Shown: piece by piece, positions 1-64,000 of the stretch
Numbering within the stretch: position 1 is the stretch's first letter
Layout: the number at the start of each line of letters is the position of its first letter
Assembly: GCA_036924285.1 (NCBI GenBank)
Contig: JAYKYS010000010.1
Coordinates: 5,704,001-5,768,000, forward strand
Direction of reading: 5' to 3'
DNA length: 64,000 bases
From: Asterella californica
Lineage: Eukaryota; Streptophyta; Marchantiopsida; Marchantiales; Aytoniaceae
Translations under genes and position numbers: made by a program
The notes under the pieces: model-generated
What the model was told of the DNA's origin: nothing
Databases searched by the model: none
The model's input: only the letters and a program-made list of their open reading frames with translations

Positions 1-461
1 CGTACATGATCATGAGAGACGAACTCACTTCTGGAGGACTTAGTCTATCTGACTGAATTCCCGAAGATAACGTGTACAGACGTTCCAGAAACGATTCAAG
101 CTTAAGACATACTCACAACGGCTTAGATCACAACGGCGACCGAGTCAGCTCAGTCTCTCTTGAGCTCAAACTGAACCTAACTTTACAGTGTGTATCCTGT
201 GAGCACGTGCATAGAGTATACGTAACAAGCTCAGCCTTGTTGAAATCCGTCAGATCAAGAAAGAACGAGACAACTTTCTTCATCTTATGTTATAGTATTA
301 CGGTCCAATCTTGACAGCACAGTTTTATACGTATACAGCAGCTATGAACCGCACCAAAATTGCAAGTCTACTCGCTGAGCAAGCTAGTGTTAGACTAGAA
401 AATTGATCTGAACCTGATCTGTTCAGAAGAAATAAACGAGACTGTTTCCAAAGCGACCTAG
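1..461. other. Left-edge DNA, no gene recognised
   Basis: This lies downstream of the minus-strand bHLH gene. A short plus-strand frame (72-314) has no recognisable domain. I see no repeat or RNA gene here. The 3' UTR and polyadenylation site of the bHLH gene should fall in this stretch, but I could not place them. Confidence 0.5.
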
Positions 462-1505
462 CTAGTAGCGTTTAGCTATAGTGGTTCTGCCACCTTTCCC
501 TGAGCGGTGATTGTTGCGCACCTGACAGTGGCCAGCACATTTACTTTCGCTTAGTTGTATTATTTGCTGCTGGAGATACTTAACGTACTGCACTACTTCA
601 TCCAGCATCTCAGCTGTATCTCTGAAGTGCACTTCCACTTGTGGGCGTGCAGGCAGGAGGTCTTGAAGCTTCCGCAGCCGTTCGCTGATGCGAATCCTCC
701 TCATGCGCTCTGCAATGCTTCGTGGATTTGTGGCGCAGCCACGTTTCGCTCTGCTGGTGCTAACTGAAGGAACAGAGTTGTCGTGATAACTCTTGTGAGC
801 ATTTTTGGAGCTGAACTTTTGATCATGAACTTGGTCTTCTTCAGCACTTGAGGATGACCTTAGCAAGAAGTTAGGGCCGAATCTCGGTGCCAGGTCTCCT
901 AGAGTCAGTTTCAAACTCTGCGGCTCCTGAGAGTCCATCTCTAAGTTCGTATCTGTGTTCTCCACGTCGGCCATCATGTAAAAATGGAGTGACTGCTCCA
1001 TGAAAGAAGAGTTGTAACAGTCAGGTCCAGTTCCTGGTCTGACACGGTCGCCGGTAGCAACTGTATGACCACGTACATCCATCATTCGAGTCTCAGATGG
1101 TGTGTACATAACATGCTCATCATGATCGGTTATCTGGTGTTCGTCCTCTATGGATCGTTCAGTAATCGCATCGCTGCAGCTGGACTGATACCGCGGAGAG
1201 CGATCATCAGCAACAGAAGAAGAAGAGCTCGAAACTAGCAGATCCTGAGAACTCAAGACTCTCCAGTTGTGAAGGGATTCAACCGCAGTCTGAGGCTGCG
1301 CACAGGAGAAAAAATGACTCAAAGGCAATCCTTCTGAACCTAGAACCTCATGCAGCGGAGAAAGTGAGATCTGAGACGATGAATTTCGCCACTTCATACA
1401 CTGCGGACGATTGATCCTGTCTGGAGAGAGCGATGTGGGGTCCATCCTTTTCATCCCACGGCAACGCTTTGATCCGGAACTGACGGAAGTCACATGGAGA
1501 CGCAT
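462..1505 (-). CDS. bHLH transcription factor, FLOWERING-BHLH (subfamily IX) type
   Basis: Uninterrupted 347-codon frame. The bHLH domain is near the C-terminus (about residues 257-318, bases 552-737). The stretch KRGCATNPRSIAERMRR followed by ISERLRKLQDLLP closely matches the basic region and helix 1 of Arabidopsis FBH/AKS proteins (bHLH80/81/122/128/130). Those are nuclear regulators binding E-box DNA, with roles in flowering and stomatal genes. Helix 2 reads DTAEMLDEVVQYVKYLQQQI. The loop is odd: the family has a short NMDKQTN-type loop after the helix-1 Pro, while here 11 residues (ARPQVEVHFRD) intervene. The N-terminal 250 residues are Ser-rich and low in recognisable motifs. Family genes usually have several introns and none is needed here, so this may be an intron-poor lineage copy or a retrocopy; I see no poly(A) tail or target duplication. 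The first in-frame Met is used. The fold is sure; the exact start and absence of introns are less so. Confidence 0.82.
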   Translation of the reverse strand: MRLHVTSVSSGSKRCRGMKRMDPTSLSPDRINRPQCMKWRNSSSQISLSPLHEVLGSEGLPLSHFFSCAQPQTAVESLHNWRVLSSQDLLVSSSSSSVADDRSPRYQSSCSDAITERSIEDEHQITDHDEHVMYTPSETRMMDVRGHTVATGDRVRPGTGPDCYNSSFMEQSLHFYMMADVENTDTNLEMDSQEPQSLKLTLGDLAPRFGPNFLLRSSSSAEEDQVHDQKFSSKNAHKSYHDNSVPSVSTSRAKRGCATNPRSIAERMRRIRISERLRKLQDLLPARPQVEVHFRDTAEMLDEVVQYVKYLQQQIIQLSESKCAGHCQVRNNHRSGKGGRTTIAKRY

Positions 1506-1619
1506 TTTCCCATAAGATCCAGTTCAAAGCTGCTCGGCCACTTGAATAGCTTCCCACCGCGCCCTTCGTTTTCAAAGGATATCAATCAGCTCGACCGCCA
1601 GGTAATCCGTAACGTGTAT

Positions 1620-1708
1620 CACTGAACGTACGTGGACAACGCCCTTGGAATGCCATATGTACGTGGGCACTGGCATTTCAAGCGCGGCTTGTCCACGTAC
1701 GTTCGGTG
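1620..1708 (+). repeat. 89-nt imperfect foldback upstream of the bHLH gene
   Basis: Bases 1620-1639 pair with 1689-1708 over 20 bp with one G.U wobble (1623/1705). After a small internal loop, 1644-1655 pair with 1671-1682 over 12 bp with one G.U wobble, leaving a 15-nt loop. Both imperfect pairs are G.U when read on the plus strand and A/C mismatches on the minus strand. The size resembles a plant pre-miRNA or a small foldback transposon. It begins 115 bp upstream of the bHLH start codon, in antisense orientation to that gene. No flanking target duplication is evident. Confidence 0.7.
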
Positions 1709-3236
1709 CGCAGGTCCCTCCCGCTGTGCCTCCCGCTATGCTCGCTGGCATTAATATGCTGGTACATGCCATACAACCAAAGGTGATGTCTCTCTCACAG
1801 AAGTTCTGTGAGCCTAATAAGTACGGCCTTTACATATAGTTTGTGTTGGAACATAGTTTGTGATGAAATGTTATATCAGTAAATAAATGCCGCTATAGAC
1901 AGTAGGTACGAAACGATGTACGGTAACAGTGCTGTGGTTTTCTCGTGGACAATTTTATGGACAAAAAGCGCATGCAATTGCTAGATGGTGACGGATTCTT
2001 GAAACTTCAAGTTCAAAGTGGAACCATTGCTGGAAACTACAATCTGGAAACTGAGACAGTGTATCATATACGTATCCTCCAAATGCAGAGCAATGCCTGG
2101 ACTTGCGAAGCGCCCGGATATTAAGAAACATCATTACTTAACTTCTTCTTTCATGATTCTCTCTAGTCCATGGTCGACCAGCAGTAAATCTGAATTCGTA
2201 CTTTTTACGATTTCATATGCTTGTATCAAGCAGGTTTTTAGAAAGGTAAAGGTGATGATGAAATTTCTGAGACTCTTAAGGTTAAAGGTGATAGTCAAGT
2301 TATCGCTGAAGGTTGTTCTCAGGAAATGAAACCCAGAACGAACCCAATGCCAGACATGAGGAACCTGACGCCCAGCAACTTCCTCTCGACTTGTCTTTAT
2401 CCTCTCATGGCTTGAACAGAATGAATCTTGAACTAATTCTGAGGTCATTTAGGCCTCGAGGTTCAATCAGATTTACCAGAAGTTGCGGATGAATGAAAAC
2501 TATATCTGCGAACGGAAGAAGCTGGGACATTGGGATCTTCGTCTGAACCATCGATCTTTCGGTGAACCATTCCTGGCCCTTTACAGTTGAGAAATCGAAA
2601 GTACTTTCAAGTTCAGATGGACTACATGGAACGCAATTTCTTAGGAATTCGAGGACGACCTCTGGTTCAGGCAAACATGTTCTGTCCAGATCCTCAAACT
2701 ACGCGTCTTCATCTGCAACCCGTACCAGATACTCTAAAACATACCAGTCCCAAACTTCGTCACCGGAGGTGCTCTGTGTTTTTCCAACTCGAGTGTGCTC
2801 GCCCAAGTGCAGTTGGAAGGCTCTAATAAGTAGTGACACAGCTCTAAGATACCATGATCGCTTCATAAACTGGCGGCAGATGACTTCTATCAATTTCAGG
2901 TGCATCGCGGCAGATGACACCGTCAGTTAGCGACTCAAAGAGAGGGAAAATTACAAGAGACTGCATTGAGTACATGTTCCTTTAGGTATTCTATTTTCAA
3001 ATGCATCGCTCTATAACCGTTCACCTGAAATGAATCACCACGAGGAACATGACGTTGTGCTGAATGCATTCTCTTGCATATTATCCACTCTAGGTGAGTA
3101 TTTACGATTGTGGAATCCGAATCCGAATCCTAATGAAGTCAAGCCGACTTCGATTGATTAACTCCACGTACATCCGGTCCGATCGATCGGGACCGCCACC
3201 TTTCTTGATCTGCCCAGGAAATCTTTTCAGTTTTAT
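1709..3236. other. Upstream intergenic DNA, nothing recognised
   Basis: It contains several overlapping short frames on both strands (for example 2018-2329 plus, 2405-2674 minus), none with a recognisable domain. Composition is unremarkable. The nearer part should hold the bHLH promoter, but no element could be assigned. It may include very old transposon remains. Confidence 0.4.
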
Positions 3237-3335
3237 CACGTGATAACCTCGCGTTAACATTACTTCAAAGGATGAACAACTTAATTAGGATTGATACCTT
3301 CAGGAATACTTGAGGCTACGCGAGGTTATCACGTG
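3237..3335. repeat. 99-bp foldback with 18-bp perfect inverted ends
   Basis: The arms CACGTGATAACCTCGCGT (3237-3254) and its exact reverse complement (3318-3335) flank a 63-bp spacer. Each arm begins with a CACGTG G-box at the outer end. It could be a tiny MITE-like element or a paired regulatory site. I find no target-site duplication. Confidence 0.65.
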
Positions 3336-4004
3336 TGTCTGCACAGGCTGCAAACAGAGAAGCGGATATTGAGAAATCGAATCTAGAACGAATGTGTTTA
3401 CCTGAACCGGAGCTCGCTTTCAGAGTTCCTCAGAGACTGCGTCAACTGTAGTCTTTTCATGTACTTCCCATTTCTCTGAGGGTCGAGAAAACTTCGTCTT
3501 CCGAATCGTCAAAGAAAGACTGAACGAGTTTCTCGCCCTGGTGCGTCCCTCCATATATAATCATTCAGTGAGAACCTTCTCGAGATGCCCGAAATGAGGA
3601 ACCGAGCAGCAGCCGCCACATTCAACAGTACTCCAGCGTTCATCGTCGCAAGACATCAGAACACCATCTTCATGATTCCTTCGTTGTATGTCCTCGGCAA
3701 ACCTACCACCGAAGTCTTCCTCTTTCTCGGGAAAGAGGAAGACTTCGGTCGGGACCAACTTCAGTGGACAGATATTTCAGTTATGACCAGAACTGGCTTG
3801 CAATGTATGTATATAGCTTTTGGTAGCGAATTAGATGTCTCTCTGGCGGCTTCGACCATACCGTTTAAGCGTGAAGCAAGCGATCCTTGCAAACGAGGAT
3901 ACTATCGCTAAGCCGTTAACGTTAAAGATCAGCAATACATTGTTACTGAGAGCTCTATCTCTATCGTCGGATCACATCCTGTTCAGCATGTCTTTAGTCT
4001 AACT
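3336..4004. other. Anonymous DNA left of the family H remnant
   Basis: Short frames occur on both strands (3561-3758 minus, 3585-3911 plus) and are partly mirror images of each other because of the hairpin at 3708-3749. No domain is recognised. The 5' breakpoint of the gypsy remnant lies at about 4005. Confidence 0.4.
3708..3749. repeat. Perfect 19-bp hairpin with 4-nt loop
   Basis: Bases 3708-3726 are the exact reverse complement of 3731-3749, separated only by TCGG. The arm is rich in GAAGTCTTCC-like sequence. Such a tight palindrome could arise by a local inverted duplication or be a transcribed hairpin. I see no terminator context and no gene that it obviously serves. Confidence 0.75.
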
Positions 4005-5600
4005 TTTTTGAAATTTCGACACTACTTGCTAAGAGGGAAATTTTCCATAGTCATAGATCACAAGGCTTTAAAGTATATATTTAATAAGTCTAATGCCGAA
4101 GATCGTATTGCTCGTTGGAAGATCTTTCTAACAGAATACGATTACGTGATCGAAGATAGACTAGGGAAAAAACATACGAATGTTGATTTTTTATCGAGGG
4201 CTTATGATAATGAGGGAGAAGAACCGTTTGATGATTCATTTCCAGACGAACATTTGATTCTGATGACCATCACAAGCATTGAGGAGATACCGGACGAGTA
4301 CAAGGAAATCTGGAGTTTCCTTGCAGATGGTTCTTTTCTAGAAGATATGCATACCCCAGAACGTAACGCGTTGATCAAGAGATGCAAACCTTACACCATG
4401 GTGGAGGGAATTCTGTTTCATCAAGGAGCAGATGGGTTACTAAGGAGAGCAGTTGGTCAGAAGGAGGCATTCAAGCTAATGCACGAGTTTCACGACGAAA
4501 CTGTTTGCGGATGTCACTTTGCTGGTAAGATAACAGCTTTCAAGATTTTGAATGCGGGTTACCACTGGAGAGGGATTTTCAAAGAATGTTTAGACTATTG
4601 CAAAACTTGCGATGTATGTCAAGCATTTGCTCTGAAGTCTACTAGAACACCTCCGTTAAGATCAATTCCCGTGTTAAGATCATTTGAAAAGTGAGGTATT
4701 GACTTTGTAAGTCCTCTTAATAAGACACCTTGAGGCAATAGACACATTGTAGTCGCCACTGACTATTGTACCAAGTGGGTAGAGGCTAGACCTTTGAGAG
4801 AGACCAATGAAACAGAAATCGGTAGATTCTTATGAGAGAGGATCATCACAAGATTTGGATGTCCGTTAGAGTTGATCTCGGATAGAGGAGGAGAGTTTGT
4901 AGGGAGCACGACTACTGCTATGCTACAACACTTTTCTATCAAGGCACGAGTAACGACCTCATACAAACCAAATGCTAATGGTCTTGCGGAGAAGACCAAT
5001 CTTACACTTTGTATGATGCTCGCCAAAGATGCTGGTGTTGAGACTGCGAAACATACTTCGGATGAGAGACTACATGCCATCTTATGGGAGTACTGAACGA
5101 CAACAAAGACTTCTACTGGGTACTCTCCATTTCGACTAGTTTATGGAGTGGAATCCAAGTTGCCGTTCCAATTCGAATTGGATACTTTTCAAACTATTCA
5201 ACGAAAATTGAAAAGGTCGAGCGGAGAAGACATGGTCAGATCAAGAAGAGAGCAACTCATGGAGTTGGAAGAGACCCGAGCGGTAGCAATGATCCGGATG
5301 GAACGAGCTCAGGCGTATCAAAAGAAGAGTTACGACAAACAGTTGGGCAAGAGTGAGATAAAACATTTTCAAGTCGGAGATTGGGTTATGTTGTATGATG
5401 CTATCAGATTCAAGAGGGCTAAGAAGAAGTTTCTTCCGAGATATTTTGGTCCTTTTGTTGTAGATAAGGTGTGGAGCAACTTCACATATGACCTTGAGGA
5501 GCTGGGAGGAAGGAGATTCGATCGGGTAAATCATGACAAGTTGAAGTTGTTTCATCGACGAAAGTTCTCTCTTCACTCCGAGGACGGAGCGAAAATTTAG
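4005..5600 (+). pseudogene. Ty3/gypsy RNase H-integrase remnant (family H)
   Basis: Begins abruptly inside RNase H (KFRHYLLRGKF, then the IDHKALKYIFN stretch, then VDFLSRA). The integrase zinc finger follows (paired His near 4485-4515, CKTCDVCQ near 4600). The catalytic core carries VATDYCTKWVEA, ISDRGGEF and the region of the third acidic residue (NANGLAEKTN). The C-terminal part contains a GPY/F-like RYFGPFVV. The frame is broken by stops at 4692, in the core (about 4730 and 4833) and at 5093, and the tail continues in another frame (5148-5600). The 5' half (gag, protease, RT) is absent. The matching 3' LTR starts 14 bp after the pol stop, so this is the 3' half of one element. Confidence 0.88.
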
Positions 5601-5613
5601 TCCGGGGGTAAAA

Positions 5614-6528
5614 TGTAGCGACCTATGTTACACATAAGAAGTTTGTCTATTAGTAAAGTATTTAGTTATAACTAAGTGTTGAGAATGTTTATTTGCTGCC
5701 CAAGTACGTTAAGGAGGTATCAAGTTAATCATGACTAGCTAAAGTTAGTTATGGTAAAACTTAGTTGTACTTTTGACAGAATTCAAATATTTCCTAAAGA
5801 GTGAGCATTACTATCTTGTCATCTTGTCTAAAAAGTAGAAAGGAGGTGGAAAGTATCGCTTATTTCCTTTTTGACTTGATATTAGTGGTTGGATTAAAGT
5901 TGTGGACTTTGTGGGCATTAAAAACAAGAAGAGATTCCACATGTTTCTTTTTTAGTGGGTAGTGTAGAGGGGGGGGGGGGTGGAAATTCGAGATTCCTTG
6001 AGAATATTCCAGAATCCTTCTAGAAGCTGTTGACTTTGAAGGAATAAGCCCATGTGAAAAGGTAAAAAGCTCATATGATTAATGCTTTTATCTTAAATAA
6101 TATCTTAGTAAAACTCGATAAAAGTAATTACGGTTGAGTTACCGGAGAATACCAAAGTAAAAACCTAGAATGTATAATTAGAGGAGTAGAGAAGAGCTCT
6201 TCATCCTTGTTTCACATTGTCGTAATAACAACTTGAGTAATATAGAATGTGTGGGATATTTTTAGCATGTGAGAACTTGAGAGACGTCGTTAGAATGGAG
6301 GATTTTAGTTGATGAGTTTATGGAGATTTTTAGTTGATAAGTTTGTGGGTGTATGAATGAGTGAACTTAGCATTTTTCCCTTCAAGATTCATGGTGTGCT
6401 TCCATCAAAGCCATCAGAGGTGACCCCTGAGTGAGAGACAGGCCCGACATTTGCAGATTCATCGATGACGATCGTGGTGGTTGAGAGATCGGGGGGTAGT
6501 TGATTGATGGGATCGTGAAGAGTTTACA
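5614..6528 (+). repeat. 3' LTR of family H (915 bp)
   Basis: It begins TGTAGCGACC just after a purine-rich tract (GGGGGTAAAA) and ends ...GAGTTTACA. It matches, in inverted orientation, the solo LTR at 17,852-18,764 along its length, including the last bases, which fixes both ends. It contains a run of 12 G (5969-5980) that is 6 long in the other copy. The 5' LTR is not in the window. Confidence 0.88.
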
Positions 6529-6817
6529 GTCCCGGTCGCACTTCTCTCACAATCTCCACTAAAGAGGATTTTGTTGACACTTGAGTTTTTTCCGGCTCTT
6601 CATGTTCTTCGTCTGAAGTGTCAACGGTCGTCTTCTTCTTTCTCCATGAAGTAGCTCCTCCTAGTGTTCCTTCTTCAGTCCTTCTTCTCTTTGCACGCGT
6701 ACTTGGTCCTGCAAAAGCTGCGGGTGTCTCCATATCTTCTCTTCGTGGCGTCGGTTCCAAATCTATCTCTTCATCCTCCAACGCTTTCGGTCTGTATAGT
6801 TCTCCTTCGATCGTCAA
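6524..6817 (-). CDS. Orphan reading frame, hydrophilic, unassigned
   Basis: 97 codons starting TIEGELYRPKALEDEEIDLE, then a basic run AKRRRTEEG and an acidic/Lys-rich tail. The stop falls in the last bases of the adjoining LTR, so the protein was probably cut there. Its charged, disordered composition resembles the linker between integrase and RT in Copia-type polyproteins, but I see no catalytic motif. It may be part of a decayed element covering 6.5-7.9 kb. Confidence 0.3.
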   Translation of the reverse strand: MTIEGELYRPKALEDEEIDLEPTPRREDMETPAAFAGPSTRAKRRRTEEGTLGGATSWRKKKTTVDTSDEEHEEPEKTQVSTKSSLVEIVREVRPGL

Positions 6818-7965
6818 AAGCTACGAAGTACATTGCTCCGCCTTCGTCGAATGTACTGTGTAACCTCTATACATGCAGATGGAAAATCTTCGCCCAATGT
6901 GTCTTCTTCTCGAACAATATATGCTCGATGAAGTGTACTTGCGAATTAGTCAGGTACAAAGTCCTATGGGGCTTGAAGATCGTATTCAGTGTCCCCGTGG
7001 TCGCCTTCATGAATAGATCTCGGTAACAAGGTACTTTGAATCCATTCGTTCCAATCGACGGCTATGTAAACAAGTCGTTGTACTTCGTCACTTTGTTCAT
7101 AGTCGACCGAGTCGTGTTATCGTACATTAGGTCGCCCTGCCGACCTGCTTCGCGATGCCGAGTACTAAGCTCTAATTCTACAATGTCCAATTCTGCGGTC
7201 TTTCTCGTGGTTCTGATGAAGGATGTCCTCTGCAGATAAAGATCTCGTTGATGAGTTCTGCGGACACCACGTCCAAATCTGCAACAAGAAAGATAAGCCC
7301 AAATCTTCCAGTCGCCTCGCATACTGCCGAAGATCTGACCACTTCATCGTGAAAGTCTTCAATCTTCCTTGCGTCTTCTTCGAAGGCTGCATTCCGCACA
7401 TCTGACCAACCAACTAAGTCTGAAGTGCAACGAAGTCTGAAAATGTGCGAAGTTGTTTGTCAGGAAGCTCTTCTAGCTACGTCTCAGAAAATAGGACTCT
7501 TCGACGAAGTCCAACTTTGTCAGATCTAACTCTCAACTCAGAGCGCTCATAGTAAATTCGCACATGAAAAAAGATAAAAAGTACAGTATTCATTCACATT
7601 TTATATCTCCATTTGGTAACTTCTCACGTGCGTAGTTTCTTTGGTCGCTCGTCAGCGAAGTCGCACTAACCACCACCATACTTCAACCATTCTTCCGAGG
7701 GTCATAACTTCGTCATCTGATGTCCATTCTCAACAAATAAAGTATCCTTGGAAAGCTCTTCGTCTGTAGAATGCAACCAGATTATCATACCGAAGACATA
7801 CATTTCGTAGGTCTTGTATTTCCACTCATCATCATGCTTCAGCGTAGAAACTCTATACTACAACTTAAACTATTCTATCTTGTCATCTATGCTAACTAAT
7901 CTACTTCTTTATTAACAAAAACAAAAATTTACGAACAAAATGAAAATCCGAGGCTTCACAAACAC
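6818..7965. other. Unassigned DNA, probably decayed retroelement
   Basis: Frames on the minus strand (for example 7178-7399) are short and lack a recognised domain. The minus strand is rich in GAAGAC/GAAG words, as in the 57-63 kb region. From 7960 downward the minus strand reads TGTGAAGCCTCGG followed by an AT-rich stretch, which could be an LTR start abutting the family B integrase, but no second LTR was found to confirm it. Confidence 0.35.
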
Positions 7966-10083
7966 ATATGATGGTGACGTACAGCCAACGATAAAGGTCC
8001 CGTAAAATCCAAGCTCCAACATTAACCCAACCTCATAATCGGTAAAGGGTGTAACTGTGGAGTATGATCATTAAATGATGCTCGTACTCGATCGCAAACC
8101 ACACATCGTGCGACAAACTGTTGCACATCGATGTGCATACCACGCCACCAATATTGTCCTTGGAGTAAGCTATATGTACACTTCACTCCAAAATATCTCA
8201 ACTCCTCATGGGCATGTCGTACTAACTATGCCCTCTGGGATGGATGTGACACTATCTGTATTCTCTCATCGTCTCACACTCGAAGTACATGTCGTCTTTC
8301 TCGTTGAAATCTCTTCGCTCGTTGGAGGACGCGATCTCGCTCTTTGACACTTACTGTGCCTACCACCACGCAAGTACATAGATATTTCATTACAATCACA
8401 CAGTCATGGATATCTCGCTGGTCTGAAACACCATCTCCACCCTCATGATCGAGAGACTCACTATCTATTCCTTGCCTTGAGAAAGATACGACTTGACCCT
8501 CCATACTAAAGTTCATGACCAACACACATAAAAAGACATATGCATGCCACCTTGACACTAGCTCCTCATCAACCTCGTCATGCCATCGAGCCTCAGTCTG
8601 ATCTTGCTGACTCGTGCATGGGTTACGACTCAACCCATCAGCATCTAGGTTTGCAACTCCAGGTCTATGCACGACTTGGAAGTCATACTCTTGTAAGATC
8701 AGAGCCCATTGTGCAAGCTTCCTTGTAAGCTTATCGGACTTCATCAACCACTTGAGCGGCTGGTGATCAATGATGAGAGTAAAAGGGTTCTCAAACAAAT
8801 AACGTCAGAAGTATGCAACAGCCCACACTACAGCTAAACACTCTCCTTCGTATGAACTCTACCTCACCTCCGTCAATTGTTGGAGCGATTGACATATGTC
8901 ATCACAAACTCTTTTTTCTCATCATCATGTTGAGTCAGCACTGCTCCAAGTCTCAACATACTCCAATCAGTGTGCAGTTGGAAGAGACGTCTCTTAAAGA
9001 ATCTTTTCAAGATGATCGCAGATGTCAACTTATCCTTGAGCTCTACAAAAGCTCGCTCTTGCTCATCTCCCCATTGTCACTCTTGGTCCACCTTCATCAG
9101 CTTGGTCAACGGCTTCGTAATTGCACTAAACCCTTTCACGTGTCGACGATAGAAGTTGACCAAATCAACAAATGTTCGAACTCGACTCACATCCGTGGGA
9201 CGTGAGGTATGTGCAATAGCCTCAACCTTCGTTTGTTGAACACCCAACCCACCTGGGTAGATGGTGTGGTCCATATACTCTACCAACTCTTGGAAAAACT
9301 TACACTTCCCAAGGTGTAACTTCAACCCCTGAGCTCTCAACCGCTCGAACACATCCTCTAAGTGTCACTCGTGCTCCTCCACTGTAGCACTATAGACTAA
9401 GATGTCATCAATATAACATTTGACAAAATGCTGCTAGGATCATGTCCATCACCTTTTGGAACTCAGCAAGGACGTTCTTCAACCCAAATGGTAAGGACCG
9501 CCACTGATACAAACCCGTGAGAGTCAATTCCTCAGAATGTTGTCTCGGACTTATCTTCTTCTCTCACTGGCAACTGATGATACCCTGCTCGAAGATCCAA
9601 AGTACTAAAGACTTCACATGCCCCACTGCATCAAAGATCTCCTCAAGTGTCGGCATGACATACTTATCAGACTTTGTATATCGATTGATAAGACGGTAGT
9701 CTCCACACATCCGTCTATCCGTGTAGTTTGTCATACATATTTTTCTTTGCTGGCATAACTGTGACAAATGCATATTCTCCATGCGACGTCTCCACCAACC
9801 CAACCTCCAACAAGTCTTGAGTCTTATTCTGGATCAAGACTCTCTCCATGTCATCATACATGTAAGGACGTCGAAAGATTGACGTGTCACTAGCCAAGTC
9901 GATCCATATACCTGATCCTTTCAAGGTACCCAACTCCTTCATACTGAACGCAAAACAATTCCTGTAGCTCTTCAAGAATCTCTGAACTCTTCGTCTCTCC
10001 TCTCTTATAAGCTTGGGTCCAATCTCTAGCTCCCAAGTATCCTCTGTCACCACGCTAAAGATAAAAGACGAAGTCGTTGACTG
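7966..10083 (-). pseudogene. Family B pol: RT, RNase H, integrase N-terminus
   Basis: Read from 10,083 downward. The RT N-terminal region has LEVGLVETSHGEYAFVTVMP; the fingers carry CGDYRLINRYTKSDKYVMP; the active site YIDD is at 9404-9415. The thumb/connection reads LKLHLGKCKFF...FYRRHVKGFS (9352-9077). RNase H has LIIDHQPLKWLM and NLDADGLSRNP (8798-8580). Near 8160-8000 lies an integrase zinc finger (YWWRGMHIDVQQFVARCVVC) and the start of the core (LDFTGPLSLAVR). Sequence homology then stops at about 7966. Many stops and frame changes show it is dead. It continues from the methyltransferase C-terminal piece just upstream, placing that domain before RT in this family. Confidence 0.87.
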
Positions 10084-10500
10084 CTATCTTGCAGTCTCTT
10101 GAGCAGTTTCCTTCTGCTCACCACCAACAACCTCCACCTCCACTATGCAAAAAACTCCTGCAGTCCTAACTGCAAGCTCCACACTCTCTCTTACGACATC
10201 GCATGATGTCCAAGGATGACGAACTCCACACGCCTCGCCCCTAGTCTTTGTCTCCATCGACCCGATAGACAAAGAGCTCAAAAGTGTCTGAGCAGTATCA
10301 TCCGTCGATAGCATCCGACGTTGCTCAATCAATCCAAGGTTAGTAATCCACGTCAAGCAATTCAAGTCAATTGCTTGATCCAATACCTGACGACGTGAAG
10401 CCTTTGACATCAAAGCTACTGCCATCGTATCCGTAGAGAAACCCATCGCTTGTTTTCTCTCATCGGCATTGGACTCTACCAAATGTTGTAACTGATCATC
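10084..10500 (-). pseudogene. C-terminal part of retroelement cytosine-5 methyltransferase (family B)
   Basis: The minus frame runs to 10,084. From about 10,500 it reads ...NADERKQAMGFSTDTMA (10,470-10,420), then SRRQVLDQAIDLNCLTW. This resembles the end of C5-methyltransferase domains (E-R-x-x-A-M-G-F, then R-x-x-L-G-x-A-x-D motif IX/X region). The first 30 codons of the open frame (10,590-10,501) are antisense to a gag gene and do not belong. It is followed directly by RT. The N-terminal catalytic half of the same domain type is found separately at 22,184-22,800. Assignment rests on motif memory plus position; a domain search would settle it. Confidence 0.66.
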
Positions 10501-11868
10501 CCCGTCAGTTTTTCCAGAGGACGAGTCAGACACAGACAATGCGTTTTCTGGTGGTGAGTCTAGTGTCGTCACACCGTTGTTGTGGGACATGGACGAGATC
10601 TATGGACCATGAAGGAGCCTCGATGATACTCGGATACGGTGGGTATCGTTGAGCTGGATGACTTCATCCATGAGTTCGACAATTAGTGCGATATGCAGCA
10701 GATGCGGAACCACAGTTGTTTAGACCCTTCATGACGTAGAAAGGTTTGTTCCAACACCTAGAGAGACCACCGATGGACGATTATCATGAGTTCAGACGAG
10801 ACTACATCGTGGAGATTGAGTTGTGGAGACAACATTGATCTCTCAACTATATTTTTATTACTACTGGGACAATTTTGGGAGGCAGAGCACCTGTGAGTTC
10901 AGATGCCAGTAGCAGTGGTACACCCACGAGTGACGGAGTACCTACTACCAGCGATGCGTTCACTAGTAGTGGAGCAGGTGGTAGTGTGAGTGAGATACCA
11001 CTAGGGTTTAACTTTGTGGTTCACTTCTTCCAGTGTTTGAGGAAGAACTATCAAGGTGTGCGGACCGACAAGTTGAGGAGTTTGCAGGAGTTCCAACGAA
11101 AGATTGGAGAGAGTCTACGCGATGCATTTACTCGCATGAGACGGTTGATCAGCGTTACCCAAGGGGTGACGGAAGCACATGCAGTCCAGTTCTGATATGA
11201 GATACTAGACCGAGAGCTGCGTAGGAGAGTTAGAGATGCGACTCTCCTTAGAGACACCGCTCTGACGTTGACGGTTGTCTTTGGTTTGGCTGAGCGGATT
11301 GAGTTCAACATGATGGAGAAGAGGGTGTGGACTACTGGGTTCAGCAGGGAGGTACCACATGGAACGATCATCTCTTTTTGGAGATCATAGACTACGCAAC
11401 ATCGTGATGGTGGTGGTGATAAGGATCGTGCTTAACAGTCACGATCAGAGGGAGGTGTTGGAGGACTTGGTGGATAGAAGCTTATGTCGTCTTTCTCTAG
11501 TCAGTAGTAAGTGAGTCCTTGCTGGACGTGTGATGGTCCTCATCAACAGCAGAACTGTCCACAGAGGAGAGGTGGTTATGAGACGTCTCAAGCGGTGCAT
11601 AGACAGTGTAAGCATTACGGATGACCAGATCACAATAGTGACCGTTGTTTTGATCTCCACCCTGAACTACGACAAGAGACGGCTGATCGTGGACGAGGTG
11701 GAGGAGCTCAAGGAGACTGTGGTGGTCGAGCTGGAGATAGAGGCCCAGCATCTGAGAGAGAATCAATCGATCCATCGCTTGCTACGACGTTAGATGCGAG
11801 TATGGCTGCTTGGATTGAGCAGTTAGAGCAGAGGATAGCTAGTATGGCTATGACTCAGCGGAGATCTT
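10500..11868 (+). pseudogene. Family B gag, first copy (B1)
   Basis: Matches the second gag (13,821-15,401) almost throughout. Recognisable are the retrotransposon gag core (LRSLQEFQRKIGESL, FTRMRRLISVTQGVTEA, LRRRVRDATLL) and two decayed CCHC knuckles (CWTCDGPHQQQNC; the second near 11,620). Stops and shifts occur throughout, for example after HAVQF at 11,193. It lies head to head with the family B pol on the minus strand; homology to B2 starts at about 10,500 and ends at about 11,868. Confidence 0.82.
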
Positions 11869-13820
11869 GTCACATCAGTTTGGCACCTCGGCTAGGTTGA
11901 TCGAGTGTGAAGTGACGCATCCCGGTAAGGCCGTTAGTGCCGTTAGGGTGAGTTGGTGGGAGAACCCACTAGGAGTATACTTCGCAGGTAGGGCTTGGAG
12001 GCCTTAATCCTTCGAGTTGAGCCTTCAAGCTCCAGGCTATGGTGGATAGTCTAGTTGAGTGTAACCCGGATTCTCTTCGTGCTTAGAGCGGGTTTGGCTT
12101 GACCGTTTGTGAGTAATCTTTGTTGTAGTGTTGGAGATGGTAATTTCTCTGTTCAGATTACTCGAAGAACTGAGTGCAGGTCGAGATGGAGTTCAGTAAG
12201 AACCCGCTGATCTGAAATCGTCCGCTGGTATCTTCGGGCGTTGTCATTCGTGCTTGATTGTTTGGAGCTGTGATCGAGGTGTGTGGGCGCATGCTACCTT
12301 GCTGGTCGTAGATCGATTGCTGTTGTGGGATCGAGTGGAGATTTTCTATCATGCGGAAGCACTGCAGAAATTTTACGGAATGTTCTTGAAGTGACTTGTT
12401 GGAGCCGGAGTGCGCGTTTGGGCGTGGCAGACGAGTACTTGTCAATGTCAGGCCGGAGTGGGCTCTTTGGAAGCGCATTGGAGAGACGATTCTAGTGCAC
12501 CAAGTTTCGTGGAGTTTGGCCGAGCATCGAGGAAGTTATGGCATGTCGAAGTTTGTTGTCGTGTGACCTGAAAGTGCAAAAAGGCTAGTTACGTCAGATT
12601 TTTGTGCAATTTCGTGTGGAAACTAGAGTTTAGGAGTTTTCTTGTGTGTGTGTGCATTCGCGAAGTGTGTATGGTGCATTTGCGAATCTGTTGTAGTGGT
12701 GTTCGGGTTGGCTTTGGGTGTTCTTGCTGTTTTACGTCAGATTTTGGTTATTCGTGTGCATCCGCAAGGTGTTTTTGCTGTTTTGGAGCCTCTTTTGGTG
12801 CAATCTTGTGCAATTCGAGGTGGAGCCGAGTCTCTTTTGGTGTGTTGTACCCGTTCTACTCTACTTCAAGCGGAGCGGAGTGGAGAGTGAGCGGAGTGCG
12901 TGTTAGGAGGCTTCGAGGAGCAGAGCTGCGTGAGTGTGGAGGCGTGAGAGCGGAGTGCGAGAGTGCGGAGTCGGAGTGGAGCCTGAGCTTGAGCTTGAGC
13001 TTGAGCCTGAGCCTGAGCCCGAGCCCGCGTCCATCGCAAGCCAGCTTGCTGGCGTGCGTGAGAGAGGTATCCAAGTTCCAGTTGTGTGGGAAATGTAAAA
13101 CCAGCTGGTCATCCATCTCAACACTATTTCTAGACCTGGACTCTTAACTCTGTAGTCTTAGCTTTGGCTTTACCACTAGATCAATAGCTCTTGGTGTCTT
13201 CTAGGAATGCGTGCAAGTACTTATGGACTTGTATAAGATAGTAGGAGACCTTCTTGCACGTTCCTAGAGGAGTGGTAGGGCGACCCCATGTGGTCACCGA
13301 CGACGAGTCGTCAGTCCGAGTGGGGTTGGATTTATCTTTATGTGAATGTTTGAGTGTGGAGGGTTATCGTTTGGACTTCTTGTGGTTGGAACCCCTCCAT
13401 ATTCTATTTCTTGTTTGCGCGTCGCGTTTGCTTGTGTTGACGCTTGACTTCCGGAGTGAATTCACTCCAGTGTGCTTTCGATAGTGAGGCTGGAGTTGCG
13501 GATCAGTCAGACTACCTTTGTCTCTCTCACGGTGCGGTTGGAGTGACGACCAACAGACCGTGAGAGGCTGCTTGTGGTGATGACAGGTACAGATTGCCCT
13601 TACCTTGATCGTCCTAGTAGGGGATAGGTGAGCTCAGTAGGAGCGGGGTTAGACAAGTGGTGGTTATGATGGTGACGAAGATTGCGACATTCCAGTTGGG
13701 GAGTGTGTTAGCGGGATTCTCTCATCACGGAGTTCTCGGGAGGTTTTGGTGGGGACTTCTCGGACAGTGGGTATACACGGAACGGGGTGAGGTACCGACT
13801 ACCTACACCATTGCCGTCGG
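11869..13820. other. Non-coding DNA between two family B gag copies, probably LTR/leader
   Basis: No coding domain. It sits where the 5' LTR and leader of the second copy B2 would be expected. A possible TG...CA unit (about 11,909-13,592) could not be confirmed because no second LTR is present. It contains a 6-bp microsatellite (12,979-13,026) and a pair of near-inverted sequences around the GTGCAAG words at 13,203-13,266. Confidence 0.4.
12979..13026. repeat. Hexanucleotide microsatellite, 8 units of GAGCYY
   Basis: Units are GAGCCT, GAGCTT x3, GAGCCT x2, GAGCCC x2. The imperfect units grade in order (CCT to CTT to CCT to CCC), as expected from slippage plus point mutation. It opens long reading frames on both strands (Leu-Ser, Gly-Ser and Leu-Arg/Lys dipeptides) that are not genes. 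Confidence 0.9.
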
Positions 13821-15401
13821 TTGTTCCAGAGGACAAGTCAGACGCAAACAACGCATTTTCTGATGGTGAGTCTAGTGTCACCACACCGTTGTTGTGAGAC
13901 ATGGACGAGATCTATGGGGCCACGAAGGGGCCTCGACGTTACTCGGGTACAATTGATACCATTGAGCTGGATGACTTCATCCAAGAGTTTGACAGTTGGT
14001 GCGATCTACAGCAGATGCGGAATCCACAGCTGTTTACACCCTTCATGACATGGAAGGGTTTGTTCCAACACTTGGAGGGACCGTCGATGGACGATTATCA
14101 TGAGTTCAAGCGAGATTACAGTTTTGAGATCGAGTTGTGAAGACAACATTGGTCTCTCAACTACGTTTCTATCATTACTGGTGCAGTTTCGAGAGGCGTA
14201 GTACCTGCGAGTTCGGGTGCCAGTAGCAGTGGTACATCCACAGGTGGCGGAGTACCTACTACCATCGGTGCGTTCACAAGTAGTGGAGCAGATGGTAGTG
14301 TGAGCGGGATACCACCAAGGTTTAACCTTGTGGTTCAGTTCTTCCAATGTTTGAGGAAGAACTATCAAGGTGTGCGGACCGACAAGTAGAGGAGTCTGCA
14401 GGAGTTCCAACGGAAGACTGGAGAGAGCCTACGCGAGGCGTTTACTCGCATGAGGCGGTTGATCAGCGTTACCCAAGGGGTGACGGAAGCACAGGCAGTC
14501 CAGTTCTGGTATGAGATACTAGACCGGGAGCTGCGTAGGAGAGTTAGAGATGCTACTCTCTTTAGAGATATCGCTCTGACGTTGGCGGTTGTCTTTGGTC
14601 TGGCTGAGCGGATTGAGCTCAACATGGTGGAGGAGAGGGTGGTGGTTGCTGGGTTCAGCAAGGAGACACCACCTGGAGCGACCACCTCTTCTCGAGGATC
14701 ACAGGCTACATAACAACGTGGTGGTGGTGGTGATAAGGATCGTGCGGAGCAGCCACGATCTCAGGGAGGTGTTGGAGGATCTGGTGGACAGAAGCCCATG
14801 CCGTCCTTCTCTAGCCAACAGCAAGCGGGTCCTTGCTGGACGTGTGATGGTCCTCATCAGTAGAAGGACTGTCCACAGAGGAGAGATAGTTATGAGACGT
14901 CAGGGACGTCTCAAGCAGTACCTAGGCAATGTGAGCATTGCGGACGACCTGGTCACAGTAGTGACCGTTGTTTTGATCTCCATCCGGAGTTGCGGCAAGG
15001 GAAGGCTGATCGTGGACGAGGCGGAGGAGCTCAAGGAGGCCATGGTGGTCGAGCTGGAGGTAGAGGTCCAGCACTTGGGAGAGGACCGGTCGATCCACCG
15101 CCTGCTACGACGTCAGAAGCAGATATGGCTGCTCGGATTGAGTAGTTGGAGCAGAGGATAGCTAGTATGGCTATGGCCCAACGGAGATCAGGTGGAACAG
15201 AGGCTTCCACGTCTTATGGAGAAGAAAGAGATGACTTCGACTTCATGGCTGGTGTGGCGCAGATTGAGACATCTGCGATAGTGACTAGAGGTGCAATACG
15301 TGTCTCTGAACCACGAGGTGTGTCAGTGGACTTGGATCAACAACGCGGAGAGGCTGGTAGACAGGCCAGGCTTCTCCAGTCGTTCACGTTATCGGAGACG
15401 T
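13821..15401 (+). pseudogene. Family B gag, second copy (B2), interrupted by element A1
   Basis: Starts in PEDKSDANNAFSDGESS and passes through MDEIYGATKGPRRYSGTI and LDDFIQEFDSWCDL. The gag core is QEFQRKTGESLREAFTRMRR, VQFWYEILDRELRRRVRDA, then two CCHC knuckles: CWTCDGPHQxKDC (with a stop, about 14,830-14,870) and CEHCGRPGHSSDRC (about 14,930-14,975). A Gly/Arg-rich tail and a ASTSYGEERDDFDFMAG segment follow. In-frame stops (for example TGA 14,138, TAG 14,387, TAG 15,145) kill it. The frame is cut at 15,401 by A1, and its continuation resumes at 21,264 after the 4-bp target duplication. Confidence 0.86.
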
Positions 15402-16729
15402 TGTCGTGATGTGAATCATTTTACATTGTAAATAATTCACCTCTCTATCAAGCGTTAGTCTCTCTGAGTGAAATTAGGACCTCAGAGAAGTCGACACTGG
15501 AAGATGTTATATATTTTTGAGTCTTAGTAGGTTGATTACCATGTAGATGGAGTTAAGGTCATGGGTTGTAATTACATGTCGCCCATGCATGCTTCCTAGC
15601 GAGGTTAGGTTATCTTTCGGGATTACGTGTCGTTTTACATGTCTTCGCATGTAGTTTAAGAGTTACGCTGGCACTTTAGGGGCTTGACGTGGTAGCCTAT
15701 GTGTAAAATTAAGTCACCACGTGGTTTGGGACACAAAAGGACAGAGGAGTGAAGCTATGAACTCCCATTGGTCCAATTTTTTCTTTATGTACTACTAAAC
15801 TTAGTAGTAGGGGTCTTAAGAGGAGTTCGAGCATTTGGTGAGGAGACTTCGAAATCTGAGAGCACAAGGAGATAGGGTTCGTCGTGCCAAGCACTGTCAG
15901 CGAAATTTTTGATCGATTTGGAGCAATAAAGAAGGAGTTATGGCTGATTGAAGTTCGATTTGTGCCAGAATTGCAGCACTTCTGTTGATTTTGGGGTTTT
16001 CGGTGTCAATCGCAGTAGATTTGAGAAAATCGCTTCAAACCTTCGTGGTCACGTTCACTGTCAGTAGGGCTACGACTGTCCTCAAATTTTCATGTCGATT
16101 GAGTGACTGAGTAATTCGAGGGGACCGCTGAAGCAGAGGGGGTCTGAAAAGCTCTCAATCTAGAGCATCAACTTCAGAGAGCGAGATCTGGAGTTCTGTG
16201 TACAATCAGGAGGCCCAACTTCACAAGAGTGTTCAGCAAGCTGTGTACTGCAAATCCTGTAAGAATCTTTGAAAGTGATCGAGCCAATTCTCTGTTCTAG
16301 GTCGAAATAGCTGTCTGGGTATCAGAAATTGCCATAATTTCTTTGCTCGGAACATTTCTGCCCATATCTCGACACTCTGATTTGATCTCAAGCTGAAACT
16401 TCGTGTGTATGGTCAGTAGGGCCTCACTTACATGTAGGAGGAGTTCTGAAGTCTGAACCATCGTATGTTTCTGATTCTGGACTGTTAAAGTTTGCTGTCT
16501 TACCTTATTACTACTAGTCTGATCCGATTTTCACTTCCTGAACATACTGGAGGGTCCATTCGACCTGAGTGAGTGTTTATACTGTTCCCTTTTGATCTGA
16601 AGCCTACCTCTGTATAGTAAGAAACCGTAGCCTGAAGTCCAACACTTTCCTGAGTAGACTAAACACAGCCTTCAAGATCTATCACAGCCAGAAGGTTCCG
16701 CCCTTCCCAGGAAAACTCTCTACTCGACA
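15402..16729 (+). repeat. 5' LTR of A1 (1328 bp)
   Basis: Begins TGTCGTGATGTGAATC and ends CTCTACTCGACA, giving TGTCG/CGACA inverted termini. It is homologous to the A2 LTRs and to the inverted LTR at 63,172-64,000. A palindromic G-box CCACGTGG is at 15,717-15,724, as in A2. The binding-site sequence TGGTGCTTCCACTGAGAG follows at 16,732 after a 2-nt spacer. Confidence 0.9.
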
Positions 16730-16798
16730 TCTGGTGCTTCCACTGAGAGCTCTTGGGGTGATTGATTGAGAAGGTTGAGTTCACTACAAGGAGAAGAG

Positions 16799-19700
16799 AT
16801 GGATCGCAAGAGCGCTACTGCTGCTACTTCTACGGCTGCTGCATCTACGTCTACTGCAGCTCCTTCTGTAGCACCAGCTCTGTACCTGGTCTGGATACGG
16901 CTGAGATTCTGAAGACACTTGCGGCCCTAGTCCAACAGCATCTGATCATTGGAGAGGGTGAGTTGAAGTCTACTAAGGCTTTGCAAGCAATTGTGAATAG
17001 ATGCGATAGATTTGAAGGTAGAGATATTTCTAGATATCTGCGTGAGTATCGAGGAGAGATGGAACTGGTTAGAGTTACTGATATAGAGATGATAACCAGT
17101 TTTGAGCTAGCTGTAATCCCTGAGTTGCGGGACCAAGTTAGGGATGTACAAAGAAGAAATCTAGGTGTCTGGATGAGTTTCGAGCGATCTCTTCGAGAGG
17201 AGTTTCTCGAAGAAGATTCAGAGAGAGTGACTAGGAGGACGTTCTTAGACTGGGTTGAGCAGCAACCTGGTCGTATGATGAGTCTGAATGAGATGCTGAG
17301 AGAGTTTGATCGGAGATACCGACAACTTTTAACTCTAGAGCGCATAACTCTAGATGTTAAGAGAACAGAGCTATTCTTGCAAGCTACCGATGATGCTACG
17401 GCAGATCGACTTTGCTTTATGTTGGCCGATCGATCTGCTGAAGGAGGAGTTACTACTGATTGGGGGAGAGTCGAGGATGCTGTTGCCGTACTAACAAGAC
17501 AAAAGAGGGGAAGAGTGGGTGTGGGAGGACGTCCGCTTGCAGAAATAACCGCTCAACCTCACACTGCTCCTCAAGTACAGCAACCTCCGGCTCTTGCTCC
17601 GACTCCTAGACCTGTTGTCCCTGCTGCAGTTCCTTTGATGCCAGTTGTGCCAGTTCCTGCACAGAGGGCACCGATTCAGAGACCTGCGGAGAACCATGAA
17701 CAACAGAATCAGATCGAAGACCTGATTCGGCAGATGAGAGAACTGAAGGAGGAGCTAGCTAGATTGCAGAGAGAGCAGCCACCGACGCCTGCTGCTGCAC
17801 GTCCAGGAGGTGCTCCTGTTCGTAGATGTATCTGGTGTGACAGTCAAGATCTGTAAACCCTCCGTGGTCCTATCGATCAACTACCCCCCCGATCTCTCAA
17901 CCTCCACGATCGTCATCCACGAATCTACAACATGTCGGGCCTGTCTCTCACTCAGGGGTCACCTCTGATGGCTTTGATGGAAGCACACCATGAACTTGAA
18001 GGGAAAATGATGAGTTCACTCATTCATACACCCACAAACTTATCAACTAAAAATCTCCTTAAACACATCAACTAAAATCCTCCATTCTAACGACGTCTCT
18101 CAAGTTCTCACATGTTAAAAATATCTCACACTCTCTATATTACTCAAGTTGTCATTACGACAATGTAAAAACAAGGATGAGGAGCTCTTCTCTACTTCTC
18201 TATTTATACATTCTAGGTTTTTACTTTGGTACCCCCGGTAACTCAGCCGTAACTACTTTTATCGGGTTTTACTAAGATATTACTTAAGGTAAAAGCATTG
18301 ATCACATGGACTTTTTACCTTTTCACATGGGCTTATTCCTTCAAAGTCAACAACTTCTAGAAGGATTTTGGAATATTCTCAAGGAATCTCGAATTTCCAC
18401 CCCCCTCTACACTAGGACCCACTAAAAAGGAAACATGTGGAATCTCTTCTTGTTTTTAATGCCCACAAAGTCCACAACTTTAATCCAACCACTAATATCA
18501 AGTCAAAAAGGAGATAAGGGATACTTTCCACCTCCTTTCTATCTTTTAGACAAGATGACAAGATAGTAGTGCTCACTCTTTAGCAAATATCTGAATTCTG
18601 CCAAAAGTACAGCTAAGTTTAACCATAACTAACTTTTAGCTAGTCATGACTAACTTGATACATCCTTAAAGTACTTTGGCAGCCAATAAACATTCTCAAC
18701 ACTTAGTTATAACTAAACACCTTACTAATAGACAAACTTCCTATGTGTAACATAGGTCGTTACAGATCATTTCCGAGGAGATTGTCAAGAGCTCACGGCT
18801 GCTCTGTGAGATGATGTGGTTCGCTACCAAAACGGTAGGCTACACCTTTCTTCTACCGGAGAGCCGCTGAACACGCAGTTTGGACGAGGAGGCATGAGGA
18901 GTCTACCTCAGATTACAGCAGCTGCAACTGTACATGCATTGATGACACCATCGGTAAATCCTGATGTATATGTCGGTCACATTGAAGTTTCTTCTAGTCC
19001 TACGTTAGAACTACTGAGAAGAAACCTGTTCAAGTTCCTTTTGAAGTACTGAAGAGAGGAGCAGAGACTATCCGTAGGGTCACAAGGTGGAGAGATCATG
19101 TTGATGTTGCGTCTATCAAAGCATTCTTGGACGTGGATAGACACGTTCACTGACAAGATGCTTCTGTGGAGGAGAAGAGGCGGCGAGAAGCCTCTGAACT
19201 TGATACTGGAGCTCCAGAGGAGATTGGAAATAGACGGAGGGTCACAAGGAGACGAGCGGCTCTTCCTGAAGACATCCCGTCTACTTCTACTGCTCCTCCA
19301 CCTGCACCAGGTCCTATGGAGGACGTGCAGAGATCCCAGCAAGAGCCAACGACTGTTGGAAGACGGTTTACTGCCCAAGAGAAAGGGAAGGGACCGGCTT
19401 ACAAGTTGGCGGCTGACATAGAAACTTCTACTGATCTCAAGGGCATCTTGGAGCAAAGAATACTTGATGCGCGAAGCGAGTTTTCCCTTCGAGAGGTTCT
19501 TGGTATTGCGAAGAGGGAGTTTCACGAACTGATCATCGACATCATCAAGTGGAAGAGCTGGCGATGCGAGTCCAGCTACTGATAGCGACTTCAGAAAAAG
19601 ACATTGGGCTCGTGCTACGACTGCTACTCGAGTTCGCCTTGGAAGTCTTGAACTTGTTGCGGCTTTGGTTGATCACGGTTCAGAGATCAACATCATGTCA

Positions 19701-20082
19701 CGAGAAGTGTATGAGAGAGGTCAGTGGCCTATCGAACTGAACCATGGTTGGGTGCTACGAGCTGCAAACAACCATAAGGGTGAGTTATACGGCGCTTGTC
19801 CTAACGTGAGAGTGAAGCTGGGTGATGTGGAGGTAGATCAGCACTTCTTCGTACAATCTTCTGCTTCATATCCCGTGATTCTTGGTCAGCCGTATATCAC
19901 TGCAGTTAGAATAGAGACCAAGGTGATGGATGACGGGTCTCACTATGCTAGGATCCGTAGTCTAGATGATAGACGTTCTGTGTAGTTTCTGACTGTTCGT
20001 ACGAATCACGAACGAAACAGACAGACTTTGAGAGATTCTCCTATTTGTAGGAGCAAGGGTTTTCTGAAACCACTCTTGTTGG
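16799..20082 (+). pseudogene. A1 gag-protease, broken
   Basis: The natural ATG is at 16,799 (MDRKSATAAT...). A frame change near 16,880 leads into GLDTAEILKTLAALVQQ and the gag core (ISRYLREYRGEMELVRV, LREEFLEEDSERVTRR). The CCHC knuckle begins CIWCDS at 17,826 and is split by the solo family H LTR (17,852-18,764). The rest resumes at 18,765. A deletion of about 190 bp near 19,545 removes the segment after DIIK. Protease follows: ALVDHGSEINIMS (from about 19,660) and VILGQPYITAVR. A TAG at 19,983 cuts the frame. The frameshift signal to pol is at 20,057. Confidence 0.87.
17852..18764 (-). repeat. Solo LTR of family H inside A1 gag, flanked by GATC
   Basis: 913 bp, inverted relative to the family H LTR at 5614-6528 and matching it to both ends (TGTAA...TTACA outer bases). 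The 4-bp duplication GATC is at 17,848-17,851 and 18,765-18,768. It interrupts the gag zinc knuckle, and the flanking halves rejoin the A2 sequence. A lone LTR with a target duplication implies insertion followed by LTR-LTR recombination, after A1 had inserted. Confidence 0.92.
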
Positions 20083-20125
20083 ACGGGATATCAAGAGTGA
20101 TGGATCTTATACTACTATGATCCCG
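20057..20125 (+). promoter_or_regulatory. A1 putative -1 frameshift signal
   Basis: Slippery GGGTTTT (20,057-20,063, read G GGT TTT in the gag frame), 7-nt spacer, stem CACTCTTG/CAAGAGTG (20,071-20,078 with 20,092-20,099). Loop bases CGGGAT (20,084-20,089) can pair with ATCCCG (20,120-20,125). Relative to A2, one C-G pair in the stem is replaced by T-A on both sides. The gag stop next to the stem has been lost (TTG instead of TCG-TAG). Confidence 0.72.
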
Positions 20126-20744
20126 CTTGAGCAGCCTGTGGGGTCACAGCAGACTGATGAAGAGGTTGCTCAAGATTCTGAAAATAGTTACACTGTACAT
20201 AGTTGGAAATCTGGTTTGATGGCTTTCAGTTCTGATGATTGGAGTGAGTTTATGCGAGTAGAGGATATGCTTGAGAAGAGTAGAAGGCAGATGGAGAAGT
20301 ATGCAGAAAATCTACGCTGTACAGGAGTTTTGAGTGAAGATGAGATGATTTCTTGTGCTTACGAGGAGTTTGTAGGCGTACAGTCTTTTGTTCGTTGGCT
20401 GGATGATGTAGATAGGGTGATGGAGCAGATGGGAGGAAGGGTGGTGATCCCTATCCACTCTCGTAAGGTCTATGAGGAGATTGCCTCGTGCTTGCAATCT
20501 CGTCCTCATCCGAGACTAGAGAGTGGATGGAAGGATGCAATCTGCTGGTGTGGCTCTCGTGAAGAAGCAGAGGTTCACACCAAATACAAATCTGTAGCGA
20601 AGAAAGTGAGACCTGTGGCAACCCAATTATCTGTTGATTCTCAGCAGCAAATGGAGTTAGTTGCCGTTGAGCCTGTACTGAGAGATCCTAAACAGATAGG
20701 ACACAAGTTTACTCAAGAGACACTCGAGCAGCTCCAGATAGGAG
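20057..20744 (+). pseudogene. A1 pol N-terminal fragment
   Basis: The pol frame lies -1 to gag-protease. It carries the lineage's pre-RT region (SCTVHSWKSGLMAF-like; TVHSWKSGLMAFSSDDWSEF in this copy) up to QETLEQLQIGGG, homologous to A2 31,565-32,190. It then stops where pol joins 3' LTR sequence; the words AGGAGG are shared by both sides of the junction, pointing to a microhomology deletion. No catalytic part of RT is present. Confidence 0.83.
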
Positions 20745-21259
20745 GGGGTCACACAGGAGTGTTCAGCAAGCTGTGTACTGCAAATCCTGTAAGAATCTTC
20801 GAAAGTGATCGAGCCAATTGTCTGTTCTAGGTCGAAATAGCTGTCTGGGTATCAGAAATTGCCGTAATTTCTCTGCTCGGAACATTTCTGTCCATATCTC
20901 GACACTCTGATTTGATCTCAAGCTGAAACTTCGTGTGTATGGTCAGTAGGGCCTCACTTACATGTAGGAGGAGTTCTGAAGTCTGATCCATCGTATGTTT
21001 CTGATTCTGGACTGTTAAAGTTTGTTGTCTGACCTTATTACTACTAGTCTGATCTGATTTTCACTTCCTGAACATACTGGAGGGTCCATTCGACCTGAGT
21101 GAGTGTTTATACTGTTCCCTTTTGATCTGAAGCCTACCTCTGTATAGTAAGAAACCGTAGCTTGAAGTCCAACGCTTCCATGAGTAGACTAAACACAGCC
21201 TTCAAGATCTATCACAGCCAGAAGGTTCCGCCCTTCCCAGGAAAACTCTCTACTCGACA
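20745..21259 (+). repeat. A1 3' LTR, 5'-truncated
   Basis: Corresponds to the last about 510 bp of the 5' LTR (from the AGTGTTCAGCAAGCTG words) and ends ...CTACTCGACA. It differs from the 5' LTR by scattered substitutions. Its missing 5' part was removed with most of pol. Confidence 0.88.
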
Positions 21260-21263
21260 ACGT

Positions 21264-22180
21264 TGAAGACCACATCTATGGTTCCTAAACGGTCTATCGA
21301 TGGTGCAGTAGAGTTGGAGGCATCGACATCCAAGAGTGGGTGTGATGTGAGTCCACCCGCGACGTCGAACTTGATGTTGGAGCGGCTACAGCAGTTTTGC
21401 GAGCCTCACTATTCTCAACCACAGATATGAGAGCATTGAGAGTCAACTTGGCTCCAGTGTTCCAGTTGGCGGCCACGCACAGTGAGAACGAGGATGTAGT
21501 TACCTCTAGTGCTGAAGTAGTTCAGCAAGAGGCGGTAGACGTGTCCATGGAGTCGAGGATCAAGACAGCTACCAGTGGTACTTGGCAAGCGGCGGCTGCT
21601 AGGTTAGATGAGTTACCAGCTAGGCCGGCAATTGACCGTGCTGGTTTGGCACCAGGTGTGGTGTTGTTGGACAACAGAAGTGGTATCTTCTGTTTGGTGG
21701 GACCTTCGGGGAAAGTGTACCGACCCTAGAAGGTCTTGTTAGACTCTGGAGTCCAACCGTTGATGTTGGGAAATGCGGCATGTATTGGTTTGGGTCAGAA
21801 GAAGTCCGAGGTGGAGAGATGTTCATTCCAGTTGCAGACATCTTTAGGAGGATCAGGAGGTACGGCTCTACATATGACACGTGGATGTTGACGGTGAGAG
21901 TTCGGCCAGATCACGCCACGGATGGCTCTATGGTGAGGGCCAAGGTCATCGTGCAGAGTCTTATGATGTATTGGTTGGAGGTGTTGTGTTATACCCTATG
22001 GGGTTCGTGATCGACTATTGGACGGAGACAGCATTTTACAGACCAGGTTGGCAGTCCGGTGAGGGACGAGTGAGCCGCTTATCAGTGCAGTTCAGTGCTA
22101 GAGTTGAGACGACGGAGCCTACACCAAGGACGATGGCATCCGTTGTAGAGTTCAGTTCGGTCATCACTTGATCGAGCGAG
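21264..22180 (+). pseudogene. Family B2 continuation: spacer and aspartic protease
   Basis: Resumes the B2 frame after A1 (LKTTSMVPKRSIDGAVE). The protease active site LLDSG is at 21,736-21,750, followed by VQPLMLGNAACIGLG. ESYDVLVGGVVLYPMGF, the second protease motif region, follows near 21,960-22,010, then DYWTETAFYRPGWQSG. It spans more than one frame and contains stops. It leads into the methyltransferase piece. Family B keeps the canonical Asp-Ser-Gly, unlike lineage A/D/E. Confidence 0.8.
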
Positions 22181-22183
22181 TTG

Positions 22184-22800
22184 TTGGAGGGCAATGTCCA
22201 TGCGGAGGATACTCCGGTCTTTGAGGAGATGGAGGATATGTCTAGCGTGTCTACGTTAGTACCATCTGCCTTGGATGTTCCACTCTGGAGTTCGAGTGAA
22301 GAGTTGTAGCAGTATGCTGATCAGTTAGTGCAGCAAGCTTGGAGTGAAGCCTTTGTATCACCAGTAGAGGAACAAAGGGTTGTTCCTGCTACTGACCTTG
22401 TGACCTTATCACCGTTGGATACGACTCCCATTGTGTGGCAGTATCCAGAGGAGCGTGTATGTGTGCTGGAGCTGTTTGGAGGGATCAGCACAGGTTTGGC
22501 TGTGGTATTGCAAGCAAGCATACAAGTACATCGATACTTGTATGTGGAGAGAGATGAGATTGTGAGACGCGTCTCATTGCGACATGTGACACGTTTGATG
22601 CAGAGATATCCTGAGTTGTTACCCATATCAGCTGTTAGAGGATACCAGCAAGCATTACCATCAGATATTTCGCTGCTGGAGGCGCAGGATCTTACGTTTG
22701 TTGACACCATTCACTTGCTGATAGCTGGATGGTCATGTCAAGGTCACACACGTTGTCGTGTCGTGGACCGGCTCCTACCTGAAATTCAAACTTCGATGCT
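22184..22800 (+). pseudogene. N-terminal catalytic half of retroelement cytosine-5 DNA methyltransferase (family B2)
   Basis: The frame from 22,184 runs LEGNVHAEDTPVFEEMEDMS, a TAG at 22,307, then onward. CVLELFGGISTGLAVVL (from 22,460) is methyltransferase motif I, the SAM-binding DxFxGxG-like loop with E for D and F-G-G-I. YLYVERDE follows (motif II-like). LLIAGWSCQGHTR (22,715-22,753) is motif IV, with the catalytic Cys codon at 22,736; the usual Pro-Cys-Gln reads Ser-Cys-Gln. Homology ends at about 22,800, where a new LTR-like sequence begins. Position after gag and protease shows it belongs to the retroelement, not to a host gene. Such captured methyltransferases have been reported in a few eukaryotic retrotransposons. 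Dead in this copy. Confidence 0.8.
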
Positions 22801-24764
22801 TGTCGCTCCAAAGACACTCATGAAAGACAAGCTAGGCCTCAGCTTACGGATTTTGGCACAATCTCAGATCTCCATTTTCATCGCATAGATGGGTAGAGCT
22901 CCTTGTCAGCTTTCCATAGGCATCTTGTCTATTTCGTTTGAGCGCCTAGTGGAGAAGTTACAGGACTCGAAAGATGGAGAAAATAAGCTAGGCCCCAGCT
23001 TACGGGTTTTTGGCACCACTTCGGATCTTCGTTTTTATCACACCAGTGGATAGAGCTCCTTGTCAGTATTCCATATGCACTTTGTCTACTTCGTTTGGAC
23101 GCATAGTGAAGAAGTTACAGGACTCGAAAGATGGAGAAAACAAGCTAGGCCCCAGCTTACGAGCTTTTGGCGCAACTTCAGATCTTTACTTTTATCGCAT
23201 AGATGGATAGAGCTCGTTGTCAGCTTTCCATGGGCATCTTGTTTACTTCGTTTGGACATCCAGAGAAAAAGTTATGCGATTCGAAGAAGGTAAAATCAAG
23301 CTAGGCCCCTAGTTACTTGCTGATTGGGTATTTAGGGCTTCAGGCGTTATATCAAAGACGCAAGGGGCCTGCTTCTTATTATTGAGGAGAGAACTGTACG
23401 TACAGAGACTGTTGCAAGGGGTGCTTAAGGGGCTAGCTTGTACCTGCGATCTGTCAACAGACGGTTCGGGAGATTTAGGAGTCCAATGCAAGCGCGCAAG
23501 GCGTCGTTGGGTTCAGATCTGTGCAGGCTACGCACTGGTTCAAACGGTTTGAGAAGAGACGGATCGAGGAATGCGTACTGAGTGAAATTGAGACACAGGA
23601 AGTAGATTTGGAGTTTTCAGTTACCTGTGAAGGAGAGTTGGACCGTTCGGACCGTTCCGGAATCCAAACTTGCTGTCCTTGGATCCAACGGGATCAGAAC
23701 ACCGAGTTCTACAAGAAATTGACGATACCAGTTTTCATCAGACGGTCTGGAAGTTCTGAGTGAAATTGACTCGCAGGGAAGCGCTTACATCAGATTTTCG
23801 TTCACTTGCGACCTGAGGTTGGGCTGTTCTTCGCGATCGGTGAGCCAAGCTCTTCGTTCTTGGTGCCTACGCGATCAGGGAGTCTTCATCTACTCATAAG
23901 AGAAGACCGTGTGCGGATTGGATTGTTGGTTTGGGTGTGGTGAGCAAGTTTGAGCTGCAGGGAGCTGATTTACGTCAGTTTTTTGCAACTTGCGACCAAA
24001 TTTCTTGCGTGGTTTTGCAAGAGGAACTCCAAACGACTTGTTTGGAGTCTTGTTGGGTTCAAGGTAGCTAGATCTATCTGACAAGGAAGACGGATATCAG
24101 TTTGGACGATCCGTTAGTGCGTGGTGTGCGGTTTTAAGCCGCAGGGAGGAGTTTTTGAAGGTTCGGTCACCTGCGACCGAAAATCGGCGATATCTCGACT
24201 ATCGGGAGTCGGATCTGAAGGTTTCCTGGGTTAACGAAGTCAGCGGAGGAGACCCTATCGACATCTGAAGTCCGTTCAGCGAAAGGAGGAAGTTCACAGA
24301 TAGGTCTTTTTCAATTTCTTCGCTACGGATTTTACTCTTTTGAGTTCATTAGAGTTCTAGTTGGCTGTATACAGCTTGTGGTAGCTAGCTTTGCTAAGAG
24401 CTTATACATGGATGTGGTTTGGACTTGAGTTTGAATCGCGTGATACTGCTGTGGCTCTGTTTGTTAGCAAAGAGAAGTTTCTCTTGCTTTGAGCTACGCT
24501 TCGGTGGTTTTGGGTCGGGGTTGCCATTCAAGGGTTGTTTTCAGGGGCTTTTGAAGCAGGTTACAGACCGCTCTGGTCTGTTTTTCAATTCTGTGCTCTT
24601 AGGAGAAAGAACCGGCAGTATACATACATTTGGAGTGTATATATCGCAGCGTTCGTTTTCGTGGTTGTCTTTCTCTGTCTTGTCTCTGTTTCAGCACACA
24701 ACATCTCCACGGCTAGGAACCTCGCGTTTTCCTGGACATCCTTCACGCAATATCCGACACGATA
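22801..24764 (+). repeat. Candidate 5' LTR of element C
   Basis: It starts TGTCGCTCC right at the break of family B2 and ends near ACGATA (24,759-24,764), just before TGGTGAACTCGACG. That leader is homologous to the one in element E, where the LTR end ACGACA is clearer. No second C LTR is in the window, so both ends are inferred. The interior holds a tandem repeat of about 156 bp and no gene. Confidence 0.5.
22829..23297. repeat. Tandem repeat, three units of about 156 bp
   Basis: Units begin with AAGCTAGGCC at 22,829, 22,985 and 23,142, with a partial fourth start at 23,298. Each carries AGCTTACG, a TTTTGGC word, GATAGAGCTC, and TTTCGTTTG. They are diverged by substitutions and small indels. 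The array lies in the probable LTR of element C. Confidence 0.87.
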
Positions 24765-24767
24765 CGG

Positions 24768-24785
24768 TGGTGAACTCGACGAGAA
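24768..24785 (+). promoter_or_regulatory. Element C putative primer binding site
   Basis: TGGTGAACTCGACGAGAA, close to the E site (TGGTGAACTCGACGTGAA). It starts with TGG, the complement of tRNA CCA ends. I could not identify the tRNA. Confidence 0.5.
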
Positions 24786-24936
24786 GGTCCGGGGTGGAGA
24801 TATTTGTATGTTAGAACTTGGAAGAAGAGATCAATAATCATGAACGAGGATGAGGATGGATACTTTTGTTCGGGAGGATGCTGCGGACCAGGGATGATGG
24901 ATTTGTAGATGCTTGGGATCATGAGAGGATGGGAGG

Positions 24937-26298
24937 ATGGGACGAGCCATGACTATGGACGGGATGGATAGATCTGAGGATATACCAGGGATGCAGTTGG
25001 ATGCAGCAACTGCACGATTGTTTCAAGCATTCACTTTGTTTATGCGACAAGAGCAAGAGAACCAACAAAAGGAGGCTTTGGAGACGAAGACGCTTCGAAG
25101 GGTGATCGACAAGCTCGATCTGTTTGATGGGAAAGACATCTCAAAGTACTTGAGATGTTACAAGACGGAGATGGATTTGGATCAGGTATCGGAGAAGGAG
25201 ATGATCGAGACATTCGAACTTGCTGCGGTGCCTGAGATAAGGGAGCATGTGAAAGGTCTAACAAAGCGTTTTGGGAGGAACTGGGATACATTTTCACATG
25301 CGCTGATGGAGGAATATTTCTTGGAAAACTCAGATCGAGTAACCAAGAAATCATTTTTCGAATGGGTCAACCGATCTAGCAAGGATTTACAGCCTACAGA
25401 GCTGTTAAAGGAGTTTGAGAGACAATTCTCTCAACTACCTCGGGTGGACAAGCTAACCTTGGAGAGTTACAAGACGGAGCTGTTTCTTCAAGCTGTGGAT
25501 GAACCATGGCAGGAACAGTTGGAGCTACTTCTGGAGGATGAGGATGGAGAAGAAGGGTTAACAAGAAATTGGGAGGTTGTGCATGAAGCTGTTGAGCTTC
25601 TTGTCCGGAGACAGACAAAGGAAAGGGTTACAAGGTTGACACCTGCAGCGTTGACTACCTCACCAGTTCAGGTGGTATCTGAGGTTCAACCCCCAGTTGT
25701 GGTTGTAGAGGAGAAGGATCCAGCCATCGAGGACCTACAGCAAAAGATGCAAGATCTGCAAGCTAAGGTTACTAGGTTGGAGGAAAAAGGATCGTCGACC
25801 AAGATGGAGCTTGTACCCAAACCAGCTTGGGTACATCATTGCATGTGGTGTGATGGTATTGACCATCAACGGGACGATTGCATCGACTTTGCAGAGTCTT
25901 TGCAACGTGAGATTATTTCTTGGGAGGATGGAAAGGTTGCATTCAGAAGTTCGGGTACTCTCCTTCAAGCCAACGTTGGTAAAGGAGGGATGAAGAAGTT
26001 TGTGGATGATTATCTTGCGGCACATGCAGTTGTAGCTATCGAAGCTACAAGTTATGATGCTAGGGTGGAGGAGATTGAGCATGATCTCCATATGGATGAT
26101 TTGGATGAGCACGTGGATCCAAGCGAGCTCAAGTTGACTACTGCATCCACGATGCAGAGCGAGAAGAAGGGACAAGAAGAGACTTCTTCGGAAAAGCAAG
26201 CTATGGAAGATAAGATTCAACAGGAAACAAGCGGAGCTAGCGTATTTAGGTACCCCGGCGGGAGGACACTTGACACCTTTCCTCTTTTACTTGTACGT
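24937..26298 (+). pseudogene. Element C gag, truncated
   Basis: ATG at 24,937. The gag core contains DISKYLRCYKTEMDLDQV, LMEEYFLENSDRVTKKSF and KLTLESYKTELFLQA, most like element E. A predicted coiled coil (AIEDLQQKMQDLQAKVTRLE) and a CCHC knuckle follow (CMWCDGIDHQRDDC, 25,841-25,882). The frame is open over 450 codons but is cut at 26,298 by the end of an inverted LTR (element D), before the protease. The last residues of the open frame (to 26,340) are LTR antisense. Confidence 0.87.
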
Positions 26299-27425
26299 TG
26301 TCGAGTTGAGAGTCTTTCTTGGGGAGGGCGGACCTCCTGACTGTAATCGATCAGAGAAAAATGACCAGAAAAGAAAATAGGTTGCTGCTGACGATGTGAT
26401 CTCAAAACACTGCTCCTTGTGCTCACCAATTACAAAAACAAGCACTCAAACACACCCTGGGTACACACATAGGTCTCTCAAGATTCAATTAACTTTATTA
26501 TAGTGTCGTCTGCACCACCAATTTCTCCAACTGTACAGAAAATCTCTCTCTTCCTCTCCTGCGCACTTGTCTTCACCCGTCAAGCCAAAAGTCTACCCAG
26601 TACGTCTCAATCTGAACCTAATAGAGAAATTCGGACCCTTGAATCTTATTCCTCTCCTTGCCCCAACTGAAACTCTCAGAAATCTGATCCAACGTCGATC
26701 AAAAGTCCCCTGTAGATTTCCAAACGATCTCTCAATAGAACTGTCTCTTCAGAGTAATTTCTCCCCAGAATAGTTTATTTAAACAACGTCCAAGCCTAAA
26801 ACTCATGCCTCTCTCTCTTACGATGCCCTCCCAATTCAATCTGTCAGCAATTTGATCTTCCCCCAGCTTCTTAGCTTCTCCTGCGTATTCCGCTTCCGCT
26901 CTCTCAGAAAACCTTCCTTTTCAAAAAAAACTGTCCTCCCCATCCCAAGTCGCCGCAGGTATTTTACCTAAAAGTAAAGACCCTAGCTTAAGCTGCCCCC
27001 CTGCTGTCCTTATCAGCGTAGTCACTTATCAGAAGCAGGGCCTTAGCTAAGCTGCCCCCCTCTTAAACTCTAATTCTCCTCCTTCCGCCTCCGCTGTAAT
27101 CTTCTGCTTCAAGCTTCTGTTGTAATCTTCCGCTTCCACTGTAATATTCCGCTTCCACTGTAGTTTTCCGCTTCCGCTGTAATATTCCGCTTCAAGCTTC
27201 CGCGGTAATCTTCCGCTTCCGCTGTAGTTTTCCGCTTCCGCTGTAATATTCCGCTTCAAGCTTCCGCGGTAATCTTCCGCTTCCGCTGTAGTTTTCCGCT
27301 TCCGCTCTCTCAGAAAACCTTCCTTTTCAAAAAAAACTGTCCTCCCCATCCCAAGTCGCCGCAGGTATTTTACCTAAAAGTAAAGACCCCAGCTTAAGCT
27401 GCCCCCCTGTTGTCCTTATCAGCGT
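26299..27425 (-). repeat. D 3' LTR, distal part
   Basis: Begins (plus strand) TGTCGAGTTGAGAGTC, identical to the start of the D 5' LTR at 44,334, and runs to the A2 insertion at ...TTATCAGCGT. The same words are contiguous in the 5' LTR (45,449-45,475), which proves the split. Includes a short block of the CTTCCGC minisatellite (27,076-27,303). Confidence 0.9.
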
Positions 27426-28907
27426 TGTCGTGATGTGAATCATTTGACATAGTAAATGATTCACTTATCACTGCTGTCGCGTTACTTAGCGCATGTTATT
27501 TCTACTCCGACACTTGATGTTCAGTAGTCTTAGAAGTTAACTCTGTAATGTTCTTAGTCTTTTATGCTTATGGTTGACACCTTTTGCATATGGTGTTAAC
27601 TCTGTCAAATATTTTGGATCCTAGTAGGTTGGTAGTATGACATTTATCTTGTTCAAGCATTCGTACGCTTGTGCAAGTAAATTCATACTTATCTATGATA
27701 CTCAATGTACATGACTTAGATTTACCATGTAGATAGGGGTTTGAAATCATGGGTTGTACTTACTTGTCGCCCATGCACGCTTTCTAGCTGATTTAAGTTA
27801 TTTTTCGGGGCTGCGTGTCGTTTTAGGTAGTTTAAGTTTTACGTTGGCACTCTAGGGAGCTTGACGTGGTAGCCTATGAGTAAAACTAAGTTGCCACGTG
27901 GTTTAGGGTACTAAAGGACAACCAAGTGGAGCTATGAACTCCCATTGGTCTGTTTTTGTCTTTTGTTAAACTCTAAATTTAGAAACAGAGCTCTAGAGTG
28001 GAGTTCGAGCAATTTGTGAGGGTACTTCGAAATCTGAGAGCACAGGGAGAGAGAGCTCGTCAAGCCAAGCACTGTCAGTGAAATTTTCAGTCGATTTGAA
28101 GCAATAAAGACGAAGTTATGCCCAATTGAAGTTCGGATTATGCCAAAACTGCATCACTTTTGTTGATTTTGGGGTTTTCAGTGTCATTTGCAGCAGAATT
28201 GAAGAAATCGCTTCAAAACTTCGTGGTTGCGTTCTCTGCCAGCAGGGCTACGATTTCCCAAAAAGTTTCATATCGATTGAGTAACTGAGTAATTCAGGGC
28301 GGCCGCTGAAGCAGAGGGGGTCTGAAAAGCTCTTAATCTAGAGCAGCGACTTCAGAGGAGGAGATCTGGAGTTCTGTGTACATTCAGGAGGCCCAACTTC
28401 ACAGGGATGTTCAGCATCCTGTAGACTTCAAATACTGTGAGAAACTTTGAAATTCATCGAGCCAATTCTCTGTTCTAGGTCAGAAGAGCTGTCTAGGTAC
28501 CAGAAATTGCCATAATTTCTCTGTTCAGAAAGTTTCTACCCATATCTCGGTGCTCTGAACTGAACTCAAGCTGAAACTTCGTCTGTATGGTCAGTAGGGC
28601 CTCATTGACATATAGGAGAAGTTCTGAAGCCTAAACCATCTTATGTTTCTGATTCTTGACTGTTAAAGTTCGTTGGTGAACCTTCTTACTGTTAGTTTGA
28701 TCTGATTTTCACTTCCTGAGCATACTGGAGGATCTATTCGACCTGTGTGAAGATTTATAGTGCCCTTATGACCTGAAGCCTACCTCTGGATAGTAAACAA
28801 CTAGAACTTGAAGCCCAGCACCTTCCCTAGTAGTCTTTCCACAACCTTCACGATCATATCGCAGCCAGAAGGTTCTGCCCTTCCCGAGGAAAACTCTCAA
28901 CTCTACA
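27426..28907 (+). repeat. A2 5' LTR
   Basis: TGTCGTGATGTG at the start; ends CTCAACTCTACA (one base from the family CTCGACA). It carries the palindromic G-box CCACGTGG at 27,894-27,901 and a nearby GACGTGG at 27,863. No gene inside. Confidence 0.95.
27894..27901. promoter_or_regulatory. G-box (CCACGTGG) in A-family LTR
   Basis: The same palindrome is kept in the A1 LTR (15,717-15,724) and the A2 3' LTR (35,418-35,425), about 30 bp after a TTGACGTGG word. G-boxes bind bZIP and bHLH factors in plants. Whether this drives the LTR promoter is inference. Confidence 0.5.
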
Positions 28908-28909
28908 TC

Positions 28910-28927
28910 TGGTGCTTCCACTGAGAG
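28910..28927 (+). promoter_or_regulatory. A2 primer binding site
   Basis: TGGTGCTTCCACTGAGAG, 2 nt inside the 5' LTR. It is identical in A1 (16,732) and in D (44,314-44,331, minus). The primer tRNA is not identified. Confidence 0.68.
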
Positions 28928-28975
28928 CTCTTGGGCTGATTGATTGAGAAGGTTGAGGTCCTACAAGGAGAAGAG

Positions 28976-31529
28976 ATGGAACGCAAGAGCGGAGCTGCTG
29001 CTGCTGTCTCTGGGGCTGGAGCATCAACGTCTACTGCTGCACCGTCAACTGCACCTGCGTCTTCTACAGCGACATCTGCATCTGGTCTGGACACGGCTGA
29101 GATCTTGAAGACGCTTGCGGCCCTGGTCCAACAGCATCCGATCGTTGGAGGGGGTGAGTTAAAATCCACCAAGGCTTTGCAAGCGATAGTGAATAGGTGT
29201 GGAAGGTTTGAAGGTAGAGATATTTCTAGATATCTGCGTGAGTATAGAGGAGAGATGGAGCTGGTTAGGGTTACTGATGCGGAGATGATAGCAAGTTTTG
29301 AGTTAGCTGTCATTCCTGAGTTGCGGGACCAAGTTAGGGATGTACAGAGAAGAAATCTTGGAATCTGGATGAGTTTTGAGCGATCTCTTCGAGAGGAGTT
29401 TCTTGAGGAGGATTCAGAGAGAGTTACTAGAAGGACATTTCTAGACTGGATTGAGCAGCAACCTGGTCGTATGATGAGCCTGAGTGAGTTGTTGAGAGAG
29501 TTTGATCGGAGATACCGACAACTTTCAACTCTAGAGCGAATCACCCTAGATGCTAGGAAAACAGAGCTTTTCCTGCAGGCTACCGATGATGCTACGGCAG
29601 ATCGGTTATGTTTTATGTTGGCCGATCGATCTGCTGAAGGGGGTGTTACTATGGATTGGGGGAGAGTTGAGGATGCTGTGGCTGTACTGACAAGGCAGAG
29701 GAGGGGAAGAGTGGCTGTGGGAGGACGTCCGCTTGCAGAAGTGGTCACTCCACCTTATGCTGCTCCTCAAGTACAGCAACCTTTGGCCCCTGCTCCCAGA
29801 CCTGTTGTCCCAGCTGCAGTTCCTTTGATGCAAGTTGTGCCAGCTCCAGCACAAAGGGCACCTGTTCAGAGACCTGCGGAGAACCATGGTCAACAGAATC
29901 AGATTGAAGACCTGATTCGGCAGATGCGAGAGCTGAAGGTAGAGCTAGCTGGATTGCAGAGAGCAGCCACCGGCGCCTGCTGCTGCACGTCCAGGAGGTG
30001 CTCCTGTCCGTAGGTGTATTTGGTGTGACAGTCCTGATCACTTCCGAGGAGACTGTCAAGAGCTCACAGCTGCTTTGCGAGATGGTGTGGTTCGCTATCA
30101 GAACGGTAGGCTGCACCTTTCTTCTACTGGAGAGCCGTTGAGCACGCAGTTTGGACGAGGAGGCATGAGGAGTCTACCTCAGATTGCTGCGGCGGCAACT
30201 GTACATGCATTGATGGCACCACCGGTAAATCCTGATGTATATGCTGGACATATTGAGGTTTCTTCTAGTCCTACGTTGCTAGATAGGACTGCTGAGAAGA
30301 GTATTGCCCCCGTTCCTTCTGAAGTACTGAAGAGGGGAGCCGAGTCTATTCGTAGGGTCACAGGATGGGGAGATCCTGTAGATGCTGCTTCTATCAGAGC
30401 ATTCTTGGATGTAGATAGACACGTTCATTGGCAGGATGCTTCTGTGGAGGAGAAGAGGCGGCGAGAAGCCTCTAAACTTGATACTGGAATTCCTGAGGAG
30501 ACTGGGGATAGACGGAGAGTCACAAGGAGACGAGCGGCTCTTCCTGAAGACATCCCGTCTACTTCTGCAGCTCCTCCACCTGCGCCGGGTCCTATGGAGG
30601 ATGTGCAGAGATCCCAGCAGGAGCCAACGACTGCTGGTAGGCGGTTTACTGCCCAAGAGAAGGGGAAGGGACCGGCTTACAAGTTGGCAGCTGATATTGA
30701 AACTTCTACTGATCTGAAGAGTATCTTGGAGCAGAGGATACTGGATGCGCGAATCGAGTTTTCTCTTCGGGAAGTTCTTGGTATTGCAAAGAGGGAGTTT
30801 CACGAACTGATCATCGACATCATCAAGCGCAAGAGACAGGTGATGTCCGAGCAGGTAGAGAGTCAGATGATAGATGTAGTAGGAGCTTCTCTGAATGATG
30901 CAGAGTTTGGAAAGGTGCATTTTCAGGAAGCTGATGATAAGAGATACCAGCAAGAAGCATTGGTTGCTGGTACGGACACTATTGAGTTCAACGATGAGGA
31001 AGTTGGTGGGGAGAGTCCAGCTAGTGAAAGTGATTTCAGAAAGAGACATTGGGCTCGTGCCACAACTGCTACGCGAGTTCGTCTTGGAAGTTTGGCTGAA
31101 CCTGTTGCTGCTTTAGTTGATCACGGATCTGAGATCAACATCATGTCACGGGAGGTGTACGAGAGAGGTCAGTGGCCTATCGAGCTAAACCATGGTTGGG
31201 TGTTACGTGCTGCAAACAACCAGAAAGGTGAGCTATACGGCGCTTGTCCTAACGTGAAGGTGAAGATAGGTGATGTGGATGTAGATCAGCACTTCTTCGT
31301 GCAATCTTCTGCTTCATATCCTGTGATTCTTGGTCAGCCTTATATCACTGCTGTTCGAATGGAGACCAAGGTGATGGATGATGGATCTCATTATGCTAGG
31401 ATCCGTAGTCCAGATGATAGACATTCGGTGCAGTTTCTGACCGTTCGTACGAACCACGAACGAAACCGTCAAACTTTGAGAGATTCTCCTATCTGTAGGG
31501 GTAAGGGTTTTCTGAAACCACTCTCGTAG
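28976..31529 (+). pseudogene. A2 gag-protease with a 2-nt deletion
   Basis: ATG at 28,976 (MERKSGAAAAVSG). An Ala/Ser/Thr-rich N-terminus is followed by the gag core (TAEILKTLAALVQQHPI, DISRYLREYRGEMELVRV, REEFLEEDSERVTRRTF). A Pro/Gln-rich linker and a helical segment (QNQIEDLIRQMRELK) come next. Compared with A1 and D, one GA is missing at about 29,958-29,963, shifting the frame. The knuckle CIWCDSPDHFRGDC and the rest are in the next frame (to 31,529). Protease: LVDHGSEINIMS (Asp codon 31,119) and VILGQPYITAVRME. It ends KGFLKPLS at a TAG just inside the frameshift stem. Without the lesion it would be about 850 residues, like D. Confidence 0.9.
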
Positions 31530-31573
31530 GACGGGATAGCGAGAGTGATGGATCTACTGCTACTATGATCCCG
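31505..31573 (+). promoter_or_regulatory. A2 putative -1 frameshift site with H-type pseudoknot
   Basis: Slippery GGGTTTT at 31,505-31,511 reads G GGT TTT in the gag-protease frame, the canonical X XXY YYZ form. A 7-nt spacer follows, then stem 1 CACTCTCG (31,519-31,526) with CGAGAGTG (31,540-31,547). Stem 2 pairs loop bases CGGGAT (31,532-31,537) with ATCCCG (31,568-31,573). The gag stop TAG is at 31,527-31,529, in the loop. Slipping by -1 yields Gly-Phe-Ser and the open pol frame. Geometry is shared with A1, D and E. Confidence 0.82.
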
Positions 31574-34500
31574 CTTGAGCAGCCTGAGGGATCACAGGAG
31601 GTTGATGGAAAGGCTGCTCAAGATTCAGAAAGTAGTTGCACTGTGCATAGTTGGAAATCTGGGTTGATGGCTTTCAGTTCTGATGATTGGAGTGAGTTCA
31701 CACGGATGGAGGATTTGACTGAGAAGAGTAGAAGGCAGATGGAGAGGTGTGCAGCAAATCTGCGTTGTACAGGAGTTCTGAAGGAAGATGAGATGATTTC
31801 TGGTGTTTATGAGGAGTTTGTAGGTGTGCAGTCTTTTGTTTGTTGGCTGGATGGTGTAGATAGGTTGATGGAACAGATGGGAGGTAGGGTGGTGATCCCC
31901 ATCCATTCTCGTGAAGTCTATGAGGAAATTATCTCGTACTTACGATATCGTCCTCATCCGAGACTGGAGAATGGATGGAAAGATGCAGTCTGTTGGTGTG
32001 GCTTACATCAGGAAGCGGAAGTACACGCCAAGTATAAAGCTGTAGCGAGGAAGGTGAGACCTGTGGCGACCCAATTACCTGTTGATTCTCAACAGCAGAT
32101 GGAGTTAGCGGCTGCTGAGCCTGTGCTTAGAGATCCTACACAGGTAGGACACAAGTTTACTCAGGAGACACTCGAGCAGCTCCAGATAGGAGGAGGTGGC
32201 TTCTTGACTGAAGAGGAGAAACGAGCTTTTGAACAGATGATAGTTAGCCATGGTAAGGCATTTTCTTTCTCGGCTGAGGAGATAGGTTGTGTGGATCCTA
32301 GTGTGATAGCTCCGATGGTTATCTTCACTGTTCCTCACGTACACTGGGACTTGAAGCCGATTCCAGTCCCTCGTGCCTTGCTACCGAAGGTGATTGAGTT
32401 ACTGAAGGAGAGGATGCAGATGGGTATTCTTGAACCATCTATGGCTCCGTACTCTAGCCGATGGTTCACAGTACCTAAGAAGACAGGAGCTCTGCGCTTC
32501 ATCCAAGACTTGCAGCCTGCCAACAACATCACGATTCGAAACGTTGGAACAGGACCTGTGGTTGATGAAGTAGTTGAGGCGTTTGCTGGAAGGTCAATCT
32601 ATTCTATTGGAGATCTGTTTTCAGATCACATTCGAGATGTGGAGAAGATTCTGATGCGTTTGGAGGAGGTACACCTCACTCTATCAGGTACCAAATCTCG
32701 TTTTGGTATGTCAGAGATTGTGGTGGTGGGTCATTTGTGTGGTACTTTTGGGAGGCGTCCGAACCCAGAGAAGGTAGATGCTATAGCAAGGATAGCTGAC
32801 TGCACCAACATCACTGAGGTTCGACGGTTCTTGGGAGCTTGTGTGTTCTTTCGTGTGAGTATTCCTCATTATGCACACATTGCCGAGCCTCTGTATGCAC
32901 TTCTGAGGAAGGGAAGGAGGTTTACTTGGCGGCAAGAACATCATGAGACGATGGAGCAGCTGAAGGAGATTCTGAAGTCTCCACCTATACTAAGGAGGCT
33001 TAGCTACGAGAGCGGGAGGCCTGTGGTACTGACTGTTGATACGAGTCCCAAGGCGATTGGATGGGCAGTTGGCCAAGAAGATGCAGAAGGTGTGCGGTTT
33101 GTTTCAAGGTTTGGAGCTCGGATCTTAACAGATAGACAGCGTAACTATCCTCAAGTGAAGCGTGAGTTGTGGGGAGCTGTTACTGCTATGAAGGTAGATC
33201 GAGAGTTCTTGATAGGAGCTCGTGTGATATTAGAAACAGATTGCTTACCTTTGTTGGGTATGATAGCGAACTGCAATACACCAGACATAGCAATGCTACA
33301 ATGGATTGCTTATGTCCGGAGTCTAAACCCTGAGCTAAAGCATATAGCAGGGAAAGACAATCCAGTTGCAGATATGTTGTCTAGGGCTCGTTATACAGAT
33401 GAGGATGAGATGTTTGCAGAGGTGGAGAATGAAGAGAAGAGAGACGTTTGGTGCCAAGTTGGTCAGCAGACTTCAGACTTGGAACCACTGCCGTTCAATG
33501 AGGGGTTCTACTCAGAAAAGTTCCGCAATATTGGATTTTATCTGAGTTCGTTATCCAGAAGAGAAGGATGGAGTGATGCAGAGTTCAAGGAGATCAGACG
33601 GAAGGCGTATAGTTATCTTCTACGTGAGGGTTATCTGTGGAAACGTCCGAAGAGAAGAGATGGGATGCTTACTAGAGTGGTGGATGATCAACCGACAAAG
33701 CTTAATCTGCTGAAGGAGTTTCATGATACCTTGTGGGCTGGACATCGTGGAGTCTGGGCTACATACACGAAGCTGAAGGAGCGTTACTGGTGGAAGGGTT
33801 TGTATCAAGACGTGGTGGACTTTGTTGGGTCGTGTCTGCACTGCCAGTTCTACTCTAAGATCCGTTACAGAGATGGGCTTGTACCTACTTATCCACCTAG
33901 TATTCATTTTCAGTGGGTTCTTGATCTTGTGATGATGCCACCGGGGTTATGGGGGATGCGTTACTTGGTATTGGCTCGAGAGGATCTCTCCAACTATGTG
34001 GAGGGACGAGCACTACGGACGAAGACTACAGAGAATATCTGCCGGTTCGTGCTTGAAGATATCATCTGTCGCTATGGATCGGTTGGGAGATTACGTGCAG
34101 ATAGAGGCGAGTTGAGAGGCGCTGAAGTGAAGGAGTTTTTTGCTCGTTATGGAGTAAAGCTTCGGCTTACCACTGCTATGAATCCAGAGGGCATTGGTAA
34201 GAGTGAACGAGGACACCCTTCTATTGTTCATGCTTTAGTGAAAGCATGTGATGGTAGGCCTAGAGAATGGCCGAGACTACTTCCATTTGCTTTGTGGGCT
34301 GATAGAACTACACACTGTACCACGACTGGTTATATGCCAGTTGAGCTTATGCTGGGGCAGAAACCGATCATGCCTGCTGAGGAGTACTTTCCCACGTGGG
34401 CTACACTACCGTGGGAAGATGGTATAGATCGTGCTTCACTCCTTGCTTTACGTATTAGGCAGTTGGAGCGAAGGGAGGAGGATCTTGCTGATGCGCAGGA

Positions 34501-34903
34501 GAGGCTGAAGGTGACTCGAGTCAGAAACAAGGAACGTTTTGACAAGACTCACCGACTACGACCGAAGCCAATACATGTTGGTGACTGGGTTCTGGTATAT
34601 GATAGCACGTTGGAGAATCAGCACTCTACACTTCGTAAGTTCTCTCGAAGATGGTTCGGGCCTTATGTTGTGCTAGATGTGTATGAGAATGCCACCTATA
34701 GTTTGCGTGAGTTGGACGGTACTCTTTTGAAGCTATCTGTGACTGGCAAACGTGTGAAACTGTTCAAGAGACGCGGAGGGTCAGTTGAGTTATTCAACTT
34801 TCTGGAGTCAGAGTTGAAGACGACAAGAGACGAAGACGTCCCAGTGTCTGATGAGGCTGAGGCGGAGGAGAGCGATGATGATGAGGATCAAACAGAAGAC
34901 TGA
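31505..34903 (+). pseudogene. A2 pol (RT-RNase H-integrase), RT catalytic core deleted
   Basis: Open -1 frame from the frameshift site to TGA at 34,903. RT: LKPIPVPRALLPKVIELLKE, ILEPSMAPYSSRWFTVPKK, FIQDLQPANNITIRN. After SIYSIGDLF it jumps to SDHIRDVEKI (about 32,620), lacking the segment that in D holds GYDQFQLA and FLDD, roughly 75 codons. Downstream is intact: GHLCG, VRRFLGACVFF; RNase H with TVDTSPKAIGWAVG, QVKRELWG, LETDCLPLLG, DNPVADMLSRA. The integrase zinc finger is FHDTLWAGHRG...CLHCQ; core acidic residues lie in WVLDLVMM, RADRGEL and GIGKSERGH; the C-terminal GPY-like motif is RRWFGPYVV. The first ATG (31,565) is not needed for the fused protein. Catalytically dead for RT. Confidence 0.92.
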
Positions 34904-34937
34904 GGAGATTGGCACATACCGGAGGATGTGCAGGTTC

Positions 34938-34949
34938 AGAGGGGGTGGA
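34938..34949 (+). promoter_or_regulatory. A2 polypurine tract
   Basis: AGAGGGGGTGGA directly before the 3' LTR. D (minus, 38,049-38,062) and E (minus, 48,777-48,788) have the same arrangement after a shared GTGCAGGTTT-like word. It would prime plus-strand DNA synthesis. Confidence 0.75.
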
Positions 34950-36431
34950 TGTCGTGATGTGAATCATTTGACATAGTAAATGATTCACTTATCACTGCTG
35001 TCGCGTTACTTAGCGCATGTTATTTCTACTCCGACACTTGATGTTCAGTAGTCTTAGAAGTTAACTCTGTACTGTTCTTAGTCTTTTATGCTTATGGTTG
35101 ACACCTTTTGCATATGGTGTTAACTCTGTCAAATATTTTGGATCCTAGTAGGTTGGTAGTATGACATTTATCTTGTTCAAGCATTCGTACGCTTGTGCAA
35201 GTAAATTCATACTTATCTATGATACTCAATGTACATGACTTAGATTTACCATGTAGATAGGGGTTTGAAATCATGGGTTGTACTTACTTGTCGCCCATGC
35301 ACGCTTTCTAGCTGATTTAAGTTATTTTTCGGGGCTGCGTGTCGTTTTAGGTAGTTTAAGTTTTACGTTGGCACTCTAGGGAGCTTGACGTGGTAGCCTA
35401 TGAGTAAAACTAAGTTGCCACGTGGTTTAGGGTACTAAAGGACAACCAAGTGGAGCTATGAACTCCCATTGGTCTGTTTTTGTCTTTTGTTAAACTCTAA
35501 ATTTAGAAACAGAGCTCTAGAGTGGAGTTCGAGCAATTTGTGAGGGTACTTCGAAATCTGAGAGCACAGGGAGAGAGAGCTCGTCAAGCCAAGCACTGTC
35601 AGTGAAATTTTCAGTCGATTTGAAGCAATAAAGACGAAGTTATGCCCAATTGAAGTTCGGATTATGCCAAAACTGCATCACTTTTGTTGATTTTGGGGTT
35701 TTCAGTGTCATTTGCAGCAGAATTGAAGAAATCGCTTCAAAACTTCGTGGTTGCGTTCTCTGCCAGCAGGGCTACGATTTCCCAAAAAGTTTCATATCGA
35801 TTGAGTAACTGAGTAATTCAGGGCGGCCGCTGAAGCAGAGGGGGTCTGAAAAGCTCTTAATCTAGAGCAGCGACTTCAGAGGAGGAGATCTGGAGTTCTG
35901 TGTACATTCAGGAGGCCCAACTTCACAGGGATGTTCAGCATCCTGTAGACTTCAAATACTGTGAGAAACTTTGAAATTCATCGAGCCAATTCTCTGTTCT
36001 AGGTCAGAAGAGCTGTCTAGGTACCAGAAATTGCCATAATTTCTCTGTTCAGAAAGTTTCTACCCATATCTCGGTGCTCTGAACTGAACTCAAGCTGAAA
36101 CTTCGTCTGTATGGTCAGTAGGGCCTCATTGACATATAGGAGAAGTTCTGAAGCCTAAACCATCTTATGTTTCTGATTCTTGACTGTTAAAGTTCGTTGG
36201 TGAACCTTCTTACTGTTAGTTTGATCTGATTTTCACTTCCTGAGCATACTGGAGGATCTATTCGACCTGTGTGAAGATTTATAGTGCCCTTATGACCTGA
36301 AGCCTACCTCTGGATAGTAAACAACTAGAACCTGAAGCCCAGCACCTTCCCTAGTAGTCTTTCCACAACCTTCACGATCATATCGCAGCCAGAAGGTTCC
36401 GCCCTTCCCGAGGAAAACTCTCAACTCTACA
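34950..36431 (+). repeat. A2 3' LTR
   Basis: 1482 bp, nearly identical to the 5' LTR, beginning TGTCGTGATGTG directly after the purine tract and ending CTCAACTCTACA. Followed by the GCGT target duplication and the rest of the D 3' LTR. Confidence 0.95.
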
Positions 36432-36435
36432 GCGT

Positions 36436-38048
36436 AGTCACTTATCAGAAGCAGGGCCTTAGCTAAGCTGCCCCCCTCTTAAACTCTAATTCTCCTCCTT
36501 CCGCCTCCGCTGTAATCTTCCGCTTCAAGCTTCTGTTGTAATCTTCCGCTTCCACTGTAATATTTCGCTTCCACTGTAGTTTTCCGCTTCCGCTGTAATA
36601 TTCCGCTTCAAGCTTCCGCGGTAATCTTCCGCTTCCGCTGTAGTTCTCCGCTTCCGCTGTAATATTCCGCTTCAAGCTTCCGCGGTAATCTTCCGCTTCC
36701 GCTGTAGTTTTCCGCTTCCGCTGTAGTTTTCCGCTTCCGCTGTAATATTCCGCTTCAAGCTTCCGCGGTAATCTTCCGCTTCCGCTGTAGTTTTCTGCTT
36801 CCGCTGTAATATTCCGCTTCAAGCTTCCGCGATAATCTTCCGCTTCCGCTGTAGTTTTCCGCTTCCGCTGTAATATTCCGCTTCAAGCTTCCGCAGTAAT
36901 CTTCGGCTTCAAGCTTCTGTTGTAATCTTCCGCTTCCACTGTAGTTTTCCGCTTCCGCTGTAATATTCCGCTTCAAGCTTCCGCGATAATCTTCCGCTTC
37001 CACTGTAGTTTTCTGCTTCCGCTGTAATATTCCGCTTCAAGCTTTCGCGGTAATCTTCCGCTTCCGCTGTAATCTTCCGCTTCAGTTTTCCGTTGTAATC
37101 TTCCGCTTCCACTGTAATCTTTCGCTTTAATTTTAAGGCCCCATCTAAAGCTGTTCCTCTGCTGTCCTTATGCGTACATAATATTCAGCAAAAGTTTCCT
37201 GTGCCCTCGATGCCATCTTGATGCCACCCTGAATATACTACAAGCCATCCAATGTAGGCCGAAGCCCCAACACTTATGAGGCTGCCCCACAGGGCTCACA
37301 GCCCCCCCATATGCGCACCAGGTATCTCCCATAGTATATTCAGGATGGCATGCGGAGGCTTAGGCCAAGAAGCCCACGATTAAGGGAGATACCGGTCTCC
37401 CGCCCCTAGATATGCAGGACGTAGCTGCATATCCAACATAGACTCCCTTCCAGGAGGTCAACATGCCGGAATAGGAACTAGAGGCCAGGGAGGATTGATC
37501 CTGAGACCACTTCCCTCCTAGGGAGGCGCCCTATCACTGGGATGGCCTTTGGTTCCGTTCAAGAAGGTAAAAACTTTTGTACACATGTTTTCCTGAAGAA
37601 ATTTTCCTGTAAAGTCTTTACTAGCCTTTCCTACGCTAACTTCTCTATACAACTCCGTTTTTAATGAACAAGGAGTCAAAACTATAGTATTCATGAACAC
37701 CTACACACCCATGCTATCAGATTCTGAGTTCGAGTCACGAGCCAGAATCGACTGATTTCCCTCTTTCACATATTTCACAGCCTAAAACTCGTACTAACTA
37801 TTGCTTAAAACACTTTCTGTCAAAACTAGAAGCATGAGGCCGCTCTCCTCGTTGAGCTTTGATTCTGACGTCTTTCGACTCCCTTAGGGGTGATATTCCA
37901 ACCCAAGCTAGGGGGCAGCTTGTCAAGCATAGCCCCAGCTTAGCTCCTGCCTAGCTTGTTAAGCTGCAGGGCAGCTTCCTTTACACAATATAGAAAAAGA
38001 ATCTCTCTGCAATACTTTTCACTGTATAGACCTATGTACAATACGACA
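36436..38048 (-). repeat. D 3' LTR, proximal part
   Basis: Continues the D LTR after the A2 insertion and ends (plus strand) ...TGTACAATACGACA, next to the D purine tract. It holds a long CTTCCGC minisatellite block (36,495-37,128). A pair of inverted sequences (37,221-37,240 with 37,332-37,351) follows. Its outermost 163 bp (37,886-38,048) are missing from the D 5' LTR. Confidence 0.9.
36495..37128. repeat. CTTCCGC minisatellite in D LTR
   Basis: Units of about 64 bp (CAAGCTTCCGCGGTAATC to the next CAAGC), built from shorter 18-22-bp words ending TGTAATATT, TGTAGTTTT or GGTAATC. Related blocks are at 27,076-27,303, 45,113-45,333 and 45,523-46,050. The array is open in all three minus frames and makes spurious repetitive peptides; it is not a gene. 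Confidence 0.9.
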
Positions 38049-38093
38049 TTCACCCCCCCCAAACCTGCACATCCTCTGGTATGTGCCAATCCG

Positions 38094-41000
38094 TCACCGA
38101 TCCTCGTGGTCCTCCAAATTGTCTTCGCTCTCTTCGACCGTCTCAGAAAGGTCTTCATTTGCTCCTGTCTGCTCTGAACTTAAGAACTCAGCTAGCTCCA
38201 CATTCTCCCCTCTCTTCTTGAATAACTTCACTCGTTTCCCAGCAACTGGAAGCCTTAAAGGCGTGCCATCTAGCTCTTGCAAGGAATAAGTAGCATTCTG
38301 ATGTACATCAGAGACAAGGTACGGGCCAAACCACCTTCTCGAAAACTTTCGAACTGTAGAGTGTTGGTTCTCCAATGTGCTGTCGTATACCAACACCCAG
38401 TCTTCAACTTGTATCGGTTTTGGTCGAAGTCTATGAGTCTTATCAAACCTCTCTTTGTTCCCAAGTCGAGCCGCCTTCAGCCGTCGCTGCGCTTCAGCGA
38501 GATCCTCCTCTCTATATTCTAGCTGTCTGATTCGTAGTGAGAGAAGCTGCACACGGTCCACATTGCCCTCCCATGGCAAGGTAGCCAGGTAGGAAAGTCT
38601 TCTTCTGCTGGCATCATCGGTTTCTGTCCTAGCATTAACTCAACAGGCATGTACCCTGTATTAGAACAATGAGTTGTTCTATCCGCCCATAAAGCAAAAG
38701 GGAGTAACCTAGGCCACTCTCTATGCTTACCATCACACGTCTTCACCAAAGCCTGAACTATCGATGGATGTCCTCGCTCGCTCTTGCCAATCCCCTCTGG
38801 ATTCATCGCAGTAGTAAGCTTGAGCTTCACACCATATCGAGCAAAAAACTCTTTCGCTTCCGTACCACGTAGTTCTCCCCTATCTGCCCGTAGCCTTCCT
38901 ACAGACCCATATCTACAGATAATATCCTCAAGAACAAACTTACATATCCCTTCTGTGGTCTTCGTCCTCAAAGCTCGTCCTTCCACAAAGTTGGAGAGAT
39001 CCTCACGAGCTAAAACCAAATATCGCATGCCCCATAACCCCAGAGGCATTACCACCAAGTCGAGAACCCACTGGAAGTGAATATAAGACGGATAAGTTGG
39101 CACGAGATCGTCTCTATACCGCATCTTTGAATAGAACTGGCAGTGTAAGCAGGAACTGACGTAATTTACCACATCCTGGTACAGACCTTTCCACCAATAC
39201 CTTTCCTTCAACTTGACATAGGTAGCCCAAATCCCTCGATGTCCGGCCCATAAGGTATCATGGAACTCTTTCATTAGTTGCTGCTTAGTCTGCAGATCGT
39301 CCACTACTCGTATGAACATCCCATCTCTCCTCTGTGGCCGTCTCCAAAGATACCCATCATGCAGAAGATAGTTGTAAGCTTGTTTCCTTATCTCTCTGAA
39401 CTCTACTTTACTCCATCTCTCTTGCCTCTCCAACAAGCTCAGATAATACCCTATGTCACGAAGTCTACCTGTGTAAAGCTCCTCTCTAAACATCAACGGC
39501 TCCAAGTTCGTAGCCCGTCGATTAACCTGACACTGAGCATCCTTTCTCTCCTCTTCCTCAACTTCTGAAATCATGACATCCTCGTCTACAAATCGAGCTC
39601 TTGATAACATGTCTGCGACCATATTCTCCTTTCCTTTTATATGCTTCAGCTCTGGATTCAAACTTCTAATATAGGCAATCCAACGTAACATCGCTATGTC
39701 TGGCGTGCTACAGTTGGATATCATGCCTAGTAGAGGTAGACAATCCGTTTCTAGAACTACATGAGCACCAATCAAAAACTCACGGTCTGTCTTCATCGCT
39801 GTTACCGCTCCCCACAACTCACGCTTCACCTGAGGATAATCTCGTTGCCTGTCTGTCAAGATCTTAGCTCCAAACCTAGAGGTAAACCGCATACCATCCG
39901 CATCATCTTGACCTATTGCCCAGCCAATCGCCTTTGGACTAGTATCTACTGTGACCATGACAGGTCTCCCACATCCGTAGTCTACTCTTCTTAGAACAGG
40001 TGGAGACTGTAGAGCCTCCTTCAGCCTATTCATAGCTTCTCGATGGACTGAGGTCCATGCAAACCTCTTACCCTTCCTCAATAATGCATACAAAGGCTCA
40101 GCAACATGGGCATAATGAGGAATGGATAAACGATAAAATACACAAGCACCTAGAAAGCGTCGAACCTCCGTGATATTTTTACAGTCTGCCATCCTAGCTA
40201 TAGCTTCAACCTTCTCGGGGTTTGGTCGCCTTCCAAAAGCACCACACAGATGTCCAACCACTAAAATCTCAGACACACCAAACTTGGACTTAGCTCCTGA
40301 CAGGGTGAGATGCACCTCCTCCAGTCGAGTCAAGATTACGTTCTACATCCCTGATATGGTCTGTAACAAACCTTCTACATCCATTCGCAAGTACTGCTTC
40401 ATTCTTGTCTTCAACCGCGCAACCCTTTATAGGAATATCGTCTAGAAATGGAATGGTAACATAAGGCACAAACTCCCTTAGTACCTTATGCATCGCATTC
40501 TGCATATGAGCCACCGAGTTCGTTGCTCCTTGTGGAAGAGTACACATCCGCATCAATCCCAGGGGCGTACGCATAGTAGTTAAATCTCTACTCTCCACAG
40601 CCAGCTGGAACTGATCATAACCAGAATATAGATCTCCTATCGAATAGATAGCTCTCCCTGCAAATGCCTCTGCTACCTCTTCAATCACAGGACCCGTCCC
40701 AACGTTTCGTATGGTTACGTTATTCGCAGGCTGTAAGTCTTGAATAAAACGCAAAGCTCCTGACTTCTTGGGTACAGTGAACCACCTGCTAGAATATGGC
40801 CCCATAGACGGCTCAAGTATCCCCATCTGTACCTTCTCCTTCAACAACTTGATGAGTTTAGGCAGCAAAGCACGAGGGACTGGGATCGGTTTCAGGTCCC
40901 AAGGCACATGAGGGATTGTGAATATAACCATAGGCGCTATAACCTTTGGGTCTACACAACCTATCTCCCCTGCTGAAAAAGAGAATGCTTTACCATGCTT

Positions 41001-41716
41001 CGCTATCATCTGTTCAAACACTGCCTTCTCGTCCTCAGTCAAGAAATCACCCCCTCCTATCTGGAGCTCCTTCAATGTCTCCTCAGTAAACTGGTGCCCT
41101 ACTCGCCTATGATCACGCAAAATAGGCTCAGTCCCACTAGCTGTACTTGCTGCTGGGAGTTAGCAGGTAGTTGAGCTGCTACCGGTCTTACCTTTCTCAG
41201 TACAGATTTGTACTTCGCATGGACATCTGCTTCCTGAGGGAGTGCACACCAACAACTTGCTTCTCTCCCTTCATTATTCTGCATTGGATGAGGAAAGGAC
41301 TGCACATATGTAGCAATCTCCTCATATATGCGTCGAGAGTGGATAAGGATCACCACCACACTATTTTCTCCCTCCATCAATCTACTCACATTGTCTAACC
41401 AACCAATAACTGACTGCACAGACATAAACTCTTCAAACAAGCCAGAAACCACTTCGTCTTCAGGTAGAACTCCTACACGCCACAACTCTGATATCTGTTT
41501 CACCACCCATCTTTTTGTATTTTTCTTCATATCTTCAACTCTTGTAAATCGACTCCACCCATCTGCCTCAAACATCAGCAATCCAGACTGCCAACTCTGT
41601 ACACCACACTTGTCTCCAGACCTCTGTACATGTCTCGCTTCCAACTCTGACGGGACCTCAACAGTAGGTTCTACACCCCTGTCTTCCCGCTCTACAGGAG
41701 TGGACTGTGAAAACCC
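38094..41716 (-). pseudogene. D pol, three small frame breaks
   Basis: Starts at the -1 site (41,716) in frame GFSQSTPVERED and carries the pre-RT region (SWQSGLLMFEADGWSRF). Frame breaks, each best explained by a single-base indel by comparison with A2: about 41,115, about 40,328 and about 38,575. RT is complete: IPVPRALLPKLIKLLKE, GDLYSGYDQFQLAVES, active site FLDD. RNase H: TVDTSPKAIGWAIG, LETDCLPLLG, VADMLSRA. Integrase: FHDTLWAGHRG, CLHCQFYSK, WVLDLVVM, RADRGELRG, GIGKSERGH, with the C-terminal RRWFGPYLV. It ends acid-rich at 38,094. This copy preserves the RT segment lost from A2. Confidence 0.91.
41651..41716 (-). promoter_or_regulatory. D putative -1 frameshift site with pseudoknot
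   Basis: Minus strand: GGGTTTT (41,716-41,710, G GGT TTT in gag frame), 7-nt spacer. Stem 1 CACTCCTGT (41,702-41,694) pairs with ACAGGGGTG (41,682-41,674; nine pairs, one U.G). Loop CGGGA (41,689-41,685) can pair with TCCCG (41,655-41,651). The sequence of stem 1 differs from A2 but pairing, spacer and layout are kept. Confidence 0.82.
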
Positions 41717-44271
41717 TTACATCTCTTCGTCTGAGAATCTCTAAGGGTTTGTCGGTTCCGTTCATGTCTTGAACGAACCGTTAAAAACTGTACTGAGTAC
41801 TTGTCATCAGGACTCCGAACTCTGGCATAATGAGACCCATCGTTCATCACCTTTGTCTCCATTCGAACAGCGGTGATGTATGGTTGGCCCAGTATGACAG
41901 GATAGGAGGCAGACGACTGTACAAAGAAATGCTGATCAACCTCTACATCTCCAATCTTCACACGCATATTAGGACAAGCTCCGTATAACTCACCCTTCTG
42001 ATTATTTGCTGCACGGAGTACCCAACCATGATTCCTTTCGATTGGCCACTGCCCCTTCTCATACACCTCCTTGGAAATGATGTTGATCTCCGACCCGTGA
42101 TCCACAAGTGCAGGTACTGGCTCAGAAAGTCCCCCAAGTCGAACTTGCGTCTCAGTTGTCGCTCTTGCCCAGTGCTTTTCTTTGAAATCGCTGTCTGCGC
42201 CTGACCTTTCCTCTTCAAACTCTTCATCTTCATTCTCAATAACAGCTGGACCAGCAACCCATGCCTCATACTTATCATCTCTGAACTGATCAACACCAAT
42301 AGCATCTACTGCTCCAACCATCTGACTACTTACTTGTTCAGTCAATATCTGTCTCTTTCTCTTCATGATGTCTATTATCAACTCATGAAACTCTCTCTTT
42401 GCGATACCAAGCACTTCACGAAGAGTAAACTCAACTCTAGCATCCAAAATGCGTTGTTCTAGAACAACACGCAAGTCTGTTGTTGTTTCGATATCTGCCG
42501 CTAATTTGTAAGCTGGAGCTTTCCCCTTCTCCTGTGCTGTAAACCTTTTCCCTCGCACTCTATCCGCAGCAGTAGGCTCCTGTGGTAAATCATGTACACC
42601 TTCCATAGGGTCTACTGTAGGTGGTGGGGCTGTAGAGGTAGAAGGTATATCCTCTGCAGCAGGAAATCTACCAGCTGGTACAGTTGGTGATGGTTCTACT
42701 GCTCTCCTCCTGGTAACCCTCCTACGGTCACTGTCCTCCGGTACCCCTGCATCTAAATCAGAAGCATCTCGTCTTCTTTTGTCTTCGATCATGGCATCTT
42801 GTTCACTGCTCGCTTCTAAAAATGCTCGAATAGAAGTTGCATCTACTGGGTCTCTCCATCCAGTAGCTCTCCTAATGCTTTCTGCACCTCTCTTCATCAT
42901 TTCAACTGAAACCTCATTAGCCTGCTCAACCATAGTTGGATTAGAGCGCACCTCAACCTTCCCAGTATACACATCAGCCTCTGCAGAACCCGCAGTCATC
43001 GCTGTAGTATTCGCACCAGTAAGTGCTGGAAGAGAACTCCTCATTCCTCCTCTCCCAAAATACGTGTTCAGAGGCTGCCATGTGGCGGTTAAGTACAACC
43101 TGTTATTCTGATAGTTGACTACGCCCTCTCGCAAGGCAACCGCCAAGTCTTGACAGTCTCCTCTGAGATGATCTGGACTGTCGCACCAAATACATCTCCT
43201 GGTAAAGGTTCCTCCTATAGGTCGAGCACCTGATGCAACTGATCGTTGGTCTCTCCTCAGGTCTGCCATCTCAACCCTCAAATCTCTCAGCTGTTGAGTG
43301 AGTTCTTCTATCAAGTTATGTTGATTTCGATTCTCAACAGGTCGCTGCTGCTGTCTAGGTCCTCTCTGTGTTGGATTAGGTACTACAGGCGCTTGAGGTA
43401 CCACTATAGGTGCTTGAGGAACCACTATAGGTGCCTGAGGTATTGTAGGAGGAGCTACATGAACTGGAGGAGCTACTCTCTGCTGCTCTGGTAAGGTTTC
43501 TAGCTGTAACACCATCCTACCACGACGTTGCCTAGCAAGGGTAGATACTGCTTCTTCCACTCTCCTCCAATCAGATGTAACTCCCCCTTCAGTCCCTCGA
43601 TCAGCCAACATGAAACAAAGCCTATCTGCTGTGAACTCATCCAGAGCCCCCAAGAACAACTCCGTCTTCCTAGCATCCAGCGTCAACTTCTCTAGACCAG
43701 AAAGCTGAGAGTATCTCTTCTCAAACTCACGAATTACCTCATTCAATCCCATGGAACGTCCAGGCTGACGCTCTATCCAGTCCATGAGAGTTCTTCTGGT
43801 GACTCTTTCAGAGTCCTCTTCTAGAAACTCTTCTCTCAATGCACGCTCAAACAAAGTCCACCCACCTAGATGTCTTCTCTGTAAATTTCTCACCTTCTCT
43901 CTCAGTTCAGGGACAACAGTCAACTCAAAGCTCAGAATTACCTCAACTTCAGGTGCCCTGACCAACTCCATCTCACCCACATACTCCCGTAAGTACCTAG
44001 TAACATCTCTTCCATCAAATCGTCCACACCGACCAACAATTGCTTGTAATGCTCTTGTGGACTTCTGCTCAGCTCCCCCAATTGCAGGCTGCTGCTGAAT
44101 CAAGACAGCCAACGCCTGAAGAATCTGAGACGTGTCTACAGCAGGCTGTGTTGTTGCTGTTGGAACCGCTGTAGGCCCTCCTTGAGAGCCAATTCCATCT
44201 TGACCAGGAGTCCCTTGAACAGGAGCACCTTGAGCAGCAGCTACACCTTGTACGGCAGCACTGTGATCCAT
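41692..44271 (-). CDS. D gag-protease, open over 859 codons
   Basis: ATG at 44,271 (MDHSAAVQGVAAAQG). Gag core: TSQILQALAVLIQQQPA, DVTRYLREYVGEMELVRA, LREEFLEEDSERVTRRTL, LTLDARKTELFLGALDE. Gln/Pro linker with VVPQAPIVVP repeats, helix QLRDLRVEMADLRRD, knuckle CIWCDSPDHLRGDC. A long basic/acidic region follows. Protease: LVDHGSEINIIS (Asp about residue 724) and VILGQPYITAVR (about 793). It ends KGFHSPLL with TAG inside the frameshift structure. This is the only full-length uninterrupted gag-protease here. Active-site Asp-His-Gly replaces the usual Asp-Ser/Thr-Gly. Confidence 0.93.
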   Translation of the reverse strand: MDHSAAVQGVAAAQGAPVQGTPGQDGIGSQGGPTAVPTATTQPAVDTSQILQALAVLIQQQPAIGGAEQKSTRALQAIVGRCGRFDGRDVTRYLREYVGEMELVRAPEVEVILSFELTVVPELREKVRNLQRRHLGGWTLFERALREEFLEEDSERVTRRTLMDWIERQPGRSMGLNEVIREFEKRYSQLSGLEKLTLDARKTELFLGALDEFTADRLCFMLADRGTEGGVTSDWRRVEEAVSTLARQRRGRMVLQLETLPEQQRVAPPVHVAPPTIPQAPIVVPQAPIVVPQAPVVPNPTQRGPRQQQRPVENRNQHNLIEELTQQLRDLRVEMADLRRDQRSVASGARPIGGTFTRRCIWCDSPDHLRGDCQDLAVALREGVVNYQNNRLYLTATWQPLNTYFGRGGMRSSLPALTGANTTAMTAGSAEADVYTGKVEVRSNPTMVEQANEVSVEMMKRGAESIRRATGWRDPVDATSIRAFLEASSEQDAMIEDKRRRDASDLDAGVPEDSDRRRVTRRRAVEPSPTVPAGRFPAAEDIPSTSTAPPPTVDPMEGVHDLPQEPTAADRVRGKRFTAQEKGKAPAYKLAADIETTTDLRVVLEQRILDARVEFTLREVLGIAKREFHELIIDIMKRKRQILTEQVSSQMVGAVDAIGVDQFRDDKYEAWVAGPAVIENEDEEFEEERSGADSDFKEKHWARATTETQVRLGGLSEPVPALVDHGSEINIISKEVYEKGQWPIERNHGWVLRAANNQKGELYGACPNMRVKIGDVEVDQHFFVQSSASYPVILGQPYITAVRMETKVMNDGSHYARVRSPDDKYSVQFLTVRSRHERNRQTLRDSQTKRCKGFHSPLL

Positions 44272-44313
44272 CTTCTCAATTCAGTCAATTCTCCAAATCA
44301 ATCACCCCAATAG

Positions 44314-44331
44314 CTCTCAGTGGAAGCACCA
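44314..44331 (-). promoter_or_regulatory. D primer binding site
   Basis: TGGTGCTTCCACTGAGAG on the minus strand, 2 nt from the 5' LTR, same as A1 and A2. Confidence 0.68.
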
Positions 44332-44333
44332 GA

Positions 44334-46808
44334 TGTCGAGTTGAGAGTCTTTCTTGGGGAGGGCGGACCTCCTGACTGTAATCGATCAGAGAAAAATGAC
44401 CAGAAAAGAAAATAGGTTGCTGCTGACGATGTGATCTCAAAACACTGCTCCTTGTGCTCACCAATTACAAAAACAAGCACTCAAACACACCCTGGGTACA
44501 CACATAGGTCTCTCAAGATTCAATTAACTTTATTACAGTGTCGTCTGCACCACCAATTTCTCCAACTGTACAGAAAATCTCTCTCTTCCTCTCCTGCGCA
44601 CTTGTCTTCACCCGTCAAGCCAAAAGTCTACCCAGTACGTCTCAATCTGAACCTAATAGAGAAATTCGGACCCCTGAATCTTATTCCTCTCCTTGCCCCA
44701 ACTGAAATTCTCAGAAATCTGATCCAACGTCGATCAAAAGTCCCCTGTAGATTTCCAAACGATCTCTCAATAGAACTGTCTCTTCAGAGTAATTTCTCCC
44801 CAGAATAGTTTATTTAAACAACGTCCAAGCCTAAAACTCATGCCTCTCTCTCTTACGATGCCCTCCCAATTCAATCTGTTAGCAATTTGATCTTCCCCCA
44901 GCTTCTTAGCTTCTCCTGCGTATTCCGCTTCCGCTCTCTCAGAAAACCTTCCTTTTCAAAAAAAACTGTCCTCCCCATCCCAAGTCGCCGCAGGTATTTT
45001 ACCTAAAAGTAAAGACCCCAGCTTAAGCTGCCCCCTGCTGTCCTTATCAGCGTAGTCACTTATCAGAAGCAGGGCCTTAGCTAAGCTGCCCCCCTCTTAA
45101 ACTCTAATTCTCCTCCTTCCGCCTCCGCTGTAATCTTCTGCTTCAAGCTTCTGTTGTAATCTTCCGCTTCCACTGTAATATTCCGCTTCCACTGTAGTTT
45201 TCCGCTTCCGCTGTAATATTCCGCTTCAAGCTTCCGCGGTAATCTTCCGCTTCCGCTGTAGTTTTCCGCTTCCGCTGTAATATTCCGCTTCAAGCTTCCG
45301 CGGTAATCTTCCACTTCCGCTGTAGTTTTCCGCTTCCGCTCTCTCAGAAAACCTTCCTTTTCAAAAAAAACTGTCCTCCCCATCCCAAGTCGCCGCAGGT
45401 ATTTTACCTAAAAGTAAAGACCCCAGCTTAAGCTGCCCCCCTGTTGTCCTTATCAGCGTAGTCACTTATCAGAAGCAGGGCCTTAGCTAAGCTGCCCCCC
45501 TCTTAAACTCTAATTCTCCTCCTTCCGCCTCCGCTGTAATCTTCCGCTTCAAGCTTCTGTTGTAATCTTCCGCTTCCACTGTAATATTTCGCTTCCACTG
45601 TAGTTTTCCGCTTCCGCTGTAATATTGCGCTTCAAGCTTCCGCGGTAATCTTCCGCTTCCGCTGTAGTTTTCCGCTTCCGCTGTAATATTCCGCTTCAAG
45701 CTTCCGCGGTAATCTTCCGCTTCCGCTGTAGTTTTCCGCTTCAAGCTTCCGCGATAATCTTCCGCTTCCGCTGTAGTTTTCCGCTTCAAGCTTCCGCGGT
45801 AATCTTCCGCTTCCGCTGTAATCTTCCGCTTCAAGCTTCTGTTGTAATCTTCCGCTTCCACTGTAGTTTTCCGCTTCCGCTGTAATATTCCGCTTCAAGC
45901 TTCCGCGATAATCTTCCGCTTCCACTGTAGTTTTCCGCTTCCGCTGTAATATTCCGCTTCAAGCTTTCGCGGTAATCTTCCGCTTCCGCTGTAATCTTCC
46001 GCTTCAGTTTTCCGTTGTAATCTTCCGCTTCCACTGTAATCTTTCGCTTTAATTTTAAGGCCCCATCTAAAGCTGTTCCTCTGCTGTCCTTATGCGTACA
46101 TAATATTCAGCAAAAGTTTCCCGTGCCCTCGATGCCATCTTGATGCCACCCTGAATATACTACAAGCCATCCAATGTAGGCCGAAGCTCCAACACTTATG
46201 AGGCTGCCCCACAGGGCTCACAGTCCCCCCATATGCGCACCAGGTATCTCCCATAGTATATTCAGGATGGCATGCGGAGGCTTAGGCCAGGAAGCCCACG
46301 ATTAAGGGAGATACCGGTCTCCCGCCCCTAGATATGCAGGACGTAGCTGCATATCCAACATAGACTCCCTTCCAGGAGGCCAACATGCTGGAATAGGAAC
46401 CAGAGGCCAGGGGGGATTGATCCTGAGACCACTTCCCTCCTAGGCAGGCGCCCTATCACTGGGATGGCCTTTGGTTCCGTTCAAGAAGGTAAAAACTTTT
46501 GTACACATGTTTTCGTGAAGAAATTTTCCTGTAAAGTCTTTACTAGCCTTTCCTACGCTAACTTCTCTATACAACTCCGTTTTTAATGAACAAGAATCAA
46601 AACTATAGTATTCATGAACACCTACACACCCATGCTATCAGATTCTGAGTTCGAGTCACGAGCCAGAATCGACTGATTTCTCTCTTTCACATATTTCACA
46701 GCTTAAAACTCGTACTAACTATTGCTTAAAACACTTTCTGTCAAAACTAGAAGCATGAGGCCGCTCTCCTCGTTGAGCTTTGCATTCTGACGTCTTTCGA
46801 CTCCCTTA
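44334..46808 (-). repeat. D 5' LTR, outer end missing
   Basis: Plus strand starts TGTCGAGTTGAGAGTC; matches the reassembled 3' LTR through to GACTCCCTTA at 46,808, then stops. The remaining 163 bp seen in the 3' LTR are replaced by element E LTR sequence. Contains minisatellite blocks (45,113-45,333 and 45,523-46,050) with a copy number different from the 3' LTR. Confidence 0.9.
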
Positions 46809-46809
46809 A

Positions 46810-48776
46810 TGTAGACTCTGACCTTCTATTGTTCGCTGATACGATTTTGCTCAGGAAGATGTCCACAGCAAGGACCGCCTACTACACAAGCTTCCCAACG
46901 ATACAAGACATATCGGCAGCAAACAGCTAGAAACTCGGGGCTTGACACCGAGGATAACGGTACCTCAGCTTCAGCAAGACGTGGCACCTCCACTGAGCGT
47001 GATCGCCGTACCAATCTCACAACACAGCCTCCTTGTCATCCACATGACACCTCCAAGAAGCACACCTCCCATCTTCAAGTCGTTTTTTGTTCAACTCCAA
47101 CCAAGAGATTTAAGCAAAATCTCTCTACGTCTTTCTCGTCTCGCTGCAAATTGAACTTTGACAATCTCGTGCATTCACCTCGATTATCCAATCAGGCTCA
47201 AACTTCACAGGACATCCCCTCTGACCCTTCTCTACTACTGTATGAAATTTCAGTCTCAGATCTGAACCCAACTATCCGCGATGAATCAAGCCACCCGCCT
47301 GTGCTAACTTATGAGCTTTACAGATCTCGATGGCCAAAATCCTAGATCTCCACACATTCTCTTACCCAATTGAACTGAAATTTCACATGTGACTAGCTGA
47401 TAGGGCACACTCTCATCCTGGAAAGTTTCACTCAGAGATCCAATCCCATGTGCACGGAGCAACTCAAGCTTTGAATCCAAAGAAAGCGGTTTTACTCATA
47501 CCTCTCAACTGTAACAGCCAACTTCAATCGATCATTTCAGGAGCAAATCCAACCCAAATGTAGGATTGTTTTACATCAATACAACCAGCACGGAGTGAAC
47601 TACTCGATCCCCTTGACAGCTCCTAAAGATCACCTCTCAAACTCCCGGATCACTCCAAAACGTGGCTTGGGGTACCGATTTGACCCCCTGACTTTCAACG
47701 TCCATCACTCTCTCCTCAGAATTCCAAATCGCCTGATCTTTGTCTTCAGAGTGTAGTCCATCTCGAGAGCTTTCCAACAAGACCACTCACTCCTCAAATG
47801 ACCCCCGGGAAGACCTCCAAAACCCTAAAGCCGTCTGCAGATCTGGAATGGCGTTGATTGGTCGAAAATAGACCAATAAGAAACAGATCTGGAAACCTCT
47901 TTTGTCCTCTACTTGGTACCCTAGAACAACTATAACCTTACTACCCTTCTCATGCCTTCAAGGCATTGGCCCCAACCTTAGTTAATTACACTCGTCAAAC
48001 TATAGAGATCATACTTAACACTTAAGATTCAGTACAAGGTCAAGATGACGACCTGGAACCGATTTACAATGAAAGGTACTACAAAAGGAAATGGAGAAGC
48101 CATCACTTGATTACAGTACTCCTTGCCAAAGTTCCTTGCGATCCACGCACGATGATTGATCTTCCGCCGACAGTGACATCGAACATCCACCCAGACGTTG
48201 AAAGGGATGTGTGCTGGATAATTCAAGTCCATTGGCCCTCGTCAAAGTAAGATGTACACTGTCAAGTCCCAGTCCTCTCCATACATGACGATTGGTAAGA
48301 TCACCGGAGTAGGCGAGTCCATCATCCTCCCCATGAACTCTTCTCCAAAGTAGGCGACGAACCACTGTCGAAAGTGATCGCGGTGGATCAAGTGAAGCTT
48401 GATATGAAACGGGTTCGGAAATGGCAGATTTGGAACTCGATTCAGTCCTCCATCCAAGAATACAACTCCTGCCGCTCTTTCTTATCATGTAAGACACTAA
48501 GACACACTCATGAAAACTACCCCCAAAGAAGAATGCCTTACAAACCCCAACCCACTATCTTATACCTATGTTTGACAACAAGAGCCATTCACGCGAACGT
48601 TCACGGATCATTGAGTCGGCACATCTTGTTATCGTGCGATCTCACATCCAGATCTCTGTGAACGTGACACCTAATACCCTCTCATGCGAACTACCCAAAA
48701 GGTTCACCGAACACAAAAGAAAACACAACATCCGTTCTACACTGAATTCACATGTGAGACGTCTCACAACACGACA
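46810..48776 (-). repeat. E 3' LTR, outer end missing
   Basis: Matches 55,096-57,062 base for base apart from scattered substitutions; ends (plus) ...CACAACACGACA beside the purine tract AGAAGGGGTGGA. The part equivalent to 54,779-55,095 is absent, cut at the D junction. Short open frames inside (46,942-47,345, 48,029-48,497) are duplicated in both LTRs and are not genes. Confidence 0.9.
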
Positions 48777-48842
48777 TCCACCCCTTCTAAACCTGCGCAT
48801 CCTCCGGCATGCGCCACAAACACTTACAAGTTGTGGACAGCA

Positions 48843-51800
48843 TCACACAACGTCTTCGTCATCTTGAATGATGTCATCGTCATCAGCATCCTCAAGAACC
48901 AAATCACCCTCGTCGTCGTCTAAGAGATCAAACTCCGCTCCGACTTCTTCCACGCTTATCTCTTCATCTCGCTTCTTGAAGAGTTTCACACGCTTTCCTG
49001 CAATGAGAACTTTGACCTTTGATCCATCAAGCTCCCGAAGTGAATATGTAGCATTGTCATGTACAACAAGAACCACATATGGTCCAAACCATCGCTTAGA
49101 GAATTTTCTAAGAGCATTGTGTTGGTTGTCCAAGCTACAATCATACACCAACACCCAATCGCCTTCCTTAATCTCCTTTGGTCGCAACCGATGACGCTCA
49201 TCAAACCTGCCCTTATTCTTCAACCGAGCCTTTCTCAACCTATCAACTGCAATCTCTATGTCCTCGGGTCTTCTTTCCAATTGACGAATCCGAAGCGCAA
49301 GAAGATCCTCCTTAGACATATTATCCTCCCAAGGTAGAACGCTCCAAGTAGGAATGTGCTCCTCGATGGGCATGATAGGTTTTTGCCCTTGCATTAGCTG
49401 TGCTGGCATGTACCCAGTCAATGAACTATGTGTGCAGCGATCAACCCATAAAGCAAAAGGTAAGAACCTTGGCCACTCCTTCACCCTTCCTCTACAAGCT
49501 TTCACAATGGCTTTAACAATAGGAGGATGACCTCGCTCACTCTTAGCATTCCCTTCTGGATTGTAAGCCGTAGTAAGAGCTAGTTTCACCCCGCATCTCT
49601 CAAAGAACTGCTTAGCTTCGAGAGTATTCAGCTCTCCACAATCTGTTGTAATCTTCCCAACACACCCGTACCTACAGATCACGTCCTCCAACAAGAATCT
49701 GCAAACTCCTTCAGTGGACTTTGTACGCAAAGCCCGTCCTTCCACTTGATTGGACAGATCCTCTCGTGCAAGAGCCAAATACCGCATTTGCCATATCCCC
49801 ACTGGCATGATAACCAGATCTACTACCCATTTGTAATGGATTGCAAGCGGATACGTAGGGTGCAAACCGTCTCGATGTCTGATCTCTGAGTACATCTGAC
49901 AAGTCTGACACGATTCTACAAACCTCACAACATCTCTATACATATTACGCCACCAGTACCTCTCCTTGAGTTTTGTGAAGGTCGCATAAATACCTCGATG
50001 TCCAGCCCATAAACTGTCATGGAACTCTCGAATAAGATGCGTCTGCATCTCTTTCTTACACACAACTCTTTGTGGTGGATCAACATCTCGCTTAGATCGC
50101 TTCCACAGATAATCACCTTGTAATAGATAGTTGTATGCCTTCTTCCTGACCTGTTTGAAATGTATATCACTCCACTCATGGTGCTTCAGCAACGTGCTAA
50201 GATAACGCCCAATATCTATCCATTCACCCTCGTACAACTCCTCTTCGAATGGTTTTGGATACACTGCTTCTCTCTTTTGCGCTCTAGAAAAGACGGTAGT
50301 GCCAACATCCTCTGTGTCCTCGATCATATCTTCCTCGCTTTCATATCTTGCTCGAGACAACATGTCTGCTACTGGATTATCCTTACCGGCTATGTGCTTG
50401 AATTCAAGATTCAATGATTTGATGTACGCTATCCACCTTAGCATAGCAATATCAGGAGTGTTATAATTCGTAATCATTCCCAACAATGGCAAACAATCAG
50501 TCTCCACAACCACCGATGCTCCAATCAGGTAATCTTTCTCAGCCTTCATAGCTGTAACCACCCCCATAGTTCTCGCTTCACCTGGGGGTACTTCCTTTGT
50601 CGCTCACTCAACACCTTCGCGCCGAACCGCACAGCAAACTTGTTCCCTTCTTCATCATCTTGCCCCACAGCCCATCCAATTGCTATAGGACTACTATCAA
50701 CAGTCAGAACTACAAGTTTACCTCCTTCATAGCTGACTCTACGAAGTACAAGCGGGGAAGACAACAGTTCTTTTAGCCTTCGAACTGCCTCTGAGTGCTT
50801 CTCGTCCCACTTAAACTTCTTGCCTTTCCGAAGCAAGCCGTATAAAGGATCAGCAACATGTGCAAAGTGAGGAATCCAAACATGATAGAATACACAAGCC
50901 CCTAAGAACCTCCGTACTTCAGTTTGCGAACTACATGTATCCTTCATCCATTGGATGGCATCTACCTTACTTGGATCAGGCCTACGACCAAACCATCCAC
51001 ACAAATGTCCCACAATCACAACCTCTCGCACTCCAAACGAGGACTTAGCTCCTGATAACGTCAAGTGGACTTCCTCAAGACGTGACAATATCTTATCAAC
51101 ATCTGCAATGTGATCAACAACAAACTTACAGCACCCCCTTTGATCTGTCGCTTCATCCTTCTCCTCCTCTGGACAACCCTTGATTGGAGTGTCATCCAAG
51201 AACGACATTGTCTTCTCCGGAATAAAATCTCGTAAGACTTTATTCATCCCATTCATCATGTGCGCCACTGAGTTAGTAGCCCCTTGTGGTAATGTGCACA
51301 TCCTTATCAGTCCCAACGGAGTCCTCATAGTGGTGACATCCCCTACTTCTTTCGGCAAGTTGAAATTGATCGTATCCGGAGTAGAGATCTCTCACAGAAT
51401 AGATCGCTCTTCCAGCAAATGCTTCAGCAAACTCTCCTACAATCGGCCCTATCCCTGTATTCCTGATAGTCACTTGGTTTACTAGCTGCATATCTTGAAT
51501 GAAGCGTAACGCTCCACTCTTTTTCGGAAGTGTAAACCAACGACTGGAATACGGTGCAAATGAAGGTTCGAGAATCTTCATCAGCATTTTCTCCTTTAGA
51601 AGCTCCGGTAGATGAGCCCTAGGTACAGGGATTGGTCTCAAGTCCCAAGGTGCATGCGGCACTGTAAAGATAATCATTGGAGCTACTACGCTCGGATCCA
51701 CGCATCCTATCTCCGAAGCTTCAAAAGAAAAAGCCTTCCCATGCTTACTCAACATCTCTTTGAACTCTTGCTCTTCAATAGGAAAGAGAAAATCTGCGGA

Positions 51801-52349
51801 TCCTACCTTCAACTCCTTGAGCGTAGTTGCAGTAAACTTGTGACCCACTTGGCGAGGATCCCTTAAGCTCTTCTCCTTCGAAGCTTGCTGAACTTGGTGG
51901 TTGGAGTCATCGGGTAAAGGTTGAGCTACAGGCTTAACCTTTCTATCTACCGTTTTGTACTTGGTTTCAACCCTGACTTCTGGTTTCTGGAATGACTCTA
52001 TGATCGAATAGAGCTCTCTAGAATTTATTTCCACCAGTTGATCTTCACTCCTTTTCTCAATCTTGGTAAGTTCCTCCAAAGGATCCTCTAATCCCATCTC
52101 CATGTAAACACCCGCTATTCTATCCTCCTCGTCAAGTACACACACTCTTTTTAGATCTTTCTCAACTCTTTCCACAGCCTTCCGCTCCCACTTCTGTAGA
52201 TCAACAAGCTGCGTATATAAAGCAAATCCACCCTCAGAAAATCCCACAACTCCTGTACAAAAGACACTTCCCTTCGCTGGCGAGAGTACCTCCTTCTGTG
52301 TATCGGTATCACCATACCCTCGCTCTATGGTGACCCTATGCGAAAATCC
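48843..52349 (-). pseudogene. E pol, two frame breaks
   Basis: Starts at the GGATTTT site in frame GFSHRVTIERGYGD. RT: IPVPRAHLPELLKEKM, FIQDMQLVNQVTIRN, DLYSGYDQFQL; a shift near 51,350; then VTTMRTPLGLIRMC and active site FLDD. RNase H: TVDSSPIAIGWAVG, QVKRELWG; a shift near 50,560 in a G run; then VETDCLPLLG and DNPVADMLSRA. Integrase: FHDSLWAGHRG, CQTCQMYSE, WVVDLVIM, TTDCGEL (Asp kept, following Cys unusual), NAKSERGH, C-terminal KRWFGPYVV. Ends in an acidic tail. Each shift looks like a one-base indel. Confidence 0.9.
52280..52349 (-). promoter_or_regulatory. E putative -1 frameshift site with pseudoknot
   Basis: Minus strand: GGATTTT (52,349-52,343; G GAT TTT in gag frame), 7-nt spacer. 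Stem 1 GGTCACCATA (52,335-52,326) pairs with TATGGTGATACC (52,316-52,305; eight contiguous pairs, a 2-nt bulge, two more). Loop GCGAG (52,323-52,319) can pair with CTCGC (52,284-52,280). Sequence is unlike A2 and D, layout the same. The heptamer is the form used by dianthovirus-type plant RNA viruses. Confidence 0.75.
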
Positions 52350-54724
52350 TTAAACTCTTCAGTGACTTTAGGAAGAGAACCACTCCGCAAGTTCTCCCGA
52401 TTGCGCTCATGGTTAGGAGGTACAGTTAGAAACTGCACTGCTCTCTTACCGTCTTGATTTCTGATCCTAGCATATGCAGATCCATCATCCAGCACCTTGG
52501 TCTCCATCCTTACAGCCGTAATGTATGGCTGTCCAAGAATTACCGGATACGAAGTAGTGTCTTGAACAAAAAAGTTTTGCTCTATGACTACATCCCCAAT
52601 CTTCACCCTTACATCCGGACAAGCACCGTAGAGTTCTCCCCGTGTGTTGTTCGCTGTCCGGATCATCCAACCATGCTCTGTGTCAATGGGCCACTTCCCT
52701 CGCTTATAGACATCTTTGGATACGATGTTAATCTCAGATCCATGGTCAATGAGAGCAACCACCGGATCTACCAAATCTCCTATCTTCACCAAGGTCTCCG
52801 TAGTACCTCTAGCCCAATGTCCCCTAGTATAATAACTGGGAACCCTATCATCTCCCTCATCTTCATCGACAGCAAATCGAACCTTATGACTGGTGCAATA
52901 TTTAGCTAACTCTTGCTCCTCCTCCTTCGTTATTCTCGTATCTAGAGCGTTTGTCATAGCAGTCTCTCCTGTCAACTGCCTCTTCCTCTTGATGGTGTCA
53001 ATAATGACATCATGGAACTCTTTCTTTGCTATTCCAAGGATCTCTCGTAAAGTAAACTCAATCTTCGCGTTGAGCACTCTCTCTTCTAACACCCCCTTCA
53101 AATCTGTAGCAGCTTCAATATCTGACTGCAGCTTGTAGGTAGCAGGCTTACCTTTCTTACTCCTTTCTAACCTCTTTGTAGTAGATGGTAGAACTTCCTC
53201 CATAGTCTCTTCTCGCACCGGCGTTGTATCTAGCCGAGGTTTCTCACCTCGTAACTGCCTCTTAGGAGTACTTCTCTTCTCACTAGGACCAGCATCATCC
53301 CTCCTACGCTTCTCCTCCATGAGAGCCTCATGTTGACTCTTTGCCAAGTAGGCGTGTACAGACATTGTATCTACTGGATCACTCCATCCAGTAGCACCTC
53401 TGATTGTCGTGGCCACCTTGAGTAACTCACCCCTTGTTGCTTTTCCTTTCTCCATTGTGGTCACAGCATGACTCCATATTTCACTCGCCTTTACTTCCTC
53501 TTCAGAAGTACTATCTCTATCTTTCACTACCTCAACCCCATAGGTAGCGGCTTTTACTGATACCTCAGCATGTTGTGAAAGATAATCCTCTAAAACTTGC
53601 CTCATCCCTCCTCTTCCGAAGTTAGTTTTGAGGATCTCACCTATCTCCTTTAAGGCAACCTTCCCCTCCCTCCAGTAGATCACTCCTTGCCGTAGGATGT
53701 CAGCAAAGTCTCCGCACTCCTTCCGGTGATGTTCAGTGCTATCGCACCACATACATCTCTGCACATACCCTTGCTTTGGAGCGGTTTTGCTCTCAAGTAC
53801 TCCTCCTTTCTCCTCTAGCCTTGCTAGCTTAATCTGCAAGTCTCTCATCCCTTTTACCAATTCCTCTATTGCATCTTTTTGAGGTGTAACCATAGGGACA
53901 GGAACAGCAGGAAATGAAATAGGAGGTACTTGTACCGTAGGTGCTTGCACATTAGGCATTGTTGGTTGCCTACGAGGTAGTATGATTGGCGGTGGTCTCA
54001 CTTCTTGCCTTACCACCACCTTCCCTCTCCGATACTCCCGCTTCGCAAGTACACCCACTGCTTCAGAAACCTTCCTCCAATCAGCCGTGAGCCCAGTATC
54101 TTCCATCCTGTCTTCCAGAAGTAGTTCCAACTCCCTCTGTAGCTCATTGTTAGCTGCTTGCAGAAACAGCTCCACTTTGTCGTTCTCCAATGTGAGCTTC
54201 TCCATCCGAGACAACTGAAGGAACTTTCTCTCGAACTCCCTAAATAGCTCTGTAGCAACAAGCCCTTTATTGGGTTTGTTTACCCACTCCATGAATGACT
54301 TCTTAGTCACTCGATCTGCATCTTCTAGAGAATATTCTTCTTTTAATTGAAAAATAAACTCTTCCCATGTAGCGTCATGAGAGTGAATGATCTCCTTCAC
54401 ATGCTCTCGTATCCCTGGTACGACAGCAAGCTCAAATGTGTTGACCATCTCTCTCTCCGGCACTTTACTCAACTCCATCTCCCTAGAATAGTACTTAAGG
54501 TACTTGGAGATGTTCTTTCCATCAAACTGATCCAACAAACCCACAACAGACTGCAAAGCTCTAGTAGCCATTGCCTCCTTTCGTTCAGCGGCTTGTTGTT
54601 GTTACATGATCAACGCGAATGCCTCAAGCAATCGTATGTCAGATCTTTTCAGTGGGTTCACCCTCGGGACCTCTCCAGACGTAGAAGCCTCATCTATGAA
54701 TTGAGATAGGCTCTCAGCGTCCAT
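52325..54724 (-). pseudogene. E gag-protease with one early stop
   Basis: By comparison with C the original start is the ATG at 54,724 (MDAESLSQFIDEAS). A TAA at 54,602-54,604 stands where CAA would continue the Gln run; from the Met at 54,571 the frame is open to 52,325. Gag core: ISKYLKYYSREMELSKV, LKEEYSLEDADRVTKKSF. Knuckle CMWCDSTEHHRKEC. Protease: LIDHGSEINIVS and VILGQPYITAVRME. Ends EFKDFRIGSP at TAG within the frameshift structure. The stop is a single C-to-T change, typical of methylated, silenced repeats. Confidence 0.9.
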
Positions 54725-54758
54725 GATTGGAAAAAACGTATCTCTCAACCCCAGACGT

Positions 54759-54776
54759 TTCACGTCGAGTTCACCA
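54759..54776 (-). promoter_or_regulatory. E primer binding site
   Basis: TGGTGAACTCGACGTGAA, 2 nt from the 5' LTR end ACGACA on the minus strand. It differs from A/D (TGGTGCTTCC...) after the fifth base, so the two sublineages probably use different primer tRNAs. Confidence 0.62.
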
Positions 54777-54778
54777 AC

Positions 54779-57062
54779 TGTCGTAGGGCGTGAAATATGG
54801 TCTGGGAATACACGGGGTATCTGGCTGTAGAGAGATACAACTGGATCTACGACCTAACTGATGAAAACTTATGCTCTCACTATCTAATCTATCAGTCTTT
54901 TCTGTAGGTTACTAGTGAGCTAACTTGACCCAAGTGCAACACATGTGCATCACACAAATGACTCGGAGCTTGATTCCACTCTAGATAAAGGCAAGGCTCA
55001 TACACGGTACGTGTCTGCTTTAGATCCCAAGCACTTCTCATACAATCTCTCATCAACATCCGCTTCACTACTTCTTCTCGACAAACTACCTAAATTGTAG
55101 ACTCTGACCTTCTATTGTTCGCTGATACGATTTTGCTCAGGAAGATGTCCACAGCAAGGACCGCCTACTACACAAGCTTCCCAACGATACAAGACATATC
55201 GGCAGCAAACAGCTAGAAACTCGGGGCTTGACACCGAGGATAACGGTACCTCAGCTTCAGCAAGACGTGGCACCTCCACTGAGCGTGATCGCCGTACCAA
55301 TCTCACAACACAGCCTCCTTGTCATCCACATGACACCTCCAAGAAGCACACCTCCCATCTTCAAGTCGTTTTTTGTTCAACTCCAACCAAGAGATTTAAG
55401 CAAAATCTCTCTACGTCTTTCTCGTCTCGCTGCAAATTGAACTTTGACAATCTCGTGCATTCACCTCGATTATCCAATCAGGCTCAAACTTCACAGGACA
55501 TCCCCTCTGACCCTTCTCTACTACTGTATGAAATTTCAGTCTCAGATCTGAACCCAACTATCCGCGATGAATCAAGCCACCCGCCTGTGCTAACTTATGA
55601 GCTTTACAGATCTCGATGGCCAAAATCCTAGATCTCCACACATTCTCTTACCCAATTGAACTGAAATTTTACATGTGACTAGCTGATAGGGCACACTCTC
55701 ATCCTGGAAAGTTTCACTCAGAGATCCAATCCCATGTGCACGGAGCAACTCAAGCTTTGAATCCAAAGAAAGCGGTTTTACTCATACCTCTCAACTGTAA
55801 CAGCCAACTTCAATCGATCATTTCAGGAGCAAATCCAACCCAAATGTAGGATTGTTTTACATCAATACAACCAGCACGGAGTGAACTACTCGATCCCCTT
55901 GACAGCTCCTAAAGATCATCTCTCAAACTCCCGGATCACTCCAAAACGTGGCTTGGGGTACCGATTTGACCCCCTGACTTTTAACGTCCATCACTCTCTC
56001 CTCAGAATTCCAAATCGCCTGATCTTTGTCTCCAGAGTGTAGTCCATCTCGAGAGCTTTCCAACAAGACCACTCACTCCTCAAATGACCCCCGGGAAGAC
56101 CTCCAAAACCCTAAAGCCGTCTGCAGATCTAGAATGGCGTTGATTGGTCGAAAATAGACCAATAAGAAACAGATCTGGAAACCTCTTTTGTCCTCTACTT
56201 GGTACCCTAGAACAACTATAACCTTACTACCCTTCTCATGCCTTCAAGGCATTGGCCCCAACCTTAGTTAATTACACTCGTCAAACTATAGAGATCATAC
56301 TTAACACTTAAGATTCAGTACAAGGTCAAGATGACGACCTGGAACCGATTTACAATGAAAGGTTCTACAAAAGGAAATGGAGAAGCCATCACTTGATTAC
56401 AGTACTCCTCGCCAAAGTTCCTTGCGATCCACGCACGATGATTGATCTTCCACCGACAATGACATCGAACATCCACCCAGACGTTGAAAGGGATGTGTGC
56501 TGGATAATTCAAGTCCATTGGCCCTCGTCAAAGTAAGATGTACACTGCCAAGTTCCAGTCCTCTCCATACGTGACGATTGGTAAGATCACCGGAGTAGGC
56601 GAGTCCATCATCCTCCCCATGAACTCTTCTCCAAAGTAGGCGACGAACCACTGTCGAAAGTGATCGCGGTGGATCAAGTGAAGCTTGATATGAAACGGGT
56701 TCGGAAATGACAGATTTGGAACTCGATTCAGTCCTCCATCCATGAATACAACTCCTGCCGCTCCTTCTTATCACGTAAGACACTAAGACACACTCATGAA
56801 AACTACCCCCAAAGAAGAATGCCTTACAAATCCCAACCCACTATCTTATACTTATGTTTGACAACAAGAGCCATTCACGCGAACGTTCACGGATCATTGA
56901 GTCGGCACATCTTGTTATCGTGCGATCTCACATCCAAATCTCTGTGAACGTGACACCTAATACCCTCTCATGCGAACTACACAAAAGGTTCACCGAACAC
57001 AAAAGAAAACACAACATCCGTTCTACACTGAATTCACATGTGAGACGTCTCACAACACGACA
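54779..57062 (-). repeat. E 5' LTR (2284 bp)
   Basis: Termini TGTCGTGTTGTG...CCCTACGACA on the minus strand, the same TGTCG/CGACA type as A. The distal 1967 bp equal the 3' LTR; the last 317 bp are unique here. Confidence 0.82.
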
Positions 57063-58285
57063 CCGTGTGCAGAAGCTGAAGACCATTGTGGTAGAAGAGG
57101 CATCCTTGCCTCTGGAAGACAAGGTCGACACCTCCAATCGAATTGTGGAGATGAACTTGTCTTCCGCAGGAAGAAGACTGAAAGAGTTCAGTGCCTTCTT
57201 CCACTCAGAGATCCAGCCAGCTATGGAGTTGCTGGAGAAGAGAGCGAAGGCTCAGGAGAAGCCCTTACAGCTTGGATTCGGTCTGTACACCTTGATGCGT
57301 CAGGAAGAAGGCCAGAAGAAGACAGAAGCGCTGGAAGCTAGTCTCCGCACCACGAAGAAGCTCGCAGCGAGGTACAAGGCGGAAGCAGCCGCTTCTGCCA
57401 AGGAGCTGATCCAACTGAAAAAGGACAACCAGGAGTTGCAGGTGCGTTTACAGCAGCGCGATCAAGAGGTTCGCCGAGTGCGGGGGAAGATCACCGCCCT
57501 TGCAGAGGAGAAGACAACATGGAAGATGCAGCGGGAATCCGTTGAAGCGCGAGTTGCAGCCGAGAAGATGCAGCGAGAAGCAGCGGAAGCTCGTGCGCAA
57601 GAGATGCTAGCACAGTCGGTGGAAGCGCTTCGAAAGAAGTTCAACTTCACCGCGGGTAGGAAGTTGCTTACCTTGGCTAGAGAGTGGGACGATGAGTCCA
57701 AGGTGATGTTGGTAGAGTGCAAGGAGAGTACGTTCAGGTATTTGGATGGACAGAGAGAGGAGTGAAGACACTCTATGGTCTTCCCTTGATTCCGCCATCG
57801 GTAACTGCATCTTTCCAAGCTCCAGCACCATCGACTGGATCCGAATTGGAGAAGGAGGAGTTCGACCTCGTTGTCTACTTGGTAGTGACAGCGGTGGAAG
57901 CCGAGAAGATTCCGGAAGAAGCCCAGGAAGACAAGAAGAAGAACCGTCTTCCCAGGTATTCCACGTGGAAGAAGCGACTTTCCCGGACCCCTATGAGGTC
58001 GCCATGGTCCCTAGTACCGAACCAGTGCCTCATAAGAGCAAGGAAGCGCAAGTCGACCCAGCTTCCCAGAAGACGCTTCCGTCTTCCGAAGCAAAAGTAG
58101 AAGCAGAAGCAGAAGCCGAGGAAGAAGCAGCAGCAGCGAGAGCAGGGCCAGCAAAGAACGATGAGGAGGAAGCCACCTCAGTGTTACCCGAGGTGTTCGC
58201 AGGGCTTTCTAGCTTATCAGAAGCCGCGTTAGGAGCTCCGGTAGGAGCAGATCAAGTAGAGGTTGCCTCCGAGCAATCAGAGTAG
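57063..58285 (+). pseudogene. Coiled-coil coding remnant F, unassigned
   Basis: It begins abruptly at the E LTR edge (VQKLKTIVVEEASLPLEDK). About 230 codons rich in Glu/Lys/Ala/Gln with heptad-like runs (LKKDNQELQVRLQQRDQEVR, RESVEARVAAEKMQREAAEA), then FNFTAGRKLLTLAREWDDES. The frame stops at 57,765. It continues in a second frame (WTERGVKTLYGLPLIPPSV) and, after about 57,945, in a third (Pro/Glu-rich, ending QVEVASEQSE at 58,285). No catalytic motif. Codon usage rich in GAAGA matches element G, so it may be an accessory or terminal reading frame of an earlier copy of that element. Function unknown. Confidence 0.55.
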
Positions 58286-59833
58286 ATAGTAAACACAACC
58301 GACGTTGACATTTTCCAAATTTAGTAGGACTGAACATGCTATCTTAAGGGTGGCAGTTTTCAGTGTAAAAGTAGTTAGGCAGCCATGTGCAGCATAGGTA
58401 GCGTAGGAACAACAAGGTGGATGGCTAATCAGGAAGGGAAATGGCTTGCATGTGGAGTGGCAGCCTTCTGACAGCGCCCATCTCTCTCTAGTGGTCGTCT
58501 CCTCTATTTTTCTCGCGGTAGAAGGCATAAGTAGGATCGAAGAGTAAGAAATCTAGTTACACACACACTACACCCGATGTTAGAGACATACGAATAGACT
58601 AGGATTATATCGGAGGGGTCTGCATGCTCGTTACCAGCAGTGGTTCGAAGATGTAGATAGAGGTAGTGGACAGTTTAAGAACAGGGAACGGCATTCTCGT
58701 GCAGTCCTGTTGGCTAGACTGTTGTGTCGAGGAGTAGGCGCATGAAGTAGAGGGAGTGAGCTTCCCAATACCAATGTGACATCTTCTCGGGGAATGGATT
58801 GCGGATTTGAGTGCAGAAGCTTAATCCGTGTCTTCTGGGTGGTGGGTTCCTTGAATTCGCTCCCGATTGTGCATGGAAAGTGTTCTTCTTGAGTGGCGGT
58901 GACTGCAGCAGTTGTGGAATTGTAGCTTGGCTCGTCCAGTAGAGCACTTAGGATCTATGTACGGACGGTCTATTGGATAAGAGATCTCAGAAGACAGAGT
59001 AGTCGGAGCAGCGAAGAGAAGAAGAAAGAAGCCTTCTTCCCACAGCAGAAGACGACATCCTCAAGTTAGAAGACGGTGCAATTGTACACACGTTTGTTGT
59101 CTTCCTCCTCAAACTATTACAAGCAGGGATGGCTTGTTAGTCAGGATCCGGACTAGAAGCTTGTCGAAATCTTAATTTCTCCTTTTCATCTTGTTTTCCT
59201 CTTGTTTGGATTTTTCCTTCTTCCCCATCTTCCCTCATCTTCCCCATCTTCTTACCTTTTTCTAGTGAGCTTCTGAGACTTCTATTGAGCTTCCGTGAAG
59301 ATAAATGTCGTTGTAGTGCTGTAGGAAGACCATTTCCATAGACAGAAGCTTGGAAAGACTACAGGGGACATACACCCTGTGATTAATCTAACCCGTTGGA
59401 ATGTAAGAGTGAGTAAGGTGTAACAGCCGATTCTAGTCGACTTCTGCAAAGCATGATAGTCTTCTGGAGGTGCGAGAAGTCAAGTTGAACCCCCAGAAGC
59501 CGAGAATTGCTTCGGGAAGACGGTACTGAGAAGACCGGAAGAAGTGATCTGGAAGCAGGAAGCGTCTTCTCGAGCTTCTCTGTGAATAGTTGTGTGATAT
59601 TTTAGTTAGTAGTTGTTTGTTTAGGTCCAGAGTACCTTTTGGCGAGTCTGGAAGACGCGTGGTTTTGTGAGAAGACGGGATTTCTAGACAAAACTCGTGT
59701 GTTTGTGTGTTTGAACAGATCTTAGAACTTAGAGCAGCGTTACTTGTGCAAATCCTCTGTGGGAACGATATCTTGTATACTAAATGGGCAAAAGGAGTAA
59801 TCCTGCGACACTACATATAGTGAGCATCATTTT
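58286..59833. other. Non-coding DNA, probable LTR/leader of element G
   Basis: No gene. It is dense in GAAGAC/GTCTTC words from about 58,980. It ends at a primer-binding-like sequence, so the right part is probably the G 5' LTR, ending near ...GAGCATCA (about 59,829). The LTR start could not be fixed because there is no second copy. Confidence 0.5.
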
Positions 59834-59851
59834 TGGCGCCGCTGCCGGAGA
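59834..59851 (+). promoter_or_regulatory. Element G primer binding site
   Basis: TGGCGCCGCTGCCGGAGA, preceded by a T run. It closely resembles the TGGCGCCGTTGCCGGGGA-type site of Athila/Tat-like plant gypsy elements, usually attributed to tRNA-Asp. It is unlike the sites of A, C, D and E. Confidence 0.65.
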
Positions 59852-60195
59852 TTTCATCTTAGTAACTTCTGTTTTAAGCTTCCTAGATCTGTGTGCCAGT
59901 AGTTAGTTTCAATTTGAACTAACTTCGATTGTAGTTGAATGTATTGTGGGACTCTATCTTGCTAGAAGACAAGAACCGCAATCAGAAGCTGATAAGATAC
60001 ATCAGGGGGAATTGGAAGAAGCCGCTTCCTCACTTCCAAGAGTTTCTTGGAAGACTCGATCTTGGAAGACTGCAGTGAGTACAGCAAGAAGCAGGAGAAG
60101 AAGACGTTCCGAACTTGTGATCGATTGTTTAGACATTCAGTCTGCCGGATCTAGTATTAGAAGAAGAGGGACATCTCTTCTCAGCACTCTGGTGG

Positions 60196-62058
60196 ATGCC
60201 TCCGACCAGAGGAAGAAGCAGAAGACGCACGAGTAAAGATCTTGAGTGGGTACATTCACCCCAGCGAACCGCTTCTAGAGACCAGCGGATATCCTTGAGA
60301 CATCAAAGGAAAGAAGAAGAGCTCAAGAAGATCCGATCAATAGAGTTGAAAGAACCTTCCATCTCGAGCATAATCTTTGGAGAAGACAGAAGCCAACCGG
60401 GTGATCACGTGTATAAAGTAGATTTTGGTACTGGTTACTCGGAAGACGTCTTCCCAAGTGCAGAAGAAGCTTCTCAAGGTGAAGGAAGACTAGAGGAGAT
60501 CGTTCCAGACGTCTCAGAAGGTGATAGCGATAGTAGTTCTGACTCAGAAGACGACCTTCGTGATTCAGACAGGCCTGGACCTTCGAGAAGACCCTCTCCA
60601 CCACCTGGGCCTGAGGGAGGAAGAAGTTGGCAATCGCATCAGCCGGCAGTCGACATGGCTTCTCACACTCGGCAGAAGTACCATCCGTACGACGATGATG
60701 CTGACGCGGGTGACTTCATCACGATGTTCGAGACCATCTCTCTATCCAACAAGGAAGACTCGGATGTCGACAGATTCCATGTATTTCTCAGTTTGATCGT
60801 AGGGAAGGAAAGGAAATGGATGAGTAAAATGTTGGATGATGGGTTAGTAATGACCGCTTTGGCTACTCTGAAGGCAGCTTTTCTGAAAAGGTTCAGAGGA
60901 GTGGGCTATGATCGGATGACCCTCATAGAACTTCAGAGGCTCGAACGGAAGAAGAAAGAGACACTACGGGATTACACCGAGAGGTTTGAAGACCTCCTGG
61001 ATCACATCCCTCAGAACTAAGGAAGACCCGGTTATTATGCCCAGCAAGCCGTGGACTGGTACTTGGGAGGATTATCTCAAGATATGGAGTTGTACTGCAG
61101 AAGAGGAGGAGGTGATGATTTAGTAGAAGTACATAAGCATACCGAGTAGTATGAAACCTCGAGCATCACTCGGAATATGACGAAAGACAAAGGGAAGACC
61201 TCGAAGAAGTCCAAGAAGTCGAAGAAGTCTTCTAGGAAGTCCAAGAGGAAGTCCAAGTCCACTGAAACTGATAACAGTGATTCGGAAGTATCCTCTACTT
61301 CTGAAGAGTCTACTGTCGAAAGTTCAGAATCCGAATCTGAACAAGAGAAGAAGACACGGAAGAAGAAGAAGGAGAAGACACGAGCAAGGGAGGAAGTTGT
61401 GCAGAAGATGCCTCAGACTCAGATCATTCAGTCTGCACCTGATCCCCGTATCGATGAAGTTCTGAAGCAGTTTGCCGACCTGAAAGTTCATCTTTTGAAC
61501 CAGAAGGACAAGCGGAAGCAACCAACGGCTTCCCGGCCAAACCTTTGGTGCAACCTTTGTAACTCTTCCGGGCACACCAGAGATCAGTGTGCGCAGGATC
61601 AAGCTGTCAATTGGGCAGGCTGGGAAGAAGATGATGAGAGATATCTACACGATCCTAGTGGGGAAACCTGCTATAGAATCGAGACGATACAACCCTTCAC
61701 TCCTACTCCTCCCGCCCAATATAATCGTTATGTACTTAGAGATAGAGCTAGTAATGTACAGACCAGGACGCCCTGGCAACCTTCTTCATCACAACGACCT
61801 CTAAACCCTCTTCCTGGAGCGTGCAATAATTGTGGAGAGACAAGACACTGGTGGTCCATCTGTCCTCATCCGAGAAGACAGATTGGGCAAGTGCCCTTGT
61901 GTGGAAACTGTAAGGAAGCAGGTCATTTCACAGGAAATTGTCCTCAGACCTTACGGCCACGACAAATGGTTAGATTTGCAGAGACCACTCCTGCCGAAGT
62001 CGCATCAGCTTCTAAACTCGAGCTAGCAGTGGTACATCTATCACGAAGAAGATCCTGA
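60196..62058 (+). pseudogene. Element G gag with three zinc knuckles
   Basis: ATG at 60,196. A charged N-terminus, an acidic Ser/Asp stretch, a Pro-rich stretch (PGPSRRPSPPPGPEGG), then the gag core (DAGDFITMFETISLS, FHVFLSLIVGKERKWMSKM, ERKKKETLRDYTERFEDLL). Stops interrupt at 61,018-61,020 and 61,147-61,149 in an otherwise open frame. A Lys/Ser array follows (SKKSKKSKKSSRKSKRKSKS, from 61,207). Three CCHC knuckles: CNLCNSSGHTRDQC, CNNCGETRHWWSIC, CGNCKEAGHFTGNC. The frame ends at 62,058; coding continues in the next frame. Confidence 0.85.
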
Positions 62059-63171
62059 GGATTGTACGGATTGTCTCCATATCGAGGAAGACAAACCAGA
62101 CCCCAAGAAGCGCAAAGGAAAGGAACCTCAGCTGCAGAAGACGACTGTAGCTCAGAAGACAAAGTCACTTGAAGCAGCTTCTTCTTTCACTTTGGCGGAT
62201 GGCACTATTTAGAGCCCTAGCCTGGATTCAGACAGTTGGCCTCCAGAAGAAGTCTTGGATGAAGCGGTGTTCAAAGTAAGTACCAGAAGCAAAGGGAAGT
62301 CAAAATCCTGTCAGAAAGAAATCAAGAAGAAGAAGCAACGAAAGGAGAGGTCATCTTCTTCTGAGCGGCCTTCTTCTCCTACTTACGATCGAGAAGATCC
62401 GAAGTACTTTGCTCCTGACATTAGATAAGAAGTTGAAGCGATCATGCAAGAAGAGCTGGAGAAGCGGCGGAAGATAGTACAACAGATCCCTCCATCGACT
62501 ACGACAGCCCCTGTCTCACGAGAAGAGCCCCCAGTCGAGGGAAGACACCATTCTGGCCTTCCACCCAAGGAAGCAGCTACTAAATCTTCTCTGTTGGAAA
62601 CACCAGTCACTCTTCTGAAGCGATCCCCTAACGACTTCTTGCGAGACTTGTGGAATCAGAAGGCGGATGTAACCTTCCAATAGTTGTTGGATGACAACGC
62701 TGGTTATAGGAAGTTGTTACAATCCGTGCTTCGAGGATCGAGGAAGAGGAGGACAGCTAAACTTCCCAAGAGCACCTCGATCCTAAGGATAAAGCATGAG
62801 GACTTGGGAGCCCCAGAACTTGATATTGAGATCCATGGTTGTCTTCTGAAGAAAGTACCCATTGATTCTGGCTTCGGAGTTAACATCATGACTGAAGAAA
62901 CGGCGCATGCCCTAGGCTTCACTGAGTTCCAGCCTACTCCGAGAATCCTCAAAATGGCGGACCTGACCAGAAGACGACCTTTGGGGTAACTGAAAGATGT
63001 CTTGACGAGAATTGGGAGAATATCTTTTTACCTCACTTACATCATTTTGCGACCTATAGCTAGGGTTGAATATCATGTGCTGATAGGAAGACCATGGCTG
63101 TATGCTGCAAATGTAAATACCGATTGGAGAAGGCATCGTTTGAGATTTCCCAATCCTACACCCAAGCCCGA
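62039..63171 (+). pseudogene. Element G protease region, truncated by an LTR
   Basis: Frame +1 to gag from 62,039 (HEEDPEDCTDCLHIEED), with stops at about 62,210, 62,428 and 62,681, then LDDNAGYRKLLQSVL. The aspartic protease has PIDSGFGVNIM (Asp codon 62,864) and, after another stop at 62,987, EYHVLIGRPWLYAANVNTDW. It is cut at 63,171 by an inverted A-family LTR, so RT and the rest are absent. Active site is canonical Asp-Ser-Gly. Confidence 0.8.
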
Positions 63172-64000
63172 TGTCGAGTTGAGAGTTTTCCTGGGAAGGG
63201 CGGAACCTTCAAGTTGTGATAGATCTTGAAGGTTGTGTTTAGTCTACTTAGGGAAGCGTTGGACTTCAGGCTATGGCTTCTCACTATACAGAGGTAGGCT
63301 TCAGATCAAAAGGGAACAGTATAAACACTCACTCAGGTCGAATGGACCCTCCAGTATGTTCAGGAAGTGAAGATCAGATCAGATTAGCAGTAATAAGGTC
63401 AGACAGCGAACTTTAACGGTCCAGAATCAGAAAACATACGATGGTTCGGACTTCAGAACTCCTCCTACATGTGAATGAGGCCCTACTGACCATACACACG
63501 AAGTTTCAGCTTGAGATCAAATCAGAGTGTCGAGATATGGGCAGAAACGTTTTGAGCAGAGAAATTACGGCAATTTCTGGTACCCAGACAGCTATTTCGA
63601 CCTAGAACAGAGAATTGGCTCGATCACTTTCGAAGATTCTTACAGGATTTGCAGTAAACAGCTTGCTGAACACTCCTGTGAAGTTGGGCCTCCTGATTGT
63701 ACACAGAACTCCAGATCTCGCTCTCTGAAGTTGATGCTCTAGATTGAGAGCTTTTCGGACCCCCTCTGCTTCAGCGGTCGCCCTGAATTACTCACAATTT
63801 CAATTGACATGAAAATTTGGGGACAGTCGTAGCCCTGCTGCCAATGAACGCGACCTCTAAGGCTTGAAGCGATTTTCTCAAATCTACTGCGATTGACACC
63901 GAAAACCCCAAAATCAACAGAAGTGCTGCAATTCTCGCACAAATCGAACTTCAATCAGCCATAACTCCTTCTGTATTGCTCCAAATCGATCAAAAATTTC
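63172..64000 (-). repeat. Inverted A-family LTR, continues past the window
   Basis: Plus strand starts TGTCGAGTTGAGAGTTTTCC and matches the reverse complement of the last about 830 bp of the A1 5' LTR (16,729 downward). Its outer end abuts element G protease sequence with no binding site between, so it is the 3' LTR of a minus-strand element lying to the right, or a solo LTR. A short frame (63,527-63,742) is LTR antisense. Confidence 0.87.

Follow-up and report, generated by a model that had tools for sequence, protein, structure and literature searches.

LTR retrotransposons require Gag in excess over Pol. In the alpharetroviruses (ASLV) the protease is encoded in the gag frame, and a single -1 shift, accompanied by a pseudoknot, precedes reverse transcriptase (RT). 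A structure that stimulates such shifting is expected 5-9 nt 3' of the slippery heptamer. According to a recent review, this is achieved either by frameshifting or by an additional, short transcript for Gag, and the plant cases that it works through use the additional transcript (PMC12786077). Many animal LTR retrotransposons with pol in the -1 frame have a tandem slippery heptamer, and PEG10 is described as frameshifting with a pseudoknot (PMC5009743). For plants, the same 2016 review recounts a survey of 2003 in which only two types with split gag and pol were found, both of them +1 (PMC5009743), and a plant survey of 2019 reports two ORFs in some groups (PMC6317226). Ogre (Tat) has ORFs that are split between protease and RT, lie 274 bp apart on average and are spliced, and Phygy, a Ty3/gypsy clade of the moss Physcomitrium patens, is described as preferring NCGN targets (PMC6317226).

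Several viral systems are also relevant for comparison. The heptamer is GGGUUUU in BYDV and GGAUUUU in PEMV2, where a site converted from GGAUUUU to GGGUUUU worked at 112% of the wild-type level and where 36-40% remained when P-site re-pairing was blocked (PMC4737148). In GRV, BYDV and RCNMV a stop codon comes immediately 3' of the slippery heptamer, and the structures of the latter two viruses include a bulge whose pairing partner is a remote 3' site (PMC4737148). A -2/-1 site, GG_GUU_UUU, has been described in PRRSV, where a protein complex acts on a C-rich motif and the account given reports no obvious RNA structure (PMC4937337).

Here we describe a Ty3/gypsy lineage in a 64,000-nucleotide stretch of the genome of the liverwort Asterella californica, hereafter the window. 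Its gag-protease and pol frames are very probably linked by a programmed -1 ribosomal frameshift signal that would set the Gag:Pol ratio. The components of this signal are known, and the literature searched contained no case of their combination in a lineage of plant LTR retrotransposons. A plant gag/pol frameshift of this type was likewise not found there, which is consistent with the preliminary description of the window, where the feature was called undescribed for the lineage. The supplements of the 2019 survey may already include this lineage as a two-ORF group (PMC6317226).

Results

Re-reading of the frames bore out that pol lies in -1 relative to gag-protease in four element copies of the window, A1, A2, D and E. 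In A2, on the forward strand, the slippery heptamer G GGT TTT occupies 31505..31511, an assignment based on sequence, phase and genomic conservation; a 7-nt spacer (31512..31518) comes next. The predicted pseudoknot then consists of the 5' arm of stem 1, CACTCTCG (31519..31526), the 5' arm of stem 2, CGGGAT (31532..31537), the 3' arm of stem 1, CGAGAGTG (31540..31547), and, after a further 20 nt, the 3' arm of stem 2, ATCCCG (31568..31573); all four arms are based on sequence and covariation. The gag-protease ORF (0 frame, 30075..31529) ends in a TAG stop at 31527-31529. The pol frame, with the heptamer as its entry, runs from 31505 to 34903 and encodes RNase H and integrase domains, the RT catalytic core being absent from this copy; its own TAA lies at 31502-31504 and its first ATG at 31565 (ORF 31565-34903). 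The A2 element as a whole spans 27426..36431 (+), with LTRs at 27426-28907 and 34950-36431 that differ by 3 mismatches in 1482 and with a 4-bp target duplication, GCGT. The element lies within what was taken as one LTR of the D element; the other LTR copy of D shows the empty site.

Equivalent signals were located in the other copies. The A1 signal (20057..20125, forward strand) comprises a heptamer at 20057-20063, stem 1 at 20071-20078/20092-20099 and stem 2 at 20084-20089/20120-20125; the gag frame of this copy is interrupted by a stop codon 5' of the site. The D signal (41651..41716, reverse strand) comprises a heptamer at 41716-41710, stem 1 at 41702-41694/41682-41674 and stem 2 at 41689-41685/41655-41651. 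Re-checking of coordinates and stems confirmed that A1, A2 and D each carry GGGTTTT in the phase G GGT TTT, a 7-nt spacer and an H-type pseudoknot, and re-reading of the arms that substitutions in stem 1 among these three copies are compensated on the opposite arm, both as previously claimed. For E, the -1 pol frame stood, whereas the lack of any reported signal did not: this copy carries GGATTTT (52349-52343) and a pseudoknot within 52280..52349 on the reverse strand. Its stem 1, GTCACCATA/TATGGTGAT, is at 52334-52326/52316-52308, and its stem 2, GCGAGGG/CTCTCGC with one G-U pair, at 52323-52317/52286-52280. The plan of E thus matches that of A1, A2 and D, whereas its sequence differs.

By itself GGGTTTT is unremarkable, with 11 occurrences in the window against 6.5 expected and 5 of 100 shuffles reaching 11. 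When the 162 canonical heptamers of the window (X XXY YYZ, both strands) were ranked, the three strongest pseudoknots were those of D, A2 and A1. Measured as summed stacking energies, the best pseudoknots of A1, A2, D and E reach -26 to -30 kcal/mol, and their stem energies were matched by 0, 0, 1 and 0 of 200 dinucleotide shuffles, respectively; in a separate run, 0 or 1 of 300 dinucleotide shuffles matched A1, A2 and D. Chance origin of the A1, A2 and D stems was ruled out by the shuffles together with the heptamer ranking. Across 63910 window positions (every second base, both strands), -20 kcal/mol or lower was found at 1252. The value of -25.9 was reached at 117 positions in 18 clusters, four of which are A1, A2, D and E, so that strong knots exist elsewhere in the window too. 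A search of the window against Rfam gave no match at the gathering score.

The lineage extends past the four copies of the window. Copies were sampled across the 516.7-Mb assembly (773 contigs) by means of the protease motif ITAVRMETKV, written as a degenerate DNA pattern; with this motif as bait, copies were not picked by the signal itself. The pattern gave 2126 matches (1030 forward, 1096 reverse), its reversed control gave none in the assembly, and the first 100 of the 2126 places, all from one contig, were analysed. At the homologous position we found GGGTTTT in 49 copies, GGATTTT in 35, GGTTTTT in 10 and other variants in 4, with none recognised in 2. The heptamer class, whose conservation the preliminary description had proposed as a check, was retained in 94 of these 100 copies. 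A stricter rule, in which overlap was required and GGTTTTT not included, returned 42 and 31 for the first two heptamers and 27 without heptamer in the same 100. We also considered whether the heptamer simply reflects conservation of a Gly-Phe codon pair; this was rejected, since Asp-Phe and Val-Phe also occur and the TTTT run is always kept.

A predicted pseudoknot of -20 kcal/mol or lower was present at 86 of 98 sites. Seven of the 12 weaker sites are of the D/D2 type, and the weak D/D2 sites have a broken stem 1 pair or a broken stem 2 arm. GGTTTTT is common to all 10 D2 copies; to our knowledge, it is known as a frameshift heptamer only from PRRSV. Its P-site re-pairing is poorer than that of GGGTTTT or GGATTTT, which is a point against the frameshift reading, and the 36-40% that persists without P-site re-pairing in PEMV2 (PMC4737148) is relevant to it.

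The heptamer stood exactly at the homologous place in 92 of the 100 copies. Among these 92, the overlap of the 0 and -1 frames was 22 nt in 51, 25 nt in 18, 28 nt in 14, 7 nt in 5, 106 nt in 3 and 61 nt in 1, and thus at most 28 nt in 88; the pol frame was open through the rest of the 430-nt stretch in 74. The narrowest case is subfamily F, where the overlap is the heptamer alone: the pol-frame stop abuts its 5' side and the gag stop its 3' side, so that a stop-free frame change is possible nowhere but on the heptamer. Subfamily E2 shares with F a gag stop directly after the heptamer.

Covariation, also among the checks that had been proposed, came out above controls in two separate families, A/D/F and E, within the limits given here. 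Alignments were made of 65 distinct A/D/F sites and 44 distinct E sites. The site finder demanded part of the stem 1 5' arm and nothing of the 3' arms; L053 and L115 escaped it, and 14 sites fitting both rules were assigned to E. In A/D/F, 95.6% of 904 cells were paired, against 38-45% when the 3' partners were slid by 1-3. Double-change cells numbered 31 against 8.1 in shuffled alignments and the covariation score was 0.147 against 0.109, with 0 of 500 shuffles as high in either case. In E, 94.6% of 662 cells were paired against 25-54% when slid, cells of the 14 rows gapped in three stem 1 pairs being excluded; double-change cells numbered 25 against 8.3 and the score was 0.191 against 0.147, again with 0 of 500 shuffles as high for each. 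Further pair types showed no excess over the shuffles (496 of 500 in A/D/F and 431 of 500 in E were at least as high), and pairs changed on both sides showed a modest one (14 of 500 and 27 of 500 as high). The A/D/F stem 1 pair of columns 32-50 was unpaired in 5 of 65 rows.

Since these shuffles ignore kinship, changes were also mapped on trees built from the flanks, a six-column gap of the E2 rows having been shifted behind the 3' arm, its place by sequence. Four compensatory same-branch events were found in A/D/F against a null mean of 0.76 (6 of 1000 simulations reached 4), two of them from single copies; in E there were also four, against a null mean of 0.78 (4 of 1000), three of them on one pair. 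Cells paired amounted to 95.6% against 82.2% under the null in A/D/F (0 of 1000) and to 94.5% against 86.8% in E (14 of 1000). Same-branch double changes counted regardless of pairing gave no clear excess, with four in each family and 56 of 1000 simulations in A/D/F and 182 of 1000 in E reaching 4. Taken as read from the alignments and trees, both pseudoknot stems are retained through compensatory change, more weakly so for stem 2, where changes are mostly one-sided.

In Pfam searches, gag-protease matched DUF4100, whereas pol matched RNase H and integrase domains. RNase H precedes integrase in A2 and D pol, RT precedes both in relatives, and among solved structures A2 pol matches Ty3 Gag-Pol best (E 5.4e-45). 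The domain order PROT-RT-RH-INT and the Ty3 similarity place the family, on its sequence, in Ty3/gypsy. No chromodomain was matched in the A2, D and E pol pieces (Pfam, E <= 0.001) or found in P0001, P0010 or the pol of L161, L162 and L163, so that the predicted proteins lack the C-terminal pol chromodomain by which chromoviruses are recognised. Among the best 120 of 189 matches, the nearest named pol proteins are from Riccia sorocarpa, at no more than 78% identity. The best 120 of 193 gag-protease relatives include proteins from Physcomitrium patens, Adiantum nelumboides and Riccia and many metagenome proteins. DUF4100 might have suggested a fungal host; with relatives in Riccia, Physcomitrium and Adiantum, this reading was rejected. 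The pol query had no match in the viral contigs or genome contigs searched, nor the gag-protease query in the viral contigs searched.

A scan of prokaryote assemblies with the gag-protease alignment returned seven loci, one per contig; the contigs look like plant DNA that contaminates bacterial bins. One contig comes from a desert-crust bin and six come from a 'Trichormus' bin; Trichormus azollae is a symbiont of the fern Azolla, from which we infer Azolla as the origin of the six. The source of these contigs is therefore probably a fern and a soil crust. An in-phase GGATTTT, GGATTTC or GGTTTTT lies at the gag-protease end in six of the seven; in L165, which is broken, the GGATTTC is out of phase with the gag frame of that contig. 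A downstream pseudoknot was predicted in all seven and was matched by at most 5 of 300 shuffles, the weakest being those of L164 (5 of 300) and L165 (3 of 300). When these seven were combined with eight representatives from this genome, each of the 15 outperformed 295 or more of 300 shuffles; in 13 of them the best unbroken stem starts 5-9 nt past the heptamer, the exceptions being L161 (3 nt) and L159 (11 nt). Pol lies in -1 in five of the seven outside contigs, with 909, 234, 1171, 1151 and 93 open codons, the runs of 909 and 93 being cut by the contig end. L162 has a gag-protease of 758 open codons, after which the -1 frame hits a stop after 7 codons; its pol, with about 1100 open codons and RT, RNase H and integrase, is in the +1/-2 frame.

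The C-termini of the gag-protease relatives bear on the same site, since endings in [DGVN]F are what an in-phase G GAY UUY ahead of the stop or close to it would produce. Of the 120 relatives listed, 9 lacked the anchor and 5 continued into pol, leaving 106 to be scored. These are related proteins and not independent observations: [DGVN]F forms the exact end of 78 (DF in 72), [DGV]F occurs within the final 10 residues of a further 26, and 2 show neither feature. Away from the end, the same tails carry such a dipeptide at 85 of 1763 positions. As the relatives in the soil crust and in what is probably a fern closely resemble the liverwort copies, the signal appears to be an ancient plant form of viral frameshifting.

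Discussion

The two frames, the heptamer, the conserved covarying pseudoknot and the narrow overlap can all be read from the DNA itself. We infer from them that ribosomes shift here, in some fraction, with a role in particle assembly. Gag and protease would be translated in the 0 frame up to G GGU UUU, G GAU UUU or G GUU UUU, where an H-type pseudoknot 6-8 nt 3' of the heptamer would sit at the mRNA entry channel. The majority of ribosomes would continue and terminate, usually right at the end of the heptamer (0 nt) or 15 nt beyond it, yielding Gag-PR. A minority would slip by one base in the 5' direction, pair anew with GGG UUU, GGA UUU or GGU UUU and enter the pol frame, which opens at the heptamer or slightly 5' of it, with Gag-PR-RT-RH-IN as the shifted product. 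The expected outcome is Gag in excess over Pol, and, as the protease is in the gag frame, the shift would separate Gag-PR from RT-RH-IN.

Alternatively, a short intron removed in part of the transcripts could join gag-protease and pol, so that the two frames would be just apparent. There is precedent in Ogre, whose separate gag-prot and RT ORFs are joined by splicing (PMC6317226); in addition, the Riccia sorocarpa gene models P0004 and P0011 appear to span the site, and A2 and D have GTAAGG, which resembles a splice donor, across the start of the heptamer. However, this string is present in just some families and was rejected as a conserved donor: it reads GCAAGG in A1, TTTAAGG in E and TTCAAGG in E2, while the heptamer persists. 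Splicing also accounts for neither the in-phase heptamer nor the pseudoknot, the covariation or the 7-nt overlap in subfamily F, and we consider it very unlikely. Slightly less probable still is that pol is reached by termination-reinitiation, or by internal initiation at an ATG just past stem 1, with the pseudoknot retaining ribosomes. The first pol ATG of A2 does fall inside the pseudoknot region, near where the 0 frame terminates, but such a route leaves unexplained both the tandem in-phase heptamer of the 94 copies and the pol-frame stop found immediately 5' of the heptamer in 57 of 92. Just as improbable is another RNA function for the stems (packaging, dimerisation or nuclear export, for which some retrotransposon RNAs are reported to use pseudoknots; PMC12786077) with the frames joined otherwise, given that the knot begins 6-8 nt past the heptamer in eight subfamilies of this genome despite sequence change, and that the seven outside contigs have their best unbroken stem starting 3-11 nt past it.

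Under the frameshift reading, the liverwort elements share GGGUUUU and GGAUUUU with luteo-, umbra- and dianthoviruses, and subfamilies F and E2 share the heptamer-stop layout of GRV, BYDV and RCNMV (PMC4737148). Where BYDV and RCNMV pair a bulge with a distant 3' site (PMC4737148), the liverwort elements have a compact, local H-type pseudoknot. The one set of sites belongs to plant viruses and the other to an LTR retrotransposon, and the likeness implies no shared descent. The -1 pol frame and tandem heptamer of animal LTR retrotransposons and the pseudoknot of PEG10 (PMC5009743) also recur here, but those lineages are animal. Ogre shares the split between protease and RT; in contrast to its separated, spliced ORFs (PMC6317226), those described here overlap and are joined by predicted frameshifting. 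In its gag-pro/pol layout ASLV is also like the liverwort elements, whereas its heptamer and host are unrelated.

Between families the stem sequences are strongly divergent, but spacer, stems and loops follow one another in a constant order. The lineage therefore offers a natural series of one pseudoknot architecture in many sequences, with three heptamers and two stop spacings, which could reveal what frameshift stimulators need to retain. With a viral-type signal next to a protease motif present in 2126 copies, the frameshift strategy becomes testable in a liverwort.

More tentatively, these observations might be combined into one account, which as a whole we regard as unlikely. A Ty3/gypsy lineage of non-seed plants (liverwort, moss, fern) would have kept -1 shifting with luteovirus/umbravirus-type heptamers and an H-type pseudoknot of fixed architecture and rapidly changing sequence, and one subfamily (L162, perhaps with metagenome cluster P0223, which ends in QVFD) would have moved to -2 on AG_GUU_UUU. 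Both D2 and L162 read AG_GUU_UUU at the site and in this resemble PRRSV (PMC4937337), but D2 has pol in -1. If the account were true, L162 would represent a -2 site in a retroelement.

Finally, the lineage resembles Phygy, as that clade is described, in being non-chromoviral and in having P. patens proteins among its gag-protease relatives. The GCGT duplication of A2, a single insertion compared by published description, fits the NCGN preference of that clade (PMC6317226).

State and insertion of the A2 element

Analysis of the Ty3/gypsy element A2 (window 27426-36431) indicated that it looks to be inserted inside an LTR of the D element. The empty site of this insertion was seen in a paralogue at 45420-45510, and the associated duplication is GCGT. 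The A2 pol frame (31565-34903) contains no xDD motif and shows a gap near residue 350 when compared with its relatives. Since the RT catalytic core is missing from this pol, the A2 copy is defective.

Folds near and apart from the heptamers

The 3' arm of stem 2 in the predicted A2 pseudoknot is also able to pair with a downstream GGGATC, giving a GATCCC/GGGATC hairpin at window 31567-31593, which is possibly a competing fold to stem 2. Among the 53 copies that have GGGT or GGAT at +161, which take in D-type copies, comparable pairing of the stem 2 3' arm was found in 38. Predicted pseudoknots of -33 to -36 kcal/mol also occur elsewhere in the window without a canonical heptamer before them; very strong predictions of this kind lie at 20097-20111, 31545-31557 and 1623-1639 on the forward strand and at 59520-59506 on the reverse strand.

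Variant slippery sites

Within subfamily D2 (copies L060, L096, L097, L099, L102, L109, L114, L128, L132 and L141), GGTTTTT replaces GGGTTTT, and pol nonetheless lies in the -1 frame. Riccia gag proteins with the end RVFPDSLL may share this heptamer.

Plant-type LTR retrotransposon contigs (L160-L165) were observed inside a public cyanobacterial (Trichormus) genome bin. For one of them, L162, gag-protease and pol are both open around position ~2498, with frames related by +1 or -2, and the site there combines AG_GUU_UUU_U with a strong predicted pseudoknot. The alternatives here are -2 shifting at this site and an indel of 1 nt within the T run. QVFD is the C-terminal end of the metagenome gag-protease cluster P0223 (35 member sequences).

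Other features of the window

LTR-like stretches around the D-type element carry repeat arrays at 27042-27405, 36522-37250 and 45076-46172, with repeat steps of 45, 19 and 64 nt. An ORF with a Retrotrans_gag domain (60196-61020, forward strand) belongs to a different element, and one with a helix-loop-helix domain (465-1505, reverse strand) is perhaps a host gene.
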